From Herbiconiux sp. (GTDB lineage: Bacteria > Actinomycetota > Actinomycetes > Actinomycetales > Microbacteriaceae), in assembly GCF_023264855.1 (NCBI RefSeq), contig NZ_JAHFUW010000017.1, forward strand, positions 1-64,000: 64,000 bases of DNA, written 5' to 3'. The translations under genes and the position numbers were made by a program. Below are positions 1 through 64,000 of this stretch, in pieces (positions within the stretch are counted from its first letter, which is position 1; each line of letters opens with the position of its first letter). Below the pieces are notes generated by a model. It had not been told where the DNA came from. It saw only the letters and a list, made by a program, of their open reading frames with translations, and did no database searches.

Positions 1-110
1 CCACTGACTGTCGCGGCCGGGTCGGCCGGGGTTTTCCGGTGTGGTACTTGGTACCCGACGGTGTCGTTCAGTACATCACCAAGCACCATCTATATCGGAG
101 TGTTGAATGA
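1..110 (+). CDS. nadD: Nicotinate-nucleotide adenylyltransferase, C-terminal end (partial)
   Basis: Only the last 35 codons are in the window, read in the frame beginning at base 3 and ending with TGA at 108-110. The tail contains [17 protein letters not shown], the typical C-terminus of actinobacterial NadD, which adenylates nicotinate mononucleotide in NAD synthesis. The stop overlaps the next start as ATGA. Neighbouring rsfS and tRNA-Ala fit the usual nadD-rsfS context. Identification rests on a short tail, so it is good but not certain. Confidence 0.75.
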
Positions 111-1219
111 GTTCGTCCCACGAAGAGCAGTCGCTGACACGGCGCCAACTGCGTGAACTGGAACGGCAGAAGCCGCGCAAGGAGCGCGAAGCCGACGCCA
201 AGGCCGCCGACGAGGCCGAAGCCGCCCGCAAGGCCGAGGCCGAGCGTGAAGCCGCTGCGTCCGGCGATGCACCGGCCGAGACCGCCGGCCCCACCACCAC
301 CTCGTCGCGCCGTGCTCTGCGCGAGCAGGGTCCCGCCGTCGTTCCGGCGGCATCGGCCGAGGATGAGGCTCCGGCGACGGACGACACTCCGGCCACTCAG
401 GCGGCGTTCGACGACGAGATCGTCGAAGACACCATCATTCCCGAGGTCGTCTCCGACGACGAGCCGCGCGACGACACCGAGCCCGCCGGTTCCCATCCGA
501 TCATCGACGTCGTGCCGGTGTCGCTGCCGGATTCGTCCGGTTCGAGCGAAGCAGCCGACGACGACACCCTCGACCACGCCGAGATCCTCACTCCCACCGA
601 CGACACCTCCGATGCGGTCGTCGAAGAGATGGTCATCGACCTCCCCGCCGACGCCGTCGACCCGACGCAGGAGGCGGCGGCCCACGCCGAGGCCGAGGAG
701 CGCAAGGCGGCGAACCCGCCGCTCGCGCCTCTCTTCCAGAGCCCGAGCGAGCGCGCCACGGTCACCAGCGAGAACCTGCCGTCGTCGTTCGACGACCTGA
801 TCTCGGTGCGCAACGCGGCGGCGGCGAACTCGATCTCGACCACCAGCGCCCTCGTGCTGCCGACCGTGCCCGGCTCCAACGACGTCGGCACGGCGCTGGA
901 CGAGACCGGCGAGGTCATCATCACCGGTTCGATCGATCTGCCGGCGAGTTTCGGTTCACTCGGGGCGCCGGCATCCGGACTCGAATCCGGCGATCTCGAC
1001 ACCCTGCTCGAGCGCTCGGAGGTCGAGCAGACCGGCTCCGACGTCGCGCCCGTCAGCGCGAGCCGGGCGATCAGCACGAACACCTCCTCCACCTCGCTCA
1101 TCACCCCACCCAAGCGGGCGCGTGCGAACGCACCCGTGGTGCTCGCTGTCACAGCGGGCGTCCTCGCCGTGGGCGTCGTCGGCCTCCTCCTGGCCGTCTT
1201 CGTCTTCCGCGTCTTCTAG
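107..1219 (+). CDS. Acidic low-complexity protein with a C-terminal membrane anchor
   Basis: A 370-residue protein of unknown function. The ATG overlaps the nadD stop (ATGA), suggesting translational coupling. Residues about 10-50 are charged and Lys/Glu/Ala-rich and probably form a coiled coil. The middle is acidic and rich in Asp, Ser, Thr and Pro, so probably disordered. The last 25 residues form one hydrophobic helix ([20 protein letters not shown]) ending FRVF, preceded by basic residues (KRARA), so the long N-terminal part should be cytoplasmic. No catalytic motif is visible. Proteins of this type commonly lie between nadD and rsfS in related actinobacteria. Coding is well supported; the role is not. 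Confidence 0.8.
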
Positions 1220-1269
1220 TTCGGCCGCCTTCGGCGTCCGTGTTCACCACCACAGATCAGAGAGTCTTC

Positions 1270-1641
1270 GTGACTGCATCCACCAATTCGATCGACCTCG
1301 CGCAGCTCGCCGCCGTCGCGGCCGATGCCAAGCAGGCCGAGAACCTCGTCGCTCTCGATGTGTCGGGGCCGCTCCCGCTCGCCGACGTCTTCCTGCTGGC
1401 CTCGGGCCGCAACGAGCGCAACGTCGTCGCCATCGCCGAGGAGATCATCGACCGGCTCGGCGAAAGCGGAACCAAGGTCATCCGGCGTGAAGGCATGGCC
1501 GAGGGCCGTTGGATCCTGCTCGATTTCGGCGACCTCGTCGTGCACGTCTTCCACGAGGAAGACCGCATGTACTACTCGCTGGAGCGACTCTGGAAGGACT
1601 GCCCGGTGGTTCCGTTGTCGGTCGCCGCGACCGACGCCTGA
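1270..1641 (+). CDS. rsfS: Ribosomal silencing factor RsfS
   Basis: 123 residues of the RsfS/Iojap family, which binds ribosomal protein uL14 and blocks joining of the subunits during nutrient limitation. Family features visible include the ADVFLLASGRNERNV segment, EGMAEGRWILLDFGDLVVHVF and the closing YYSLERLWKD. I chose GTG at 1270 because the protein then begins VTASTNSIDLAQLA like relatives; an in-frame GTG at 1240 would add ten residues without a better ribosome binding site. It follows nadD and the membrane-anchored protein, and precedes tRNA-Ala. Confidence 0.92.
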   Translation: MTASTNSIDLAQLAAVAADAKQAENLVALDVSGPLPLADVFLLASGRNERNVVAIAEEIIDRLGESGTKVIRREGMAEGRWILLDFGDLVVHVFHEEDRMYYSLERLWKDCPVVPLSVAATDA

Positions 1642-1684
1642 TGGTCGTCAGCACCCTCCGGGATGTAGTAACCTAGACAAGTTG

Positions 1685-1702
1685 TTTCCGCGAGAGCGGA
1701 AA
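1685..1702 (+). other. Small hairpin upstream of tRNA-Ala
   Basis: TTTCCGC and GCGGAAA form a 7-bp stem around a GAGA tetraloop, 30 bases before the tRNA. It is followed by an A-rich rather than T-rich stretch, so it is not an obvious terminator for rsfS; it may be a processing or leader structure. Function unknown. Confidence 0.4.
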
Positions 1703-1732
1703 ACAGCACAGCAGTAAAGCACAACAGAATAT

Positions 1733-1805
1733 GGGCCCGTGGCGCAGCTGGTAGCGCACCTGCATGGCATGCAGGGGGTCAGGGGTTCGAATCCCCTCGG
1801 GTCCA
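1733..1805 (+). tRNA. tRNA-Ala (anticodon GGC)
   Basis: A complete cloverleaf can be folded: acceptor stem GGGCCCG with CGGGTCC (one G-U pair), D arm GCGC...GCGC, anticodon stem CCTGC/GCAGG around loop ATGGCAT (anticodon GGC), T arm AGGGG/CCCCT with TTCGAAT, and discriminator A. The 3' CCA is not encoded. The gene sits behind rsfS and ends at a strong terminator. Confidence 0.96.
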
Positions 1806-1807
1806 CG

Positions 1808-1842
1808 AAAAAAGAGCCGCCCCCTTGGGGCGGCTCTTTTTT
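1808..1842 (+). terminator. Rho-independent terminator after tRNA-Ala
   Basis: AGAGCCGCCCC pairs with GGGGCGGCTCT around a 3-base loop, flanked by A and T runs on either side, so it can stop transcription in both directions. It ends the tRNA transcript three bases after the discriminator base. Confidence 0.92.
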
Positions 1843-1854
1843 CGTCCCCCCTTC

Positions 1855-1881
1855 GATGAGCCGCCCCCCGTGCGGCTCATC
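1855..1881 (-). terminator. Hairpin at the 3' end of the XRE-cupin gene
   Basis: GATGAGCCGC pairs perfectly with GCGGCTCATC over a 7-base loop, immediately beyond the stop codon of the minus-strand regulator at 1884. No T run follows on the minus strand directly, but the next hairpin (1808-1842) supplies one. Confidence 0.6.
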
Positions 1882-1883
1882 CC

Positions 1884-2507
1884 TCAGTGACCGTGCGGGC
1901 CTGCCGTGACGGTGATGACGCGGTAGCCGGCGGGGTCGACGGCTCGCCAGCCATGGGGGGTTCCTGCCGCTACGGCGAGGGTGTCGCCAGGGTGCAGGCG
2001 GTGCACGGTGCCGTCGTCGAGACCGACCTCGAGGATACCGTCGAGCAGGTACAGGAACTCGTCCTCCTCGTGCACGGCGTACTCGGAGAAGACGGCTTCG
2101 GTGCCGGTGAACTCCGTGCCGAACAGACCGCGGGGGAGCTGGGCCAGCTGCCACACGGTGCGCTCGCCCGTGCGCTCGCGTGGGTGCTCGCCGACGAGCA
2201 CCACGTCGACGCGGGCATCCGTGTGCCGGCGGGCCGGCGGCCTCGCGAGCAGCGACCCCGAACGCACCCCGAGGGCCGCGGAGATCTTCGCCATCGACGC
2301 GAGGCTGAGGCGGGCGTGGCCGCGCTCGACGAGGCTGAGGAACGGCTGCGACATGCCCGCCAGCGAGGCGAGCTGCACGAGCGTCAGGCCCTGCTCGCGC
2401 CGGAGCGACCGGATGCGCGCCCCCATCGCTTCGGCCTCGTCGTCCAGCGGCCCCGTCGAGCGGGAGGTACGCGCTTCGTCGGACATCCGGATCCCTTCGA
2501 TCGTCAC
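1884..2507 (-). CDS. XRE-family regulator with a C-terminal cupin domain
   Basis: 207 residues (200 if ATG at 2486 is used). After a short tail comes a helix-turn-helix of the XRE type (IRSLRREQGLTLVQLASLAG, then SQPFLSLVERGHARLS), followed by a RmlC-like cupin domain with HEEDEFLYLLDGILEVGL and LHPGDTLAVAAGTPHGW. In this family the cupin is thought to sense a small ligand and the HTH represses neighbouring catabolic or detoxification genes. It is divergent from the flavin monooxygenase at 2563, and a 19-bp perfect palindrome lies between them, which suggests the two form one regulated unit. The ligand cannot be told. Confidence 0.85.
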   Translation of the reverse strand: MTIEGIRMSDEARTSRSTGPLDDEAEAMGARIRSLRREQGLTLVQLASLAGMSQPFLSLVERGHARLSLASMAKISAALGVRSGSLLARPPARRHTDARVDVVLVGEHPRERTGERTVWQLAQLPRGLFGTEFTGTEAVFSEYAVHEEDEFLYLLDGILEVGLDDGTVHRLHPGDTLAVAAGTPHGWRAVDPAGYRVITVTAGPHGH

Positions 2508-2539
2508 ACGGGCGAAACGTGCCGAAACACGCTCGCAAA

Positions 2540-2558
2540 ATATTTATGACATAAATAT
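2540..2558. promoter_or_regulatory. Perfect palindrome, probable operator of the XRE-cupin regulator
   Basis: ATATTTATG and CATAAATAT are 9-bp arms around a single A. This very AT-rich block stands out in a GC-rich intergenic region and ends four bases before the monooxygenase start. ATAAAT at 2551-2556 lies where a -10 box would be for transcription starting at the ATG at 2563, so a bound regulator would cover the promoter. Confidence 0.7.
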
Positions 2559-2562
2559 AGCC

Positions 2563-3939
2563 ATGACCCCTCTCCTCTTCGGCATCTTTCAGTACATCGG
2601 GCCCAATGGCACGGTCGGTTCGGCGTGGCAGCATCCGCGCGACGAGTCGGCGAACTTCACGAAGCTCTCGCACTGGACGGCCCTGGCGAAGAAGTTCGAG
2701 GACGCCAAGCTCGACTTCCTCCTCCTCGCCGACAGCTACGGCTTCCCCGCCCTGGAAGGAGAGTTGATCGAGGCCTCCGTGCGCGAGGGGCGGGGGATTC
2801 CGCACGGCGATCCGATGCCCCTGATCTCGGCGCTGGCGGCGGTCACCGAGCGACTCGGCTTCATCCTCACCACCTCGACGACGGTCGAACCTCCGGCGGC
2901 GAACGCCCGCCGGTTCGCCACGCTCGACCACTTCACCGAAGGCCGGATCGGCTGGAACATCGTCACCGGCTCATCCGGCGCCACCGCGGCGGCGCTGATG
3001 GGCAAGGAGCTCATCGCGCACGATCTGCGGTACGACATGGCGGAGGACTACGTCGACGTGAACCTCACGCTCTGGGAGGGATCCTGGGAGGACGACGCGC
3101 TCGTGCTCGACAAGGAGAGCGCGACCTACGCGGATCCGGAGAAGGTGCACCTCGTGCACCACGAGGGGCCGTACTTCCGCACCGACGGCATCCTCAACCT
3201 GCCGCCGTCGCCGCAACGCACGCCGCTGCTGGTGCAGGCCGGGGCGTCGGGGCGCGGCCGGGCCTTCGCCGGGCGCAACGCCGAAGCCGTGTTCGTGGGC
3301 GGGGGAGAGCCCGCGACGGTGGCGGCGAACGTGGCCGGCATCCGGGAGAGCGCCGTCGCTGCCGGCCGGCCCGCCGATGCGATCAAGATCCTCGTGGGTG
3401 CGCTGTTCATCACGGCGCCGACCAGCGCCGAGGCCTGGGCGAAGCACGAGGAGATGCTCGCGATGTCGACTCCCGAGGGCGCAGCGGCGATCTATGCGGG
3501 CAATACCGGTGTCGACCTGCTGGCGCTGGATCCGGATCGGCCGATCGGGCAGACCACCACCGAGATGGGGCAGTCGAACCTCGAGCGTTACCTCGGCAAG
3601 GACGGCAAGCCGGCACCGCTGGTGCGCGCGGTGCTGGAGAACTTCCGGCGCACCGGCATCAACGGCAGTGTGTTCGTGGGATCGCCGGAGGAGGTGGTCG
3701 ATCAGATCCAGGAGTTCGTCGAGGCGACCGGCGTGGACGGGTTCCTGATCCAGCCGCACATGACGCCGGATACCTACGACGACCTGATCGAGCTGATCCT
3801 CCCCGTCCTGCGAGAGCGTGGGCTGGCACGGCACGAGTACGAAGGCGACACGCTCCGGGAGCGGATGTTCCCCGGGGGTGGCCCGCATCTGCCCGAGTCG
3901 CACCGCGGCTACGACTTCCGGATCGGTCGCCGACAATAA
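2563..3939 (+). CDS. LLM-class flavin-dependent monooxygenase, NtaA/SnaA/DszA type
   Basis: 458 residues, the normal size for the NtaA/SnaA/DszA group of the bacterial luciferase-like superfamily, FMNH2-dependent monooxygenases that act on nitrilotriacetate, sulfur compounds and similar substrates. Recognisable segments are the N-terminal GTVGSAWQHP with downstream KKFEDAKLDFLLLADSYG, then TLDHFTEGRIGWNIVTG, EDYVDVNLTLWEGSW, GASGRGRAFAGRNAEAVFVG and the closing HLPESHRGYDFR. ATG at 2563 matches the family start. No ribosome binding site precedes it and the promoter-like ATAAAT is 7-12 bases upstream, so the mRNA may be leaderless. Its reductase partner is not next to it. Substrate unknown. 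Confidence 0.88.
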   Translation: MTPLLFGIFQYIGPNGTVGSAWQHPRDESANFTKLSHWTALAKKFEDAKLDFLLLADSYGFPALEGELIEASVREGRGIPHGDPMPLISALAAVTERLGFILTTSTTVEPPAANARRFATLDHFTEGRIGWNIVTGSSGATAAALMGKELIAHDLRYDMAEDYVDVNLTLWEGSWEDDALVLDKESATYADPEKVHLVHHEGPYFRTDGILNLPPSPQRTPLLVQAGASGRGRAFAGRNAEAVFVGGGEPATVAANVAGIRESAVAAGRPADAIKILVGALFITAPTSAEAWAKHEEMLAMSTPEGAAAIYAGNTGVDLLALDPDRPIGQTTTEMGQSNLERYLGKDGKPAPLVRAVLENFRRTGINGSVFVGSPEEVVDQIQEFVEATGVDGFLIQPHMTPDTYDDLIELILPVLRERGLARHEYEGDTLRERMFPGGGPHLPESHRGYDFRIGRRQ

Positions 3940-3985
3940 AAGATATATCGGTGACTTGACTTTCATGAATGAGCGATATATCTTT
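3939..3985. promoter_or_regulatory. Long inverted repeat, probable PadR operator
   Basis: AAAGATATATCG (3939-3950) is repeated as its exact reverse complement at 3974-3985 with 23 bases between. Each arm itself holds the palindrome GATATATC, so this looks like two dimer sites. It lies upstream of the PadR gene, as expected for autoregulation. Confidence 0.65.
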
Positions 3986-3990
3986 AACAC

Positions 3991-4008
3991 ATCGCGAATA
4001 ATCGCGAT
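3991..4008. repeat. ATCGCGA direct repeat in the PadR leader
   Basis: ATCGCGA occurs at 3991 and again at 4001, exactly ten bases (one helix turn) apart, each with a TCGCGA palindrome. It lies between the GATATATC repeat and the PadR ribosome binding site. It may be a second protein site; function is inferred only from spacing. Confidence 0.4.
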
Positions 4009-4042
4009 ACACAAACCTCATTCTTGAAAGGCGGTCTGCGAC

Positions 4043-4669
4043 ATGAACAGCATTCATGACACACACCACAACGATTCACCGTCCTGGGGTCGCCGTTCCG
4101 GCCGTGCCCCTCACGAGTTCGCCCCGCGGGGCCCGCACGGCCACGGCCAGCGCGGGTTCGGTCCCGGCTTCGGCCCCGGTGGGCCCGGCTTCGGCGGCTT
4201 CGGCCCCGGCTTCGGTCCGCGCGGTCCGCAGCGGGCCAGCCGCGGCGACGTGCGCTCGGCCATCCTCTCCCTGCTCTCCGAGGCGCCCTCGAACGGCTAC
4301 GGCCTGATCAAGGCCATCGCCGAGAAGACGCAGGGGGTCTGGCGTCCGAGCCCCGGCTCGGTCTACCCCACCCTCCAGCAGCTCGTCGACGAAGAGCTCA
4401 TCGTCGCCACCGGCGACGGCAAGCGCACCGAGTTCGAGCTGACCGACGGCGGCAAGGCCTACGTGGCCGAGCACGCCGAGGAGCTCGACCGGGCCTGGCA
4501 GGCCACGGCCGGCACCTCCGCGGCCGACACCGAGTTCCAGGCGAGCCTCGGCAAGCTGATGGGCGTTCTCAAGCAGTTCCGCTTCGCGGCGACCGACGAG
4601 CAGCGCGCTCAGGCCACCGAGAAGCTCGACGAGGCGCGGCGCGCGCTGTACCTCATCCTGGCCGACTGA
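4043..4669 (+). CDS. PadR-family transcriptional regulator with a Gly/Pro/Phe-rich N-terminal tail
   Basis: 208 residues. The first 65 residues are rich in Gly, Pro, Phe, His and Arg (GPGFGPGGPGFGGFGPGFGP) and are probably disordered. The winged helix follows: RGDVRSAILSLLSEAPSNGY, with the family hallmark SPGSVYPTLQQLVDEELI and a wing FELTDGGKAYV; the C-terminal helices carry dimerisation. AAAGG at 4027-4031 is the ribosome binding site. PadR proteins usually repress their own gene and a nearby transporter or enzyme; here no transporter follows, and the monooxygenase upstream is a possible target. Twin GATATATC sites precede the gene. Confidence 0.9.
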   Translation: MNSIHDTHHNDSPSWGRRSGRAPHEFAPRGPHGHGQRGFGPGFGPGGPGFGGFGPGFGPRGPQRASRGDVRSAILSLLSEAPSNGYGLIKAIAEKTQGVWRPSPGSVYPTLQQLVDEELIVATGDGKRTEFELTDGGKAYVAEHAEELDRAWQATAGTSAADTEFQASLGKLMGVLKQFRFAATDEQRAQATEKLDEARRALYLILAD

Positions 4670-4736
4670 CCCGTGGCCGGCCGGGGCCTCCTGAGCCCGG
4701 CTCACGGCATCCGGTCGTGAGCTAAGGCATTCGCCC

Positions 4737-4803
4737 GATGTCCTCCCTCCCTCTTAGAGCGCACTCTCGAACCATCGAGAGACTCCGAGAGAGGGAGGAC
4801 ATC
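4737..4803 (+). promoter_or_regulatory. Inverted repeat that can bury the ribosome binding site of the 4804 micro-ORF
   Basis: GATGTCCTCCCTC (4737-4749) is perfectly complementary to GAGGGAGGACATC (4791-4803), whose last base touches the ATG at 4804 and which contains the ribosome binding site GGGAGG. Inside, CTCTCGA/TCGAGAG (4764-4781) makes a second hairpin with a 4-base loop. In RNA the outer stem would hide the ribosome binding site. I know no riboswitch family with this form; a switch function is inference. Confidence 0.6.
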
Positions 4804-4992
4804 ATGCAGGTCACCGAGTATTCGTTCCCGTGGCTGTACCAGGCCGAGCAGGAGCGGTTCGGTCGAGAGCTCGAGCAGCGCCGGGTGGTCGCCGAGCGGC
4901 TCGACCAGCAGGTCCCCGCCGACTACGTCCCCACGCGCGTGCGCCGTCTGATCAATCGACTGTCGGCGGCCGGTGGCACGATGGGGGCATGA
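4804..4992 (+). CDS. 62-residue protein coupled to the LAL regulator
   Basis: A small charged protein without membrane segment or known motif (sequence starts MQVTEYSFPWLYQAEQE, then an Arg/Glu-rich helix). It has an excellent ribosome binding site (GGGAGG, about 8 bases upstream) that lies within a long inverted repeat. Its TGA overlaps the ATG of the LuxR-family gene (ATGA at 4989-4992), so it may serve to couple translation of the large regulator. It could be a regulatory leader peptide or a real small protein; I do not recognise a family. Confidence 0.6.
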   Translation: MQVTEYSFPWLYQAEQERFGRELEQRRVVAERLDQQVPADYVPTRVRRLINRLSAAGGTMGA

Positions 4993-7900
4993 CTACCACC
5001 GCCTCGCTGATCGGTCGCGAAAGCGATCTCGAGTCGCTCCGCGACGGCCTGCACAAGGCACGTTCGGGTGCGACGCAGACGGTGGTGCTGAGCGGCGAGG
5101 CCGGCATCGGCAAGACCAGGCTGGTGGCCGAGTTCCTCGGTGGTCTGCCCGAAGGCACGCTCGTGCTGCGGGGTCAGTGCATCGACCTGGAGCGCGACGC
5201 ACCGCCCTACGCCCCCGTGGTCGCCCTGCTGCGCAGCCTCGCCACCGCCATCGGCCTGGATGCCCTGGCCCTCTCGGCAGGGCCGGCGCGCGACTCGCTC
5301 GCCGTGCTGCTGCCAGAACTCCGCGGTGACGACCAGGATGCCGACGCCCGAGGCGCCGGGTCTGCTGCCGCCGCCGGCGCGCTGGGCGGCGCGGATCGGC
5401 TCTACGATGCCGTGGCCACGGCGCTGGAGGCCGCCGCCCGCGAGCGGCCTTCCGTCGTGGTGATCGAAGACCTGCACTGGGCCGACCAGGCCACCCTCAG
5501 CCTGGTGCGCTTCGTGCTGCGGGTGCTGGAACAGGCCCGGGTGCTGTTCGTGCTCACCTATCGCAGCGACGAGCTGGGGCGCGGGCATCCGCTTCGCTCG
5601 TGGATCCCGGAGCTGGATCGCAACCGCCGGGTGGTGCGCCGCGAACTCGCCCGGCTGAACCGCCGTCAGGTGCGCGGGCTGGTCACCGCCTTGCGCGACG
5701 AGCCGCTCGAACCCGGCGAGTTCGAGATCGTGCTGCAACGCACCGACGGTGTGCCGTTCTTCGTCGAGGAGATAATCGGTTGCGACGTCGTGTCGGTCGA
5801 GAGCGTGCCCGACACGCTCCGCGAGATCCTGCTCGCACGGTACGAGACCTTGGGCGATCCGGCCCAGAAGGTGCTGCGGCTGATGGCGGCGGGGGGAGTG
5901 CGCGTCGAGCACGAACTGCTGGTGGCGGTGGCCGACACGCCGGCCGACACGCTCGAGAGCGCCGTGCGGGAGGCGGTTCTCGCGCGCCTGCTGATCGCCG
6001 ACGACACCGGCTACACGTTCCGGCACGCACTCGTCCGCGAGGCGGTGCACGACGAATTGCTGCCGGGGGAGCGCATCCGCTTCCACACCGCGTTCGCACG
6101 GGCCCTCGACGAGCACGACGACGCCACCGCCGTGTCGTACCACTGGATGGCCGCCCACGATCTGCGGGCCGCCTTCTCGGCGTCCCTGGTGGCCATGGCT
6201 CAGGCACGCCGGTCCTTCGCCAGTGCGACGGCCGCGCGGATGGGCGAGCGCGCCCTCGAACTCTGGGACCAGGTTCCCGACGCCGAGGCGCTGGCCGGTC
6301 GCGGTCGTCGCGAGCTGCTGGCGGAAACCGCCTACATCCTGCGGAACGCCGGCGAGAGCGAGCGCGCCGTCGCCCTGATCGACGAGGCGCTCACCTCGAC
6401 GACGCCGGCGGAGCATCCGGCGCAGTACGCGCGGATGCTGCGCGACAAGGCGTCGTTCCTGGCCAACCTCGGCCAGACCGGCTCGGTGGAACTGCTGCGC
6501 TGCGCACTGGTGGTGCTCGAGGGCGAGCCGCGCAGCGTTCTGCGGGCGAACGTGCTCGGCGAACTCGCGGCCCGGCTGATGCTCGACGCCTGTTTCGACG
6601 ACGCGATCGCCACGGCGGATGCCGCGTTCACCGAGGCCGACGAGGTCGCCTCGACGGCCCGGATGTCGGTGGCGGCCAACATCCGCGGGTTCTCCCGGCT
6701 CTCCATCGGCCAGATCGACGACGGTCTCGCCGATCTGGCGCTGGCCGGAAGACTGGCCGAGGGGAATGACTCTGCCCAGCTGCGCTACCTGGTCAATCAA
6801 TCGGATGCGCTGCATCTGCTGGGCCGGTTCGACGAGGCGGTCGTGATCGCCGACGAGGGGGTCGAATTCGCCCGCCGGCGCGGGGTGGAGCGAACCTCGG
6901 GGGTGATGCTGCTGGCGAATGTGATCGCGCCGCTGCTGGCTCTGGGGCGCACCGGCCGAGCTGAGGAGCTGCTCGACCGGGCACTCGAACTCGAGCCACC
7001 GATCGGCTTCAGCGCCCACCTGCAGATGATGAAGCTGCAGTCGACCCTGTGGAGCGGAGACCCTGCCACCGCCCAGAAGCTGCTGCGGGCCTGGCGGCCC
7101 GGGCTGCTGCTGCAGACCCGCATCGACGCGCAGTCCCGAGCCACCCTGGCCCTGGTCGCGGTCGAGATCGCTCTGGCGCGAGACGATCCGTCGGGAGCGT
7201 GGGACGAAGTCGCCGCCGTCATCGACCCCGGTCATCGGGGTTTCGCGGCCTACGACCTGCCTCTGCTCGCAGCGGCGGCGCACGTGCTCGCACGCGCCCA
7301 GGCGGCGGGACTCGATCTCGGCAGCCCGCCCGACGAGCTCGAAGCCCGGCTGCGGGCGCTGCTGGCCGACGTCGCCTTCTGGCCCACCGCTCCCGCGTTC
7401 GTGGCCGTCTTCGAAGCCGAGCTGGCACGCGCGGGTGTCGCCGGCGCGGGCACGGAGGGTTCCGGGGCCGGCGGCGCCACTCCCTCCGCGGTCCCCGCCG
7501 CCACCCCCTCCGCCGCCTCGCCCGGCGCCGATCCCTCGGCCTGGGAAGCGGCGACGGCCGTCGCGAGCGGGCCCGGGGCGCCGGCGCGCCTCGAGCCTTA
7601 CACCCGCTTGCGCTGGGCCGAAGTCCTGGCCGTCACGGGTGACCGCGCGGCGGCGCAGGCGGCAGCCCTGGCCGCCCGCGAGAAAGCCGAGGCCATCGGC
7701 CACGGCTTCATCCTGAACGCGGTCGCCGATCTGGAGCGTCGACTCGGTCTCGTGCGTGCGAGCTCCAAGGGGCCGAGCGAGAGCACGGGGGGCGCGACGG
7801 GCGGCACCGGAGCAGGCCCGGTGGTGCGCACCGTGGAACACGACCTGACCGAGCGCGAGCGGCAGGTGCTCGACCTGCTGTCGCAGGGCCTCGGCAACCG

Positions 7901-8033
7901 GCAGATCGCCGAGCGGTTGTTCATCAGCACCAAGACGGCCAGCGTGCACGTGTCGAACATTCTGCGCAAGACCAACACGGCTACCCGCACCGAGGCGGCC
8001 TTCCTCGCGCGGTCGTTCGCCGGGGAGCGCTGA
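4989..8033 (+). CDS. LAL-type (MalT-like) LuxR family transcriptional regulator
   Basis: 1014 residues, typical of large ATP-binding LuxR regulators. The N-terminus carries an AAA/NACHT-like ATPase: Walker A GEAGIGKT at about 36-43 and Walker B VVVIEDLHWAD at about 155-165. A long helical middle region resembles TPR repeats and would sense the inducer. A low-complexity Gly/Ala/Ser/Pro linker (about 815-865) precedes the C-terminal LuxR HTH: LTERERQVLDLLSQGLGNRQ, then AERLFISTKTASVHVSNIL. ATG at 4989 overlaps the stop of the micro-ORF. The convergent hydrolase gene ends 16 bases downstream. The inducer and target genes cannot be read from the sequence. Confidence 0.9.
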   Translation: MTTTASLIGRESDLESLRDGLHKARSGATQTVVLSGEAGIGKTRLVAEFLGGLPEGTLVLRGQCIDLERDAPPYAPVVALLRSLATAIGLDALALSAGPARDSLAVLLPELRGDDQDADARGAGSAAAAGALGGADRLYDAVATALEAAARERPSVVVIEDLHWADQATLSLVRFVLRVLEQARVLFVLTYRSDELGRGHPLRSWIPELDRNRRVVRRELARLNRRQVRGLVTALRDEPLEPGEFEIVLQRTDGVPFFVEEIIGCDVVSVESVPDTLREILLARYETLGDPAQKVLRLMAAGGVRVEHELLVAVADTPADTLESAVREAVLARLLIADDTGYTFRHALVREAVHDELLPGERIRFHTAFARALDEHDDATAVSYHWMAAHDLRAAFSASLVAMAQARRSFASATAARMGERALELWDQVPDAEALAGRGRRELLAETAYILRNAGESERAVALIDEALTSTTPAEHPAQYARMLRDKASFLANLGQTGSVELLRCALVVLEGEPRSVLRANVLGELAARLMLDACFDDAIATADAAFTEADEVASTARMSVAANIRGFSRLSIGQIDDGLADLALAGRLAEGNDSAQLRYLVNQSDALHLLGRFDEAVVIADEGVEFARRRGVERTSGVMLLANVIAPLLALGRTGRAEELLDRALELEPPIGFSAHLQMMKLQSTLWSGDPATAQKLLRAWRPGLLLQTRIDAQSRATLALVAVEIALARDDPSGAWDEVAAVIDPGHRGFAAYDLPLLAAAAHVLARAQAAGLDLGSPPDELEARLRALLADVAFWPTAPAFVAVFEAELARAGVAGAGTEGSGAGGATPSAVPAATPSAASPGADPSAWEAATAVASGPGAPARLEPYTRLRWAEVLAVTGDRAAAQAAALAAREKAEAIGHGFILNAVADLERRLGLVRASSKGPSESTGGATGGTGAGPVVRTVEHDLTERERQVLDLLSQGLGNRQIAERLFISTKTASVHVSNILRKTNTATRTEAAFLARSFAGER

Positions 8034-8049
8034 GCGGGCGGCCCGTCCG

Positions 8050-9027
8050 TCAGTACCGGGGTGCCCCGTGCTGCCGTGGCAGGACCGGGTCGAATGCGTC
8101 GAGTACCGCGAACGGCGATTCGACGTGGCCGAAGTGCCCGGCATCCGGCAGCACGGTCACGCGCAGGTCGTGCACGGTGTTCGCCAGCCCGTGGTCGTCC
8201 GACGCGGTCACGAAGGCGTCCCGCCTGCCGTGCACCACTCGCACCGGCACCCGGATGTGCCGCCAGCGGAGCGGATCGTACCGTGCGGCCTCGCGAGCGG
8301 CCAGAAGGAAGGCCTTCGGGCGCACCTCGTCGGCCAGCGCCCGAACGACGCTCTCATCGACCCGCGAGGGCTCGGCGAACAGCGGAGCCACGATGCGCCT
8401 CAGCAGGCGCAGTGCTCCGGCCGCGAGCAGCAGAGCCGACGCCGAGCGCCCGAACGGGGCGAACACCCGCATCACGGTGAGCAGCCCCACGAACGCCGGC
8501 ACCGTCCGCCGGCCGCGTGCGCGGTCGCGCGACGCCTCGGCCACTGCGAACGTCGTGGGGGAGACCAGCGCCAGCGCCTTCGTCGCATCGGTCTCGACCG
8601 CGGCGAGATGCAGACCGATGAAGCCGCCGAGCGAGTGCCCGAGCACGATCCACTGCTGGTAGCCGAGCTCGCGGAGCACCGCGGCGATCATCCGGGCGTA
8701 GCCGTCGACCGTGCAGAGCGAGCGATCACCGGGCAGGGGCGATGCGCCCCAGCCGGGGAGGTCGATGAGCACCGGATCCCGAACGGACCCGCCGGCGCTC
8801 TCCGAGGCCGCGCGCAGCAACGGCGTCCACGTCGTCCACGATCCTGCGGCGCCGTGCAGCAGCACGACGGCGGTGCGGGTGCCCAGGGCGCGCCGCGCCT
8901 CGGCGTACACGGTCACCTCGCCCAGAGCCGTGGCGAGGGTGCGGGCGACCAGCCCGAACCGTGCCGGATCGCCGCTGAGCGGGAACGGCGAATACGCGGA
9001 CTGCTGCCGTGCCCGTGAATCCGCCAT
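8050..9027 (-). CDS. Alpha/beta hydrolase
   Basis: 325 residues with the alpha/beta-hydrolase pattern: oxyanion strand TAVVLLHGAAGSW, nucleophile elbow GHSLGG (Ser), acid in VRVVHGRRDAF and catalytic His in LPDAGHFGHVE. There is no signal peptide, so the enzyme should be cytosolic. The ATG at 9027 begins MADSRARQQSAYSPFPLSGD. Convergent with the LAL regulator and divergent from the membrane protein at 9124. Substrate unknown; esterase, lipase or C-C hydrolase are all possible. Confidence 0.85.
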   Translation of the reverse strand: MADSRARQQSAYSPFPLSGDPARFGLVARTLATALGEVTVYAEARRALGTRTAVVLLHGAAGSWTTWTPLLRAASESAGGSVRDPVLIDLPGWGASPLPGDRSLCTVDGYARMIAAVLRELGYQQWIVLGHSLGGFIGLHLAAVETDATKALALVSPTTFAVAEASRDRARGRRTVPAFVGLLTVMRVFAPFGRSASALLLAAGALRLLRRIVAPLFAEPSRVDESVVRALADEVRPKAFLLAAREAARYDPLRWRHIRVPVRVVHGRRDAFVTASDDHGLANTVHDLRVTVLPDAGHFGHVESPFAVLDAFDPVLPRQHGAPRY

Positions 9028-9123
9028 GCCGCGTATTCGGAACGGCCGGCCCAATCGGTGGGCCGGGTGCGCCGCGCACCCGCGTGACGGGCAGCACCGT
9101 GCGAAGCGACTACCCTCGAATGG

Positions 9124-9825
9124 ATGACAGCGTCCGGAGCCCGCGTGCGGCGTGCCTGCGCCCTCGTGCGCCTCGCCGTCGCGGTACTGGGGGCCGTGGC
9201 GCTGATCTTCGACTTCGACTACGTGCTCGGCTTCAGCACCTTCTCGACGGTGAACTACTTCAGCTACTTCACCTTCCAGTCCAACCTGCTGAACGTGATC
9301 GTGCTCGGCGTCTCGGGTGTGCTGCTGCTGCGCGGGCACGTCGTGGGCGGCTTCCTCAGCAGCATCCGCGCCACCTCCACCACCTACGTCGTGGTGTCGG
9401 GGATCGTGTTCGGCCTGATCGTGTCGCAGGCCGGCAGCCACCACTACCGGATCGACGTGCCCTGGTCGAGCCAGATCCTGCACTTCTGGATCCCGTCGTA
9501 CATGCTGCTGGACTGGCTGATCGGGGTCGGCCGGCGCCGGCTGCTCTGGCGGGTGGTGCCGCTGGTGCTGATCTTCCCGGTGATCTGGGGCGTGTTCACC
9601 CTCATCCGCGGCTCGATCGTGCGCTGGTACCCGTACTTCTTCCTCGATCCGGCTCAGGTGAGCGGGCCGCTGGAGTTCGTGATGTACTGCGGCATCGCGC
9701 TGGGCCTGTTCGCGGGCATCACCGCCGGTCTGGTGGCGCTCAGCCGGCTGAGGCCGTGGGGGTGGCTGTCGCTCGCAGCGACTCGTCGACGAACGGCTCG
9801 AGACTCACCAGCGCCGCCTGGATGA
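9124..9825 (+). CDS. Pr6Pr family integral membrane protein
   Basis: 233 residues with about six hydrophobic segments. The conserved front YFSYFTFQSNLLNVIVLGVS and the central HFWIPSYMLLDWLIG match Pr6Pr/FAR-17a-AIG1-like membrane proteins of actinobacteria, whose function is not established. The 3' end overlaps the convergent flavoprotein gene by 86 bases on the opposite strand; the overlap encodes a basic tail after the last membrane helix. Confidence 0.8.
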   Translation: MTASGARVRRACALVRLAVAVLGAVALIFDFDYVLGFSTFSTVNYFSYFTFQSNLLNVIVLGVSGVLLLRGHVVGGFLSSIRATSTTYVVVSGIVFGLIVSQAGSHHYRIDVPWSSQILHFWIPSYMLLDWLIGVGRRRLLWRVVPLVLIFPVIWGVFTLIRGSIVRWYPYFFLDPAQVSGPLEFVMYCGIALGLFAGITAGLVALSRLRPWGWLSLAATRRRTARDSPAPPG

Positions 9826-11242
9826 AGTCGGCGTCGCTCTGCTTGCCCGCAACGGGCACGTCGTCGGCCGCGGTCAGCCCGATCAGGATCGGCTGGCCGG
9901 TTGACGGGAGCAGGTTGATCCACTCCGCGATCTCGGAGGTCTCGTCGATCACCGAGAGCACGGTCGCCTCGGTCGACCAGAACGGCTCGTCGAAGCGCAG
10001 CCAGAGCTGTTCGAGCGTGCCCATCCCGATGGCCTCGATCGCCGACTGCACGGCATCGGGCAGCGGGGGATCGAACTCGATCGTGCCGGCCTGCAGCACT
10101 CCGATCGGCGCGGTCACGACCACCCGGTCGATCGACAGCGATTCGCCGGTGCCGAGCCGCAGGCTCACCCCCTCGTCGTCGTAGGCGATGCGGATGACCG
10201 TGGCCGAGAGCAGCACGTCCAGGTCGTCGATGGCGTTCGTGACGACGGTCGCCAGTCCGCCCACGATCAGGCCGGTGCCGTCCACCAGGCCCGCCTTGTC
10301 CAGACCGTAGCTGCCCGAGAGCCGGAAGGCGTTGGCGCCGTACCGGCTGGCGATCGTGGTGTCGAGGTAATGCGTGAGCTCGTCCGAGGGCGAGACGCCG
10401 TCGGCGGCCGGTTCGGTGGAGAGCTCCGAGGCTCCGGATGCCGACAGCGCCGACGCGAGCGAGGAGTCGGCGGGCTGGGCCTCGGCCCAGGCCACGGCGG
10501 CGGCCACCGCATCCGGACCCGTGGTCGACGGCGGCACGGTCGCGCCCTCGGCGGTGCGGATCTCCCGACTCGCATCGAGCCTCAGCGTGTCGACGTCGTT
10601 CTCGAGCAGCAGGTCGTCGAGGCCGTCGCCGGAGACGGATGCGGCCCCGAGCTCCACCGGGAACGGCCAGCCGGCCTCGTCGCGCGTGTCGATGCGGCCG
10701 CCGACACGGTCCCGCGCCTCGATCACCACCACGTCGAATCCGGCGTCGGCCAGGGCGCGCGCGGCGGTGGCACCGGCCAGGCCCGCGCCGATCACCGCGA
10801 TCCGCTCGTCGGGCTCGGCCAGGGCCGCCAGGCGTTCGGCGACCGCGGCACCCGAGGTGGCGGCTCCGATCACCGTGCCCGGGTATTCGCTCGAGGCGGC
10901 TTCGCCGGCGAGGAACACACGGCCGGCGACGGTCTCCCGCAGAGTGGCTCGATCGGCGGGGGTGGCTCCCACCGGCGTCATGCTGAACGAGCCGAGCGCG
11001 AACGGATCCGTGGCCCAGGCGCTCCGCAGGAAGGCGGCCGGCTGCGGCACGGGGGACACCGGAACCGGTGTCGGCGTCACGGTCGGGGTGGGAACCGGTT
11101 TCAGCGGGGTGCAGGCGGCCAGCGCGGCCAGCGACACCGCGGAGACCGCGCCTGCCAGGAAGGTCCGTCGCTCAAGTGCCAATTCTGCGGTGCCGTTTCT
11201 CGTGGTGAGTGGGGGATGCCCCGGTACCTCCACGTTAGCCAA
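9740..11242 (-). CDS. Tat-exported lipoprotein flavin amine-oxidase-like protein with rearranged domain order
   Basis: 500 residues from TTG at 11242 (an in-frame TTG at 11182 is also possible). Residues 21-44 form a Tat-type signal (ERRTFLAG at 24-31) ending in a lipobox LAAC (Cys44), followed by a Pro/Thr linker. Residues 76-135 then hold WATDPFALGSFS and FLAGEAASSEYPGTVIGAA, motifs that in flavin monoamine oxidases lie at the C-terminus. Only after these comes the N-terminal Rossmann motif IGAGLAG (151-157) and RVGGR (179-183). The protein ends with the segment that usually precedes WxxDP. The family is clear (FAD-dependent amine oxidase); this looks like a circular permutation. The 3' end overlaps the convergent membrane-protein gene. 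Substrate unknown. Confidence 0.85.
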   Translation of the reverse strand: MANVEVPGHPPLTTRNGTAELALERRTFLAGAVSAVSLAALAACTPLKPVPTPTVTPTPVPVSPVPQPAAFLRSAWATDPFALGSFSMTPVGATPADRATLRETVAGRVFLAGEAASSEYPGTVIGAATSGAAVAERLAALAEPDERIAVIGAGLAGATAARALADAGFDVVVIEARDRVGGRIDTRDEAGWPFPVELGAASVSGDGLDDLLLENDVDTLRLDASREIRTAEGATVPPSTTGPDAVAAAVAWAEAQPADSSLASALSASGASELSTEPAADGVSPSDELTHYLDTTIASRYGANAFRLSGSYGLDKAGLVDGTGLIVGGLATVVTNAIDDLDVLLSATVIRIAYDDEGVSLRLGTGESLSIDRVVVTAPIGVLQAGTIEFDPPLPDAVQSAIEAIGMGTLEQLWLRFDEPFWSTEATVLSVIDETSEIAEWINLLPSTGQPILIGLTAADDVPVAGKQSDADFIQAALVSLEPFVDESLRATATPTASAG

Positions 11243-11295
11243 CGATCCGCTGTTCTGCCCCGGCGAGGCGGCGCCGACGCTGTAATGATGGGCAG

Positions 11296-11739
11296 ATGAT
11301 CACTCCAGAGCTCGCTCGTGCCCTGCGCACCGCCGGGCTGCGCTGGCATCCGCGCTCCGGTGACGCGTTCCGGATCGAGACCGCCGACGGCTCCGACGAC
11401 GTGTTCACCGTGAGCGAGATGACGGTGGAGGTGCACGAGTTCCCCACGGGCCGGCAGATCGGTTTCAACGGCACCACGGAGTGGGCCCTCGACTCGGTGG
11501 CGATCGCCGACACGCTGTGGCTGCCGCACGAAGCGCAGTTGCGCGAGCTGCTTCGCGACGGGTTCCGCCGCCTGGAGGTGTCGAACGGCCTGTTCGTGGT
11601 GGTCGCAGTGGTGCGGGCCGTCGAACGGGCCTACGAGGCCGAGACCGCCGAAGACGCCTACGGCGAGGCGGTGCTCGATCTGATCGTGCAGACGCTCGTG
11701 ACCGACACGGACGGCGCGGATGTCGGCCCTGCGGAATAG
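11296..11739 (+). CDS. Conserved protein of unknown function
   Basis: 147 residues, soluble, acidic C-terminus, no signal or membrane helix. Starts MITPELARALRTAGLRWHPR; contains TVEVHEFPTGRQIGFNGTTEWALD and a helical C-terminal half. It is divergent from the flavoprotein and lies ten bases before the aldo-keto reductase, so they may be co-transcribed. I do not recognise a family. Confidence 0.7.
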   Translation: MITPELARALRTAGLRWHPRSGDAFRIETADGSDDVFTVSEMTVEVHEFPTGRQIGFNGTTEWALDSVAIADTLWLPHEAQLRELLRDGFRRLEVSNGLFVVVAVVRAVERAYEAETAEDAYGEAVLDLIVQTLVTDTDGADVGPAE

Positions 11740-11748
11740 GCTTGAGGA

Positions 11749-12579
11749 ATGACTGAAAACGCAGTTCCCCTCGTCACCCTGAACAACGGTGTGGAGATCC
11801 CCCAGCTCGGCTTCGGGGTCTTCAAGGTCGACCCCGACAAGACGAACCGCATCGTGCGCGATGCCCTCGATGTCGGCTACCGCCACCTCGACACCGCGAA
11901 GATCTATCACAACGAAGAGGGCGTCGGCCACGCCGTGCACGAGTCGGGCATCGCGCGCGACGAGCTCTTCATCACCACCAAGCTCTGGAACGACGACCAG
12001 ACGAACGCTCCCGAGGCCTTCCAGAAGAGCCTCGCCCGCCTGCGTCAAGACTACGTCGACCTGTACCTCATCCACTGGCCCACTCCCGAGCGCGACACCT
12101 ACATCGAGGCCTGGCGCGCCCTGGAGGGCATCCTCGAATCCGGCAAGGCCAAGGCGATCGGCGTCTCGAACTTCACCGTCGACCACCTCGACCGGCTGAT
12201 CAGCGAGACCGGCATCGTGCCGGCCGTCAACCAGGTCGAGCTGCACGTCGACTTCCAGCAGGCAGAGCTCCGCTCCTACGCCGCCGAGAAGGGCATCGCC
12301 ATCGAGGCCTGGGGTCCGCTCGGCCAGGGCAAGATCAACGAGTCCGAGGAGCTCGCCTCGATCGCCGCGGCCCACGGCAAGTCCGTGCCGCAGACGATCC
12401 TGCGCTGGCACCTCGACGTGGGCAACATCGTCATCCCGAAGAGCAACAATAAGGAGCGGATGGCCGAGAACTTCGACATCCTCGACTTCTCGTTGAGCGC
12501 GTCCGAGATCGCGACCATCGCCACCCTCGACCAGGGCGAGCAGGGCCGCAACGGCAGCAACCCGCTCGAGGTGAACTAG
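11749..12579 (+). CDS. Aldo/keto reductase (2,5-diketo-D-gluconate reductase-like)
   Basis: 276 residues, a standard single-domain TIM-barrel NADPH-dependent carbonyl reductase. The catalytic tetrad is complete: Asp48 (YRHLDTAKIY), Tyr53, Lys78 (FITTKLW) and His109 (LYLIHWP). GVSNFTVDHLDRL, PAVNQVELH and VIPKSNNKERMAEN (NADP phosphate binding) are also present. It ends directly at the stop of the convergent DUF1295 gene with no intergenic space; a terminator hairpin for it lies inside that gene. Confidence 0.93.
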   Translation: MTENAVPLVTLNNGVEIPQLGFGVFKVDPDKTNRIVRDALDVGYRHLDTAKIYHNEEGVGHAVHESGIARDELFITTKLWNDDQTNAPEAFQKSLARLRQDYVDLYLIHWPTPERDTYIEAWRALEGILESGKAKAIGVSNFTVDHLDRLISETGIVPAVNQVELHVDFQQAELRSYAAEKGIAIEAWGPLGQGKINESEELASIAAAHGKSVPQTILRWHLDVGNIVIPKSNNKERMAENFDILDFSLSASEIATIATLDQGEQGRNGSNPLEVN

Positions 12580-13416
12580 CTAGTTCGCAGCAGGCACCGG
12601 AACGTCCGCGTTCGTCTTCCTGGGAAACCAGGGGACGAGCGCGGACGTTCTCTTTTTGTAGTCGGCGTATTCGGGGTACCGGGAGGCCGAGATGCTCTCG
12701 GTGAACACGGTCGAGCCGATGAACAGGAGGGTCAGCAGGATGGCGCCGGCGGCGGTCCACTGCAGCACGGTGCCCGCGGCCACCGAGCCGATCAGGAAGA
12801 ACACCCACCACTGGGCCTGCTCGAAGAAGAAGTTCGGGTGCCGCGAGAAGCGGAAGAGCCCGGTCTGCAGGAAGCGCGGTCGCGCTTCGCGACCGGCGGC
12901 GGTCTCGGCCTTCTTCCACTGATGGAAGTCCCACTGCTGCTGGTCGGCCACCGTCTCGCCCACCAGGAAGGCCAGGAACAGCGCCAGCAGTGCGATGTCC
13001 GCCCATCCGAACGGCGTCGCCCGGTGCTCGTACGCCATGAACGCCGGCATCGCGATCAGGAACAGGATGATGTTCTGGTAGATCGTGATGAAGAACAGGT
13101 TGAACACCTGATAGGCGGCCGGCGGCATGCGCTTGCGCAGGATCGCCCAGCGGTAGTCCTCCCCGCCCCGGGCGTAGCCGCCCTTGCGCGAGAAGTTGAA
13201 GGTGAGGCGAGCGCCCCACAGCGTCACCACGGTCGCCATCAGGTTCAGCCGGAGGTCGCTGAAACCGGCGGATGCGGCGAAGATCCAGACGTAGACGAGC
13301 GGGATGACCGACCAGATGCGGTCGACCCAGGAGTACTCGCGGGTGATCAGCGAGAGCACCCACACCAGCAGGCACACCGCCCCGAGAACCCACAGTGCCG
13401 CGAACAAGGGAGCCAT
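12580..13416 (-). CDS. DUF1295 / steroid 5-alpha-reductase-like membrane protein
   Basis: 278 residues with about seven hydrophobic helices. The C-terminal signature of the family is visible: FLQTGLFRFSRHPNFFFEQAQWW and later SRYPEYADYKKRTSALVPWFP. Relatives are membrane enzymes resembling steroid reductases and isoprenylcysteine methyltransferases, but the DUF1295 group has no settled substrate. I chose ATG at 13416 (MAPLFAALWVLGAVCLLVW), placing the first helix at the start. The stop codon abuts that of the aldo/keto reductase. Confidence 0.85.
   Translation of the reverse strand: MAPLFAALWVLGAVCLLVWVLSLITREYSWVDRIWSVIPLVYVWIFAASAGFSDLRLNLMATVVTLWGARLTFNFSRKGGYARGGEDYRWAILRKRMPPAAYQVFNLFFITIYQNIILFLIAMPAFMAYEHRATPFGWADIALLALFLAFLVGETVADQQQWDFHQWKKAETAAGREARPRFLQTGLFRFSRHPNFFFEQAQWWVFFLIGSVAAGTVLQWTAAGAILLTLLFIGSTVFTESISASRYPEYADYKKRTSALVPWFPRKTNADVPVPAAN
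12601..12657 (+). terminator. Terminator for the aldo/keto reductase, inside the convergent gene
   Basis: AACGTCCGCGTTCGTC (12601-12616) pairs with GACGAGCGCGGACGTT (12634-12649) at 15 of 16 positions and is followed by CTCTTTTT on the plus strand. The hairpin occupies codons near the C-terminus of the DUF1295 gene on the other strand. Confidence 0.75.
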
Positions 13417-13516
13417 GGCAGAAGTGTAGGCGACCGTACGGCGATCATGGGGCGAACTCGCGGGTCGGAGACGGCCTCTCATCGGCTACGCTGGACACAG
13501 CAAGGAGGGCTGCAGG

Positions 13517-14014
13517 ATGACGAACGACAATACCGATCGACACGACAGTATCGACCACACGACGAGCATCCCCGTCCCCGCGAACTCCGCTGACACCACG
13601 CTCTCGCTCACCGGTGAGTTCGCCGCGCAGCTCGCGGCCCTCGAGGGCGGCGTCTCCGGCGAAGAACTCGAGGCCATCGGCGCGCTGCCGTCCGGCTCGG
13701 CGCTGCTGATCGTGCGCCGCGGGCCCAACTCCGGCGCCCGGTTCCTGCTCGACACCACCGTCAGCACGGTCGGCCGTCATCCGAACGCCGACATCTTCCT
13801 CGACGACGTCACCGTCTCCCGCCGGCACGCCGAATTCACTCGCCACGGCCACACCTTCGGGGTGAAAGACCTCGGGTCGCTGAACGGCACCTACGTCGAA
13901 GGCGTGCGGGTCGACGAAGCGCTGCTCGACGACGGCGCCGAGGTGCAGATCGGCAAGTTCCGCCTCACGTTCTACCCATCACGTATCGACGTGGTGACCT
14001 CCGCAGGGCAGTAG
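13517..14014 (+). CDS. garA: GarA/OdhI-like FHA domain protein
   Basis: 165 residues. The C-terminal FHA domain is clear: VSTVGRHPNADIFLDDVTVS, then RRHAEFTRHG, KDLGSLNGTYVEGVRV. In mycobacteria and corynebacteria this protein is phosphorylated by Ser/Thr kinases on an N-terminal Thr and then controls 2-oxoglutarate metabolism. The N-terminus here has DHTTSIPVP where GarA has ETTS, so a phosphorylatable Thr pair is present. AAGGAGG precedes the ATG at a normal distance. Two MerR genes follow; the first overlaps by one base. Confidence 0.85.
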   Translation: MTNDNTDRHDSIDHTTSIPVPANSADTTLSLTGEFAAQLAALEGGVSGEELEAIGALPSGSALLIVRRGPNSGARFLLDTTVSTVGRHPNADIFLDDVTVSRRHAEFTRHGHTFGVKDLGSLNGTYVEGVRVDEALLDDGAEVQIGKFRLTFYPSRIDVVTSAGQ

Positions 14015-14787
14015 TGCCGCCCGCCGCAGAACCTCGCCGTTCGGGGTCTCGATCCTCCGCTGCCTCCGACGAGCCCATCCTCTCCGGTTCCCCGGCCTCC
14101 GCGGTCGACTCCACCGCCGGATCCGCTCAGCTGCTCGGGATCGGGCAGGTGCTCTCCAAGCTCACCGCCGACTTCCCCGAACTCACGCCGTCGAAGCTGC
14201 GCTTTCTCGAAGAGCGCGGTCTGGTGCATCCGTCCCGCACCCAGTCGGGCTATCGCAAGTTCTCGCAGAACGACCTGAGCCGGCTGCGCCTCATCCTGAG
14301 CCTGCAGCGCGACTGCTACCTGCCCCTCGCGGTGATCAAGGACTACCTCGAAGACCTCGATGCCGGGCTGAACCCGCCGATGCCGGGTGCCGGCCTCGCG
14401 GGAGGCGCCTCCATTCTGCAGACCGGGCGGCGGATGAGCCGGGACGAGCTCACCAAGGCTGCCGGGGCCACGCCGATGCTGGTGCAGGATGCCTTCTCGG
14501 CGTCGGTGCTCACCCCGGCGGAGGCCTATGGCGAAGACTCGCTGGTGGTGCTGAAAGCTCTGGTCGAACTGCAGCGGAGCGGAATCGAGCCGCGGCATCT
14601 GCGCGGTTTCCGGCAGGCGACCGAACGCGAACTCGGCCTGATCGAGAGCGCTCTGATGCCGGTGGCGCGCCGCCGGGATCCGTCCAGCCGGGCCAAGGTC
14701 GCCGAGATGGCGGTCGAGATCGCGGGGCAGCTCGAGATCGTGCGGTCGAGCCTCATCCGGTCGGCTCTGGGGCGGATCGCACCGTGA
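14014..14787 (+). CDS. ftsR: MerR-family regulator, FtsR-like
   Basis: 257 residues from GTG at 14014, overlapping the FHA gene stop by one base. After a Ser/Pro/Ala-rich leader the HTH reads TPSKLRFLEERGLVHPSRT, SGYRKFSQNDLSRLRLILSL, closely like actinobacterial FtsR (Rv1828 type), a regulator linked to ftsZ expression and cell shape in Corynebacterium. The C-terminal half is helical. In mycobacteria a DUF151 nuclease gene normally follows; here 151 bases of non-coding DNA and then the second MerR gene come next. Gene name is by similarity and position. Confidence 0.82.
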   Translation: MPPAAEPRRSGSRSSAASDEPILSGSPASAVDSTAGSAQLLGIGQVLSKLTADFPELTPSKLRFLEERGLVHPSRTQSGYRKFSQNDLSRLRLILSLQRDCYLPLAVIKDYLEDLDAGLNPPMPGAGLAGGASILQTGRRMSRDELTKAAGATPMLVQDAFSASVLTPAEAYGEDSLVVLKALVELQRSGIEPRHLRGFRQATERELGLIESALMPVARRRDPSSRAKVAEMAVEIAGQLEIVRSSLIRSALGRIAP

Positions 14788-14938
14788 CGCCTCGGTCGGC
14801 TCGATAACGATCCGGTCCGCCACCGCGACACGCCGGGGGCAGAAGCGGGATGTCGTTGCCCCGGGGTCCCGGCATCGCTAGCGTGGTCACAGAACACGAG
14901 CACCGGATGTCCCGGCGCCCGCACCATGGAAGGCCCTG

Positions 14939-15487
14939 ATGAACGAGATAAGCAAGAACGACGATTCTCGCTACGATCTCGGCCTCCTCTTCACGGACGG
15001 GCTGCCCGACCTCGACCAGGCCGCAGGCTACCGCGGCGCCGTCGCAGCCCGCGCGGCCGGCATCACGTACCGTCAGCTCGACTACTGGGCGCGCACCGCG
15101 CTCGTGGAACCCACCGTGCGCGGGGCGGCCGGCTCCGGTTCGCAGCGCCTCTACGGCTTCCGCGACATCCTGGTCCTGAAGCTCGTGAAGCGCCTGCTCG
15201 ACACCGGCATCTCCCTGCAGCAGATCCGTACGGCCATCAACCAGCTGCGCGAATCCGGCATCAACGACCTGGCCCAGACCACTCTGATGTCCGACGGCGC
15301 CAGCGTCTACCTCTGCACCTCCAACGACGAGGTCATCGACCTCGTCAGCCGCGGCCAGGGCGTCTTCGGCATCGCCGTGGGCAAGGTGCTCCGCGAGGTC
15401 GAGAACTCCCTCGTCGAGCTCGACAGCGTCGTGGCCGACCCACAGGACGAGCTCGCCGCGCGTCGGGCTACACGCAAGGCTGTTTAG
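14939..15487 (+). CDS. MerR-family regulator, Rv1830/ResR-like
   Basis: 182 residues; GGAAGG lies 7 bases before ATG 14939. The HTH region AGITYRQLDYWARTALVEPT, then SQRLYGFRDILVLKLVKRLLD, and ISLQQIRTAINQLRESGI are typical of the second MerR protein (Rv1830/ResR in mycobacteria) that accompanies garA and ftsR and is linked to growth and division control. The C-terminal half ending AARRATRKAV is basic. A structured repeat element follows at 15511. Confidence 0.82.
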   Translation: MNEISKNDDSRYDLGLLFTDGLPDLDQAAGYRGAVAARAAGITYRQLDYWARTALVEPTVRGAAGSGSQRLYGFRDILVLKLVKRLLDTGISLQQIRTAINQLRESGINDLAQTTLMSDGASVYLCTSNDEVIDLVSRGQGVFGIAVGKVLREVENSLVELDSVVADPQDELAARRATRKAV

Positions 15488-15510
15488 CTGGCTTCTAGCT
15501 GGCTTCTAGC

Positions 15511-15687
15511 TGCCGAGGGCGCCGGGCTTCGCTCGTCGCTCTCGGGTTGCGCCGGTCCCTGCCCGGCGCAACGCGACATGTGAGCGCGCGGTCGAGGGGC
15601 GCGGGCTTCGCTCGCACCCCTCGGCCACCCACTCACCTTGGGTAGACGAAAAGGGCCCGCGGCTTTCGCTCGCGGGCCTTTTCTTTG
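15511..15687. repeat. Dispersed multi-hairpin intergenic element, copy 1
   Basis: The gap between the convergent MerR and ParA genes holds four consecutive hairpins: A CCGAGGGCG/CGCTCTCGG (15513-15545), B GTTGCGCCGG/CCGGCGCAAC (15546-15572), C CGAGGGGCGCG/CGCACCCCTCG (15593-15623) and D GGCCCGCG/CGCGGGCC with flanking A4 and T4 (15649-15682), the last a likely bidirectional terminator. A second copy lies at 26796-26961. Conserved stretches include GCGACATGTGAGC and ACTCACCTTGGGT. Confidence 0.8.
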
Positions 15688-15716
15688 TGGTTCGAAAACT
15701 CTTTTGTCTGGGGTTG

Positions 15717-16526
15717 TCAGGCCTTGAGGTCGGCGTATTCGCCTACTCGGCCTGTGCGCATGACGCGCTCCAGGAGGAGGTCGAAGTTGCGGGCCATCTC
15801 CTGGGCGCCCTCTCCGGGCCAGACGTGCAGGGGCTTCGCGGCGCCCTGGGCCTGCTGGAGGGAGGTTCGCTCGGGGAGCTGGGGGGAGAGCACCAGGGGG
15901 CCGAACATGTCGCGCAGCTCCTTGATGCGGAACTGGTGCTCGAGCGACTGGGAGCGTACGCGGTTCACGATGATGCCGAGCGGCTGGAGACGGGGGGAGA
16001 GGCCCCGGCGGATCTCCTCGATCGCCCGCAGCGCGCGGTCGGCGGCGGCGACGGAGAACAGGCCGGGCTCGGTGACCACCGAGACGCGGTCGGATGCCGC
16101 CCACGCCGTGCGCGTTAGCGCGTTCAGCGACGGAGCGCAGTCGATGAGTACGAGGTCGTACTCCGACTCGACCGTGGCGAGGGCCTCCTCGAGCTTCCAG
16201 ATGTCGCGGATCGACGGGTGGGGCCCGTCGAAGTTGAGGGCGGAGGGGCTGCCGATCAGGACGTCGATCTTGCCACCGCGGTCTTTGGTCCAACCCGAGG
16301 GGGCGATCGCCGCACGGACGACCTTCTCTTTGGGCGAAGCCAGCACATCGGCCACGTTGAGATGCCCGGCGACACGGATGTCCATGCCGGTCGAGACATC
16401 CGACTGCGGGTCGAGGTCGACGACGAGGGTTCGCAAGCCCTTGGCGAAGGCGGCGGAAGCGAGACCGAGCGTCACTGTGGTCTTGCCCACACCCCCCTTG
16501 AGGGAAGAGACGCTGAGTACATGCAC
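15717..16526 (-). CDS. ParA-family ATPase
   Basis: 269 residues from GTG at 16526, which has GGGG just upstream and gives the family start VHVLSVSSLKGGVGKTT with the deviant Walker A motif. TLVVDLDPQSDVSTGMDI is the Walker A' region and YDLVLIDCAPSLNALT the Walker B region. A GTG at 16547 would add seven residues. No parB partner is adjacent, so it is an orphan ParA of the type found beside pyruvate carboxylase in Microbacteriaceae; it may position a cellular cargo rather than the chromosome. Divergent from pyc. Confidence 0.87.
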   Translation of the reverse strand: MHVLSVSSLKGGVGKTTVTLGLASAAFAKGLRTLVVDLDPQSDVSTGMDIRVAGHLNVADVLASPKEKVVRAAIAPSGWTKDRGGKIDVLIGSPSALNFDGPHPSIRDIWKLEEALATVESEYDLVLIDCAPSLNALTRTAWAASDRVSVVTEPGLFSVAAADRALRAIEEIRRGLSPRLQPLGIIVNRVRSQSLEHQFRIKELRDMFGPLVLSPQLPERTSLQQAQGAAKPLHVWPGEGAQEMARNFDLLLERVMRTGRVGEYADLKA

Positions 16527-16601
16527 AATCCCCAACGTTACCTTCACTAGGCTTAGAGAACCTAACTGTTCGCTGTACGCGCATGCGCCTGAAAGGTCTC
16601 G

Positions 16602-19600
16602 ATGTTCACGAAGATTCTTGTTGCCAACCGCGGCGAGATCGCGATCCGCGCGTTCCGGGCTGCCTACGAACTAGGTGCCAAGACGGTCGCGGTGTTCCCG
16701 TATGAGGACCGCAACTCCCTGCACCGCCTGAAGGCCGACGAGGCCTACCAGATCGGGGAGGTCGGCCATCCGGTGCGGGCGTACCTCGATGTGTCCGAGA
16801 TCATCCGTGTGGCCAAGGAGAGTGGCGCCGACGCCATCTACCCCGGCTACGGCTTCCTGTCGGAGAACCCCGAGCTCGCGAAGGCGGCCGCGGAGAACGG
16901 CATCACCTTCATCGGCCCGGGCGAGCACGTGCTCGAGATGGCCGGCAACAAGGTCACGGCGAAGGAGCACGCGATCGCCGCCGGCGTTCCGGTCTTGCGC
17001 TCCACGCCCGCCACCCGCGACATCGAGGAGCTGCTGGCCGGCGCCGACGACATCGGGTTCCCGATCTTCGCCAAGGCCGTCGCCGGCGGTGGCGGGCGCG
17101 GGATGCGCCGGGTCGAGACGAAAGAAGACCTGCGCGACGCCCTGGAGGCGGCGATGCGCGAGGCCGACAGCGCCTTCGGCGATCCCACCATGTTCCTCGA
17201 GCAGGCGGTGCTGCGCCCCCGCCACATCGAGGTGCAGATCCTGGCCGACGGCGCGGGGGAGACCCTGCACCTGTTCGAGCGCGACTGCTCGGTGCAGCGC
17301 CGCAACCAGAAGGTCGTAGAGATCGCCCCGGCCCCGAACATCTCCGACGAGCTGCGCGAGGCGCTGCATTCCGACGCCATAAAGTTCGCTCGCTCGATCG
17401 GCTACGTGAACGCGGGAACGGTGGAGTTCCTCGTCGACACGGTCGGTCCGCGCGCCGGCGAGCACGTGTTCATCGAGATGAACCCGCGCATCCAGGTGGA
17501 GCACACGGTGACCGAGGAGGTCACGGACGTCGACCTTGTGCAGTCGCAGATGCTCATCGCGAGCGGCAGCACCTTCGACGACCTGGGCCTGCACCAGGAG
17601 GACATCGTGCTGCACGGTGCCGCCCTGCAGTGCCGCATCACGACGGAGGACCCGTCGGCCGGCTTCCGCCCCGACACCGGCAAGATCGGCGCCTACCGCT
17701 CGCCCGGTGGTGCGGGCGTGCGTCTGGACGGCGGCACCGTCTCGGTGGGCGCCCAGATCAGCCCGCACTTCGACTCGATGCTGGCGAAGATGACCTGCCG
17801 TGGCCGCGACTTCCCGACCGCGGTGCGCCGCGCCCGCCGTGCGCTGGCCGAGTTCCGCATCCGGGGTGTGTCCACGAACATCCCGTTCCTCCAGGGCGTG
17901 CTGGATGACCCTTCGTTCGCCGCGGGCGACCTGAGCACGAGCTTCATCGACGAGCGTCCCGAGCTGCTGGCTGGCCGCGAGTCGAAAGACCGCGGATCGA
18001 AGGTGCTCAACTACCTCGCCGACGTGACGGTGAACCAGCCCAACGGCGTCCGTGTCGGCTCGGTCGAGCCCGCCGCCAAGCTGCCCTCGATCGACCTGTC
18101 GACGCCGGCTCCGGATGGTTCGCGCCAGAAGCTGCTCGAGCTCGGCCCGGTCGGCTTCGCCGCGGCCCTGCGCGCGCAGACGGCGCTGGCCGTGACCGAG
18201 ACCACGATGCGCGACGCGCACCAGTCGTTGCTGGCGACCCGGGTGCGCACGCGCGACCTGGTGGCCGTCGCGCCCTACGTGGCCCGGCTGACCCCTGAAC
18301 TGTTCTCGGTCGAGGCCTGGGGCGGTGCCACCTACGACGTGGCGCTGCGTTTCCTCGGCGAAGACCCCTGGGAGCGCCTGGCGACGCTGCGCGAGGCCCT
18401 GCCGAACGTGGCGATCCAGATGCTTCTGCGCGGCCGCAATACGGTCGGCTACACCCCGTACCCCACCGAGGTGACGGATGCCTTCGTGCGCGAGGCCGCG
18501 GCCACCGGCGTCGACGTCTTCCGCATCTTCGACGCGCTGAACGACGTGTCGCAGATGCGCCCGGCGATCGAGTCGGTGCTGGCCACCGGTACGACGGTCG
18601 CCGAGGTGGCGGTCTGCTACACCGGCGATCTGCTCGACCCGGCCGAAGACCTCTACACGCTCGACTACTACCTGCGACTCGCCGACGACATCGTCGCGGC
18701 CGGGGCGCACGTGCTGGCGATCAAAGACATGGCGGGGCTGTTGCGCCCGGCCGCCGCCGCGAAACTCGTCACAGCACTCCGGGATCGCTTCGACCTGCCG
18801 GTGCACGTGCACACGCACGACACCGCCGGTGGCCAGCTGGCCACGTTGCTCGCTGCGAGTGCTGCTGGTGCGGATGCGGTCGACGTGGCATCCGCCCCCA
18901 TGTCGGGCACCACCTCGCAGCCCTCGCTGAGCGCCTTGGTCGCCGCGATGGCGCACACCGAGCGCGACACCGGCCTGTCGCTGCAGGCGGTCTCCGACCT
19001 CGAACCGTACTGGGAGGCCGTGCGCCAGGTCTACCGGCCGTTCGAGTCGGGCCTGCCGGGCCCGACCGGGCGCGTGTACAAGCACGAGATCCCGGGCGGT
19101 CAGCTCTCGAACCTGCGCCAGCAGGCGATCGCGCTGGGCCTGGCCGACGACTTCGAGCGGATCGAGGATCTCTACGCGGCCGCGAACAGCATCCTGGGCC
19201 GCATTCCCAAGGTGACGCCCTCGTCGAAGGTGGTGGGCGACCTCGCCCTGCACCTCGCGGCGGTGAAGGCCGACCCGGCCGACTTCGCCGAGAACCCGGG
19301 CGACTACGACATCCCCGACTCGGTGATCGGCTTCATGGCCGGCGAGCTGGGCGAGCTGCCCGGCGGATGGCCCGAGCCGTTCCGGTCCAAGGTGCTCGCA
19401 GGGCGCACGGTGAACGTGGGGGTGACGCCGCTCAGTGAGGCGGATGCCGCCGCGATCGCCCCCGAGGCCGACTCGCGCACCCGTCAGTCCACGCTGAACC
19501 GCCTGCTGTTCCCGGCGCCCACCGCGTCGTTCGACCAGCAGCGCGAGCAGTTCGGCGACCTTTCGGTGGTCGACACCGTCGACTACCTCTACGGCCTCAA

Positions 19601-20015
19601 CCAGGGCACGGAGCACGTGGTCGAGATCGGCAAGGGCGTGCGACTGTTCGTGGGGCTCGAGGCGATCGGTGAGGTCGACGAGAAGGGCTTCCGCACCGTC
19701 ATGACCACGCTGAACGGCCAGCTGCGCCCGGTGAACGTGCGCGACCGCTCGATCAAGGTCGAGTCGAAGGCGGCCGAGAAGGCGGATGCCACGACCCCCG
19801 GCCAGGTGCCCGCTCCGTTCTCGGGCGTTGTCACCCTCAAGGTCGAGCAGGGAGCCGTGCTGGCTGCCGGCGACCCGGTCGCCACCATCGAGGCCATGAA
19901 GATGGAGGCGGCGATCACCACGCCCGTCGCCGGAACCGTGACCCGCCTCGCCATCCCGAAGACCCAGCAGGTCGAGGCCGGCGACCTGATCGTCGTCGTC
20001 ACGCCGAACGCCTGA
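16602..20015 (+). CDS. pyc: Pyruvate carboxylase
   Basis: 1137 residues, full length. Order: biotin carboxylase/ATP-grasp (about 1-455; VANRGEIAIRAFRAAYELGA, FAKAVAGGGGRGMR, EMNPRIQVEHTVTEEVTDVD), carboxyltransferase TIM barrel (about 530-800; TTMRDAHQSLLATRVRTRD, FRIFDALNDV, VHVHTHDTAGGQ), and C-terminal biotinyl domain with the biotin lysine in EAMKMEA. It makes oxaloacetate from pyruvate and bicarbonate, refilling the citric acid cycle. GAAAGG precedes the ATG. The leader contains the palindrome GCGCATGCGC (16579-16588). Single gene, ended by a perfect hairpin at 20023. Confidence 0.97.
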   Translation: MFTKILVANRGEIAIRAFRAAYELGAKTVAVFPYEDRNSLHRLKADEAYQIGEVGHPVRAYLDVSEIIRVAKESGADAIYPGYGFLSENPELAKAAAENGITFIGPGEHVLEMAGNKVTAKEHAIAAGVPVLRSTPATRDIEELLAGADDIGFPIFAKAVAGGGGRGMRRVETKEDLRDALEAAMREADSAFGDPTMFLEQAVLRPRHIEVQILADGAGETLHLFERDCSVQRRNQKVVEIAPAPNISDELREALHSDAIKFARSIGYVNAGTVEFLVDTVGPRAGEHVFIEMNPRIQVEHTVTEEVTDVDLVQSQMLIASGSTFDDLGLHQEDIVLHGAALQCRITTEDPSAGFRPDTGKIGAYRSPGGAGVRLDGGTVSVGAQISPHFDSMLAKMTCRGRDFPTAVRRARRALAEFRIRGVSTNIPFLQGVLDDPSFAAGDLSTSFIDERPELLAGRESKDRGSKVLNYLADVTVNQPNGVRVGSVEPAAKLPSIDLSTPAPDGSRQKLLELGPVGFAAALRAQTALAVTETTMRDAHQSLLATRVRTRDLVAVAPYVARLTPELFSVEAWGGATYDVALRFLGEDPWERLATLREALPNVAIQMLLRGRNTVGYTPYPTEVTDAFVREAAATGVDVFRIFDALNDVSQMRPAIESVLATGTTVAEVAVCYTGDLLDPAEDLYTLDYYLRLADDIVAAGAHVLAIKDMAGLLRPAAAAKLVTALRDRFDLPVHVHTHDTAGGQLATLLAASAAGADAVDVASAPMSGTTSQPSLSALVAAMAHTERDTGLSLQAVSDLEPYWEAVRQVYRPFESGLPGPTGRVYKHEIPGGQLSNLRQQAIALGLADDFERIEDLYAAANSILGRIPKVTPSSKVVGDLALHLAAVKADPADFAENPGDYDIPDSVIGFMAGELGELPGGWPEPFRSKVLAGRTVNVGVTPLSEADAAAIAPEADSRTRQSTLNRLLFPAPTASFDQQREQFGDLSVVDTVDYLYGLNQGTEHVVEIGKGVRLFVGLEAIGEVDEKGFRTVMTTLNGQLRPVNVRDRSIKVESKAAEKADATTPGQVPAPFSGVVTLKVEQGAVLAAGDPVATIEAMKMEAAITTPVAGTVTRLAIPKTQQVEAGDLIVVVTPNA

Positions 20016-20022
20016 TGATCCG

Positions 20023-20054
20023 GATGCGGGGCCCGCGATCGTGGGCCCCGCATC
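20023..20054 (+). terminator. Hairpin after pyc
   Basis: GATGCGGGGCCC pairs perfectly with GGGCCCCGCATC across an 8-base loop, eight bases beyond the pyc stop. A short TCTCT follows rather than a long T run, so termination may be partial. Confidence 0.7.
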
Positions 20055-20082
20055 GTCTCTCCACCGAAAGTGAACTCCCGCT

Positions 20083-20574
20083 GTGACCGTCCGTGAGATC
20101 CGCCTGTTCGGCGACCCCGTGCTGAAGACCGTGTCCGACCCGATCGGCGTCATCGACGACCGCGTGCGCGGGCTGGTCGACGACCTGCTCGACAGTGTGA
20201 AGGTGCCGGGCCGGGCGGGGGTCGCGGCCTCGCAGATCGGGGTGAACCTGCGAGCCTTCAGCTACAACGTCGACGGCGAGGTGGGCTACATCCTGAACCC
20301 CGTGCTCGTGGAGGTGTCGGGGGAGCCGGAGCTGGTCGACGAGGGCTGCCTCTCGGTGCCTGATCTGTGGTTCAAGACCGCGCGTTACCCTTTCGCGCGG
20401 GCGACCGGGATCGACCTCGATGGCAACCCGGTGGAGGTGTCGGGCACGGGCGTGCTGGCGCAGGCGCTGCAGCACGAGACCGACCACCTCGACGGTCTGC
20501 TCTATCTCGACCGCCTCGACAAGCCCTCCCGCCGCGAGGCGATGCGCCAGGTGCGCGAGAGCACTTGGTTCTGA
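20083..20574 (+). CDS. def: Peptide deformylase
   Basis: 163 residues from GTG 20083. The three metal-site motifs are present: [13 protein letters not shown] (usual GxGLAAPQ, here with Val and Ser), EGCLSVPDL (metal Cys) and [16 protein letters not shown] (HExxH). The enzyme removes the N-formyl group from new proteins. Motif 1 is a divergent variant, as in many actinobacterial second copies, but all catalytic residues (Gln, Cys, two His, Glu) are kept. The start lies 28 bases beyond the pyc terminator. Confidence 0.94.
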
Positions 20575-20653
20575 GTAGCAACTACTCATAACGCGCGAAG
20601 CCTGGACGGGACGAGGATGCAGGTACCCATCCCTGCTCCGAAAGAGGCCTTCC

Positions 20654-21658
20654 GTGAAATCCCTTCCGTCGATCTGTGCTGCCGCTCTCGGCGCCCTTCT
20701 CCTCGCCGCCTCGGCGGCGGGAGCCGTTGCTCCGGCGTCCGCCCTGACTCCACCGGTGGTGAGCCGTGTCCAGGGAACCGATCGCTACGACCAGGCCGTG
20801 CAGGTGTCGAAGGAGGCGTTCACGACCGCGAACACGGTGTACTTGGCGAGCGGCGAGAAGTTCTCGGATGCGCTGAGCGCCGGGTCGGTCGCGGGCCTGC
20901 ACAATGCGCCGCTGCTGCTCACTCCGGCGGCCGTACTGACCGCGGGCACGCTCGCCGAACTGCAGCGCCTGAACCCCGATCACATCGTGATCGTCGGCGG
21001 CGCAAATTCGGTCAATGAGTCGGTGGCCGACAAGCTGGTCGAGAAGATTCCGGATGCGGCCGTCACCCGTATCGGTGGAGCGGATCGCTTCGAGGTCTCC
21101 CGTGCCCTGGTCACGAACCCCGACTTCGGTGTGCCGAGCTCGCCCTGGGTCTACCTCGCATCCGGGTCGAACTTCCCTGATGCTCTGGCAGCCTCCCCGG
21201 CCGCCGTGACCGTGAACGGTCCGGTCGTGCTCGTCAACGGCGCCGAGACGGCGTTGACGACTGCTGAAGCCCAGCTGTTCGACGACTTGGCCGTCAAGAA
21301 CGTGCGCATCGCCGGTGGGCCGGCTTCGGTGAGCGCGGCACTGCAGGCCTCGCTCACCGAGCATTACACCGTCACCCGGGCTTCCGGGGCTGATCGGTTC
21401 GAGGCTGCGGCTGCCATCAACAAGGAGGCCTTCACAGCCTCGACGACCGTGTACCTCGCGAGCGGCCTGGTGTTCCCGGATGCGCTGAGCGCCGCTCCTG
21501 TTGCCGGCAGAGACGGCAACCCGATCTACCTCGTGCAGAAAGACTGCGTTCCCGCCCCGGTGCTAGCGGAACTCCAGCGGCTCACGCCCGCGAAGGTCGT
21601 CATCCTCGGCGGAACCAACACGATCAGTAAGGCCGTGGAGTCGCTCACATCCTGCTGA
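20654..21658 (+). CDS. Secreted protein made only of cell wall-binding repeats (CWB2 family)
   Basis: 334 residues. The first 30 form a Sec signal peptide (MKSLPSICAAALGALLLAAS, cleavage after ASA). The rest is three cell wall-binding 2 repeats, each opening with a G(T/A)DR(Y/F) motif: VQGTDRYDQA, IGGADRFEVS, ASGADRFEAA, with internal VYLASGxxFxDALSA and IVIVGGANSV/VVILGGTNTI. CWB2 repeats bind anionic wall polymers in Gram-positive cells. No catalytic domain is attached, so it may be a surface-layer or adhesion component. Single gene ended by a strong terminator. Confidence 0.9.
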   Translation: MKSLPSICAAALGALLLAASAAGAVAPASALTPPVVSRVQGTDRYDQAVQVSKEAFTTANTVYLASGEKFSDALSAGSVAGLHNAPLLLTPAAVLTAGTLAELQRLNPDHIVIVGGANSVNESVADKLVEKIPDAAVTRIGGADRFEVSRALVTNPDFGVPSSPWVYLASGSNFPDALAASPAAVTVNGPVVLVNGAETALTTAEAQLFDDLAVKNVRIAGGPASVSAALQASLTEHYTVTRASGADRFEAAAAINKEAFTASTTVYLASGLVFPDALSAAPVAGRDGNPIYLVQKDCVPAPVLAELQRLTPAKVVILGGTNTISKAVESLTSC

Positions 21659-21671
21659 CCTCCTCACGATT

Positions 21672-21715
21672 CGCCAAAAAAGCCCCGAAACACAGGATTC
21701 GGGGCTTTTTTGGCG
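21672..21715. terminator. Bidirectional terminator between the CWB2 gene and fadD
   Basis: An 18-bp perfect stem (GCCAAAAAAGCCCCGAA with its complement, closing CG pair) around an 8-base loop, with A and T runs inside the stem. It serves both convergent genes. Confidence 0.93.
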
Positions 21716-21729
21716 AGTGGCGACGAAGG

Positions 21730-23553
21730 TCAGTGCACGAGCGACTGACCCTCGGTGGCGGGGGCCGCGTTGTAGATGCCCTCGATCACCGGCGCGAAGT
21801 CCTTCAGAATGACGTTGCGCTTGATCGTGAGCTTCGGGGTGAGGTGGCCGCTCGCCTCGGTGAAGTCCGAGGTGAGCACCACGAACTTGCGGATCGACTC
21901 GGCGCGGGAGACCAGTGTGTTGGCGGCATCCACCTCGCGCTGGATCTCGGCCAGGACGGCCGGGTTCACGGCGGCCTCATCGACCGTCAGCGTGGCCGGC
22001 TGACCGTTGTTGGCCAGCCACACCGGCAGCATCTCCGAGTCGAGGGTGATCAGTGCCGAGATGAAGGGCTTCTGATCGCCCACGACTACGACCTGGCCGA
22101 CCAGCGGGTTGGCGCGGATCGGGTCTTCGAGCGCCGCCGGGGCGACGTTCTTGCCGCCGGCGGTCACGATGATCTCCTTCTTGCGGCCGGTGATGGTGAG
22201 GAAGCCGTCGTCGTCGAGCGCACCGATGTCGCCGGTCTTGAACCACTCGCCATCCATCACCTCGGCCGTGGCCTCGTCGTTCTTCCAATATCCGGCGAAC
22301 ACGTTGATGCCCGAGACGAAGATCTCGCCGTCGTCGGCGATCTTGATGCCGACACCCGGCAGCGCGGGGCCGACCGTGCCGATCTTGAACTTGTCGGTGA
22401 GGTTCACCGTGGCCGGCGCGGTGGTCTCGGTCAGGCCGTAGCCTTCGAGGATCGTGACGCCGAGGCTGCGGTAGAAGTGCCCCAGGCGGTGACCGAGCGG
22501 AGCGGATCCGGAGACCGCGTACTGCACCCGGCCGCCGAGCGCCGTGCGCAGCTTGGAGTAGACCAGGCGGTCGAACAGCTTGAACTTGAGGCGGAGGCCC
22601 AGCGGCACGTGCCCGGCGTCGAGCGCCTCGGAGTGCTCGACCGCAACGTGGGCGGCGCTGCGGAAGATCTTGCCCTTGCCGCCGGTCTCGGCCTTCTGCT
22701 CGGACGAGTTGTAGACCTTCTCGAACACGCGGGGCACCGCGAGCAGGAACGTGGGCTTGAAGGAGCCGAGCGCCGGCAACAGCTGCTTGGTGTCGGCCTG
22801 GTGGCCCACCTTGACGCCACCGTGCACGCTCAGGATCGAGATGAACCGCGCGAAGACGTGCGCGGTGGTGATGAACAGCAACGTCGAGGCACCCGGACGC
22901 ACGATGTCTTTCATCGAGACGGCGGCATTTCGCGAGAGCTCCACGAAGTTCGAGTGCGTGAGGATGCAGCCCTTGGGCCGCCCGGTGGTGCCCGAGGTGT
23001 AGATCAAGGTGGCGAGATCCGAACCGACGGCGATCGAACGACGGCGTTCGATCTCCTCGTCGGAGACCGCCCCGCCGGACGCGGCGAGCTTGTCGAGATC
23101 ACCCAGGTCGACCTGCCAGACGCGGGTCACCAACGGCAGGTCGGCGTGCACCTCGTCGAAACGGGCGAAGTTGTCGGCCGTCTCCAGAATGACGGCAGTG
23201 GCACCGGAATCGCTCATGTTCCACTGCAGCTGGGTGGGCGAAGAGGTCTCGTAGATCGGCACCAGCACCGCACCGGCGAACCAGGTGGCGAAGTCGATCA
23301 GGGTCCACTCGTAGCGGGTCTTGCACATCAGGCCGATCTTGTCGCCCGGTTCGATCCCGGCGGCGACGAGGCCCTTGGCGATGGCGCGCACCTGCGTGAG
23401 GAACTCGGCCGCGGTGACATCGCGCCATCCGGCCCCCTCGGGCACCGCGAACAGAGGTTCGTCGGGGGTGAGCCGCACGCGCTCGATGAGCAGGTCGGTG
23501 GCGTTCGCCGACGGATCGGCGGGGACAACGGGCGGGACGAAATACTGGTCCAC
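21730..23553 (-). CDS. Long-chain fatty acid-CoA ligase (AMP-dependent synthetase)
   Basis: 607 residues from GTG 23553, which has GAAGGAG seven bases upstream; an ATG at 23583 would lack one. Adenylation motifs are intact: TLIYTSGTTGRPKGCILTHS (P-loop), EGYGLTETTAPATVN, FKTGDIGALDDDGFLTITGR and the C-terminal KxxNVAP-type lysine region (GGKNVAPAALEDPIRANPLV). It resembles FadD15-type long-chain ligases of actinobacteria, activating fatty acids with ATP and CoA. Divergent from the glucokinase gene. Confidence 0.9.
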   Translation of the reverse strand: MDQYFVPPVVPADPSANATDLLIERVRLTPDEPLFAVPEGAGWRDVTAAEFLTQVRAIAKGLVAAGIEPGDKIGLMCKTRYEWTLIDFATWFAGAVLVPIYETSSPTQLQWNMSDSGATAVILETADNFARFDEVHADLPLVTRVWQVDLGDLDKLAASGGAVSDEEIERRRSIAVGSDLATLIYTSGTTGRPKGCILTHSNFVELSRNAAVSMKDIVRPGASTLLFITTAHVFARFISILSVHGGVKVGHQADTKQLLPALGSFKPTFLLAVPRVFEKVYNSSEQKAETGGKGKIFRSAAHVAVEHSEALDAGHVPLGLRLKFKLFDRLVYSKLRTALGGRVQYAVSGSAPLGHRLGHFYRSLGVTILEGYGLTETTAPATVNLTDKFKIGTVGPALPGVGIKIADDGEIFVSGINVFAGYWKNDEATAEVMDGEWFKTGDIGALDDDGFLTITGRKKEIIVTAGGKNVAPAALEDPIRANPLVGQVVVVGDQKPFISALITLDSEMLPVWLANNGQPATLTVDEAAVNPAVLAEIQREVDAANTLVSRAESIRKFVVLTSDFTEASGHLTPKLTIKRNVILKDFAPVIEGIYNAAPATEGQSLVH

Positions 23554-23656
23554 GGCAGCTCCTTCGGTACCGGTCGAGTGCATCTCATCTACACTCTACT
23601 TGTTGCGTCCGAGGCTTCCCTGGATGCGTTCATTCCGGGAGAAAAGGAACATCATC

Positions 23657-24604
23657 ATGCGGGCCATCGGAATCGACATCGGTGGCACCAAGATCGCCGG
23701 AGCCGTGGTCGACGAGTTCGGCCACATCGTGAAGCACGATCGCCGGCCCACCTCCGCCTCCGAGCCGCAGGTGATCGAGGACACGGTCGTCGAGATGGTG
23801 CAGCACCTCTCGCAGGGCGAGGAGATCTCGGCCGTGGGTGTGGCGGCCGCCGGATTCATCGACGCGGCGCAGTCGATCGTGTACTACGCCCCGAACATCA
23901 GCTGGCGGAACGAACCCTTCCGCGAGAAGCTCGAGAAGCGGCTGGGCATCCCCATCGTGGTCGAGAACGACGCCAACGCCGCCGGCTGGGCCGAGTTCCG
24001 CTTCGGCGCGGGCCGCCTGGTCAGCGACATGGTCATCCTCACCATCGGCACCGGAGTGGGCGGCGCCATCGTGAGCGGCGACCGCCTGTTCCGCGGCGGC
24101 TTCGGCGCCGGCGCCGAGCTCGGTCACCTGCGACTCGTGCCCGGTGGGCTGCCCTGCGGATGCGGCGCCCACGGCTGCATCGAGCAGTACGGATCGGGCC
24201 GCGCCCTCCTGCGCATCGCCAACGAGCTCGCGGATGCCGGCGGCATCGGCCAGGCGCTCGCCTCGGTGCGCAGCCGCAACGGCGTGCTCACCGGTCTCGA
24301 CGTGAGCGAGCTGGTGGAGATCGACGACCCGGGCGCACTCGCCGCCCTGCGCACCCTCGGCAGCTCGCTCGGCCAGGCCTGTGCGAGCCTCGCGGCCGTG
24401 CTCGACCCCCAGCTGTTCGTGATCGGCGGCGGCGTCGCCCAGGCGGGAGACAAGCTGCTGGAGCCGATCCGTCTTGCCTTCCTGGATTCCCTGCCGGCGC
24501 GCGGCTACCATCCGGAGCCCGAATTCGCGATCGCGCAACTGGTCAACGACGCCGGCGTCGTCGGTGCGGCCGACCTCGCCCGCCACTACGCCGAGACGAT
24601 CTGA
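23657..24604 (+). CDS. ROK-family glucokinase
   Basis: 315 residues; AAAAGGA precedes ATG 23657. N-terminal phosphate-1 motif IGIDIGGTKIAGAVVD, catalytic region VVENDANAAGWAEF, and the ROK zinc signature GCGAHGCIEQYGSG with the upstream His in ELGHLRLVPGG. Size and order are those of ATP-dependent glucokinases of actinobacteria, although other ROK sugar kinases share these motifs. No DNA-binding domain is present, so it is a kinase and not a repressor. The acyltransferase gene starts 14 bases later. Confidence 0.88.
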   Translation: MRAIGIDIGGTKIAGAVVDEFGHIVKHDRRPTSASEPQVIEDTVVEMVQHLSQGEEISAVGVAAAGFIDAAQSIVYYAPNISWRNEPFREKLEKRLGIPIVVENDANAAGWAEFRFGAGRLVSDMVILTIGTGVGGAIVSGDRLFRGGFGAGAELGHLRLVPGGLPCGCGAHGCIEQYGSGRALLRIANELADAGGIGQALASVRSRNGVLTGLDVSELVEIDDPGALAALRTLGSSLGQACASLAAVLDPQLFVIGGGVAQAGDKLLEPIRLAFLDSLPARGYHPEPEFAIAQLVNDAGVVGAADLARHYAETI

Positions 24605-24618
24605 GGGGCCGAGCCGCC

Positions 24619-25320
24619 ATGTTCTACTTCCTCGCCAAATACCTGCTCATCGCCCCGGTGCTGAAGACGCTCTTCCGGCCGTGGGTGATCGGTCTGGAGA
24701 ACATCCCGGCCACCGGCGGCGCCATCCTCGCCTCCAACCACCTCTCGTTCAGCGACTCGGTGTTCCTGCCGGTGGTGGTCGACCGGCACGTCTCGTTCCT
24801 CGCCAAGAGCGACTACTTCACGGGCAAGGGCATCAAGGGCTTCTTCGTGCGGCTGTTCTTCAACGCCAGCGGCCAGCTCTCGATCGACCGCACCGGTGGC
24901 AAGGCCTCCGAGGCCTCGCTCAACACCGGCCTCGCCGTGCTCGGCCGGGGCGAGCTGCTCGGCATCTACCCCGAAGGCACCCGCAGCCCCGATGCGAAGC
25001 TGTACCGGGGCCGCACGGGCGTGGCGCGGATGGTGCTCGAAGCCCACGTGCCCATCATCCCGGTCGCCATGATCGACACCGAGAAGGTGATGCCCATCGG
25101 CAGCAAGATCCCGAAGATCCGCCGGATTGGCATCATCATCGGCGAGCCACTAGATTTCTCTAGGTTCGAGGGGCTGGAATCCGACCGATTCATCCTTCGC
25201 TCCGTGACCGACGAGATCATGTACGAGCTGCACCGCCTGGGAGGCCAGGAATACGCGGACGTGTATGCGACTTCAGTCAAGGAGAAACGCACGAGAGCCG
25301 TGCGACCGAGCGCGAAGTAA
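24619..25320 (+). CDS. Lysophospholipid acyltransferase, PlsC family
   Basis: 233 residues. Acyltransferase motifs: I NHLSFSDS (HX4D), II FNASGQLSIDRTGG region, III GIYPEGTRSPD, IV VPIIPVAMI. It transfers an acyl chain to 1-acyl-glycerol-3-phosphate or a related acceptor at the inner face of the membrane; an N-terminal hydrophobic stretch (FYFLAKYLLIAPVL) may anchor it. The tail is basic. It lies between glucokinase and DAHP synthase on the same strand. Confidence 0.88.
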   Translation: MFYFLAKYLLIAPVLKTLFRPWVIGLENIPATGGAILASNHLSFSDSVFLPVVVDRHVSFLAKSDYFTGKGIKGFFVRLFFNASGQLSIDRTGGKASEASLNTGLAVLGRGELLGIYPEGTRSPDAKLYRGRTGVARMVLEAHVPIIPVAMIDTEKVMPIGSKIPKIRRIGIIIGEPLDFSRFEGLESDRFILRSVTDEIMYELHRLGGQEYADVYATSVKEKRTRAVRPSAK

Positions 25321-25358
25321 CCCCGCGCCTTACAGATAGATACAGGAAACAGGACCCA

Positions 25359-26747
25359 GTGGTAGATCCAACAGAGCTGATCGTCGAAGCGGATGAATCT
25401 GTGATCGCGGGTCTGGACTATTGGCGTGACCTGCCGGTGAAGCAGCAGCCGGAGTGGCCGGATCGCCTCGCGGTCGAATCCGTCTCCCGCGAGATCTCGA
25501 GCTTCCCGCCCCTCGTCTTCGCGGGCGAGGTCGACAACCTGCGCGAACGGCTCGCCAGCGCGGCCCGCGGTGAGGCTTTCCTGCTGCAGGGCGGCGACTG
25601 CGCCGAGACCTTCGCGGGGGCGACGGCCGACCAGATCAAGGATCGCGTCAAGACGATCCTGCAGATGGCCGTCGTGCTCACCTACGGCGCCTCGATGCCC
25701 GTCATCAAGATGGGCCGGATGGCCGGTCAGTTCGCGAAGCCCCGTTCCAGCGACACCGAGACGCGTGACGGCGTGACGCTGCCCGCCTACCGCGGCGACA
25801 TCGTGAACGGCTACGACTTCACGCCGGAGTCGCGCACCGCGAACCCGCAGCGCCTGCTCGACGGCTACCACGTGGCCGCGTCGACGCTGAACCTCATCCG
25901 CGCGTTCACCCAGGGCGGGTTCGCCGACCTGCGCCAGGTGCACACCTGGAACAAGGGCTTCACCTCGAACCCGGCGAACGTGCGCTACGAGCAGCTGGCC
26001 GGCGAGATCGACCGCGCCGTCAAGTTCATGGTGGCGTGCGGGGCCGACTTCGAGGCGCTGAAGCGCACCGAGTTCTACGTCAGCCACGAGGCGCTGCTGT
26101 TCGACTACGAGCGGCCGATGACCCGCATCGACTCGCGCACGGGAACGCCGTACAACACCTCCTCGCACTTCGTGTGGATCGGGGAGCGCACGCGCGACCT
26201 CGACGGTGCGCACGTCGACTTCCTGTCGCGGGTGCGCAACCCGATCGGCGTGAAGCTCGGCCCGTCGACGACGGCCGACGACATGCTGCGGCTGATCGAC
26301 AAGCTCGACCCGAACCGCGAGCCCGGCCGCCTCACCTTCATCACGCGGATGGGCGCGGGCAAGATCCGCGACGCCCTGCCGCCCCTGCTGGAGGCGATCA
26401 AGGCGTCGGATGCGCTGCCGCTGTGGGTCACCGACCCGATGCACGGCAACGGCCTCACCACGCCCAACGGCTACAAGACCCGTCGTTTCGACGACGTGGT
26501 CGACGAGGTGAAGGGCTTCTTCGAGGCGCACCGCGATGCGGGAACGCACCCCGGTGGCATCCACGTCGAGCTCACCGGTGACGACGTCACCGAGTGCCTC
26601 GGCGGTTCCGAGCACATCGACGAGGACACCCTCGCGACGCGCTACGAGTCACTCTGCGACCCGCGCCTGAACCACATGCAGTCGCTGGAACTCGCGTTCC
26701 TCGTGGCTGAGGAGCTGGTGGCGTCGGGGAGCTCGCCCAGGAGCTAG
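25359..26747 (+). CDS. aroG: 3-deoxy-7-phosphoheptulonate synthase, class II
   Basis: 462 residues from GTG 25359. Class II (plant/mycobacterial) DAHP synthase, first step of aromatic amino acid synthesis, joining phosphoenolpyruvate and erythrose 4-phosphate. Key segments: LLQGGDCAETFAG (metal Cys), KMGRMAGQFAKPRSS, YRGDIVNG, GRLTFITRMGAGKIRDALPP, WVTDPMHGNG (metal His) and GGIHVELTGDDVTECLGG. Followed, as in mycobacteria, by a PknL-type kinase on the other strand and its Rv2175c-like partner. Confidence 0.95.
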   Translation: MVDPTELIVEADESVIAGLDYWRDLPVKQQPEWPDRLAVESVSREISSFPPLVFAGEVDNLRERLASAARGEAFLLQGGDCAETFAGATADQIKDRVKTILQMAVVLTYGASMPVIKMGRMAGQFAKPRSSDTETRDGVTLPAYRGDIVNGYDFTPESRTANPQRLLDGYHVAASTLNLIRAFTQGGFADLRQVHTWNKGFTSNPANVRYEQLAGEIDRAVKFMVACGADFEALKRTEFYVSHEALLFDYERPMTRIDSRTGTPYNTSSHFVWIGERTRDLDGAHVDFLSRVRNPIGVKLGPSTTADDMLRLIDKLDPNREPGRLTFITRMGAGKIRDALPPLLEAIKASDALPLWVTDPMHGNGLTTPNGYKTRRFDDVVDEVKGFFEAHRDAGTHPGGIHVELTGDDVTECLGGSEHIDEDTLATRYESLCDPRLNHMQSLELAFLVAEELVASGSSPRS

Positions 26748-26795
26748 GGATGGTGCGGTGGGGGTTTCTCGGCTGACACCGTCCTGCTGTGCTTG

Positions 26796-26961
26796 TTGCT
26801 GAGGCGGCCGGGCTTCGCTCGGCCGTCTCAGGCTGCGCCGGTCCTTGCCCGGCGCAGCGCGACATGTGAGCACGCGGTCGACGGACGCGGCCTTCGGTCG
26901 CATCCATCGGCCACGCACTCACCTTGGGTCGTCGAGTACGGCCCGAGACTTCGGTTGCCTT
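26796..26961. repeat. Dispersed multi-hairpin intergenic element, copy 2
   Basis: Lies between the convergent aroG and kinase genes. Hairpins match copy 1 (15511) with altered stems: A CTGAGGCGGCC/GGCCGTCTCAG (26799-26831), B GCTGCGCCGG/CCGGCGCAGC (26832-26858), C CGACGGACGCG/CGCATCCATCG (26879-26909), and a decayed counterpart of D (about 26938-26961). Linker sequences such as GCGACATGTGAGC and ACTCACCTTGGGT are almost identical to copy 1. Confidence 0.8.
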
Positions 26962-26980
26962 CTGAGGTGTTCTGCGCGTT

Positions 26981-29020
<2,040 letters not shown>

Positions 29021-29155
29021 GCCATCGAGTCTAGAGAGCGTCGTATCCAGTTCCCCGTATAGACACTGCATGCGAGGGGTTCCGGAGCGGAACTTTATTC
29101 ATTCGTGACGCAACGGGATTGTCACGGTTCTCCGGATGCGTGGCAATCTGTACTC

Positions 29156-29497
29156 GTGACTGATCTGCCCGCCACCGAATGGCTGACCGTTCCCGACCTC
29201 GTCGAGTTGCTCGACCTGACCCCCAGCCGCGTGCGGCGCCTGATCGAAGACCGCCACCTGGTGGGTGTGAAGCGCGAAGGAGTGCTCTCGGTTCCCACCA
29301 GCTTCGTGCGCGACGGCGAGCCGCTGACCGAGCTGCGGGGCACCATCATCGTGCTCACCGACAACCGGTTCACCGACGACGAGATCGTGGAGTGGCTGCT
29401 GGAGTCGAACGAGCTGCTCGACACCTCGCCCATCGAGGCGCTGCGGGCCGGCCGCAAGGCCGAGGTGCGGCGGATCGCCCAGGCGCTCGCCTTCTGA
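29156..29497 (+). CDS. Rv2175c-like DNA-binding protein, probable kinase substrate
   Basis: 113 residues from GTG 29156 (a GTG at 29105 would give 130). A winged HTH (TVPDLVELLDLTPSRVRRLI, EDRHLVGVKREG) is followed by LTELRGTIIVLTDNRFTDDE and VEWLLESNELL, matching the Rv2175c family of small actinobacterial DNA-binding proteins phosphorylated by PknL. Divergent from the kinase gene, as in mycobacteria. TTGTCA (29119) and CAATCT (29144) are possible -35 and -10 boxes, spaced 19, that would start the mRNA at the GTG (leaderless). Confidence 0.82.
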   Translation: MTDLPATEWLTVPDLVELLDLTPSRVRRLIEDRHLVGVKREGVLSVPTSFVRDGEPLTELRGTIIVLTDNRFTDDEIVEWLLESNELLDTSPIEALRAGRKAEVRRIAQALAF

Positions 29498-29509
29498 GCC
29501 GCCCGGGCG

Positions 29510-30619
29510 CTAGCTCTCGCGCTGCGTGATCACGCGGGCGAGCGAGGCCAGTTCGGCCCGTGCCGTGTCGCCGAAGGGGGCGCGCTCGAGTTCGCGAAGG
29601 GCCGTCTTCGTGCGATCGGCGATCATCGTCTCGACCTCGAGCACCGCGCCGGTCTCGCGCATGGTCTGCTGCAGCATCCGGATCTGGCTCTCGTTCAGCT
29701 CGGGGTCGCCGAGCAGCTCGTCGAACAGGCGGCGGGACGACGCATCCAGGCGCGCCCGGGTGAGCGCGACCAGCACGGTGCGCTTGCCCTCGCGCAGGTC
29801 GTCTCCCGAGGGCTTGCCGGTGCGCTCGGCGTCGCCGAACACGCCGAGCAGGTCGTCGCGCAGCTGGAAGGCGATGCCGAGCGGCAGCCCGAAGCGGCGC
29901 AGGCTGTCGAGCTGTTCGACGGATGCTCCGCGCAGCGTCGCTCCGATCACCAGCGGCGCCTCGACGCTGTACTTCGCCGACTTGTAGACGATCACCCGTT
30001 CGGCGCGCTCGAGCGCTTGCGGCAGTTCCACGCCCGCCCAGGCGCGCTCCTCGAGCAGGTCGAGGTATTGGCCGAGGGTGACCTCGGTGCGCATCTGGTC
30101 GACCGCCTCGCGCGTGGCGAGCAGGGCATCCGCGCTGGGGGCGCCCAGGATGGCGCGCGAGATCAGTTCGTCGCTCCAGGCCAGCAGCAGGTCGCCGAGC
30201 AGGATGGCGCTGCCCTCGCCGAAACCACGACCGGGTCCGCGCCATCCTTCCTCGGCGTGCAGGGCCTCGAAACGACGGTGCACCGAGGGGCGCCCGCGGC
30301 GGGTGTCGGAGTTGTCGATGATGTCGTCGTGCACGAGCGCAGCGGCGTGGAACAGTTCCAGGCCGGCACAGAGATCGACCAGCGCGTCGAGGTCGTCTTC
30401 GCTCGGAACGGCCGACGCCGAGTTGACCGGAGACACCGCCCGCCAGCCCCAGTAGCAGAACTGGGCGCGGAACCTCTTGCCACCGCTGAGAAGATCCCGC
30501 GAGAACGTCGCGAACGGGGCCAGCTCGGGTGCGATCCGCAGGAGAATGGAGTTCTGGGACGCGATGAACTCGCTGATTCGTGTCTCGACCAGATTGACTA
30601 GGCGCGGGCTTTCCATCAC
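29510..30619 (-). CDS. Polyprenyl diphosphate synthase
   Basis: 369 residues. Trans-isoprenyl synthase motifs: first Asp-rich motif VHDDIIDNSDTRRG, LLSGGKRFRAQ at the substrate entry, and second Asp-rich motif FQLRDDLLGVFGD. It condenses isopentenyl diphosphate with allylic diphosphates to make geranylgeranyl or longer chains for quinones, carotenoids or cell-wall carriers; length cannot be told safely. Position matches idsA2 beside pknL in mycobacteria. The stop lies 12 bases from the convergent Rv2175c-like gene. Confidence 0.9.
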   Translation of the reverse strand: MMESPRLVNLVETRISEFIASQNSILLRIAPELAPFATFSRDLLSGGKRFRAQFCYWGWRAVSPVNSASAVPSEDDLDALVDLCAGLELFHAAALVHDDIIDNSDTRRGRPSVHRRFEALHAEEGWRGPGRGFGEGSAILLGDLLLAWSDELISRAILGAPSADALLATREAVDQMRTEVTLGQYLDLLEERAWAGVELPQALERAERVIVYKSAKYSVEAPLVIGATLRGASVEQLDSLRRFGLPLGIAFQLRDDLLGVFGDAERTGKPSGDDLREGKRTVLVALTRARLDASSRRLFDELLGDPELNESQIRMLQQTMRETGAVLEVETMIADRTKTALRELERAPFGDTARAELASLARVITQRES

Positions 30620-30695
30620 TCGCCTAGCCTAGCCAGACCGAGCACACTACAATTAGCGCTACCACGCGTCGGTCCCGAGCCTGAGGTGAAATAGG

Positions 30696-31088
30696 ATGCC
30701 GCTTTCGGAGCAAGAACAAAGACTCCTCGATGAGATGGAGCGCAGCCTCTACCACAACGATGCCGACTTCGTCTCGGCCGTCAGCGGTGGTCGAGGTCGA
30801 TTGAACTACGGCGCCCTGGTGCTAGGGATCCTCGTGGGGATTCTGGGCCTCGGCATCGTCATCGCCGGTGTGATCTTCCACCAGCCGTTGATCGGCCTGG
30901 TCGGCTTCGTCGCCATGTTCGGCGGCGTACTGCTGGCCCTGCGCCGCAGCAAACGCGGCCGTGGCGTGCCGGCCGCTCCCTCGCCCTCCACTTCCACCCC
31001 TCGCGGAGGCAAAGCCGCCTCCAAGTCGGGGTTCATGGATCGCTTGAACGACCGCTGGGAGCGTCGCGACGACGACCGCAGCGAGTGA
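30696..31088 (+). CDS. DUF3040 membrane protein
   Basis: 130 residues. Starts MPLSEQEQRLLDEMERSLYH, the DUF3040 hallmark, followed by two membrane helices (ALVLGILVGILGLGIVIAGV and LIGLVGFVAMFGGVLLAL) and a basic Ser/Pro tail. Function is unknown; it is regularly found just upstream of mraZ in actinobacteria. Ended by a good terminator at 31130. Confidence 0.88.
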   Translation: MPLSEQEQRLLDEMERSLYHNDADFVSAVSGGRGRLNYGALVLGILVGILGLGIVIAGVIFHQPLIGLVGFVAMFGGVLLALRRSKRGRGVPAAPSPSTSTPRGGKAASKSGFMDRLNDRWERRDDDRSE

Positions 31089-31129
31089 TGACGCGGCCGC
31101 CCAGGCACACCGGGTGAGCTGAAAGAAGA

Positions 31130-31157
31130 GACCGGCCTTCGGGCCGGTCTTTTTTTG
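31130..31157 (+). terminator. Terminator between the DUF3040 gene and mraZ
   Basis: GACCGGCC pairs with GGCCGGTC over a TTCG tetraloop and is followed by eight T residues. It isolates the division cluster from upstream transcription. Confidence 0.93.
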
Positions 31158-31275
31158 TGCCCGGACACTCCACGGCGCCCACACTGCCCTCCATTTCCCT
31201 CCACCGCTCAGATCCGCGTGATAGCGCGGATCTTTTCTTGCTTTGAGCGCGAAATACCCCGGATTCGATTGATAG

Positions 31276-31305
31276 GTGGTGGAGAGTGGAGTAAAGTGGA
31301 GTGAA
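31276..31305 (+). promoter_or_regulatory. MraZ operator (GTGG repeats at 10-base spacing)
   Basis: GTGG occurs at 31276, 31286 and 31296, exactly ten bases apart, within GGTGGTGGAGAGTGGAGTAA and what follows. MraZ is known to bind direct repeats of this kind upstream of its own gene, so the dcw cluster is probably autoregulated here. Confidence 0.8.
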
Positions 31306-31341
31306 GCCCACAATTCTGGCCGGAAGAGTAAGGGGAGGTAA

Positions 31342-31773
31342 GTGTTCCTTGGCACGTACGCTCCCAAGCTCGACGACAAAGGGCGCATCATCCTCCCCGC
31401 GAAGTTCCGCGACGAGCTCGCCGGCGGTGTCGTGATGACCCGCGGCCAGGAGAACTGCATCTACGTCTTCTCCACCCGCGAATTCGAAGACCTGCACGAG
31501 AAGATCCGGCAGGCTCCGGTCACCTCCAAGCAGGCCCGCGACTACCTGCGCGTGTTCCTCTCCGGCGCCAGTGCCGAGACCCCCGACAAGCAGCACCGCG
31601 TGACAGTGCCCGCTCCGCTCCGCAGCTACGCCAACCTCGATCGCGACCTCGTCGTGATCGGCGCCGGCAGCCGCGCCGAGATCTGGGACGCCGAGGCCTG
31701 GAACACCTACCTCGCCGCTCAGGAAGCCGCCTTCTCCGAGACCGACGAGGAGGTGATTCCCGGACTCTTCTGA
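31342..31773 (+). CDS. mraZ: Transcriptional regulator MraZ
   Basis: 143 residues from GTG 31342 with GGGGAGG upstream. Two AbrB-like MraZ repeats: [20 protein letters not shown] and [20 protein letters not shown], each with the DxxGR or DxxxR core. It is the first gene of the division and cell-wall cluster and represses it in well-studied bacteria by binding GTGG-type repeats, which are present at 31276. Confidence 0.96.
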
Positions 31774-31805
31774 GTCGTCGCCCCTGACTCCCAGCCGTTG
31801 CCCGC

Positions 31806-31863
31806 CCTGGCGCACTTCCCCGGTGCCAGGTCGACCGCCCTGACACTCTTCCCCGATGTCAGG
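31806..31863 (+). repeat. Tandem pair of 25-base hairpins between mraZ and rsmH
   Basis: Two units, 31806-31830 (CCTGGCGC...GTGCCAGG) and 31839-31863 (CCTGACA...TGTCAGG), share the loop TTCCCC and a downstream AGGTCG but have different, self-complementary stems. This looks like a duplicated RNA hairpin in the leader of rsmH. Confidence 0.6.
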
Positions 31864-31908
31864 TCGGAACAACGGATGGGGATCAGGGGCCGCGAATCCG
31901 GAGAACGG

Positions 31909-32910
31909 ATGCTCATGCCCGACAACACGAACCGGCCAGACACCACGAACCAGCCGCGCGACATCTCCGGCATCCACGCCTCGGTGCTGCTCGAGCGCTC
32001 GATCGAGCTGCTCGGCCCGGTGCTCGGCGAACCCGGCGCCGTGCTGGTCGACTGCACCCTCGGCCTCGGCGGCCACTCCGAGGCCTTCCTCGAGGCCTTC
32101 CCCGAACTGCACCTCGTCGGCCTCGACCGCGACCCCAACGCCCTCCGCCTCGCGGGGGAGCGGCTCGCCCGCTTCGCCGACCGCATCGACCTCGTGCACT
32201 GCGTCTACGACGACATCGACGAAGCCCTCGAGGGGCTCGGCATCGACGAGGTCGACGGCATCCTGTTCGACCTCGGCGTCTCGTCGATGCAGCTCGACAT
32301 GGTGGAGCGCGGCTTCTCGTACTCCAAGGACGCGCCGCTGGACATGCGGATGGATGACACGGCACCCTTCACGGCGGCCGAGATCATCGCCACCTACTCC
32401 GAGGCAGACCTCCGACGCATCTTCCGCGACTACGGCGAGGAGAAGCTGGCCGACCGGTACGCCCGCAAGATCGTGGCGGCCCGTGATGATGCCCCGGTGA
32501 CCCGTTCGGGCCAGCTGGTCGACATCATCCAGGCCGCCACCCCCGCCAAGTTCTCGAATCAGGGTCACCCCGCCAAGCGCGTCTTCCAGGCGCTGCGGAT
32601 CGAGGTGAACGCCGAGCTCTCGGTGCTCGAACGGGCGATCCCGCGGGCGATCGACGCGCTCCGGGTCGGCGGACGCATCGTGGTGCTCTCCTTCCAATCG
32701 CTGGAAGACCGCATCGTCAAGCGCGAGCTCGTGAAGCGCTCGAGTTCCACCGCCCCCGCGGGCCTGCCGGTCGAACTGCCCGAGCACCGCCCCGAACTGA
32801 AGCTCCTCGTGCGCGGCGCCGAACTGGCCGGCGACGACGAACGAGCCCTTAACCCCCGTGCCATCCCCGTGCGCCTGCGCGCCGCCGAGAAGATCCGGAG
32901 CATCGCATGA
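31909..32910 (+). CDS. rsmH: 16S rRNA m4C1402 methyltransferase RsmH
   Basis: 333 residues from ATG 31909, chosen because GGAG lies five bases upstream; ATG 31915 is an alternative. SAM-binding motif VDCTLGLGGHSEAFL, then GLDRDPNAL and the family signature GILFDLGVSSMQLDMVERGF; HPAKRVFQALRIEVNAEL and VLSFQSLEDRIVK complete the match. It methylates N4 of C1402 in 16S rRNA. Its TGA overlaps the ATG of the ftsL-like gene. Confidence 0.95.
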   Translation: MLMPDNTNRPDTTNQPRDISGIHASVLLERSIELLGPVLGEPGAVLVDCTLGLGGHSEAFLEAFPELHLVGLDRDPNALRLAGERLARFADRIDLVHCVYDDIDEALEGLGIDEVDGILFDLGVSSMQLDMVERGFSYSKDAPLDMRMDDTAPFTAAEIIATYSEADLRRIFRDYGEEKLADRYARKIVAARDDAPVTRSGQLVDIIQAATPAKFSNQGHPAKRVFQALRIEVNAELSVLERAIPRAIDALRVGGRIVVLSFQSLEDRIVKRELVKRSSSTAPAGLPVELPEHRPELKLLVRGAELAGDDERALNPRAIPVRLRAAEKIRSIA

Positions 32911-33530
32911 CGAACCTCGCCGGTGCCGCCATGGCACGACCCCGAATGACCCTGTCCGGAGGCGCGCCGGCCCCCGAATGGGAGCTTCCGGAGATCGCGC
33001 CGCGGATCGAGATCGTGCCCACCCGGGTGCAGAAGCGCGCCCGCCCGAAGATCGCGTACGCGGCCGTCGTCGTCACCGGCGTGCTCGCCATCGTGGTGAC
33101 GCAGCTGCTGCTCAGCATCGGCCTCTCCGACGGCGCCTACGAGGTGTCGTCGCTTCAGCAGGAGCAGAAGGAGCTCGACCGCACCAACCAGGTGCTGAGC
33201 GAGCAGTACGACAGCCTCTCGTCGCCGCAGAACCTCGCCGCCAGCGCGGAGTCGCTCGGAATGGTGGCGAACAGCGCCCCGGTGTACCTGCGACTCTCCG
33301 ACGGAGCCGTGCTCGGCTCGCCCGTGGCGGCTTCGGCCGGTACCCCGACCCTCACCGGCGGCCAGACGCTGATCCCGAACTCCCTGCTGGCGGCGCCGAC
33401 GGCCGCGGCGGATGCGGCGGCGACGACCGATGCGGCAGCCGCCGCCGCGGCCGTGAGCGCGCCTCCCGTCGAACCGCAGTCCGCCGACGTACCGTGGCAG
33501 GGTGCACTTCCCTCCCCGACCACGCGGTAA
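32907..33530 (+). CDS. ftsL: FtsL-like septal membrane protein
   Basis: 207 residues. Position between rsmH and ftsI, one membrane helix (IAYAAVVVTGVLAIVVTQLL at about 49-68) and a following short coiled coil (YEVSSLQQEQKELDRTNQVL) define an FtsL-type divisome protein, which together with FtsQ activates FtsW/FtsI. The C-terminal 60 residues are an Ala/Pro/Thr-rich tail not seen in classical FtsL. The start overlaps the rsmH stop (ATGA). Sequence similarity in this family is always low, so identity relies on position and topology. Confidence 0.8.
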   Translation: MTNLAGAAMARPRMTLSGGAPAPEWELPEIAPRIEIVPTRVQKRARPKIAYAAVVVTGVLAIVVTQLLLSIGLSDGAYEVSSLQQEQKELDRTNQVLSEQYDSLSSPQNLAASAESLGMVANSAPVYLRLSDGAVLGSPVAASAGTPTLTGGQTLIPNSLLAAPTAAADAAATTDAAAAAAAVSAPPVEPQSADVPWQGALPSPTTR

Positions 33531-33536
33531 TCGCGC

Positions 33537-35327
33537 GTGAACGCCGCTGCCCGCATCCACCGGAGCACCAAGCGCCGCGCCGCCGTGGCCGTAGCCGTCG
33601 TCGTGGCGGTCGTGGCCGTCTTCATCGTGCGGCTGGTCTCGATCCAGATCGTGCAGGCCGACGAGCTGAACGCCCAGTCGGCCGACAAGCTCTCGGCGCA
33701 GACCTCCATCTACGGCCTGCGCGGCGACATCGTCGACAACGACGGCACCGTTCTGGCCACCACCGTGCTGCGCTACGACGTGACCGCCTCCCCGGTGTCG
33801 GTGACCGACTTCGACCGCACGGGCGACGACGGCAGCACGACCACGGTCACCCCCACCCAGGCGGCGGCCGAGATCGCGGCGATCACCGGCCAGACCTCCG
33901 ATGAGGTGTACGGCATCCTCACCGCCGACCCCGGCTCCAACCACGCCTATGTGGTGCAGGGCATCGATGTGGACAAGTTCCGGGCCATCCGCGATCTCGA
34001 GATCCCCTGGCTGTACTACGAATCGCATCCGGTGCGCACCTACCCCAACGGCGCCGTCGCGGGCAGCGTCGTGGGCTTCATGGGTGAAGACGAGAACGGC
34101 ACCGCGGTCGGCACCGCCGGCGTGGAGCAGATCGAGAACCAGTGCCTCACCGGCACCGACGGCCTCGAGACCTACCAGCGCGGCGCCGACGGCGTCGCCA
34201 TCCCGGGCAGCACCGAGACCGCGGTGCAGGCCGTGCAGGGCGGCACCGCGCAGCTGAGCATCGACAGCGACCTGCAGTGGTTCTCGCAGCAGGCGCTCGT
34301 CGACCGCATCAACGAGACCGGAGCCGCCTGGGGCACCGTCGTGGTGCAAGAGGTCAAGACCGGCAAGCTGCTGGCCGTGGCCGACTACCCGAGCGTCGAC
34401 CCCAACAACGTCGACGCCACGCCCGATTCGGAGCGCGGCTCGATCGCCTTCCAGTCGCCGTTCGAGCCCGGCTCGACCTTCAAGGCGCTGACCGCGGCAT
34501 CCGTTCTCGAGGCCGGGGCGGCGGATGTCGGCACCCAGGTCGAGGCGCCCTACATCTTCACCGACGCGAACGGCGCCTCCACCCGGGACAGCGAGTTCCA
34601 CGTCGACCCGTTGCGGCTCACCTTCGCGGGTGTCATGCAGGAATCCTCCAACACCGGCTTCGGCATGCTCGGCGAGCGGCTGAGCTCCGAGCAGCGGTAC
34701 GACTTCATGCAGAAGTTCCACATGACCGAGCCCAGCGAGGTCGGCTTCCCGGCCGAGTCGGGCGGCATCCTGGCCCCGTGGCAGGACTGGGACGACCAGA
34801 CGAACCTCACCACCACCTTCGGCCAGGGTGTGTCGACCACCGCCATCCAGATCGCGAGCCTCTACCAGACCATCGGCAACGGCGGCGTGCGCCTGCCGGT
34901 GTCGCTCGTGCAGGGCTGCCAGGCCGCCGACGGCACCGTGACGGATGCCCCGGCCACCGACGGCCAGCAGATCGTGTCGAGCAAGACGGCGACCGACGTG
35001 GTGAACATGCTGGAGACCGTCGTCACCGGCGGTTATGCCAGTGCCGACCTCGAGATCCCGGGCTACCGGGTGGCCGCGAAGACCGGTACCGCGCAGATGA
35101 GTGACGGCAGCGGAGCCTACGGCGACAGCTACATCACCTCGGTGGCGGGCCTCGCCCCGGCCGAAGATCCGCAGTACGTCGTTTCGGTCACCATCGCGAA
35201 GCCCGTTACCATTGAGTCTGCTCTGGCTGCGGCACCGGTCTTCCAGAAGATCATGTCGCAGGTCCTGAAGCAGAACCGGGTGCTCCCCTCCACGGAGCCC
35301 GGGCCCGACCTGCCCACCACGTACTGA
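33537..35327 (+). CDS. ftsI: Septal peptidoglycan transpeptidase FtsI (PBP3 class)
   Basis: 596 residues from GTG 33537. One N-terminal membrane helix (VAVAVVVAVVAVFIVRLV), a class B PBP dimerisation domain (about 60-220) starting with IYGLRGDIVDNDGTVLA, and a transpeptidase domain with the active-site SxxK in PGSTFK, SxN in ESSNTG and KTGT in AAKTGTAQM. It cross-links peptidoglycan at the septum. It lies six bases after ftsL and 39 before murE. The catalytic motifs are complete. Confidence 0.95.
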   Translation: MNAAARIHRSTKRRAAVAVAVVVAVVAVFIVRLVSIQIVQADELNAQSADKLSAQTSIYGLRGDIVDNDGTVLATTVLRYDVTASPVSVTDFDRTGDDGSTTTVTPTQAAAEIAAITGQTSDEVYGILTADPGSNHAYVVQGIDVDKFRAIRDLEIPWLYYESHPVRTYPNGAVAGSVVGFMGEDENGTAVGTAGVEQIENQCLTGTDGLETYQRGADGVAIPGSTETAVQAVQGGTAQLSIDSDLQWFSQQALVDRINETGAAWGTVVVQEVKTGKLLAVADYPSVDPNNVDATPDSERGSIAFQSPFEPGSTFKALTAASVLEAGAADVGTQVEAPYIFTDANGASTRDSEFHVDPLRLTFAGVMQESSNTGFGMLGERLSSEQRYDFMQKFHMTEPSEVGFPAESGGILAPWQDWDDQTNLTTTFGQGVSTTAIQIASLYQTIGNGGVRLPVSLVQGCQAADGTVTDAPATDGQQIVSSKTATDVVNMLETVVTGGYASADLEIPGYRVAAKTGTAQMSDGSGAYGDSYITSVAGLAPAEDPQYVVSVTIAKPVTIESALAAAPVFQKIMSQVLKQNRVLPSTEPGPDLPTTY

Positions 35328-35366
35328 GGCGCAGACGGGCGATGACGACGAGAACCAAGGAGACCA

Positions 35367-36995
35367 GTGGCTGATCGGGGCTCTTCGGCTCTACGACCGG
35401 AGCATCCGATCGCGCGATCGCTCCCGCACCTGGTCGAGGAGTTCGGCCTGGAACTGCAGGGCGCTCCCGTGGCCGATGTCGTCAGCGGCATCTCGCTGTC
35501 GTCGCGCGAGGTGATGCCGGGCGACCTGTACGTGGGCCTCAAAGGCAAGCACGTGCACGGCGCCTCGTACGCCGTGGCCGCCAAGGAATCCGGAGCGGTC
35601 GCCATCCTCACCGACTCCGAGGGCGCGGCCATCGCGGCCGGCTCGGGCCTGCCCGTGATCGTCACCCCCGAGCCGCGACTGGCCCTCGGCGAACTCGCCG
35701 CCTGGATCTACCGCACCCGCGATGACCAGCCCACGATGTTCGGCGTCACCGGCACCAACGGCAAGACGAGCGTCGCCTACCTGCTGGAGGCGATCCTGCG
35801 CCAGCTCGGCATCGTGGCCGGCATCAGCACCACGGCCGAGCGACGGATCGGCGACGAGACCATCGTGTCGACCCTCACCACGCCCGAGGCCACCGAGATC
35901 CACGCCATGCTGGCCCGCATGCGCGAGGCCGATGTGCGCTCCGTGGTGCTCGAGGTCTCGGCACAGGCCATCACCCAGCACCGGGTCGACGGCATCGTGT
36001 TCGACGTGGTGGGCTTCACCAACCTCAGCCACGACCACCTCGACGACTACGAGACCATGGACGTGTACTTCGAGGCCAAGCGCGAGCTGTTCCAGCCCGA
36101 CCGGGCTCGTCGCGGTGTCGTGATGGTCGACGGCGGCTGGGGGCGGCGCCTGGTCGAGGAGTCGCGCATCCCGCTCACGACCATCTCCACGGAGTCGGAT
36201 TCCGCGGTGGCCGAGTCGGATGCCGAGTGGACGCTCACGATCGACTCCGAGACGCTCGATCGCACGAACTTCACCCTGCGCGGCCCCGACCATCGCGAGC
36301 TCTCCACCTCGGTACCGCTGCTCGGCCGCATCATGGCGGCCAACGCCGCCCTGGCCATCGTGATGCTGGTGGAGTCGGGCTTCGACCTCGACGCCATCTC
36401 GCACGCGCTGAACGAGCCGTTCGTGCGCGACGACGCCGAGCATCCGTGGGACCCCGAACTCGACTGGGAACAGGACGAGCAGCGCGAGCCCGGCATCGAC
36501 GTGTACATCCCCGGCCGTGCCGAGCGGGTGTCGGGCGATCGGGGCCCGGTCGTGTTCATCGATTACGGGCACACGCCGGACGCGTTCACCTCGACCCTGG
36601 AGTCGATCCGCCGCGTCACCGACGGCCGCATCGTCATGCTCTTCGGTGCCGACGGCGACCGCGATCCCTCCAAGCGCGCCGACATGGGCGCGATCGCCGC
36701 GCGACTGGCGGATGCCGTGGTGATCACCGACTTCCACCCGCGCACCGAGAACGCCGCCGACATCCGCCGCGTGCTGCTGGATGCGGCCCGGGCCGAGGTG
36801 CCCGAGCGTGAGATCCACGAGGTCGCGGACCCTCGGGCCGCGTTCCGCAAAGCCCTGTCGATCGCCGGCGAGGGCGACGTCATCCTCTACGCCGGCCCCG
36901 GCCACGAGGACTACCACGAGGTCGCGGGGGAGAAGATCCCCTACTCGGCCCGCGACGATGCGCGCAATGCGCTCCGCGAACACGGATGGCTCTGA
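35367..36995 (+). CDS. murE: UDP-MurNAc-tripeptide synthetase MurE with an unusual specificity motif
   Basis: 542 residues from GTG 35367. Mur ligase order: N-terminal UDP-binding domain, ATP loop MFGVTGTNGKTSVAYLLEAI, STLTTPEATEIHAML, the carbamylated-lysine region (VYFEAKRELFQ), and the C-terminal domain with IDYGHTPDAF. The motif that reads DNPR in diaminopimelate-adding enzymes is FHPR here (TDFHPRTENAADIR). MurE adds the third amino acid of the stem peptide; the change fits an organism that uses something other than meso-diaminopimelate, as many Microbacteriaceae with B-type walls do, but the actual residue cannot be deduced. Confidence 0.93.
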   Translation: MADRGSSALRPEHPIARSLPHLVEEFGLELQGAPVADVVSGISLSSREVMPGDLYVGLKGKHVHGASYAVAAKESGAVAILTDSEGAAIAAGSGLPVIVTPEPRLALGELAAWIYRTRDDQPTMFGVTGTNGKTSVAYLLEAILRQLGIVAGISTTAERRIGDETIVSTLTTPEATEIHAMLARMREADVRSVVLEVSAQAITQHRVDGIVFDVVGFTNLSHDHLDDYETMDVYFEAKRELFQPDRARRGVVMVDGGWGRRLVEESRIPLTTISTESDSAVAESDAEWTLTIDSETLDRTNFTLRGPDHRELSTSVPLLGRIMAANAALAIVMLVESGFDLDAISHALNEPFVRDDAEHPWDPELDWEQDEQREPGIDVYIPGRAERVSGDRGPVVFIDYGHTPDAFTSTLESIRRVTDGRIVMLFGADGDRDPSKRADMGAIAARLADAVVITDFHPRTENAADIRRVLLDAARAEVPEREIHEVADPRAAFRKALSIAGEGDVILYAGPGHEDYHEVAGEKIPYSARDDARNALREHGWL

Positions 36996-36998
36996 TAC

Positions 36999-38459
36999 AT
37001 GCTCGACCTCACACTCACCGAGATCGCCGAAGCCCTGCAGGGCGAACTCGTGCTCACCCCGGAAGCGGTCGCCGCCGGCTACACGCCCGGCACCGTGCTG
37101 AACGGCACGGTCGACACCGACTCGCGCCTGATCGGCGCGGGTGACCTGTTCGTCGCCAAGCGCGGCGAGTTCGACGACGGGCACCGCTTCGTGCCGAACG
37201 CCGTCGAGGCCGGCGCCGCCCTGGTCGTCGTCGAGCATCCGTTCGCCGCGGAGCACGGAGCGGCCCTGGCCGTGCCCCAGGTCGTCGTCGCCGACTCGGT
37301 GCTCGCGCTCGGCCACTTCGCCACCGACGTTGTGCGCCGGGTGAAGGCGCTCGGCGCGCTCAAGATCGTGGGCATCACCGGCTCCAACGGCAAGACCACC
37401 ACCAAGAACCTGCTCCGCGCCGTGCTCGAGCGCGTGGGCGAGACCGTCGCCCCGCGCGACTCGTTCAACAACGAGGTGGGCGCTCCGCTCACCATGCTGA
37501 AGCTCACTCCGTCGACGCGGTTCCTGGTGGCCGAGATGGGTGCGAGCGGCAAAGGCGAGATCACGCGGCTGATCCGGATGGCGAAGCCCGACGTGGGCGT
37601 GGTGCTCACGGTCGGCCTCGCGCACGCCGGCGAGTTCGGCGGCATCGAGACCACGCTCGCCACCAAGACCGAGATGGTGCAAGACCTCGAGCCCGCGGAT
37701 GTCGCGGTGCTCAACATCGACGACCCGCGCGTGGCCGGGATGGCGGCGAAGACCGCCGCCTCGGTGCTCTGGTTCGGCCTGAACGACAAGGCCGCGGTGC
37801 GCGCCACCGAGATCGACGCCACCGCCGCCGGCACGAGCTTCGTGCTGCACCTGCCCGACGGCAGCTCCAGCCCGGTGCGCTTCGCGGTGCTGGGTGAGCA
37901 CCACGTCATGAACGCCCTCGCCGCCGCGGCCGCCGCGCACACCCTCGGTGTGCCGATCGCGACGATCGTCGAGGCCCTCGAGTCGGTCACCCGCGCCGAG
38001 CGCTGGCGGATGGAGGTGCTCGGCGGCCGCGACGGTGTCACCGTCATCAACGACGCCTACAACGCGAGCCCCGACTCGATGGTCGCCGCGCTCAAGACGC
38101 TCGCCCAGATCTCGGGTCCCGGGCAGCGCACCGTCGCCGTGCTCGGCGCGATGAGCGAACTCGGCGAGTTCTCGGTCGAGGAGCACGACCGCCTCGGCCG
38201 CCTCGTGGTGCGCCTGAACATCGAGAAGCTCGTCGTGGTGGGGGAGGGCGCCCGCGCCATCCACCTGGCCGCCGAGCACGAGGGCTCGTGGGGCGGCGAG
38301 GCCGTGTTCGTCGAGACGGCCGACCAGGCCTTCGAGCTCGTCGCCGCCGACACCCGGCCGAACGACCTCATCCTGGTCAAGTCCTCCAACTCGGCGGGCC
38401 TGCGTTTTCTCGGCGACCGCATCGCCGACGCCCATTCGACCGCGGAGACGAACGCATGA
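36999..38459 (+). CDS. murF: UDP-MurNAc-pentapeptide synthetase MurF
   Basis: 486 residues starting [20 protein letters not shown], three bases after the murE stop. ATP loop [40 protein letters not shown] and [16 protein letters not shown] are typical of MurF, which adds D-Ala-D-Ala to the stem peptide. Its TGA overlaps the mraY start (ATGA), so translation is probably coupled. Confidence 0.96.
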
Positions 38460-39550
38460 TCACCCTGCTCGCCTCGGCCTCGCTCTCGCTGGCCTTCACG
38501 CTCTTCCTCACTCCGGTCTTCATCCGCCTGTTCAAGCGGTTCGCCTGGGGCCAGTACATCAACATCGACACTCCGGATGCGCACCACGTCAAGCGCGGAA
38601 CGCCCACCATGGGCGGCATCGTCATCATCCTGGCGGTGCTGTTCGGCTACTTCGTGTCGGCGCTGTTCACGCAGGAGCCACCCACGATCTCGGGCCTGCT
38701 GGTGCTGTTCCTGATGACCGGACTCGGCGTCGTGGGCTTTCTCGACGACTTCCTGAAGGTGCACAAGGAGCGCAGCCTCGGCCTCACACCCTGGGCGAAG
38801 ATCACCGGGCAGGTGCTGGTGGGCGTGATCTTCGCGCTGCTGGCCATCCAGTTCCCGAACTCCGCGGGCGAGACCCCGGCCTCCACGCAGGTCTCGTTCA
38901 TCCGTGACCTGCCCTTCGACTTCCTCTCCTGGGGCCTGATCATCGGCACGATCGCCTTCGTGATCTGGATCAGCGCCATCGTGATGTTCACCTCCAACGG
39001 TGTGAACCTCACCGACGGGCTCGACGGTCTGGCTCCCGGCTCGAGCATCCTGGCCATCGGCTCGTTCGTGATCATCGGCTTCTGGCAGTTCAACCAGAGC
39101 TGCCAGAACGCCACGATCGACCTCGACGTGCTCGACAAGTGCTACGACGTGCGCGATCCGCTGGATCTCGCCGTGGTGGCCGCCACCGTGGTGGGCGCCC
39201 TGATCGGTTTCCTCTGGTGGAACACCAACCCCGCCAAGATCTTCCTCGGCGACACCGGCTCGCTCGCCCTCGGCGGGGCGCTGGCGGCCCTGGCCATCCT
39301 GACCCGCACCGAACTGCTGCTCATCCTGATCGGCGGCATCTTCGTGGTGGTGGCCGGCCAGGTCGCCGTGCAGCTGACCTACTTCAAGCTCACCAAGGGC
39401 AAGCGGATCTGGCGGGCCAGCCCGCTGCACCACCACTTCGAGATGAAGGGCTGGGCCGAGGTCACCATCGTGGTGCGCTTCTGGATCATCGCGGGGCTCT
39501 TCGTGGCCGGCGCCGTGGGCTCGTTCTACCTCGAATGGCTGTCCCGCTGA
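38456..39550 (+). CDS. mraY: Phospho-MurNAc-pentapeptide transferase MraY
   Basis: 364 residues with about ten membrane helices. Conserved loops: [37 protein letters not shown] (Asp pair of the active site), [22 protein letters not shown] and [12 protein letters not shown]. It attaches phospho-MurNAc-pentapeptide to undecaprenyl phosphate, giving lipid I. ATG 38456 overlaps the murF stop; its own TGA overlaps the murD ATG (TGATG). Confidence 0.97.
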
Positions 39551-41106
39551 TGAGCGGTCCGGACACGAGCCGCACCGACGCCCTCACCAGCTGGCACCAC
39601 GACTGGAGCGGCCTGCGCGTCGCCGTGCTCGGCCTCGGCATGACCGGTTTCTCGGTGGCCGACACGCTCACCGAGCTGCGCGCCGACGTGCTCGTGATCG
39701 CGCCCGACGCGAAGCAGGAGTACGCCGACCTGATCCCGGTGATCGGGGCGCGCTTCGAACGCACTCCGGCCGGTACCGTTCCGGATGCGCTGCTCGCGCA
39801 CGACCCGGAGCTCGTGGTCGCCTCGCCCGGCTACCACCCCGACGACCCGCTGCTGCTCTGGGCCGCCGAGCGCGGCATCCCGGTGTGGGGCGACGTGGAG
39901 CTCGCCTGGCGTCTGCGCGACAAGGTGACGGATGCTGCGGGCAAGCCGGCCGACTGGATCGCGGTCACCGGCACCAACGGCAAGACCACGACCGTGCAGC
40001 TGACCGCCTCGATGCTGCTGGCCGCCGGCCACCGGGTGGCGCCCTGCGGCAACATCGGCATCCCGGTGCTCGACGCCATCCGCGACCCCGAGGGGTTCGA
40101 CGTGCTCGTGGTGGAGCTCTCCAGCTATCAGCTGCACTCCACCTCCAGCATGTCGCCGTACTCCTCGGTGGTGCTCAACGTGGCCGAAGACCACCTCGAC
40201 TGGCACGGCTCGTTCGAGGCGTATGCGGCCGCCAAGGCGCGGGTGTACGCCCGCACCCAGGTGGCCTGCGTCTACAACAAGGCCGACGCGCTCACGATGA
40301 CCATGGTGGAGGAGGCCGAGGTGATCGAGGGTGCGCGCGCCATCGGCTTCGACCTCGGCATCCCCGGGCCGAGCGATTTCGGTGTGGTCGACGGCATCCT
40401 GTGCGACCGGGCTTTTCTCGAGGAGCGGCGCGACTCGGCCCTGGAGATCGCGACGGTCGACGAGCTCGCCCAGCGCGGGCTCGGTGCCCCGCACACCGTG
40501 GCCGATGTGCTGGCCGCCGCCGCGCTCGCCCGCAGCTACGGCGTCTCCGTCGAGGCCGTGCGGGCTGCACTGGCCGGCTTCAGCCTCGACCGGCACCGGA
40601 TCGAGCACGTGGTGACGGCCGGCGGCGTGACCTGGGTCGACGACTCCAAGGCCACCAATCCGCACGCCGCGGAGGCCTCGATCAAGGCCTATCCCTCGAT
40701 CGTGTGGATCGTCGGCGGGCTGCTCAAAGGCGTCGACATCGATCCGTTGGTGCGGGCTTCGTTGGCCGTCGACGGTTCCGGATCGGCCGGCCGCGTGCGC
40801 GCCGCCGTGGTGATCGGCGTCGAGCGCCACGAGGTGCTCGAGGCCATCCGGCGACACGCGCCCGCGCTGCCGCTGTTCGAGGTCGATCACGATGAGACTG
40901 AGGACGTGATGTCCGCAGCGGTCGCCTTGGCGGCAGCGGCCGCGCAGCCCGGCGATGTCGTGCTGCTCGCGCCGGCCGCGGCATCGATGGATCAGTTCGT
41001 GGACTACGCCGACCGGGGAAACCGGTTCGCGGAGGCTGTGCGGAAGCACGTGGGAGGTATTGCTGGTGACGACACCCTCCCGGACTCTCCCAGGATTCGG
41101 CCGTAA
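39550..41106 (+). CDS. murD: UDP-MurNAc-L-alanine:D-glutamate ligase MurD
   Basis: 518 residues from ATG 39550 (overlap TGATG with mraY); an upstream in-frame ATG at 39535 is less likely. N-terminal Rossmann segment VAVLGLGMTGFSVADTL, ATP loop AVTGTNGKTTTVQLTASML, NVAEDHLDWHGSFEAYAAAK (lysine), and C-terminal WVDDSKATNPHAAEAS with IVGGLLKGVD. Adds D-Glu as second residue of the stem. Somewhat longer than the usual 450-480. Its 3' end overlaps ftsW by 41 bases. Confidence 0.95.
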   Translation: MSGPDTSRTDALTSWHHDWSGLRVAVLGLGMTGFSVADTLTELRADVLVIAPDAKQEYADLIPVIGARFERTPAGTVPDALLAHDPELVVASPGYHPDDPLLLWAAERGIPVWGDVELAWRLRDKVTDAAGKPADWIAVTGTNGKTTTVQLTASMLLAAGHRVAPCGNIGIPVLDAIRDPEGFDVLVVELSSYQLHSTSSMSPYSSVVLNVAEDHLDWHGSFEAYAAAKARVYARTQVACVYNKADALTMTMVEEAEVIEGARAIGFDLGIPGPSDFGVVDGILCDRAFLEERRDSALEIATVDELAQRGLGAPHTVADVLAAAALARSYGVSVEAVRAALAGFSLDRHRIEHVVTAGGVTWVDDSKATNPHAAEASIKAYPSIVWIVGGLLKGVDIDPLVRASLAVDGSGSAGRVRAAVVIGVERHEVLEAIRRHAPALPLFEVDHDETEDVMSAAVALAAAAAQPGDVVLLAPAAASMDQFVDYADRGNRFAEAVRKHVGGIAGDDTLPDSPRIRP

Positions 41107-42403
41107 CTCCCGCCCCGGCGCGGCTTCCGGCGCCTCGGACTCGACTGCTCCGGGCTCCGGTGCTTCGGGCTCGGGCGCCCGCTCGGCCCGCATCTCGCTC
41201 GGCGAGGTGTTCACCGCCGAGTCGAGCAACTACTTCCTGCTGCTGGGCACCACGCTCTTCCTCGTGCTGCTCGGGCTCGTGATGGTGCTCTCGTCGAGCT
41301 CGATCGATTCGTTCACGGCCGGCCGCGACTTCTTCAGCGTGTTCCTCAAGCAGGGACTGTTCGCCCTGATCGGCATCCCGCTGATGCTCGTGGTGTCGCG
41401 CATCCCGATCCGCGTTATGAAGAAGTGGGCCTGGGTGGCCATCTTCGTCGCCGTGGGCGTTCAGCTGCTGGTGTTCACCCCGCTCGGCGACGAGGTGGGC
41501 GGCAACCTCAACTGGATCGCCATCGGCAGCTACACCTTCCAGCCCTCCGAGCTCGTGAAGCTCGCGCTTGTGGTGTGGATGGGCGCCATCCTGGCCAAGA
41601 AGGAGGCGCTGCTCGGAAACTTCGGGCACGTCGTCATCCCGGTGCTGCCGATCGCGGGCGGCGCGATCCTGCTGGTGCTGCTCGGCGGTGACCTCGGAAC
41701 CGTCATGATCATGGCCGGGCTGGTGTTCGGCGCCCTGTTCTTCGCGGGCATCAAGCTCCGGATGCTCGTGGTGCCGATGATCGTCGGTGCGGTTCTCGCC
41801 GTGATCGTGGCCTTCACGAGCGCCAGCCGCACCGAGCGCATCATGTCGTTCTTCTCGGGCACGAACGCCGACTACGAGGGCGTGGACTGGCAGGCGCAGC
41901 ACGGCGAGTGGGCTCTCGCCGGTGGCGGCGTGTTCGGTGTGGGCCTCGGCAACTCGCGGGCCAAGTGGTCGTGGCTGCCCGCGGCCGACAACGACTACAT
42001 CTTCGCCATCATCGGCGAAGAACTGGGCCTGGTGGGCGCGATCGTGGTGCTGCTGCTGTTCATCGCCCTCGCCCTCGCCTTCGTGCGCATCATCCGTTCG
42101 TCTCGGGACATGTTCTCGAAGGTCGTCACCGGTGCGGTGATGGTGTGGCTGATCGGGCAGGCGTTCGTGAACATCGCCGTGGTGCTCGGGGTGCTGCCGG
42201 TGCTCGGCGTGCCGTTGCCGCTGATCTCGTCGGGGGGCTCCGCTCTCTTGACGACCCTGGCGGCGATCGGCATCGTGCTCGCCATCGCGCGCGAGAACGC
42301 CGTCACCTCGGCGCGGGACGCGCGGGCTTTCGAGGCCCCGGCCGCTCCCTCGGGCCGGCCGGCGGTGCCGCGCCCCCGCACCGTGAGCGGACGCACTCGA
42401 TGA
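41066..42403 (+). CDS. ftsW: Lipid II polymerase FtsW
   Basis: 445 residues from GTG 41066, which has GGGAGGT about 8 bases upstream within murD. A Ser/Gly-rich cytoplasmic leader precedes about ten membrane helices of the SEDS family. Typical segments: LGLVMVLSSSSIDSF, NLNWIAIGSYTFQPSELVKL, GGDLGTVMIM, GVGLGNSRAKWSWLPAADND and GVPLPLISSGGSALL. It polymerises lipid II at the septum with FtsI. The Pro/Arg tail ends overlapping the murG start (ATGA). Confidence 0.96.
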   Translation: MTTPSRTLPGFGRNSRPGAASGASDSTAPGSGASGSGARSARISLGEVFTAESSNYFLLLGTTLFLVLLGLVMVLSSSSIDSFTAGRDFFSVFLKQGLFALIGIPLMLVVSRIPIRVMKKWAWVAIFVAVGVQLLVFTPLGDEVGGNLNWIAIGSYTFQPSELVKLALVVWMGAILAKKEALLGNFGHVVIPVLPIAGGAILLVLLGGDLGTVMIMAGLVFGALFFAGIKLRMLVVPMIVGAVLAVIVAFTSASRTERIMSFFSGTNADYEGVDWQAQHGEWALAGGGVFGVGLGNSRAKWSWLPAADNDYIFAIIGEELGLVGAIVVLLLFIALALAFVRIIRSSRDMFSKVVTGAVMVWLIGQAFVNIAVVLGVLPVLGVPLPLISSGGSALLTTLAAIGIVLAIARENAVTSARDARAFEAPAAPSGRPAVPRPRTVSGRTR

Positions 42404-43506
42404 CGCGTTACCTTCTGGCCGGAGGGGGAACCGCGGGGCACGTGAACCCGCTGCTCGCCACGGCCGACGAACTGCGCCGCCGTGACCCCTCGGCCACCGT
42501 GATCGTGCTCGGCACGGCCGAGGGCCTCGAGGCGCGGCTGGTTCCGGAGCGCGGCTACGAGCTCGTCACCATCCCGAAGCTGCCGTTCCCGCGCCGGCCC
42601 AACGCTGCCGCACTGCGTTTCCCGGGCGGGTTGCGCCGCACGATCGCGCAGGTGGCGGAGCTCATCCGTTCCCGGCGGATCGACGTGGTGGTGGGCTTCG
42701 GCGGCTACGCCTCGGCGCCCGGCTACCTCGGCGCCCGGCGCGCGAAGGTGCCGTTCGTCATCCACGAGGGCAATGCGAAGCCGGGGCTGGCCAACCGGCT
42801 CGGCGCGCGCTTCTCGCCCTGGGTGGGTGTGACCTTCGGCTCGACCGTGCTGCCGCACGCCACGCTGGTGGGCATGCCGCTGCGCACCGAGGTGACCGCA
42901 CTGGCCGCGCCGGAGGTGCGTGCCGCCGCCGCGACCGAGGCCGCCGCCTTCTTCGGCCTGGATACCTCCCGGCCCACCCTGCTGGTGACCGGCGGATCGC
43001 TCGGCGCCCGCCGCATCAACGCCACGGTGCACGCCTCGGCGGCCGCTCTGGTGGGCGTCGGCTGGAACGTGCTGCACATCGCGGGCAACCGCTCCGAGGT
43101 GAGCGACCCGGGCATCGACGGCTACGTCTTCGTGGAGTACTGCGACCGGATGGATCTGGCCCTGGCCGTCGCCGACTTCGCGCTCTCCCGGGCCGGCGCC
43201 TCGACTCTCAGCGAGTTCGGGGCGATCGGCGTGCCCGCCGTGCTGGTGCCGTATCCGGTGGGCAACGGCGAGCAGCGCTTCAACGCGCGCGACCTGCTGC
43301 GGGCCGGGGGAGCGATCCTGGTCGACGACGCCGACTTCGTGCCCGAGTGGGTGACCCGCGAGGTGCTGCCGCTGTTGGCCGACCGTCCGCGGATCGAACG
43401 GATGGCCGCCGCCGCGCGCGAGGTCGGCATCGCCGACGGCGACGCGCGGCTGGCGGCACTGATCGCACGGGCCCTGGGGGAGCCGGGCCCGGCCCCGTCC
43501 CTGTGA
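42400..43506 (+). CDS. murG: UDP-GlcNAc:lipid I GlcNAc transferase MurG
   Basis: 368 residues. GT-B fold landmarks: LLAGGGTAGHVNPLLATADE at the N-terminus, VVGFGGYASAPGYLGA, VIHEGNAKPGLANRLGAR, LLVTGGSLGARRIN and the acceptor/donor loop SRAGASTLSEFGAIGVPAVL. Converts lipid I to lipid II at the inner membrane face. ATG 42400 overlaps the ftsW stop; murC follows after 57 bases. Confidence 0.97.
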   Translation: MTRYLLAGGGTAGHVNPLLATADELRRRDPSATVIVLGTAEGLEARLVPERGYELVTIPKLPFPRRPNAAALRFPGGLRRTIAQVAELIRSRRIDVVVGFGGYASAPGYLGARRAKVPFVIHEGNAKPGLANRLGARFSPWVGVTFGSTVLPHATLVGMPLRTEVTALAAPEVRAAAATEAAAFFGLDTSRPTLLVTGGSLGARRINATVHASAAALVGVGWNVLHIAGNRSEVSDPGIDGYVFVEYCDRMDLALAVADFALSRAGASTLSEFGAIGVPAVLVPYPVGNGEQRFNARDLLRAGGAILVDDADFVPEWVTREVLPLLADRPRIERMAAAAREVGIADGDARLAALIARALGEPGPAPSL

Positions 43507-43563
43507 GCGTAACCTTGTATCCCGAAACCCGACGCTTTCCCCCAGCAGAAAGGGCGTGACCGC

Positions 43564-44988
43564 ATGATCAAGCCCGACCTCTCGATCGAGATCCCCGACA
43601 CCCTCGGCGCCGTGCACTTCGTGGGCATCGGCGGAGCCGGCATGAGCGGTATCGCCCGCCTGTTCGCCGCATCCGGTCTCACCGTCACAGGTTCCGACCG
43701 CAGCGACTCCAAGACCGCGGCGAAGCTGCGTGCGCTCGGCATCCCGGTGGCCGTCGGTCATGACGCCTCGAACGTCGGCACCGCCGACACCCTGGTGGTC
43801 ACGAGCGCCCTCTGGCCCGACAACCCCGAATACCTGTACGCCCAGCAGCACGGGCTCACGATCCTGCACCGCTCGCAGGCGCTCGCCTGGCTGGTGAACC
43901 GGCAGCGGCTCGTGGCCGTGGCCGGGGCGCACGGCAAGACGACGTCGACCGGGATGATCGTCACGGCCCTGCGCGAACTCGACGCCGACCCCAGTTTCGT
44001 GAACGGCGGCGTGATCTCCGACCTCGGCACGAGCTCGGCGCTCGGCGAGGGCGAGCTGTTCGTGCTCGAGGCCGACGAATCGGACGGCTCCTTCCTGCTC
44101 TACGACTCGGCCGTGGCCCTCATCACGAACGTCGACCCCGACCACCTCGACCACTACGGCTCGGTGGCGGCCGTCGAAGACGCCTTCGTGCGCTTCGCCG
44201 ACGAGGCCTCCGAGCTCGTGGTCATCTCCTCCGACGACGCCGGCGCGCTCCGCGTGGCCGAGCGGCTCGCGCATCCGCGGGTGCTCCGCTTCGGCGAGGC
44301 GGAGGACGCCGACATCCGGGTGCATTCGATCGTCACCGACGGCCCGGTGTCGTACGTGCTCGACTACGAGGGCGTGAGCTACCCGGGCGTGCTGCGCGTT
44401 CCCGGCCATCACAACGCGATCAACGCCGCCGGCGCCGTCGCGGTGCTGGTGGGTCTCGGCTTCGCTCCGGATGCGGCCGTGCAGGCGGTCGGCGCGTTCG
44501 GCGGCACCGGCCGGCGGTTCGAGCTGCATGGCACCGTCGGCGGCGTGAGCGTGTACGACGACTACGCGCACCACCCCACCGAGGTCGACGCGGCGCTCAC
44601 CGCCGCCCGCACGGTCGTGGGGGAGGGCCGCATCATCGCCGTGCACCAGCCGCACCTGTACAGCCGCACCCAGCTGATGGCGGGGGAGTTCGCCGAGACG
44701 CTCGAGCGCACCGCCGACTTCACCGTGGTGCTCGAGGTGTGCGGCGCCCGCGAAGACCCGGTGGAGGGCGTGACCGGTGCTCTCGTGTCGGAGCGGTTCG
44801 CCGATCCGTCGCACGTGGCCTACATCGACGACTGGCAGCGCGCCGCCGACTTCCTGGCCGAGTACGCCGAGCCGGGCGACTTCCTGGTGACCCTCGGCTG
44901 CGGCGACGTGAACCTGATCGTGCCGCAGTTGCTCGACTCGCTCGAGAAGGTGTCCGAACCCGCTGTGACGGGTGCCCCGGCCGAGTGA
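43564..44988 (+). CDS. murC: UDP-MurNAc:L-alanine ligase MurC
   Basis: 474 residues; AGAAAGG lies before the ATG. Begins with [23 protein letters not shown] loop [64 protein letters not shown]. It adds the first residue, L-Ala, to UDP-MurNAc. The TGA overlaps the ftsQ GTG. Confidence 0.97.
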
Positions 44989-46094
44989 AACGACCTCCCG
45001 GCATCACGCCACCCCCTCCACCTGCCGCGCCGCCGCCCGCGGGGAAGCCGGCGCCCTCCGCGCGGCGGCCCACGAAGAAGCCGGCCGCGGAGTCACCTCG
45101 CCCCCCGAAGGCGCCGGTAGCCAGCGAGGCGGATACCGTTCCGGTCGAGCGACTGCCGAAGAAGCAACCGCCCGTCACGCCGTCGGCGGCGAAGTCGGGC
45201 CGGACGGCTCCGGCCGAGGCCGACACGGTGCCCGTGGAGCGACTGCCGAAGAAGCCGCCTCGGGCGACCGCCGGGGCGACCCCGCCGGCCCCGGCCACTG
45301 CACCCGGACCGGGTGACCCGTACAGCCCCGACGCCCGGCGCGAACTGCGCAAGGCCACACGCTCGCGCCGCCGCTACGAGCGTGCCGAGTCCCGCCGCTT
45401 CACGCAGCGCTCGCGCCGGCGCCGCCTGGCCTGGCTGATCACCGGCGCCAGCCTCGCCGGGCTCGTGCTCGTGGTGCTGCTGGCGGCCTACTCGCCCCTG
45501 CTGGCCGTGCGCACGGTCGCCGTGGAGGGTACGTCGCGGCTGGACGCCGCCGCCGTCACGGCGAGTCTCGGCGACCAGCTCGGCCGCCCGCTCGCCCTCG
45601 TCGACTACGGGGCGATCGAACGCGACCTGGCGCAGTATCCGCTGATCGCCTCGTACTCGGTCGAGGCCCGGCCGCCCGACACCCTGGCCATCAGGGTGGT
45701 GGAGCGGCGCCCGGTCGCCCAGGTGCAGACCGCGACCGGTTTCGACCTGCTCGATGCCGCGGGCGTGACCGTGCAGCAGTCGGGCGAGCGGATCGCCGGC
45801 TTCCCGCTGCTGGATCTCACCGGCACCGAGATCGGCAGCCGGGGTTTCGCCGCGGCCGCCGCGGTGCTGACCTCGCTGCCCGACGACATCCTGGGTCAGG
45901 TCGATCGCATCGCAGGCACGACGCCCGACAGCGTGACCTTCGTGTTCACCGGCGCCGGCCAGAGCGTGGTGTGGGGGAGCCCGGACGACAGCGAGCTGAA
46001 GGCGCGCATCCTGGCCCGTCTGATCGCCACGCAAGATCCGGCATCGCCCGTGCAGTACGACGTCTCGAGCCCCGCAAGCCCCGTGGTGCGCTGA
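44985..46094 (+). CDS. ftsQ: Divisome protein FtsQ with a long repetitive N-terminus
   Basis: 369 residues from GTG 44985 (overlap with murC stop). The first 130 residues are cytoplasmic, rich in Pro, Ala and Lys, and contain [13 protein letters not shown] twice (residues 48-60 and 78-90), exactly 30 apart. A basic stretch precedes one membrane helix ([20 protein letters not shown]), then a POTRA domain starting [20 protein letters not shown] and the beta domain with [20 protein letters not shown] and VVERRPVA. FtsQ links FtsZ-ring proteins with septal wall synthesis. No ftsA lies between ftsQ and ftsZ, as in actinobacteria. Confidence 0.9.
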
Positions 46095-46170
46095 TGGTGC
46101 TCGCATGATTTGGCACGGCGGATCGCGACACGCGGCGCGGCGCGGCGACCCGGCGGGCATCCTCGCGTAG

Positions 46171-46262
46171 CGTCGGAACAAGTAAATACCTACTCGGAAT
46201 AACTTTAACTTTCAACCTGAACTTTAGAGTTTCCAGCCCGGGAAATCCAGCGGAGGCCGGAC
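46171..46262 (+). promoter_or_regulatory. ftsZ leader with AACTTT boxes
   Basis: The 168-base gap before ftsZ has an AT-rich stretch that contrasts with its surroundings. AACTTT occurs at 46201, 46207 and 46220, the last within the near-palindrome AACTTTAGAGTT. GGAGG (46253-46257) is the ribosome binding site. A separate ftsZ promoter and a regulator site (possibly for the FtsR-like protein) are likely but inferred. Confidence 0.5.
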
Positions 46263-47486
46263 GTGACTTCAAACCAGAACTACCTCGCCGTGATCAAGGT
46301 CGTCGGCATCGGCGGTGGCGGCGTGAACGCCGTGAACCGCATGATCGAGCTCGGGCTCCGCGGGGTCGAGTTCATCGCGATCAACACGGATGCGCAGGCG
46401 CTCCTGATGAGCGACGCCGACGTGAAGCTCGACGTGGGCCGCGAGATCACCCGCGGCCTCGGCGCCGGCGCCGACCCCGAGGTGGGACGCCGTGCCGCCG
46501 AAGACCACGCGGAGGAGATCGAGGAGGCCCTGGCCGGGGCCGACATGGTCTTCGTCACCGCCGGTGAGGGTGGCGGTACCGGTACCGGTGGCGCCCCCGT
46601 GGTCGCCCGCATCGCCAAGTCGATCGGCGCGCTCACCATCGGTGTCGTCACGAAGCCCTTCGGCTTCGAGGGCAAGCGTCGCGCGGCTCAGGCCGAAGAC
46701 GGCGTGGCCACGCTGAAGAACGAGGTCGACACCCTCATCGTGGTGCCCAACGACCGCCTGCTCGAGATCAGCGACCGTGGCATCAGCATGCTCGAGGCCT
46801 TCTCCACGGCCGACCAGGTGCTGCTCGCCGGTGTGCAGGGCATCACCGACCTGATCACCACCCCCGGCCTGATCAACCTCGACTTCGCCGACGTCAAGTC
46901 GGTCATGCAGGGCGCCGGCTCCGCACTGATGGGCATCGGCTCGTCTCGGGGCGCCGACCGCGCCATCAAGGCGGCCGAGCTGGCGGTCGCGAGCCCGCTG
47001 CTCGAGGCCTCCATCGACGGTGCGCACGGCGTGCTGCTGTCGATCCAGGGCGGCTCGAACCTCGGTATCTTCGAGATCAACGACGCCGCCAAGCTGGTTC
47101 AGGATGCGGTGCACCCCGAGGCCAACATCATCTTCGGCGCCGTCATCGACGACACCCTGGGCGACGAGGTGCGCGTCACCGTCATCGCCGCCGGTTTCGA
47201 CGGTGGCGAGCCCAACGCGAACACGCCGGCCGAATCGCGCCGGGGCAGCTACGCCGCGGCCGCCGAAGAGGTCGACCCCTTCGGCCGCGGCGGTGCCGCC
47301 ACCGCCACCCTGCGCCGCGAGCAGAAGGCCGAGCCCGCCGAAGAGACTCCCGCCGCCGCGCCCGCCGCGCAGCCGTCGTGGCAGAGCAGCGCCCAGAGCG
47401 ACCTCGGTCTGGCCGGCTCGGTGGCACTGGACCCGGCCTCCGAAGACGACGACTCCGACCTGGACGTCCCCGACTTCCTGAAGTGA
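46263..47486 (+). CDS. ftsZ: Cell division GTPase FtsZ
   Basis: 407 residues from GTG 46263. Tubulin-type GTP site: [18 protein letters not shown], the signature [15 protein letters not shown] (GGGTGTG), [15 protein letters not shown] and the T7 loop [12 protein letters not shown] linker of about 70 residues leads to the C-terminal peptide [13 protein letters not shown], the docking site for SepF and other partners. Polymerises into the Z ring. Three 17-base repeats start at its stop codon. Confidence 0.98.
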
Positions 47487-47534
47487 GCAGCCTCCTGAAA
47501 TCAGCAGCCTCCTGACATGAGCGGCGGCCTGACG
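47484..47534 (+). repeat. Three 17-base tandem repeats joining ftsZ and yggS
   Basis: TGAGCAGCCTCCTGAAA, TCAGCAGCCTCCTGACA and TGAGCGGCGGCCTGACG run head to tail from the ftsZ stop codon to the first base of the yggS GTG; a partial fourth unit (TGAGC) lies in the coding start. The stop and the start codon thus look like products of the same duplication. Confidence 0.75.
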
Positions 47535-48217
47535 TGAGCTCCGAACTCGCCGAGCGTGTCGCCCGGGTGACCTCCGGCATCGCCGAGGCCGCCCGGGCTG
47601 CCGACCGTGATCCGGCCGAGATCACGCTGATCGCGGTCACGAAGTTCCATCCCGCCTCACTGGTGCGCGAGCTGCACGGCCTCGGCATCCGGAACTTCGG
47701 GGAGAACCGGCACCAGGAGGCGCGCGAGAAGGCCGCCGAGCTGGCCGACCTCGAGCCCACCTGGCATTTCGTCGGGCAGCTGCAGTCGAAGAAGGCCCGC
47801 CAGGTGCGGGAGTACGCCTCGGTGATCCACTCGATCGACCGGGAGGCGGTGGTGAGTGCGCTGGCGCAGCCGGCCGAAGGCGATCCGCCGACCGACTGCT
47901 TCTTGCAGATCAACCTCACCGACGACCCGGCCCGTGGGGGAGCCGCGCCCGCCGACGTTCAGGCCGTGGCCGAGCAGATCCTGGCCGCGCCGGGGCTCCG
48001 CCTCCTGGGTGTCATGGCCGTCGCTCCCCTGGAAGAGGAGCCGCGGCGCGCGTTCGCACGGCTCCGGGGTCTCAGCGACGGTGTGCGGGCGCTCGATCCG
48101 GAGGCCCGATTCATCTCGGCCGGGATGTCGCACGACTACGCCGAAGCCCTCGCCGAAGGCGCGACACACCTGCGCATCGGCACGGCAATCACCGGAAATC
48201 GGCCGCCGCGCGATTAA
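47534..48217 (+). CDS. yggS: YggS-family PLP homeostasis protein
   Basis: 227 residues, PLP-binding fold III barrel without second domain. Lysine motif ITLIAVTKFHPASLVRELHG, then NFGENRHQEAREK, WHFVGQLQSKKARQV, HSIDRE, GVMAVAPLEE and the phosphate-binding SAGMSHDYAEALAEGATHLR. It buffers free pyridoxal 5'-phosphate; it is regularly found next to ftsZ in Gram-positive bacteria. GTG 47534 immediately follows the repeats. Confidence 0.94.
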   Translation: MSSELAERVARVTSGIAEAARAADRDPAEITLIAVTKFHPASLVRELHGLGIRNFGENRHQEAREKAAELADLEPTWHFVGQLQSKKARQVREYASVIHSIDREAVVSALAQPAEGDPPTDCFLQINLTDDPARGGAAPADVQAVAEQILAAPGLRLLGVMAVAPLEEEPRRAFARLRGLSDGVRALDPEARFISAGMSHDYAEALAEGATHLRIGTAITGNRPPRD

Positions 48218-48256
48218 TCTCGGGGGAGGAAGACGTAACCGCAACCGGAGGATCTG

Positions 48257-48739
48257 ATGGCCAACCCGCTTCGCAAGACCATGGTGTACCTGGGACTCGC
48301 CGACGAAGAGCTCGAGTACGAGGCTCCCGCCGCGCCGACCTCCTCCCCGGTCGCCCCCGTGCCGCACCCGCAGGCCGCCCCCCAGGCCGCCGCCACGCGT
48401 GCGCCGGTCACCCCGCTCCGCAAGCCCGCGCAGACGAAGAATGTGGCTCCCGCAGAAATGAACGAAATCCTCACGGTGCACCCCAAGCAGTACAAGGACG
48501 CGCAGATCATCGCGGAGAACTTCCGCGAGGGCATCCCGGTGATCATCAACCTGTCGCAGATGACGGATGCCGACGCGCGCCGCCTGATCGACTTCGCCGG
48601 CGGTCTCTCGCAGGGGCTCTACGGCAAGATCGAGCGTGTCACGAGCAAGGTCTTCCTGCTCTCGCCGTCGCACGTGGCGGTCTCCGGCGACGCCGGTGGG
48701 GAAGCTCGTGCAGAGTCTTCCTTCTTCGTGCAGTCATAA
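48257..48739 (+). CDS. sepF: Cell division protein SepF
   Basis: 160 residues with GGAGG before ATG 48257. N-terminal amphipathic membrane-binding helix ([20 protein letters not shown]), a Pro/Ala linker, then the SepF fold: [40 protein letters not shown] and [32 protein letters not shown]. Binds the FtsZ tail and tethers the ring to the membrane, replacing FtsA in actinobacteria. Confidence 0.96.
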
Positions 48740-48746
48740 TTACTGA

Positions 48747-49052
48747 GTGAGTTCCCTCGTCGCCATCATCGCGACCGTCGTCTATTTTGCTCTGCTGCTC
48801 TATTTCTTCCTGATGTGGGGTCGATTCATCCTCGACCTGCTCCGGACGGTCCGCCGCGACTGGCGGCCGACCGGAGCCCTGCTGGTGGTGGCGGAGGTGG
48901 CCTACACGGTCACCGACCCGCCCATCCGCTTCTTCCGCCGGATCATCCCGCCGCTTCGCGTCGGGGCGATCGCCCTCGATTTCGGCTGGAGCATCACGAT
49001 GCTGCTGGTGATCGTGTGTCTCTCGGTGGCGGGATTCGTGCGCTCCGCGTGA
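48747..49052 (+). CDS. YggT-family membrane protein
   Basis: 101 residues from GTG 48747. Two hydrophobic segments (VAIIATVVYFALLLYFFLMW and SITMLLVIVCLSVAGF) bracket the conserved YTVTDPPIRFFRRIIPPLRV loop of the YggT family. Small membrane proteins of this family sit between sepF and divIVA across Gram-positives; a role in osmotic tolerance or division is suggested in the literature but not settled. Confidence 0.9.
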   Translation: MSSLVAIIATVVYFALLLYFFLMWGRFILDLLRTVRRDWRPTGALLVVAEVAYTVTDPPIRFFRRIIPPLRVGAIALDFGWSITMLLVIVCLSVAGFVRSA

Positions 49053-49120
49053 GTGCACATGTATCCTGAGAAGAACGCACCGCGTTATCCCTGTCTGTCA
49101 ATGCAATAAAGGTGGAAACC

Positions 49121-49777
49121 ATGGCGTTAACTCCGGAAGATGTTGTTAACAAGAGATTTTCTCAGACCAAGTTCCGTGAGGGCTACGACCAGGACGAGGT
49201 CGATGACTTCCTCGACGAGGTCGTCGTCGAGCTCCGCCGTCTGACGCAGGAGAACGAGGAGCTCAAGGCTCAGCTCGAGTCCGGCTCGTCTGCGGCTCCC
49301 GCTCCCGTCTCCGCCGCTCCGGCTGCTCCGGCCGCCGAAGAGGTCGTGGAGGCTCCGGCCCCCGTCGCCGAGGCTCCCGCGCCCGTCGCCGCCGCTCCGG
49401 TCGCCCCTGTGGCCGCTCCCGCCGCCGATGTCGACGACGAGACCGGTTCGACCACGAACCTGCTGCAGCTGGCTCGCCGCCTGCACGACGAGCACGTCAA
49501 GGAGGGTGCCGACAAGCGCGACGCCCTCATCGCCGAAGGTCACGCCACGGCCGCGCGCATCGTCGCCGAGGCCGAGACCAAGCAGCGCAACGAACTGGCC
49601 CGTCTCAACCAGGAGAAGGCCGGCATCGAGCACCGCATCGACGAGCTGCGCACCTTCGAGAAGGACTACCGCGCGGGTCTCAAGACCTACATCGAAGACC
49701 AGCTGAAGGAGCTGAGCTCGGCCCCGGCCGAGGAGAAGGCTCCTTCGTCGGCCGGCTTCAGCGGCTTTGGCGGATAG
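49121..49777 (+). CDS. wag31: Polar growth and division scaffold DivIVA (Wag31)
   Basis: 218 residues; AAAGGTGG lies before ATG 49121. N-terminal DivIVA domain MALTPEDVVNKRFSQTKFRE with membrane-inserting residues and first coiled coil (DQDEVDDFLDEVVVELRRLT); an Ala/Pro/Val-rich linker (about 55-108); then a long coiled coil (NLLQLARRLHDEHVKEGADK onward) and tail AGFSGFGG. It gathers at negatively curved membrane and directs polar wall growth. The first codons are unusually AT-rich, with a rare TTA Leu codon at position 3. The end overlaps lspA by 11 bases. Confidence 0.95.
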   Translation: MALTPEDVVNKRFSQTKFREGYDQDEVDDFLDEVVVELRRLTQENEELKAQLESGSSAAPAPVSAAPAAPAAEEVVEAPAPVAEAPAPVAAAPVAPVAAPAADVDDETGSTTNLLQLARRLHDEHVKEGADKRDALIAEGHATAARIVAEAETKQRNELARLNQEKAGIEHRIDELRTFEKDYRAGLKTYIEDQLKELSSAPAEEKAPSSAGFSGFGG

Positions 49778-50360
49778 CTCCCGCTCGAAAGGCCGCCCTC
49801 AGGTACTGATCGTCCTGGCGATCGTCGCAGCCGCGTCGATCGCCCTCGATCAGATCGCCAAGTACCTGGTGGTTCAGAACCTCGAATTGGGTGAGGTCGT
49901 CCCCGTAGTGGGCGACCTCATCCAATTTCACTTCGTGAAGAACTCGGGTGCGGCCTTCTCGATCGGAAACGCCTACACCTGGATCTTCTCGATCCTCGCC
50001 GCCGCCGTGACGGTGTTCATCGTCTGGTTCGCGCGGCGCATCCGTTCGTTCGCCTGGGCCTGGGTCTTCGGCCTGCTGCTCGGCGGCACGATCGGCAATC
50101 TGATCGACCGGTTGTTCCGGGAGCCCAGCTTCGGCCAGGGGCACGTGATCGACTTCCTCACCATCCCGCTGCTGCCCGCGATCTTCAACCTCGCCGACGT
50201 GTCGATCACGGCGGCCATGGTGCTGTTCTTGATCCTGACCATCCGGGGGATCGGGCTGGACGGCACGAAGTCGCAGCCGGAACCCGTCGCCGCCGCACCG
50301 GGGTCCGACGCCGCCGCTCCGGATGCCGCGGCCGAGCCCGGCGATCGCGAACAGGCCTGA
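49767..50360 (+). CDS. lspA: Lipoprotein signal peptidase (signal peptidase II)
   Basis: 197 residues from TTG 49767, overlapping wag31. Four membrane helices; the conserved regions are [41 protein letters not shown] (first catalytic Asp) and [15 protein letters not shown] (second catalytic Asp). Cleaves lipoprotein signal peptides after diacylglycerol attachment, so it would act on the lipoprotein at 9740. A Pro/Ala tail follows the last helix. The rluD-type gene starts two bases later. Confidence 0.95.
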
Positions 50361-50361
50361 C

Positions 50362-51285
50362 ATGGTGGAGTCGCGTACCCTCCCGGTTCCCGACGGGCTC
50401 GATGGTTCGCGCGTCGACGCCGGCATCGCCAAACTGCTCGGCTTCTCCCGCACCTTCGCCGCCGAGGTGGTCGACGCAGGCGGCGTGAGCGTCGACGGCC
50501 GTACGGTGGGCAAGTCGGACAAGCTGCGGCGCGACACCTGGCTCTCGGTCGAGTGGTCGCCGCGTGAAGAACCGCGCATCGTGCCGGTGGTCGTGCCCGA
50601 GCTGGAGGTCGTCTACGACGACGACAGCATCATCGTGATCGACAAGCCCGTCGGCGTGGCCGCTCACCCGTCGGTGGGCTGGGAAGGGCCGACGGTGCTC
50701 GGCGCCCTCGCCGGCGCGGGGTACCGCATCGCCACCAGCGGAGCCGCCGAGCGTGCAGGCATCGTGCACCGCTTGGATGCGGGCACCAGCGGCCTGATGG
50801 TGGTCGCGAAGAGCGAGGCCGCCTACACCTGGCTGAAGCGCCTGTTCCACGACCGTGAGGTCGACAAGATCTACCACGCCCTGGTGCAGGGGCATCCCGA
50901 CCCGTTCGCGGGAACCATCGACGCGCCGATCGGGCGGCATCCGAAATCCGACTGGAAGTTCGCGGTGACCGCCGCCGGCAAGCCTTCGGTGACGCACTAC
51001 GAGACGCTCGAGGCCTTCCGCGCGGCCACGCTGCTGGAGATCCATCTGGAGACGGGACGGACGCATCAGATCCGTGTGCACATGGCGGCCCAGCGGCATC
51101 CGTGCGTCGGCGACGCCATGTACGGGGCCGATCCGGTGCTCTCGGCGCGGCTCGGACTCACACGGCAATGGCTGCACGCCATGAGGCTCGGCTTCGTGCA
51201 TCCCGAGACCCGGGAGTACGTGTCGTTCGAGAGCCGGTATCCGGCCGACCTCCAGCATGCGCTGGACATCGTCCAGAACGACTGA
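50362..51285 (+). CDS. RluA/RluD-family pseudouridine synthase
   Basis: 307 residues from ATG 50362. An S4 RNA-binding domain ([20 protein letters not shown]) precedes the catalytic domain with [15 protein letters not shown], the catalytic Asp in [15 protein letters not shown], and [14 protein letters not shown]. RluD-type enzymes make pseudouridines in 23S rRNA helix 69; the exact target here is by similarity. lspA-rluD is a common bacterial pair, probably in one transcript with wag31. Confidence 0.93.
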
Positions 51286-51322
51286 GGCCGGCCCCGGGCG
51301 GCGGTTGCCCGCCGTTTCCGCC

Positions 51323-51613
51323 TTACTGGGAAGCGCCGGGCGATCCGCTCGAGGGCGCGTCGATGGCGGTGTCGACGTCGTTCAGGAACGCTTTGACGAT
51401 CTGCTCCCAGTCGCTGCCCTCGGTGTTGCCCTCGCTGCCGTCGGGGTGGCGGATCGTGTAGACCGGCTCGCCCTCCTCGCCGGCCGGTGACTTGACGACG
51501 AGGTGGCCGAGCGTTCGGCCGTCGCGCTCGATCGCCCATTCCGGATCGCCTCCGTGGAGCGTGTAGGTGAGACCGCGGTGCTCGAGGGTGGCGTGGTCGA
51601 GTTCAAGTGCCAT
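51323..51613 (-). CDS. Small conserved protein of unknown function
   Basis: 96 residues from ATG 51613 with AAAGGAACC upstream. Acidic, beta-rich looking (ATLEHRGLTYTLHGGDPEWA, RTLGHLVVKSPAGEEGEPVY) ending in [19 protein letters not shown]. No signal, membrane helix or catalytic motif. Convergent with rluD. I do not recognise the family. Confidence 0.7.
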   Translation of the reverse strand: MALELDHATLEHRGLTYTLHGGDPEWAIERDGRTLGHLVVKSPAGEEGEPVYTIRHPDGSEGNTEGSDWEQIVKAFLNDVDTAIDAPSSGSPGASQ

Positions 51614-51675
51614 GGGTGGTTCCTTTCGGTTGCGTGCGGCGGAGATCGCCACGGTGGTGGTGGAGGGCAGACGCT

Positions 51676-52725
51676 TCAGCCGCCGAGCGGCGGGGAGGCC
51701 GGCAGCCCGCGGCCGCCGGCGAACGCGTCGACGAGCGATCGGAGAGCCTCGGTGGAGCTCACGGTGGGCCGCCAGCCGAGCACCTCGCGGGCGCGGGCGG
51801 TCGACATGACGGGGATCGAGGTGGACAGGTCGATCCAGCCCGGATCGGTGGCCTGCAGTCGCAGGCGCCAGCTGAGGGACACGAGGGCTCGCACCACCTC
51901 TCGCCGGATCGGCACCGTGCGCGGTACCCCGAGGGCGGCCGCCACCTCGGCGGGACCGAGCACGGGCTCGGCGGCGATGTTGAACGCGCCACCGGCCCGG
52001 CGGTCGATCGCCCGCCAGAAGGCGTCGGCGACGTCGTCGGCGTGCACGCCCTGTGAGATGAGGGAGGTCGGGAGTGGCAGCACGGGCAGGTGACGGAGGA
52101 GTGCGAGGGCACGGACCGGGACGAGCGGGCCGGCGAAGAGCCGGGCGATCTCACGGCCGGCGTCGGGCTGGAAGACGAGTCCCGGGCGGAGTCGTGTGAC
52201 GACGACGTCGGGATGCGCCTGCTCGAACGCGTCCATGGCGCGCTCGTTGATCGCCTTGTGGCGGGCGTAGTGCGAGGTCTGCACGCCGCCGGTGGGCCAG
52301 TCCTCGCTTACCCGCCTGTGCTTCGGGCCGACGCTGTAGGCGCCCACGGAGGAGGCGAGCAGCACGTGGGGAACGCCGGCGACGGCGACGGCGGCGAGCA
52401 CGGCGCGGGTGCCGCGCACGTTGGTGGCCGCCATCACGTCCTCGCGATGGTTGGGCTGCAGGGCCCAGCCGAGGTGCACGACCGCGTCGGCTCCCTCGAA
52501 CACGGTGGTCAGGCGTTCCGGGGCATCGACTGCGGAGATGTCGATCGCATGCCACGTCACGCTCTCGTACGGATTCGGGCCGGGCGGTCTGCCCGCACCG
52601 TGGCGGGTGTGGGCTCCGGGACGCCGGCGGGAGATCCCAACGGCCTCGGCGTGCGGTTCCCGAGCCAGTCGGCGCAGGAGGGCCGTGCCCAGGTTGCCCG
52701 AGGCGCCGACGACGACGATTCTCAC
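51676..52725 (-). CDS. NAD-dependent epimerase/dehydratase family protein (extended SDR)
   Basis: 349 residues from GTG 52725. Nucleotide-binding motif VVVGASGNLGTALLRRLA, then DAVVHLGWALQP, VLLASSVGAYSVGP and an active-site YxxxK in HYARHKAINE. It is like sugar epimerases or atypical extended SDRs; the substrate is unknown. Its start overlaps the stop of a 31-residue ORF (GTGA), so the two are likely translated in series. Confidence 0.85.
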   Translation of the reverse strand: MRIVVVGASGNLGTALLRRLAREPHAEAVGISRRRPGAHTRHGAGRPPGPNPYESVTWHAIDISAVDAPERLTTVFEGADAVVHLGWALQPNHREDVMAATNVRGTRAVLAAVAVAGVPHVLLASSVGAYSVGPKHRRVSEDWPTGGVQTSHYARHKAINERAMDAFEQAHPDVVVTRLRPGLVFQPDAGREIARLFAGPLVPVRALALLRHLPVLPLPTSLISQGVHADDVADAFWRAIDRRAGGAFNIAAEPVLGPAEVAAALGVPRTVPIRREVVRALVSLSWRLRLQATDPGWIDLSTSIPVMSTARAREVLGWRPTVSSTEALRSLVDAFAGGRGLPASPPLGG

Positions 52726-52817
52726 CGGGACCGCCCAGCGGCCGCGTACTCGGTGATCAGCGTGCCCGCTTCATCACCGACGATCAGGAACTTCTGTGCG
52801 GAGGTGATGTGCATCAT
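52722..52817 (-). CDS. 31-residue micro-protein coupled to the SDR gene
   Basis: ATG ATG at 52817/52814 opens MMHITSAQKFLIVGDEAGTL, ending ITEYAAAGRSR, with TGA at 52722-52724 overlapping the SDR start as GTGA. The even amphipathic composition and exact overlap favour a real micro-protein rather than chance. No known motif. It could act mainly as a translational coupler. Confidence 0.5.
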   Translation of the reverse strand: MMHITSAQKFLIVGDEAGTLITEYAAAGRSR

Positions 52818-52854
52818 GCTGCACACGCTAGGCCGCTGTGCCGGCTTCGCCTAT

Positions 52855-52869
52855 GCGGTTGACAACCGC
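52855..52869. promoter_or_regulatory. Palindrome over a TTGTCA box upstream of the SDR operon
   Basis: GCGGTTG A CAACCGC is a perfect 7-bp inverted repeat. On the minus strand it contains TTGTCA, a possible -35 element, about 40 bases before the micro-protein start. A repressor site is possible; no good -10 box was seen. Confidence 0.4.
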
Positions 52870-52899
52870 CGCCGATCCGACAGTGCGATCCCGAGATCG

Positions 52900-54645
52900 T
52901 CAGATGGCGGAGGGCCGATAGGTGATCGGAAGGCGCCGATCACGACCGAACGCCGTGCGGGAGATCTTCGGCCCGATGGCACTCTGGCGACGCTTCCACT
53001 CCGCCCGGTCGACCAGCTGCGTGATGCGCTCGACCGTGGGTGCGTCGAATCCGAGCTCCACGATCTCACCGATGCTCAGCCCGCCGTTGATGTAGGCCTC
53101 CAGGATGGCATCCAGGATGTCGTAGTCGGGCAGCGAGTCCTGATCGGTCTGGTCGGGGCGCAGCTCCGCTGACGGCGGTTTCGAGATCGAGTTCTCGGGA
53201 ATGGGCGGGGTCTCGCCCAGCGCGGTGGCATGACGGTTCCGCCACTTCGCCAGCTCCCACACGAGCATCTTCGGCACATCCTTCAGCGGCCCGAACCCGC
53301 CCACCGCGTCGCCGTAGATGGTGGAATAGCCGACCGACAGCTCGCTCTTGTTCCCGGTGGTCAGCACCAGGTGACCCTCCTGGTTGGAGAGGCCCATGAG
53401 CAGCACGCCACGCGCGCGCGCCTGCAGGTTCTCGGCCGCGACATCCGTCAGTCCGAGCTGGGTCTCGAACGGGATCACCAGGTCGGCGATCGCCTCGGTG
53501 CGGTAGTGCAGGCCGATCCGCTCGGCGAGGTCGTCGGCATCGGAGCGGGAGTGGTCTGAGGAGTAGCGCGAGGGCATGGAGACGCCGTAGACGCGGTCGG
53601 CGCCGAGGGCATCCGCCGCGATGGCGGCGCAGACGGCCGAGTCGATACCGCCGGAGAGGCCCAGGATGACGGAGCGGAAGCGATTCTTCTCCACGTAGTC
53701 GCGGAGGCCGAGCACGAGCGCGTTCCAGATCTGCTCGAGATCGTCGGGCAGCTCGGCGATGTCGGGCGACAGCGCCGGCTTCGAGGAGGCGGGCACGCCG
53801 GATCCGAGTTCCACCCGGCGCACGTCGGCGGGCAGTTCGGCGGCGGACGCCGTGGCGGCCTCGGGGTCGAGGTCGACCAGCAGAAGATGCTCCACGAACT
53901 GCGGCGCGCGGGCGAGGATCGAGCCGTCGCGGTCGACCACCACGCTGTCGCCGTCGAACACCAGGTCGTCCTGCCCACCGACGAGGTTGACGTAGGCGAC
54001 GATCGTGTCGGTCTCGACCGCGCGGCGGGTGGCCAGGGGGAGACGCACCTCGTCTTTGTCGCGCTCGTACGGAGATCCGTTGATCACGACGAGAAGCCCG
54101 GCATCCGCGTGCAGAACGCGGCCGACCGGGCCGCCGTCACGCCACAGGTCTTCGCAGATGATGAGCGCGACGTCGACGCCCTTCAGCCGCAGCACGAGCA
54201 GTTCGTCGCCCGGGATGAAGATGCGGTACTCGTCGAAGACCGAGTAGTTGGGCAGGTGGTGCTTCGCGTAGCGCGCCACCACACGGCCGCCCTGCAGCAC
54301 GCTCGCGGCGTTCTGCGCGATCGCGGTGGGGGCGTTGCTGGTGCCGAGCAGGCGCGGTTCGAACGGGCCGTCGGGATGCCCCACGATCACGGGCAGATCG
54401 CCGAGCCCGGCATCCTGCAGCTCACGGGCCAGCAGCTCGATGCGCTGGTGCGCGGCGGCGAGGAAGCTCGGGCGCAGCGCCAGGTCTTCGATCGGGTAGC
54501 CCGAGATCGACATCTCCCCGAACGCGACCAGATCGGCGCCCGCGCGGGACGCCTCGCCGGCGACGCGGAGGATCTGCTGCGCGTTCGAATCGAGGTCCCC
54601 GAGAACGGGGTTGGTTTGGGCCAACGCTAAGCGAAGTCTCGGCAT
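52900..54645 (-). CDS. nadE: Glutamine-hydrolysing NAD+ synthase
   Basis: 581 residues from ATG 54645 (GTG 54651 also possible). N-terminal nitrilase-type glutaminase (about 1-270) with catalytic Glu in FGEMSISGYP, Lys in YAKHHLPNY and Cys in IICEDLWRDGG; C-terminal synthetase with PP-loop VILGLSGGIDSAVCAAI and TTGNKSELSVGYSTIYGD. It amidates deamido-NAD using glutamine nitrogen. Length is normal for the two-domain enzyme of the bacterial short form. Divergent from glnA2. NadD at the left edge provides its substrate. Confidence 0.95.
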   Translation of the reverse strand: MPRLRLALAQTNPVLGDLDSNAQQILRVAGEASRAGADLVAFGEMSISGYPIEDLALRPSFLAAAHQRIELLARELQDAGLGDLPVIVGHPDGPFEPRLLGTSNAPTAIAQNAASVLQGGRVVARYAKHHLPNYSVFDEYRIFIPGDELLVLRLKGVDVALIICEDLWRDGGPVGRVLHADAGLLVVINGSPYERDKDEVRLPLATRRAVETDTIVAYVNLVGGQDDLVFDGDSVVVDRDGSILARAPQFVEHLLLVDLDPEAATASAAELPADVRRVELGSGVPASSKPALSPDIAELPDDLEQIWNALVLGLRDYVEKNRFRSVILGLSGGIDSAVCAAIAADALGADRVYGVSMPSRYSSDHSRSDADDLAERIGLHYRTEAIADLVIPFETQLGLTDVAAENLQARARGVLLMGLSNQEGHLVLTTGNKSELSVGYSTIYGDAVGGFGPLKDVPKMLVWELAKWRNRHATALGETPPIPENSISKPPSAELRPDQTDQDSLPDYDILDAILEAYINGGLSIGEIVELGFDAPTVERITQLVDRAEWKRRQSAIGPKISRTAFGRDRRLPITYRPSAI

Positions 54646-54701
54646 AGCCACTAGCCTAATAGGGGCATGAACCAGTGCCGGAGAGAGGGTTTGTTCCGCC
54701 G

Positions 54702-56039
54702 ATGGATAAGCAAAGGGACTTCGTTCTTCGCACGATCGAAGAGCGGGGCATCAAGTTCGTGCGGCTGTGGTTCACAGACGTCGTGGGCACCCTGAAATCC
54801 GTCGCGATCGCCCCGGCCGAGGTCGAAGGCGCGTTCGCCGAGGGCCTCGGATTCGACGGCTCGGCCATCGAGGGCCTCACCCGCTCGTTCGAGGCGGACG
54901 TGCTGGCGCACCCCGACCCCACCACCTTCCAGATCCTGCCCTGGCGGGGCGAGATCGACCCCACGGCGCGGATGTTCTGCGACATCACCACGCCCGACGG
55001 CCAGCCCGCCGTCGCCGACCCCCGCAACGTGCTGAAGCGCACGCTGGCGAAGGCGGCCGACCGCGGTTTCACGTTCTACACCCACCCCGAGATCGAGTTC
55101 TACCTGCTGAAGTCGTCGAAGTACGGGCCCGAAGGCCCCGAACCGGTCGACTCGGCCGGCTACTTCGACAACGTTCCGGGTGGCACGGCGCACGACTTCC
55201 GCCGCCGTTCCGTGCGGATGCTCGAAGACCTCGGCATCTCGGTGGAGTTCAGCCACCACGAGGCCGGCCCCGGCCAGAACGAGATCGACCTGCGGTACGC
55301 GGATGCGCTCACCACGGCCGACAACATCATGACCTTCCGCACCGTCATCAAAGAGGTGGCGATCGAGCAGGGCGTGTACGCCACGTTCATGCCGAAGCCG
55401 CTGTCGGGGCATCCGGGATCCGGCATGCACACCCACCTCTCGCTGTTCGAGGGCGATGCGAACGCCTTCTACGAGGCCGGCGCCGAGTACCAGCTGTCGA
55501 AGATCGGCCGCAACTTCATCGCCGGACTGCTCAAGCACGCCCCCGAGATCACGGCCGTCACCAACCAGTTCGTGAACTCCTACAAGCGGCTCTGGGGCGG
55601 CGACGAGGCCCCGAGCTTCGTGTGCTGGGGTCACAACAACCGCTCGGCGCTCGTGCGTGTGCCGCTGTACAAGCCCAACAAGGGCCAGTCGTCGCGCATC
55701 GAGTACCGCGCCATCGACTCGGCGGCGAACCCGTACCTCTCGTACTCGCTGCTGCTGGCCGCGGGCCTGAAGGGCATCGAGGAGAACTACGAGCTGCCGC
55801 CCGAGGCGGAGGACAACGTGTGGAGCCTCACGGATGCGGAGCGCAAAGCGCTCGGCTACGACGCCCTGCCGGCCTCGCTCGACCGCGCCATCAGCCTGAT
55901 GGAGGAGTCGGAGCTCGTGGCCGAGACGCTCGGCGAGCAGGTGTTCAACTACGTGCTGCTGAACAAGCGGCAGGAGTGGAAGGCCTACCGCGCCCAGGTG
56001 ACGCCCTACGAGCTGGAATCCAACCTGGAGATGCTGTAG
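54702..56039 (+). CDS. glnA2: Glutamine synthetase, GlnA2 type
   Basis: 445 residues from ATG 54702, equal to mycobacterial GlnA2. Motifs: FVRLWFTDVVGTLKSVAI, GFDGSAIEGLTRSFEAD, ATP site YATFMPKPLSGHPGSGMHTH, and NNRSALVRVP. Position directly before glnE supports the name. The region AEDNVWSLTDAERK is that of GlnA2 rather than of the adenylylated GlnA1. Confidence 0.94.
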   Translation: MDKQRDFVLRTIEERGIKFVRLWFTDVVGTLKSVAIAPAEVEGAFAEGLGFDGSAIEGLTRSFEADVLAHPDPTTFQILPWRGEIDPTARMFCDITTPDGQPAVADPRNVLKRTLAKAADRGFTFYTHPEIEFYLLKSSKYGPEGPEPVDSAGYFDNVPGGTAHDFRRRSVRMLEDLGISVEFSHHEAGPGQNEIDLRYADALTTADNIMTFRTVIKEVAIEQGVYATFMPKPLSGHPGSGMHTHLSLFEGDANAFYEAGAEYQLSKIGRNFIAGLLKHAPEITAVTNQFVNSYKRLWGGDEAPSFVCWGHNNRSALVRVPLYKPNKGQSSRIEYRAIDSAANPYLSYSLLLAAGLKGIEENYELPPEAEDNVWSLTDAERKALGYDALPASLDRAISLMEESELVAETLGEQVFNYVLLNKRQEWKAYRAQVTPYELESNLEML

Positions 56040-56049
56040 CAGTCATCTG

Positions 56050-59043
56050 ATGCCTCGTTCCAAGACCACGCTCACCGAACTGGCGCGGGTCGGCTTCGCC
56101 GAGCTCGGCTGGGCCGGTGAGGAGTTGCGGGCTCTCGAAGAGGTCTCCGGCGTTCCGCAGTCGGAGCTGGTCCCCGCCTTCCAGCTGGCCGCCGATGCCG
56201 ACCAGGCCCTGCGCGGGATCGGGCGCATCCTGCAGCGCTCGCCCGAGGTGATGACGGCCGCCCTCCGCGAGGAGTCGCTGCGCACCCGGGTGATCCGGGT
56301 GTTCGGCGCCTCCGGAGGGCTGATCGACTTCTTCACGCGGCATCCGGCCCGCCTGGCCGAGATCGGCGGCGGCGAACTGCGGCTCCCGGATGCGGAGACG
56401 GCGAAGCGCGAGCTGCTCGAGTCGGTGCAGGCGGTCGACGGCTTCTCCGGGATCGTGGGCGAAGACGCCTGGACGGCGCTCCGCGTGCGGTACCGCGTGC
56501 TGCTGGCCCGGGTGACGGCGTTCGACCTCGAGCAGCCGAACCCCGTGGCCGGGCTCGACCAGGTCGCCCGCTCGCTCGCCGACCTCGCATCCGGAGCCCT
56601 CGAAGCCGCCCTGGCCGTCGCGCGCTCCGAGGTGTCGACGAAGGGGCACGGCCTCTGGCAGTTCCCGGTCGACGACGTGCGCGCCACCCGCTTCGCCATC
56701 ATCGGCATGGGCAAGGCCGGCGCGGGCGAGCTGAACTACGTCAGCGACGTCGACGTGATCTTCGTGGCCGAGGGCGACGAGGCCGCCGGGCTCAAGACGA
56801 GCACGGCGATCGAGATCGGCACCCGGCTCGCCATGGTCACGATGCGCGGCATCGGGGAGACCGGCCTCGAGCCCGGGCTCTGGGAGGTCGACCCCAATCT
56901 GCGGCCGGAGGGCAAGGCCGGTGCCCTCGTGCGCTCGCTCGAGTCGCATGCCGCATACTACGAACGCTGGGCCAAGAACTGGGAGTTCCAGGCCCTGCTC
57001 AAGGCGCGGCCGCTGGCCGGCGACCTCGAGCTCGGCGAGGACTACACGCGACTGGTGGCCCCGCAGGTGTGGTCGAGCGCACCGCGGGAGAACTTCGTCG
57101 AATCGGTGCAGCGGATGCGCGAACGCGTCACGCAGAACATCAGACCGGCCGACATCGAATACCAGCTCAAGCTCGGGCCCGGGGGCCTTCGCGACATCGA
57201 GTTCACCGTGCAGCTGCTGCAACTCGTGCACGGACAGCAAGACGACAGCGTGCGCCAGCGCAGCACCCTCGAAGCCCTGGGCGCGCTGGCCGACGCCGGC
57301 TACATCGGCCGGGTCGAGTCGGTCGAGTTCGCGCAGGACTACCGCATCCTGCGCCTGCTCGAACACCGGCTGCAGCTGCGCCAGCTGAGCCGCACCCACC
57401 TGATGCCGCGCGACGAGCCCGAGCAGCGTGTGCTCGCTCGCAGCAGTGGGCTGGCGGGCAGCGCGGCCGACCTCATCACGCTCTGGAGCGCCATCAAGGT
57501 GCGCGTGCGCAGCCTGCACGAGCGGCTGTTCTACCGTCCGCTGCTGGCAGCCGTGGCGGCGCTCTCGCCCGACGAGCAGGCGCTCACCAGCGCGCAGGCC
57601 GAGGCGCGACTGGCCGCGATCGGCTTCGTGAACCCCACCGGTGCGCTCGGGCACATCGCGGCCATGACGGCGGGCGTGTCGAGGCGGGCCGCCATCCAGC
57701 GCACCCTGTTGCCCGTGATGCTGCAGTGGTTCGCGAACGGCGCCGATCCCGACTACGGGCTGCTGGCGTTCCGCCGGCTCTCCGACACCCTCGGCGAGAC
57801 CTACTGGTTCCTGCGGATGCTCCGGGACTCGTCGGGGGCCGCGGCCCGCCTCACCCAGGTGCTCTCCGGCTCGCGGTTCGTGGGCGAGCTGCTGGAACGC
57901 ATCCCCGAGGCCGCCGCCTGGCTGGAGAACGACGAAGAGCTGCGCCCGCGTGCCCGCGCCCTGCTCGAGGAGGAGATGCGGGCCATCGTGGCGCGGCACG
58001 AGTCTCCGGATGCCGCGGCGATGGCTCTGCGCACCGCCCGCCGTCGCGAGGTGCTGCGGATGGCGATCTCGTCGATCCTCGGGATGTGCACGGTGGAGGA
58101 GCTCGGCAAGGCGCTCACCGACATCACCACGGTGCACCTCGAGGGAACGCTCGCGGTCATCCGTCAGTCGGCGGCGCCGGCCGCGGGCGACGGCATCGAG
58201 TTCGCGATCATCGGCATGGGCCGCTACGGCGGCGGCGAACTCGGGTTCGGTTCCGACGCCGACGTGCTCTACGTGTACAAGCCGCTGCGGGTCGACAAGC
58301 AGACCGCGCAGTCGGTGGCGCAGTTCATCGTGAACGAGCTCGGCCGGCTCACCGAAGACGCCCGGCTGCCGCTGGATCTCGACGTCGACCTGCGCCCCGA
58401 GGGCAAGAACGGGCCCGCGGTGCGCTCGCTCGACTCCTATGCGGCCTATTACGAGCGCTGGTCGCTCACCTGGGAGGCGCAGGCGCTGCTGCGCGCGAAC
58501 GGAGTGGCGGGGGAGCGCTCCCTGGTCGAGGAGTTCCACGCGCTGGCCGACACGGTGCGCTACCCGCGCGACATCTCGGAGACCGAGATCCGCGAGGTCA
58601 AGCGCATCAAGGCGCGGGTGGAGAAGGAGCGCCTCCCGCAGGGCGCCGATCCGGCCCGGCACCTGAAGCTCGGCCGCGGATCGCTCAGCGACGTCGAGTG
58701 GTACGTGCAGCTGCTCCAGCTGCAGCACGCGTCGCGGGTGCCCGCTCTGCGCACGACGTCGACGCTGGAGGCGCTGGCCGCCGAGGAGGCCGCCGGCCTG
58801 ATCTCGCACGACGACGCACGCAAGCTGCACGACGCCTGGATCTTCGCCTCCCGGGCACGCTCGGCGATGACGCTGTGGACCAACAAGACCTCGGACGTGC
58901 TGCCGACCGACCGGCGCCAGCTCGAAGGCGTCGCGCGCTTGATGGAGTATCCGCCGGGATCGGCGACGCAGCTGGAAGAGGACTACCTCGGCGTCACACG
59001 GAGGGCCCGTGCCGTGTTCGAGCGACTCTTCTACGGCCAGTAG
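56050..59043 (+). CDS. glnE: Glutamine synthetase adenylyltransferase / adenylyl-removing enzyme
   Basis: 997 residues, full length. Two nucleotidyltransferase domains, each with a GMGKxGxGE/GMGRYGGGELGFGSD motif: FAIIGMGKAGAGELNYVSDV (about 215-240) for removal and FAIIGMGRYGGGELGFGSDA (about 718-740) for addition of AMP; a central helical region and C-terminal helices complete it. Controls GlnA1 activity according to nitrogen state; essential in M. tuberculosis. Starts 10 bases after glnA2. The expected partner glnA1 is not intact within the window. Confidence 0.96.
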   Translation: MPRSKTTLTELARVGFAELGWAGEELRALEEVSGVPQSELVPAFQLAADADQALRGIGRILQRSPEVMTAALREESLRTRVIRVFGASGGLIDFFTRHPARLAEIGGGELRLPDAETAKRELLESVQAVDGFSGIVGEDAWTALRVRYRVLLARVTAFDLEQPNPVAGLDQVARSLADLASGALEAALAVARSEVSTKGHGLWQFPVDDVRATRFAIIGMGKAGAGELNYVSDVDVIFVAEGDEAAGLKTSTAIEIGTRLAMVTMRGIGETGLEPGLWEVDPNLRPEGKAGALVRSLESHAAYYERWAKNWEFQALLKARPLAGDLELGEDYTRLVAPQVWSSAPRENFVESVQRMRERVTQNIRPADIEYQLKLGPGGLRDIEFTVQLLQLVHGQQDDSVRQRSTLEALGALADAGYIGRVESVEFAQDYRILRLLEHRLQLRQLSRTHLMPRDEPEQRVLARSSGLAGSAADLITLWSAIKVRVRSLHERLFYRPLLAAVAALSPDEQALTSAQAEARLAAIGFVNPTGALGHIAAMTAGVSRRAAIQRTLLPVMLQWFANGADPDYGLLAFRRLSDTLGETYWFLRMLRDSSGAAARLTQVLSGSRFVGELLERIPEAAAWLENDEELRPRARALLEEEMRAIVARHESPDAAAMALRTARRREVLRMAISSILGMCTVEELGKALTDITTVHLEGTLAVIRQSAAPAAGDGIEFAIIGMGRYGGGELGFGSDADVLYVYKPLRVDKQTAQSVAQFIVNELGRLTEDARLPLDLDVDLRPEGKNGPAVRSLDSYAAYYERWSLTWEAQALLRANGVAGERSLVEEFHALADTVRYPRDISETEIREVKRIKARVEKERLPQGADPARHLKLGRGSLSDVEWYVQLLQLQHASRVPALRTTSTLEALAAEEAAGLISHDDARKLHDAWIFASRARSAMTLWTNKTSDVLPTDRRQLEGVARLMEYPPGSATQLEEDYLGVTRRARAVFERLFYGQ

Positions 59044-59150
59044 CCCCGCGCATCCGGCACGACACGCCGACGCGCGCGATTTCGCGGATTCTCGCCGAAG
59101 CTGGGTAGAGTCGCAGCAGATTCACTTTTCGAGTGAGAGCGAGGATGCTC

Positions 59151-59384
59151 ATGGTCTCCATTCAGGTCCGCCCCACCCAGCGTGCGGTGGCGCACCTCCG
59201 TGTTCGCCTGGTCGCGATCGGTCTCGCGTTCCTCACCGGCATCGTGCTGATCGGCGCCGGCGTCGCCACCATCGGACTCGCCGACTCGCGCGCGGTGCGG
59301 CTCGGTGCCATGGGCTTGCTGTTGGTCGGCGTCTTCCTCGTTCTGGTCTCGGTCGTCCGACTGCGCCGCGCCCCCGCGCGCTGA
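59151..59384 (+). CDS. Small two-helix membrane protein
   Basis: 77 residues from ATG 59151 (ATG 59145 and GTG 59133 are also in frame). Two hydrophobic helices (LVAIGLAFLTGIVLIGAGVA and GAMGLLLVGVFLVLVSVV) and a basic tail RLRRAPAR. GAGG precedes the start. No known family. Confidence 0.6.
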   Translation: MVSIQVRPTQRAVAHLRVRLVAIGLAFLTGIVLIGAGVATIGLADSRAVRLGAMGLLLVGVFLVLVSVVRLRRAPAR

Positions 59385-59415
59385 CCCATTCCTGGAATCA
59401 GGCGCCCCCTCGAAG

Positions 59416-59622
59416 TCAGCCTCCGAGGATGTCGTTCGCCTGCCGGCGCACGCGGTCGTAATCGATGACGAACTCCGGGTCGTCCGTCTCGAGATCCAGG
59501 TCGACGCCGTTCGCGGTCGTCCCGCCCTCGTCACTGATCCGGGCGGCGACCTCGGTCGCCAGCTCCTCGTAGATCTGGTCTTCGCCCCAGTCGCCGAGGT
59601 CGTCTGCTCCGATGTCGCTCAT
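59416..59622 (-). CDS. Small acidic protein of unknown function
   Basis: 68 residues with GGAAGGA before ATG 59622. Very acidic (MSDIGADDLGDWGEDQIYEE, then DLDLETDDPEFVIDYDRVRR). It could be a nucleic-acid mimic or regulator, but nothing identifies it. Convergent with the small membrane protein. Confidence 0.6.
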   Translation of the reverse strand: MSDIGADDLGDWGEDQIYEELATEVAARISDEGGTTANGVDLDLETDDPEFVIDYDRVRRQANDILGG

Positions 59623-59676
59623 CGCGTGTCCTTCCCGATCGCTCCGCCCATTCTCGCGGCAGGTCGCACGTCCCGT

Positions 59677-59793
59677 CTAGGCGGCGCGGAGCACGCCCGA
59701 GAGTTCGTCGAGGTCGGCGGAGCTGAGCCCGCCCGCCGTCGGCGACGGGAGTCTCGGTGTCGGTCCTGCCGCCTTCACCGTATCGGCAGGCAT
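59677..59793 (-). CDS. Possible 38-residue peptide
   Basis: ATG 59793 to TAG 59677 encodes MPADTVKAAGPTPRLPSPTA then GGLSSADLDELSGVLRAA. No ribosome binding site is visible. The C-terminal half is an amphipathic helix after GG. It may equally be chance coding in GC-rich DNA. The remainder of the 59623-59877 gap shows only the hairpin at 59811. Confidence 0.3.
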   Translation of the reverse strand: MPADTVKAAGPTPRLPSPTAGGLSSADLDELSGVLRAA

Positions 59794-59810
59794 CGCACGG
59801 CGAACGGCGA

Positions 59811-59840
59811 AGGGCCGCACTCCCGGAGAAGTGCGGCCCT
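59811..59840. terminator. Strong hairpin at the chromosome/phage-island border
   Basis: AGGGCCGCACT pairs perfectly with AGTGCGGCCCT over an 8-base loop. There is no T run on either strand. It lies 38 bases beyond the short minus-strand reading frame that ends at 59878 and may be the old terminator of that gene. Confidence 0.65.
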
Positions 59841-59877
59841 CGCTGAGATGCCTGACGAAGATCAGGATCGGTGCGGA

Positions 59878-59916
59878 TCAGACCCCGTAGTACAGCTCGA
59901 AGTCGTCGAGGCTCAT
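59878..59916 (-). other. Possible glutamine synthetase 3' remnant / attachment site core
   Basis: On the minus strand ATG 59916 to TGA 59878 encodes MSLDDFELYYGV. The tail FELYYGV resembles the C-terminus of type I glutamine synthetase (GlnA1), a gene normally found next to glnE. It lies exactly where ordinary chromosome gives way to phage-like genes. I infer that an element integrated at the 3' end of glnA1 and that 59878-59902 could be the attachment core. The other end is outside the window. Confidence 0.4.
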
Positions 59917-60024
59917 TGTCGATGGTGGGAGTGGATGACTTCCCTGCAATCTCGCGGATATATATGCTCTGCTCAGCGTCGCGCGCGAATGCGGACAGAT
60001 GAGCGTCTTTCGGACTTCGGCGGA

Positions 60025-60183
60025 CTAGAGCTGATCAGCCAGCCACGCCTCGACGTCGTGCTCCCAGTAGCGCACCAGCCTGCCGAGCTCGAAGTGCGCG
60101 GGGCCCTTGCCGAGCGAACGCCAGTTCGTGAGGGGCTGCAAGGCGAGGCCCGTCCGTTCGGGCAGCTGCGACGGAGACAGCAT
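60025..60183 (-). CDS. Excisionase/AlpA-like HTH protein
   Basis: 52 residues from ATG 60183. PLTNWRSLGKGPAHFELGRL followed by VRYWEHDVEAWLADQL is the MerR/AlpA-type HTH used by phage excisionases: an HTH turn with TNWRxxGxGP and a wing with GRxVRY and VExWL. Somewhat short at its N-terminus. It starts six bases after the next minus-strand HTH gene. No integrase is seen nearby; one may lie beyond the right edge. Confidence 0.65.
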   Translation of the reverse strand: MLSPSQLPERTGLALQPLTNWRSLGKGPAHFELGRLVRYWEHDVEAWLADQL

Positions 60184-60188
60184 CGCGT

Positions 60189-60473
60189 TCACGTGCGCGC
60201 TCCCTGGTGCGCGCACGCTAACGATGAAGCCCAGGCCTCGACACGCGCCCGCTCGGCACGCCGCGTGCGTTCGGGCGCCTTGGTGCCGTGCAGTCTTCCT
60301 GACCGCAGTGCCGCGCGCACGGTGACCGGATGCCGGCAAGCAATCTCTGAGGCGTCTCGCACGTCGAGCCACCGCGGCGGCGAGGCCGGCGGCCGGGGCG
60401 GCTCTGGCAGGCGGTTTAGGAACTGCTCGAGCTCCTCGCAGATGATGATGCGGATGATCGTCTCGATGCTCGT
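60189..60473 (-). CDS. HTH excisionase-like protein with an apparent ACG start
   Basis: An open minus-strand frame runs from after a stop near 60489 to TGA at 60189. The coding-like sequence starts (T)SIETIIRIIICEELEQFLNR, followed by PPRWLDVRDASEIACRHPVT and VRAALRSGRLHGTKAPERTR, a phage-type HTH (sense, turn, then ALRSGRLHGTK). There is no ATG, GTG or TTG before residue 39; the codon where ATG is expected is ACG (60471-60473). Either a lost start in a decaying prophage, an ACG start, or a shorter protein from the GTG further in. Confidence 0.5.
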   Translation of the reverse strand, partial: TSIETIIRIIICEELEQFLNRLPEPPRPPASPPRWLDVRDASEIACRHPVTVRAALRSGRLHGTKAPERTRRAERARVEAWASSLACAHQGART

Positions 60474-60483
60474 GCTGGAGCGT

Positions 60484-60678
60484 ATGACAAATCAATGGCT
60501 CACCGATGCCCAGTGCTCTTCGAAAACCGGCATTCCCACTGGCACGCTGCGTGATTGGCAATTCAAGAAGCAGAACATCTGTTTCTCCCGCATCGGGCGG
60601 CTCGTCCGGTACTCGGAGGCTGAGGTCGAGGCATACCTGCAGAGTCAGGGCGTAGAGGTCCAGACAGCTGCTCAGTAA
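60484..60678 (+). CDS. Excisionase/AlpA-like HTH protein (plus strand)
   Basis: 64 residues; GGAG lies about four bases before ATG 60484. MTNQWLTDAQCSSKTGIPTG, TLRDWQFKKQNICFSRIGRL and VRYSEAEVEAYLQSQG give the same HTH pattern as the minus-strand gene at 60025 (RDW, GRLVRY, VEAYL). It is divergent from the ACG-start gene at 60189, so the two may form a small switch. Positions 60679-60784 show nothing. Confidence 0.65.
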   Translation: MTNQWLTDAQCSSKTGIPTGTLRDWQFKKQNICFSRIGRLVRYSEAEVEAYLQSQGVEVQTAAQ

Positions 60679-60784
60679 CTCCTCGGGGCGGGCCGCTTGG
60701 CGCGTCGTCGGTGGCTCTGTGCTCCGTCGATCTCCTCCAGAATCCAGTAGTGGTCTTACTCGATGCCCCTGGCTAGAAGCACAG

Positions 60785-61156
60785 CTACTCGCCAAGATTG
60801 AAGTCGATGTCCGAGGCGTCGACTCGCGTCGGGCCTGTGGCATCGAGTCCTATGCCCGTGCGCTCGAATCTCACGTTCGACATGCGGATATTCCCGCCGG
60901 CTACCTGCACGGCGACAGGCGCGTCATAGAAGTTCATGTTGTAAATGCTGACGTCCTGAACGTACCCAAGGTTCATGACTGCGGGAACCGAGGTTGGGAA
61001 ACTGAAACCGAACCACGGCGCCATCTGGAATGCTCGGCAGCGGGCATTGCATTTCGGGCAGCTGGCATTCCGGGCGTCGTCGACGACACAGAATTCGTGT
61101 CCGCAGGTCCAGCAGCCGTATGGCATGACCCACTTTTCCCTCTCTTCCGTGACCAT
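60785..61156 (-). CDS. Zinc-ribbon protein with a beta-helix-like C-terminal part
   Basis: 123 residues with GAAGGAAA before ATG 61156. Residues 15-40 hold CWTCGHEFC and CPKCNARC (C15, C18, C23, C33, C36, C40), a zinc-ribbon. From about 60 the sequence changes to short repeats, LGYVQDVSIYNMNFYDAPVA, VQVAGGNIRMSNVRFERTGI, GLDATGPTRVDASDIDFNL, with the spacing of a right-handed beta-helix. I know no family with this pairing; the second part may be a fragment of a larger repeat protein. Part of the phage-like island. Confidence 0.55.
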   Translation of the reverse strand: MVTEEREKWVMPYGCWTCGHEFCVVDDARNASCPKCNARCRAFQMAPWFGFSFPTSVPAVMNLGYVQDVSIYNMNFYDAPVAVQVAGGNIRMSNVRFERTGIGLDATGPTRVDASDIDFNLGE

Positions 61157-61243
61157 CCCCGATTTCCTTCTCTAATTTCGCGTGAAGGCAGACGATACCC
61201 GGCATCGGGTGAGTTAGCGTTGCTGCTAGGCGACTTCCTTCGT

Positions 61244-61513
61244 TCAACCCAGGAAGCCTCGCACATCCCAGGCGGACGGCCGCAGCGCCTTGACAGCTTC
61301 CTCTGGCGTCGCGAAGGGTCCGAGCATCTGTAGACGATTGGTCCCGGACAAGTCGTCCGCGTGGCTGATCCGTAATCCGTCATACTCGTGCTCGACGCGC
61401 CACGGTGTTTCCACCATCGTGCCGTCGACCTCCGCGACGGCCATGTAGAGGTCATCCTCGATGCCGCGCGCGAGGAAGTGCATGCGCCGGAGCCTACAGC
61501 CCTCGACCCGCAT
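61244..61513 (-). CDS. Small phage-island protein of unknown function
   Basis: 89 residues from ATG 61513, overlapping the gene at 61494 by 20 bases; ATG 61483 is an alternative. MHFLARGIEDDLYMAVAEVD, then TPWRVEHEYDGLRISHADDL and LGPFATPEEAVKALRPSAW. Looks like a small beta-alpha protein. No known motif. Overlapping starts and stops are typical of phage gene runs. Confidence 0.55.
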   Translation of the reverse strand: MRVEGCRLRRMHFLARGIEDDLYMAVAEVDGTMVETPWRVEHEYDGLRISHADDLSGTNRLQMLGPFATPEEAVKALRPSAWDVRGFLG

Positions 61514-61832
61514 GCGACGGTGACGTGTTCAGCACCGGCGGCACTGAGACGAACACGTGGTGCTGTGCGCACGCTTTCGCGGCGGCCTCGAGCGACGCGA
61601 AGTAGCCGTCACCGATGAGCTCGCGTGGCTGCTGCCAGGTCACGGCGCGGAACCGCCACACCTCGAAGCCCTCGGCGTTCACCGCGGCGACGTACCGAAT
61701 CTCCGCGAACGGTTCGGCGGCGTCGCTGATCTGGTACACCCATGAGCTGGGCACGAGGTTGTCGACGGGGTGCCACTGGGCCAACGGGGTGCTCCTCTCA
61801 GGTGGGAGCGCGCCGGCCCGCGCAGTGGTCAT
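61494..61832 (-). CDS. Small phage-island protein of unknown function
   Basis: 112 residues from ATG 61832 with AAGGAC upstream. NLVPSSWVYQISDAAEPFAE, IRYVAAVNAEGFEVWRFRAV, TWQQPRELIGDGYFASLEAA: a beta-strand front and a helix EAAAKACAQHH. The layout (strands, then an ASLEAAAKA helix) recalls the next gene, which has FATPEEAVKA, so they may be distant paralogues. No known family. Confidence 0.55.
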   Translation of the reverse strand: MTTARAGALPPERSTPLAQWHPVDNLVPSSWVYQISDAAEPFAEIRYVAAVNAEGFEVWRFRAVTWQQPRELIGDGYFASLEAAAKACAQHHVFVSVPPVLNTSPSHAGRGL

Positions 61833-61923
61833 CGTAGAGTCCTTGTAGACGCAGCCTGGAAAGTAGAGTGAGAAGCGGATGGCTACATGCTCAGCTGCGC
61901 AACGTGACGGTATAGTTCCGGCC

Positions 61924-62340
61924 ATGAACAGGTCGATACTCCCCGCAGCCGCTCACGAGTGGCGGCAGTGGACCGGGACAGTCGTTCTCGCGGCTGTAGG
62001 CATCGCAATCGGAGCCGTGGGCCCGATATCAAATGCCAACGTCGGTTGGTGGCTCGTTCTTGGAGCGCTCTTTATCGTGGCCGCAGTTTTCCTGATTCCG
62101 ATCATGCCGCAACCGAAGACGCTCCAACCAGCGCCGCCTCCGCAAACGAGATCCGGTAGCGCATTCGTTAGGGGAGACGTCTATGACTCCAGTTTTGATC
62201 GAGTTCGTGCTAATGCCGACTTCTTCATCGATGGGAAAAGCACCAGCTCTCGTTACACAGACGTTGACCTAAATCAGGAGGTCGTCCAATCGAAATCCTT
62301 GCCCTTATTCAAGGTCCTGTGGCGCTGGGTACGAAGATAA
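61924..62340 (+). CDS. Membrane protein of unknown function in the phage island
   Basis: 138 residues from ATG 61924. Two hydrophobic helices near the start (WTGTVVLAAVGIAIGAVGPI and VGWWLVLGALFIVAAVFLIP), then a Pro/Gln linker and a soluble part RGDVYDSSFDRVRANADFFI. Base composition is clearly lower in GC than the surrounding host genes, a sign of foreign origin. Opposite strand to the neighbouring phage-like genes, so it may be a cargo (moron) gene. Confidence 0.6.
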   Translation: MNRSILPAAAHEWRQWTGTVVLAAVGIAIGAVGPISNANVGWWLVLGALFIVAAVFLIPIMPQPKTLQPAPPPQTRSGSAFVRGDVYDSSFDRVRANADFFIDGKSTSSRYTDVDLNQEVVQSKSLPLFKVLWRWVRR

Positions 62341-62562
62341 CCCCTCAGGTTGACGACAGTCGTTTGTGGTTTGCGGGGGCGCGTGCGGCGCCTCGACAAA
62401 ATCACCCTCGATGATGGTGAGTGTCGCTGTGGACGCTCCGTATGGGTCTCCGTCAACGCGAAAGATGTGCGATTCAACATGGGCCCATCCCTCGACTGAC
62501 CGAGCCCATCGGCGACTCGACGCAGCTAGACAGTGAACGCCCCCGCATCTCGCCGAGGACAA
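62305..62562 (-). CDS. Doubtful small reading frame in the phage island
   Basis: 85 residues ending EGLSSYPAPQDLE; the stretch AHVESHIFRVDGDPYGASTA looks protein-like, but its ATG lies inside the hairpin at 62540-62572 and no ribosome binding site is seen. It overlaps the end of the plus-strand membrane gene. If real, the start is probably internal. Reported only because the 62341-62639 gap holds nothing else but that hairpin. Confidence 0.25.
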   Translation of the reverse strand: MSSARCGGVHCLAASSRRWARSVEGWAHVESHIFRVDGDPYGASTATLTIIEGDFVEAPHAPPQTTNDCRQPEGLSSYPAPQDLE

Positions 62563-62572
62563 GATGCGGGGG
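62540..62572. terminator. Hairpin downstream of the holin-like gene
   Basis: CCCCCGCATCT pairs perfectly with AGATGCGGGGG over an 11-base loop, 77 bases beyond the stop of the minus-strand holin-like gene. No T run follows, so termination strength is uncertain. Confidence 0.6.
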
Positions 62573-62648
62573 AGTTGTAGTTCGCTTGAATGCGATGTGT
62601 CACGATCCAGGTAGTGGACGTTCTACTGAACGCTCAGGCGGCGAGCGC

Positions 62649-63065
62649 CTACGTGCTGCGCTGATCGCGTTTCAAGTAGCCGAGCACAGCGCTGAGGATG
62701 GTCACCCCAGCGGTGATGAGCGGGGAGAACCCGGACAGATCGACACTGAAGGCTGTGGCGGCCAACAGGATACCGGTGGCGCTGATGCCAGTGAGGGTGA
62801 ATATGAGCACCTTCGATGCGATCTCGCGGGGAGCGAGGTGCAGCAGCTTGTCGCGCTGGATGTATGCGGCCACGGTAGACACGACACCGACAAGCAGCAC
62901 GGCGAGCTCGGTGGGCATCTGAAGGTCGTAGCCAAAGAGACCGCCGGCGCACTGAATGAGCCAGATGCGGCCGGAGGCGGTCATGCCGGTGGCGAGGAAC
63001 GCGATCAGCTTCGGAGCCAACTCGGTCCAAAGGCGCGCGACGGGAGTGGGGATGGCGTGGGTCAG
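62649..63065 (-). CDS. Holin-like phage membrane protein with an apparent CTG start
   Basis: Three to four hydrophobic helices (FLATGMTASGRIWLIQ, LAVLLVGVVSTVAAYI, VLIFTLTGISATGILLAAT, ITAGVTILSAVLGYL) and a basic end KRDQRST, as in small phage holins or holin-like proteins. AAGGAG lies six bases before CTG at 63063-63065, giving 138 residues beginning (M)THAIPTPVARLW. The next standard start, TTG 63020, gives 123 residues but lacks a ribosome binding site. Either CTG is used or a GTG start has mutated. Confidence 0.55.
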   Translation of the reverse strand: MTHAIPTPVARLWTELAPKLIAFLATGMTASGRIWLIQCAGGLFGYDLQMPTELAVLLVGVVSTVAAYIQRDKLLHLAPREIASKVLIFTLTGISATGILLAATAFSVDLSGFSPLITAGVTILSAVLGYLKRDQRST

Positions 63066-63090
63066 GATGGCTCCTTGGGGTTGCGGACCT

Positions 63091-63318
63091 TCACGAGGTC
63101 ACGGTCGGGGGCGGTGCGAAGAAGGTGCTGCCGCCACTTGCGGAGTGCGAGCAGGCCGCGAGGGCGGTGATGGTGAACGCGACGTACCCGTGCACGGTAA
63201 GGCGCAGAACCGGGCGCCAGATCGCGACGTCACCGGGGTAGGTGAACCCCTCGCGGCCGGCGGACGTGTCGACGAACAGGCCGATGAAGACGAGTCCGAT
63301 TACGCCCACGAGAGACAT
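63091..63318 (-). pseudogene. Truncated phage membrane protein
   Basis: 75 residues from ATG 63318, but the open frame continues upstream through TTAGKFVFRF to about 63352 without a start before it runs into terminase coding sequence. Two hydrophobic segments (MSLVGVIGLVFIGLFVD and HGYVAFTITALAAC). I infer that its original 5' end was lost in the deletion that also removed the end of the terminase gene. Lies 25 bases before the holin-like gene. Confidence 0.45.
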
Positions 63319-63349
63319 CGAGAACCGGAACACGAACTTGCCGGCGGTC

Positions 63350-64000
63350 GTCGCGCGCGTCGAACTTGTCGGCGACGTCGGGATCCTCGGACCCGGGCGG
63401 ACTGAACTCCATCCACCCCGTGCGCGGGTCGGAACCTGAGCGGCCGCGGTCGCGGACGCCCTCCCACGCCTCGGAGTCGTTGAGCTCATCGGGCACGGTG
63501 CCGGTGTAGATGATCTGCGTGTTGTCGACGGCCGACATGGTGGGCAGCAGCGCGTCGAGTGCGGCCTGCGCCATCTGCTGCGCCTCGTCGACGATCAGCA
63601 CGTCGGTCGTGAAGCCGACGCCCGAGAACGCGCCAGGTACAGCAGACGGTTCCCGTTCGCGAGCTCGAACCCTTCCTCGCCGTGCCCGGTCGAGATGCGG
63701 GTCACCTCGCCCATCAGGATCGCCGACAACTGGATCACACGCCGCAGCCGGAGGAACGCCTCGCGGGCAGTCTTGAACTGGTGCGCCGTGTGCACGATCG
63801 TCTTCGGCTCACCATCCGGCTTGGGCCACAGGTAGAGGTGCGCCATCGTGGCCGGCGACAGCACGCCGCCCTTGCCGTTCTGACGGGCCACCAGCTCGCC
63901 GTGCTCCGTGCACACCCAGCGGCCGAACGCGTCGATCGAGAAGATCGAGTCAAGCGACAGCTCCTGCCACGGGTCGCTCTTCTTCCCAGCCCCAAAGGTC
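63350..64000 (-). pseudogene. Phage terminase large subunit, frameshifted and truncated (continues past the edge)
   Basis: Read from the right edge: SLDSIFSIDAFGRWVCTEHG, Walker A VARQNGKGG, LYLWPKPDGEPKTIVHTAHQ, FKTAREAFLRLRRV, ISTGHGEEGFEL, then a stop at 63595 in this frame. The family continues in another frame: GVGFTTDVLIVDEAQQMAQA (Walker B DEA), PTMSAVDNTQIIYTGTVPDE and GRSGSDPRTGWMEFSPPG. One inserted base near 63640 would join them. After DPDVADKFDARD (about 63352) terminase similarity stops. The enzyme would have packaged phage DNA; it is almost certainly dead, unless the frameshift is a sequencing error. Confidence 0.8.

Follow-up and report, generated by a model that had tools for sequence, protein, structure and literature searches.

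The 64,000-nucleotide stretch of Herbiconiux sp. DNA analysed here (the window) encodes a protein that is very probably (roughly 85%) a naturally circularly permuted flavin amine oxidoreductase of the fold shared by MAO, polyamine oxidase and LSD1. Under this reading the protein is a Tat-exported lipoprotein with a complete FAD site, which probably oxidizes an amine-type substrate. To our knowledge, large enzyme folds that bind a cofactor are rarely circularly permuted in nature. The superfamily itself is a familiar one, and within the open-access literature, among the matches listed, the permuted arrangement is its new aspect; no natural permutation of an amine oxidase appeared in titles or abstract beginnings among those matches, and the string "permut" is absent from PMC7576179 (a polyamine oxidase tree) and from PMC12224317.

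Order of the parts and reading frame

The frame is open and unbroken over 500 aa, as the earlier note had claimed, and the motifs occupy the positions given there: WATDPFALGSFS and FLAGEAASSEYPGTVIGAA come first, followed by IGAGLAG (residues 151-157), RVGGR, the remainder of the enzyme and a P/T-rich tail (Table 1). Such an order is far beyond chance. Homology to the superfamily is evident from PF01593 (Pfam Amino_oxidase), which matches all 22 rows of the relatives' alignment A1 and the whole window protein at E 4.3e-54. This comparison, which the earlier note had recommended, returns three stretches whose profile segments run in permuted order along the gene, namely 368-442 (E 3.4e-14), 1-50 (6.1e-13) and 192-365 (4.9e-25). 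Because the C-terminal block comes first, in place of the usual (though not strictly defining) order of N-terminal Rossmann part and C-terminal FAD block, the protein is filed as a permuted variant and not as an ordinary PF01593 member. Caution is needed with tools that assume a fixed domain order, since they split such proteins, as Pfam does here into three separate stretches. Among the best 25 of 87 NCBIfam rows for the protein, none is above cut-off.

Table 1. Positions in the window of the putative permuted gene, its parts and its convergent neighbour
Feature	Position	Strand	Basis or remark
Permuted flavin amine oxidoreductase CDS (probable)	9740..11242	-	500 aa as listed; TTG at 11182 the more likely start
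Twin-arginine motif RRTFL (residues 25-29)	11156..11170	-	Motif pattern; conserved in A1
Lipobox LAAC (Cys44 of the long start)	11111..11122	-	Sequence; clade pattern
Moved C-terminal FAD block, now N-terminal (residues 64-140)	10823..11053	-	PF01593 368-442; LSD2 699-775
Rossmann start (GAGLAG, ARDRVGGR), a short linker away from the moved block	10628..10807	-	PF01593 1-50; junction lengths
Remaining FAD and substrate domains	9785..10627	-	PF01593 192-365; ORF 144-490 matches LSD1
Gln412 codon at the flavin-side lysine position	10007..10009	-	Aligned to LSD2 Lys; residue table
P/T-rich tail at the new C-terminus	9743..9784	-	Model residues 473-481 (ORF 492-500) with pLDDT <50
Pr6Pr family membrane protein	9124..9825	+	NF038065, E 8.6e-38; convergent, overlaps the 3' end of the permuted gene by 86 bases

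When compared with LSD2 (4gu0) by phmmer, residues 64-140 align to chain positions 699-775, near the end of the 776, while residues 146-185 align to 337-376 and residues 325-426 to 528-629. After canonical re-ordering of the pieces, a single alignment (179-421 to 528-775) takes the place of two of the three LSD2 stretches, and the bit score climbs from 109 to 122. The same re-ordering raises the score with LSD1 (2dw4) from 95 to 109 and leaves that with spermine oxidase (7oxl) nearly flat (103 to 104). No best stretch spans the junction among the matches listed (60 + 60 PDB sequences). A second complete C-terminal block at the true C-terminus, which the note had named as a contrary finding, is absent from the window protein by motif inspection and by PF01593.

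LSD1 and LSD2 (KDM1A, KDM1B) and the polyamine and spermine oxidases are homologous to the window protein across all parts, in the FAD motifs and in the fold (model residues 125-471), whereas the permuted order, the export and lipobox motifs and the Gln at the flavin-side lysine position distinguish the window protein from them. Translation probably begins at the TTG at 11182 rather than at 11242, because 12 of 21 relatives show an ATG at most four codons ahead of the twin arginines, counting the nearest upstream start codon in each. The choice between these starts has no effect on the permutation finding.

The flavin-side position and the likely chemistry

In this superfamily the amine gives up a hydride to FAD, which is afterwards re-oxidised; a nearly universal lysine by flavin N5 boosts O2 reactivity in bona fide oxidases and also occurs in most of the dehydrogenases studied (PMC12224317, excerpt). 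The lysine is not a defining feature, and the window protein has Gln412 in its place. Among the 59 scored rows of the window's clade, the position is occupied by Lys (20), Gln (10), Thr (10), Arg (7), Val (7), Ser (2), Leu (2) or Ala (1), and a quick tree of 64 rows requires seven changes between Lys and other residues. By comparison, lysine is kept in 36 of 37 canonical rows and, outside this clade, in 18 of 20 permuted rows; Arg takes its place in the exceptions. Since lysine is missing from the window protein and from 38 further rows of the 59 scored in the clade, amine-oxidase chemistry is not assured.

These counts and repeated changes would suit a permuted pseudo-enzyme that, at least in the window's clade, retains the fold and its FAD but acts as a flavin-dependent binding or sensor lipoprotein and does not oxidize amines. 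Such a pseudo-enzyme is improbable, though it is the best of the alternatives considered. The FAD motifs (GxGxxG, the acidic end of strand 2, GGR and the GE...GT block) are invariant or nearly so in the clade, and the Gln412 of the window protein is compatible with oxidase activity because the K305Q variant of MAO A is as active as wild type (PMC8009472, excerpt). The invariant FAD motifs, together with the confidently predicted fold, argue for a functional enzyme. In the permuted amine oxidoreductase favoured here, an amine-type substrate would most likely donate a hydride to FAD, with O2 or another acceptor then taking up the electrons.

Other replacements in MAO A are more damaging, kcat being 200-fold lower in K305M and 100-fold lower in K305S, and re-oxidation by quinones is possible in K305M (PMC8009472, excerpt). 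By analogy, clade members with Thr, Val and similar residues may be dehydrogenases that use another acceptor. Arguing against a dehydrogenase, Tat-bearing members that have no cytochrome gene nearby are mostly oxidases (PMC12224317, excerpt). NicA2 and Pnao of Pseudomonas putida S16 are dehydrogenases of the same superfamily that carry a Tat signal peptide and use an adjacently encoded cytochrome c (PMC12224317 and PMC9396064, excerpts), whereas none was recognised beside the permuted gene, the window neighbours scanned giving no Pfam or NCBIfam match to a cytochrome. They also keep the flavin-side lysine (PMC12224317, excerpt), which is Gln412 in the window protein. The repeated loss of lysine offers many natural variants for studying how flavoenzymes control oxygen reactivity.

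Junction, predicted fold and export signal

The spacing between the WxxDP tryptophan and GxGxxG is 73-81 residues, and 76 in most measured members; judged by these lengths, the linker that joins the old termini hardly varies in length. Most members end directly past the helix ALxxLxPF or past an additional tail, and the cut therefore lies in the loop that leads, in canonical proteins, to the WxxDP strand. The cut in the permuted chain would thus fall after the last helix of the substrate part and before the WxxDPxxxGS strand, with the old C-terminus tied to the old N-terminus via a short linker, and the moved block would pack back on the Rossmann part to complete the FAD site.

The predicted model of the entire chain has a pTM of 0.80 and shows the three-dimensional fold of the superfamily, with residues 125-471 (ORF 144-490) matching LSD1 by structural alignment. 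The aligner follows chain order, and its matches cover only model residues 113-472. That this sequential comparison leaves the moved block unplaced would suit a domain fusion, the N-terminal block being an independent addition and not the enzyme's own C-terminal part, and yet such a fusion is very unlikely: the block matches the very profile positions (368-442) that the C-terminus lacks, all 60 rows of the window's clade share its GE glutamate, the joined length hardly varies across members and the pTM of 0.80 applies to the whole chain. On homology and model confidence, the moved block probably contacts FAD.

The Tat signal and lipobox described by the earlier note at the new N-terminus are both present as motifs, and simple pattern searches on open frames, which are not signal-peptide predictions, recover the pair in 59 of 60 rows of the window's clade. 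In A1 the second Arg of the twin-arginine motif is invariant and the first nearly so. The same patterns are found in 3 of 4 of the permuted loci L071, L072, L107 and L108, in both L068 and L086, in none of the four L082-L085, in 2 of 10 of the group L070 and L073-L081 (the other 8 having RR only) and in 2 of 37 canonical rows. At the level of pattern, the conserved twin-arginine motif and lipobox cysteine place the window protein among putative Tat-exported lipoproteins; it would be exported folded with FAD bound and then anchored to the membrane.

The loci L082-L085, from other families of the order, form a divergent permuted group in which GMTHGA replaces the usual GTVxGA and no lipobox is found; the start of L083 is possibly right at the moved block. 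The permutation is therefore not tied to export.

Distribution, origin and gene neighbourhood

One genome per species was scanned and 21 loci were fetched (L-numbers denote loci and G-numbers genomes). All but one come from Microbacteriaceae genera or a Microbacteriaceae bacterium, the other being L005 from "Corynebacterium-like bacterium B27". Identity to the window protein is 63-78% in eight loci (seven from Herbiconiux and L005) and 44-50% in the others. Every one of the 21 aligns across the junction in permuted order, and a profile of the permuted form matches as one colinear stretch in 76 of 249 genomes of the window's family (own genome included; table count). Two pieces in permuted order are present in G221 (two frames), G206, G219 and G038, and in G012 the pieces lie on two contigs. 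Most of the remaining family matches start at profile position 100-132 or beyond, as expected for canonical members.

An assembly error, frameshift artefact or chimaera mimicking a permutation, in whose favour nothing was found beyond the draft state of the window's genome (97 contigs), is ruled out by the recurrence of both order and junction in relatives from other genomes, some of the family genomes with the permuted form being single-contig (G080, G034), and with it falls the assembly rearrangement that the earlier note had held to be damaging to its case.

A junction-only profile detected 4 genomes from other families of the order (396 genomes), 14 from other families of the class (394 genomes) and 7 from other classes of the phylum (396 genomes); these samples overlap in family genomes, and all genomes are within the window's phylum. 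In 24 of 25 fetched outside loci the block lies ahead of the Rossmann part, contig ends or short frames truncating some of these; the remaining locus, L087 (from genome G1083, among the 7 from other classes), has the canonical order. Among plasmids, none of 8 matching records covers 80% of the query, and in 42 loci on viral contigs no match among those listed spans the junction. Orthologues with the same order, which the earlier note had advised seeking, are thus present in the family and in other families and classes, and support natural circular permutation. On sequence evidence, the rearrangement is a lasting and natural one, common to many related bacteria.

Several loci depart from the common form. 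The signal part of L013 falls in a different frame. In L106 (G221, minus strand) the permuted gene is split over two frames (model 1-306 and 376-471) and looks broken or mis-sequenced. G208 (G208:C22:131050-132438) has a match to positions 24-467 with four TGA and one TAA inside, and is neither clearly permuted nor canonical. G155, from the same genus as the window, has no permuted-form match at E 1e-20; the gene may have been lost within the genus.

In a first tree (77 rows) the permuted rows need four changes and fall together as one clade in 0 of 200 bootstrap trees; a single permuted clade is not rejected (AU p 0.076, or 0.226 without L082-L085). A tree with added canonical relatives (81 rows) again requires four changes, with one clade in 0% of 200 bootstrap trees and a single clade not rejected (AU p 0.186 and 0.276). 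Both trees place the permuted rows in about four clades amid canonical rows. With the root placed at the midpoint, canonical rows at greater distance fall outside, so that canonical order is likely ancestral.

Permutations usually arise when a canonical parent is tandemly duplicated, fused and trimmed, and no duplication or fusion intermediate was seen among the loci examined. Plausible parents, to judge from their motifs, are the canonical proteins with the Tat and lipobox pattern (L144, L155, L205, L212 and L214), which come from other genomes of the phylum and belong to the same broad clade. They differ in having the Rossmann part first and the C-terminal block last, and L144 and L155 have the flavin-side lysine. 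The canonical L204, L210 and L211 have RR and Cys in the N-terminus and are unflagged by the pattern. The permuted form is thus widespread in the phylum beside unpermuted relatives with a like export signal, so that parent-like and permuted forms are directly comparable for folding, FAD loading and Tat export.

A speculative and rather unlikely extension is that the fold was permuted at the same loop more than once in one phylum, and that the window's clade then repeatedly shed the O2-related lysine to become a dehydrogenase feeding a membrane or extracellular acceptor such as quinone. The circularly permuted GTPases cpRAS and YRG are another natural permutation of a widespread fold, with a scattered distribution in the case of cpRAS (PMC2430557, excerpt); their fold and function are unrelated to those of amine oxidoreductases.

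In the window, as in all 21 fetched relatives' loci, the Pr6Pr gene and the permuted gene are arranged tail to tail. A check of 51 family genomes found a convergent Pr6Pr gene adjoining the permuted gene in 22 of 22 carriers (coordinate reading; gap at most about 1 kb) and Pr6Pr genes in 27 of 29 genomes without the permuted gene; Pr6Pr itself is therefore common in the family. Beside the outside loci L070-L094 no match to Pr6Pr turned up, and the term is absent from the open-access papers searched. The wider neighbourhood is mostly common to L001-L008. Around the permuted gene the window encodes an alpha/beta hydrolase, the Pr6Pr protein, a protein with no family assignment and an aldo-keto reductase, with no linked catabolic operon among them to hint at a substrate. 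A divergent 147-aa protein (11296-11739), also present in L001-L008, lies beside the gene and matches nothing in Pfam (E 0.001) or NCBIfam (E 0.01). CxxCH occurs in an open frame of at least 70 codons in 12 of the 61 loci scanned outside the window, and the most cytochrome-like of the 12 is an open frame near the permuted gene of L080, with the cytochrome c-like CSACHSANG.
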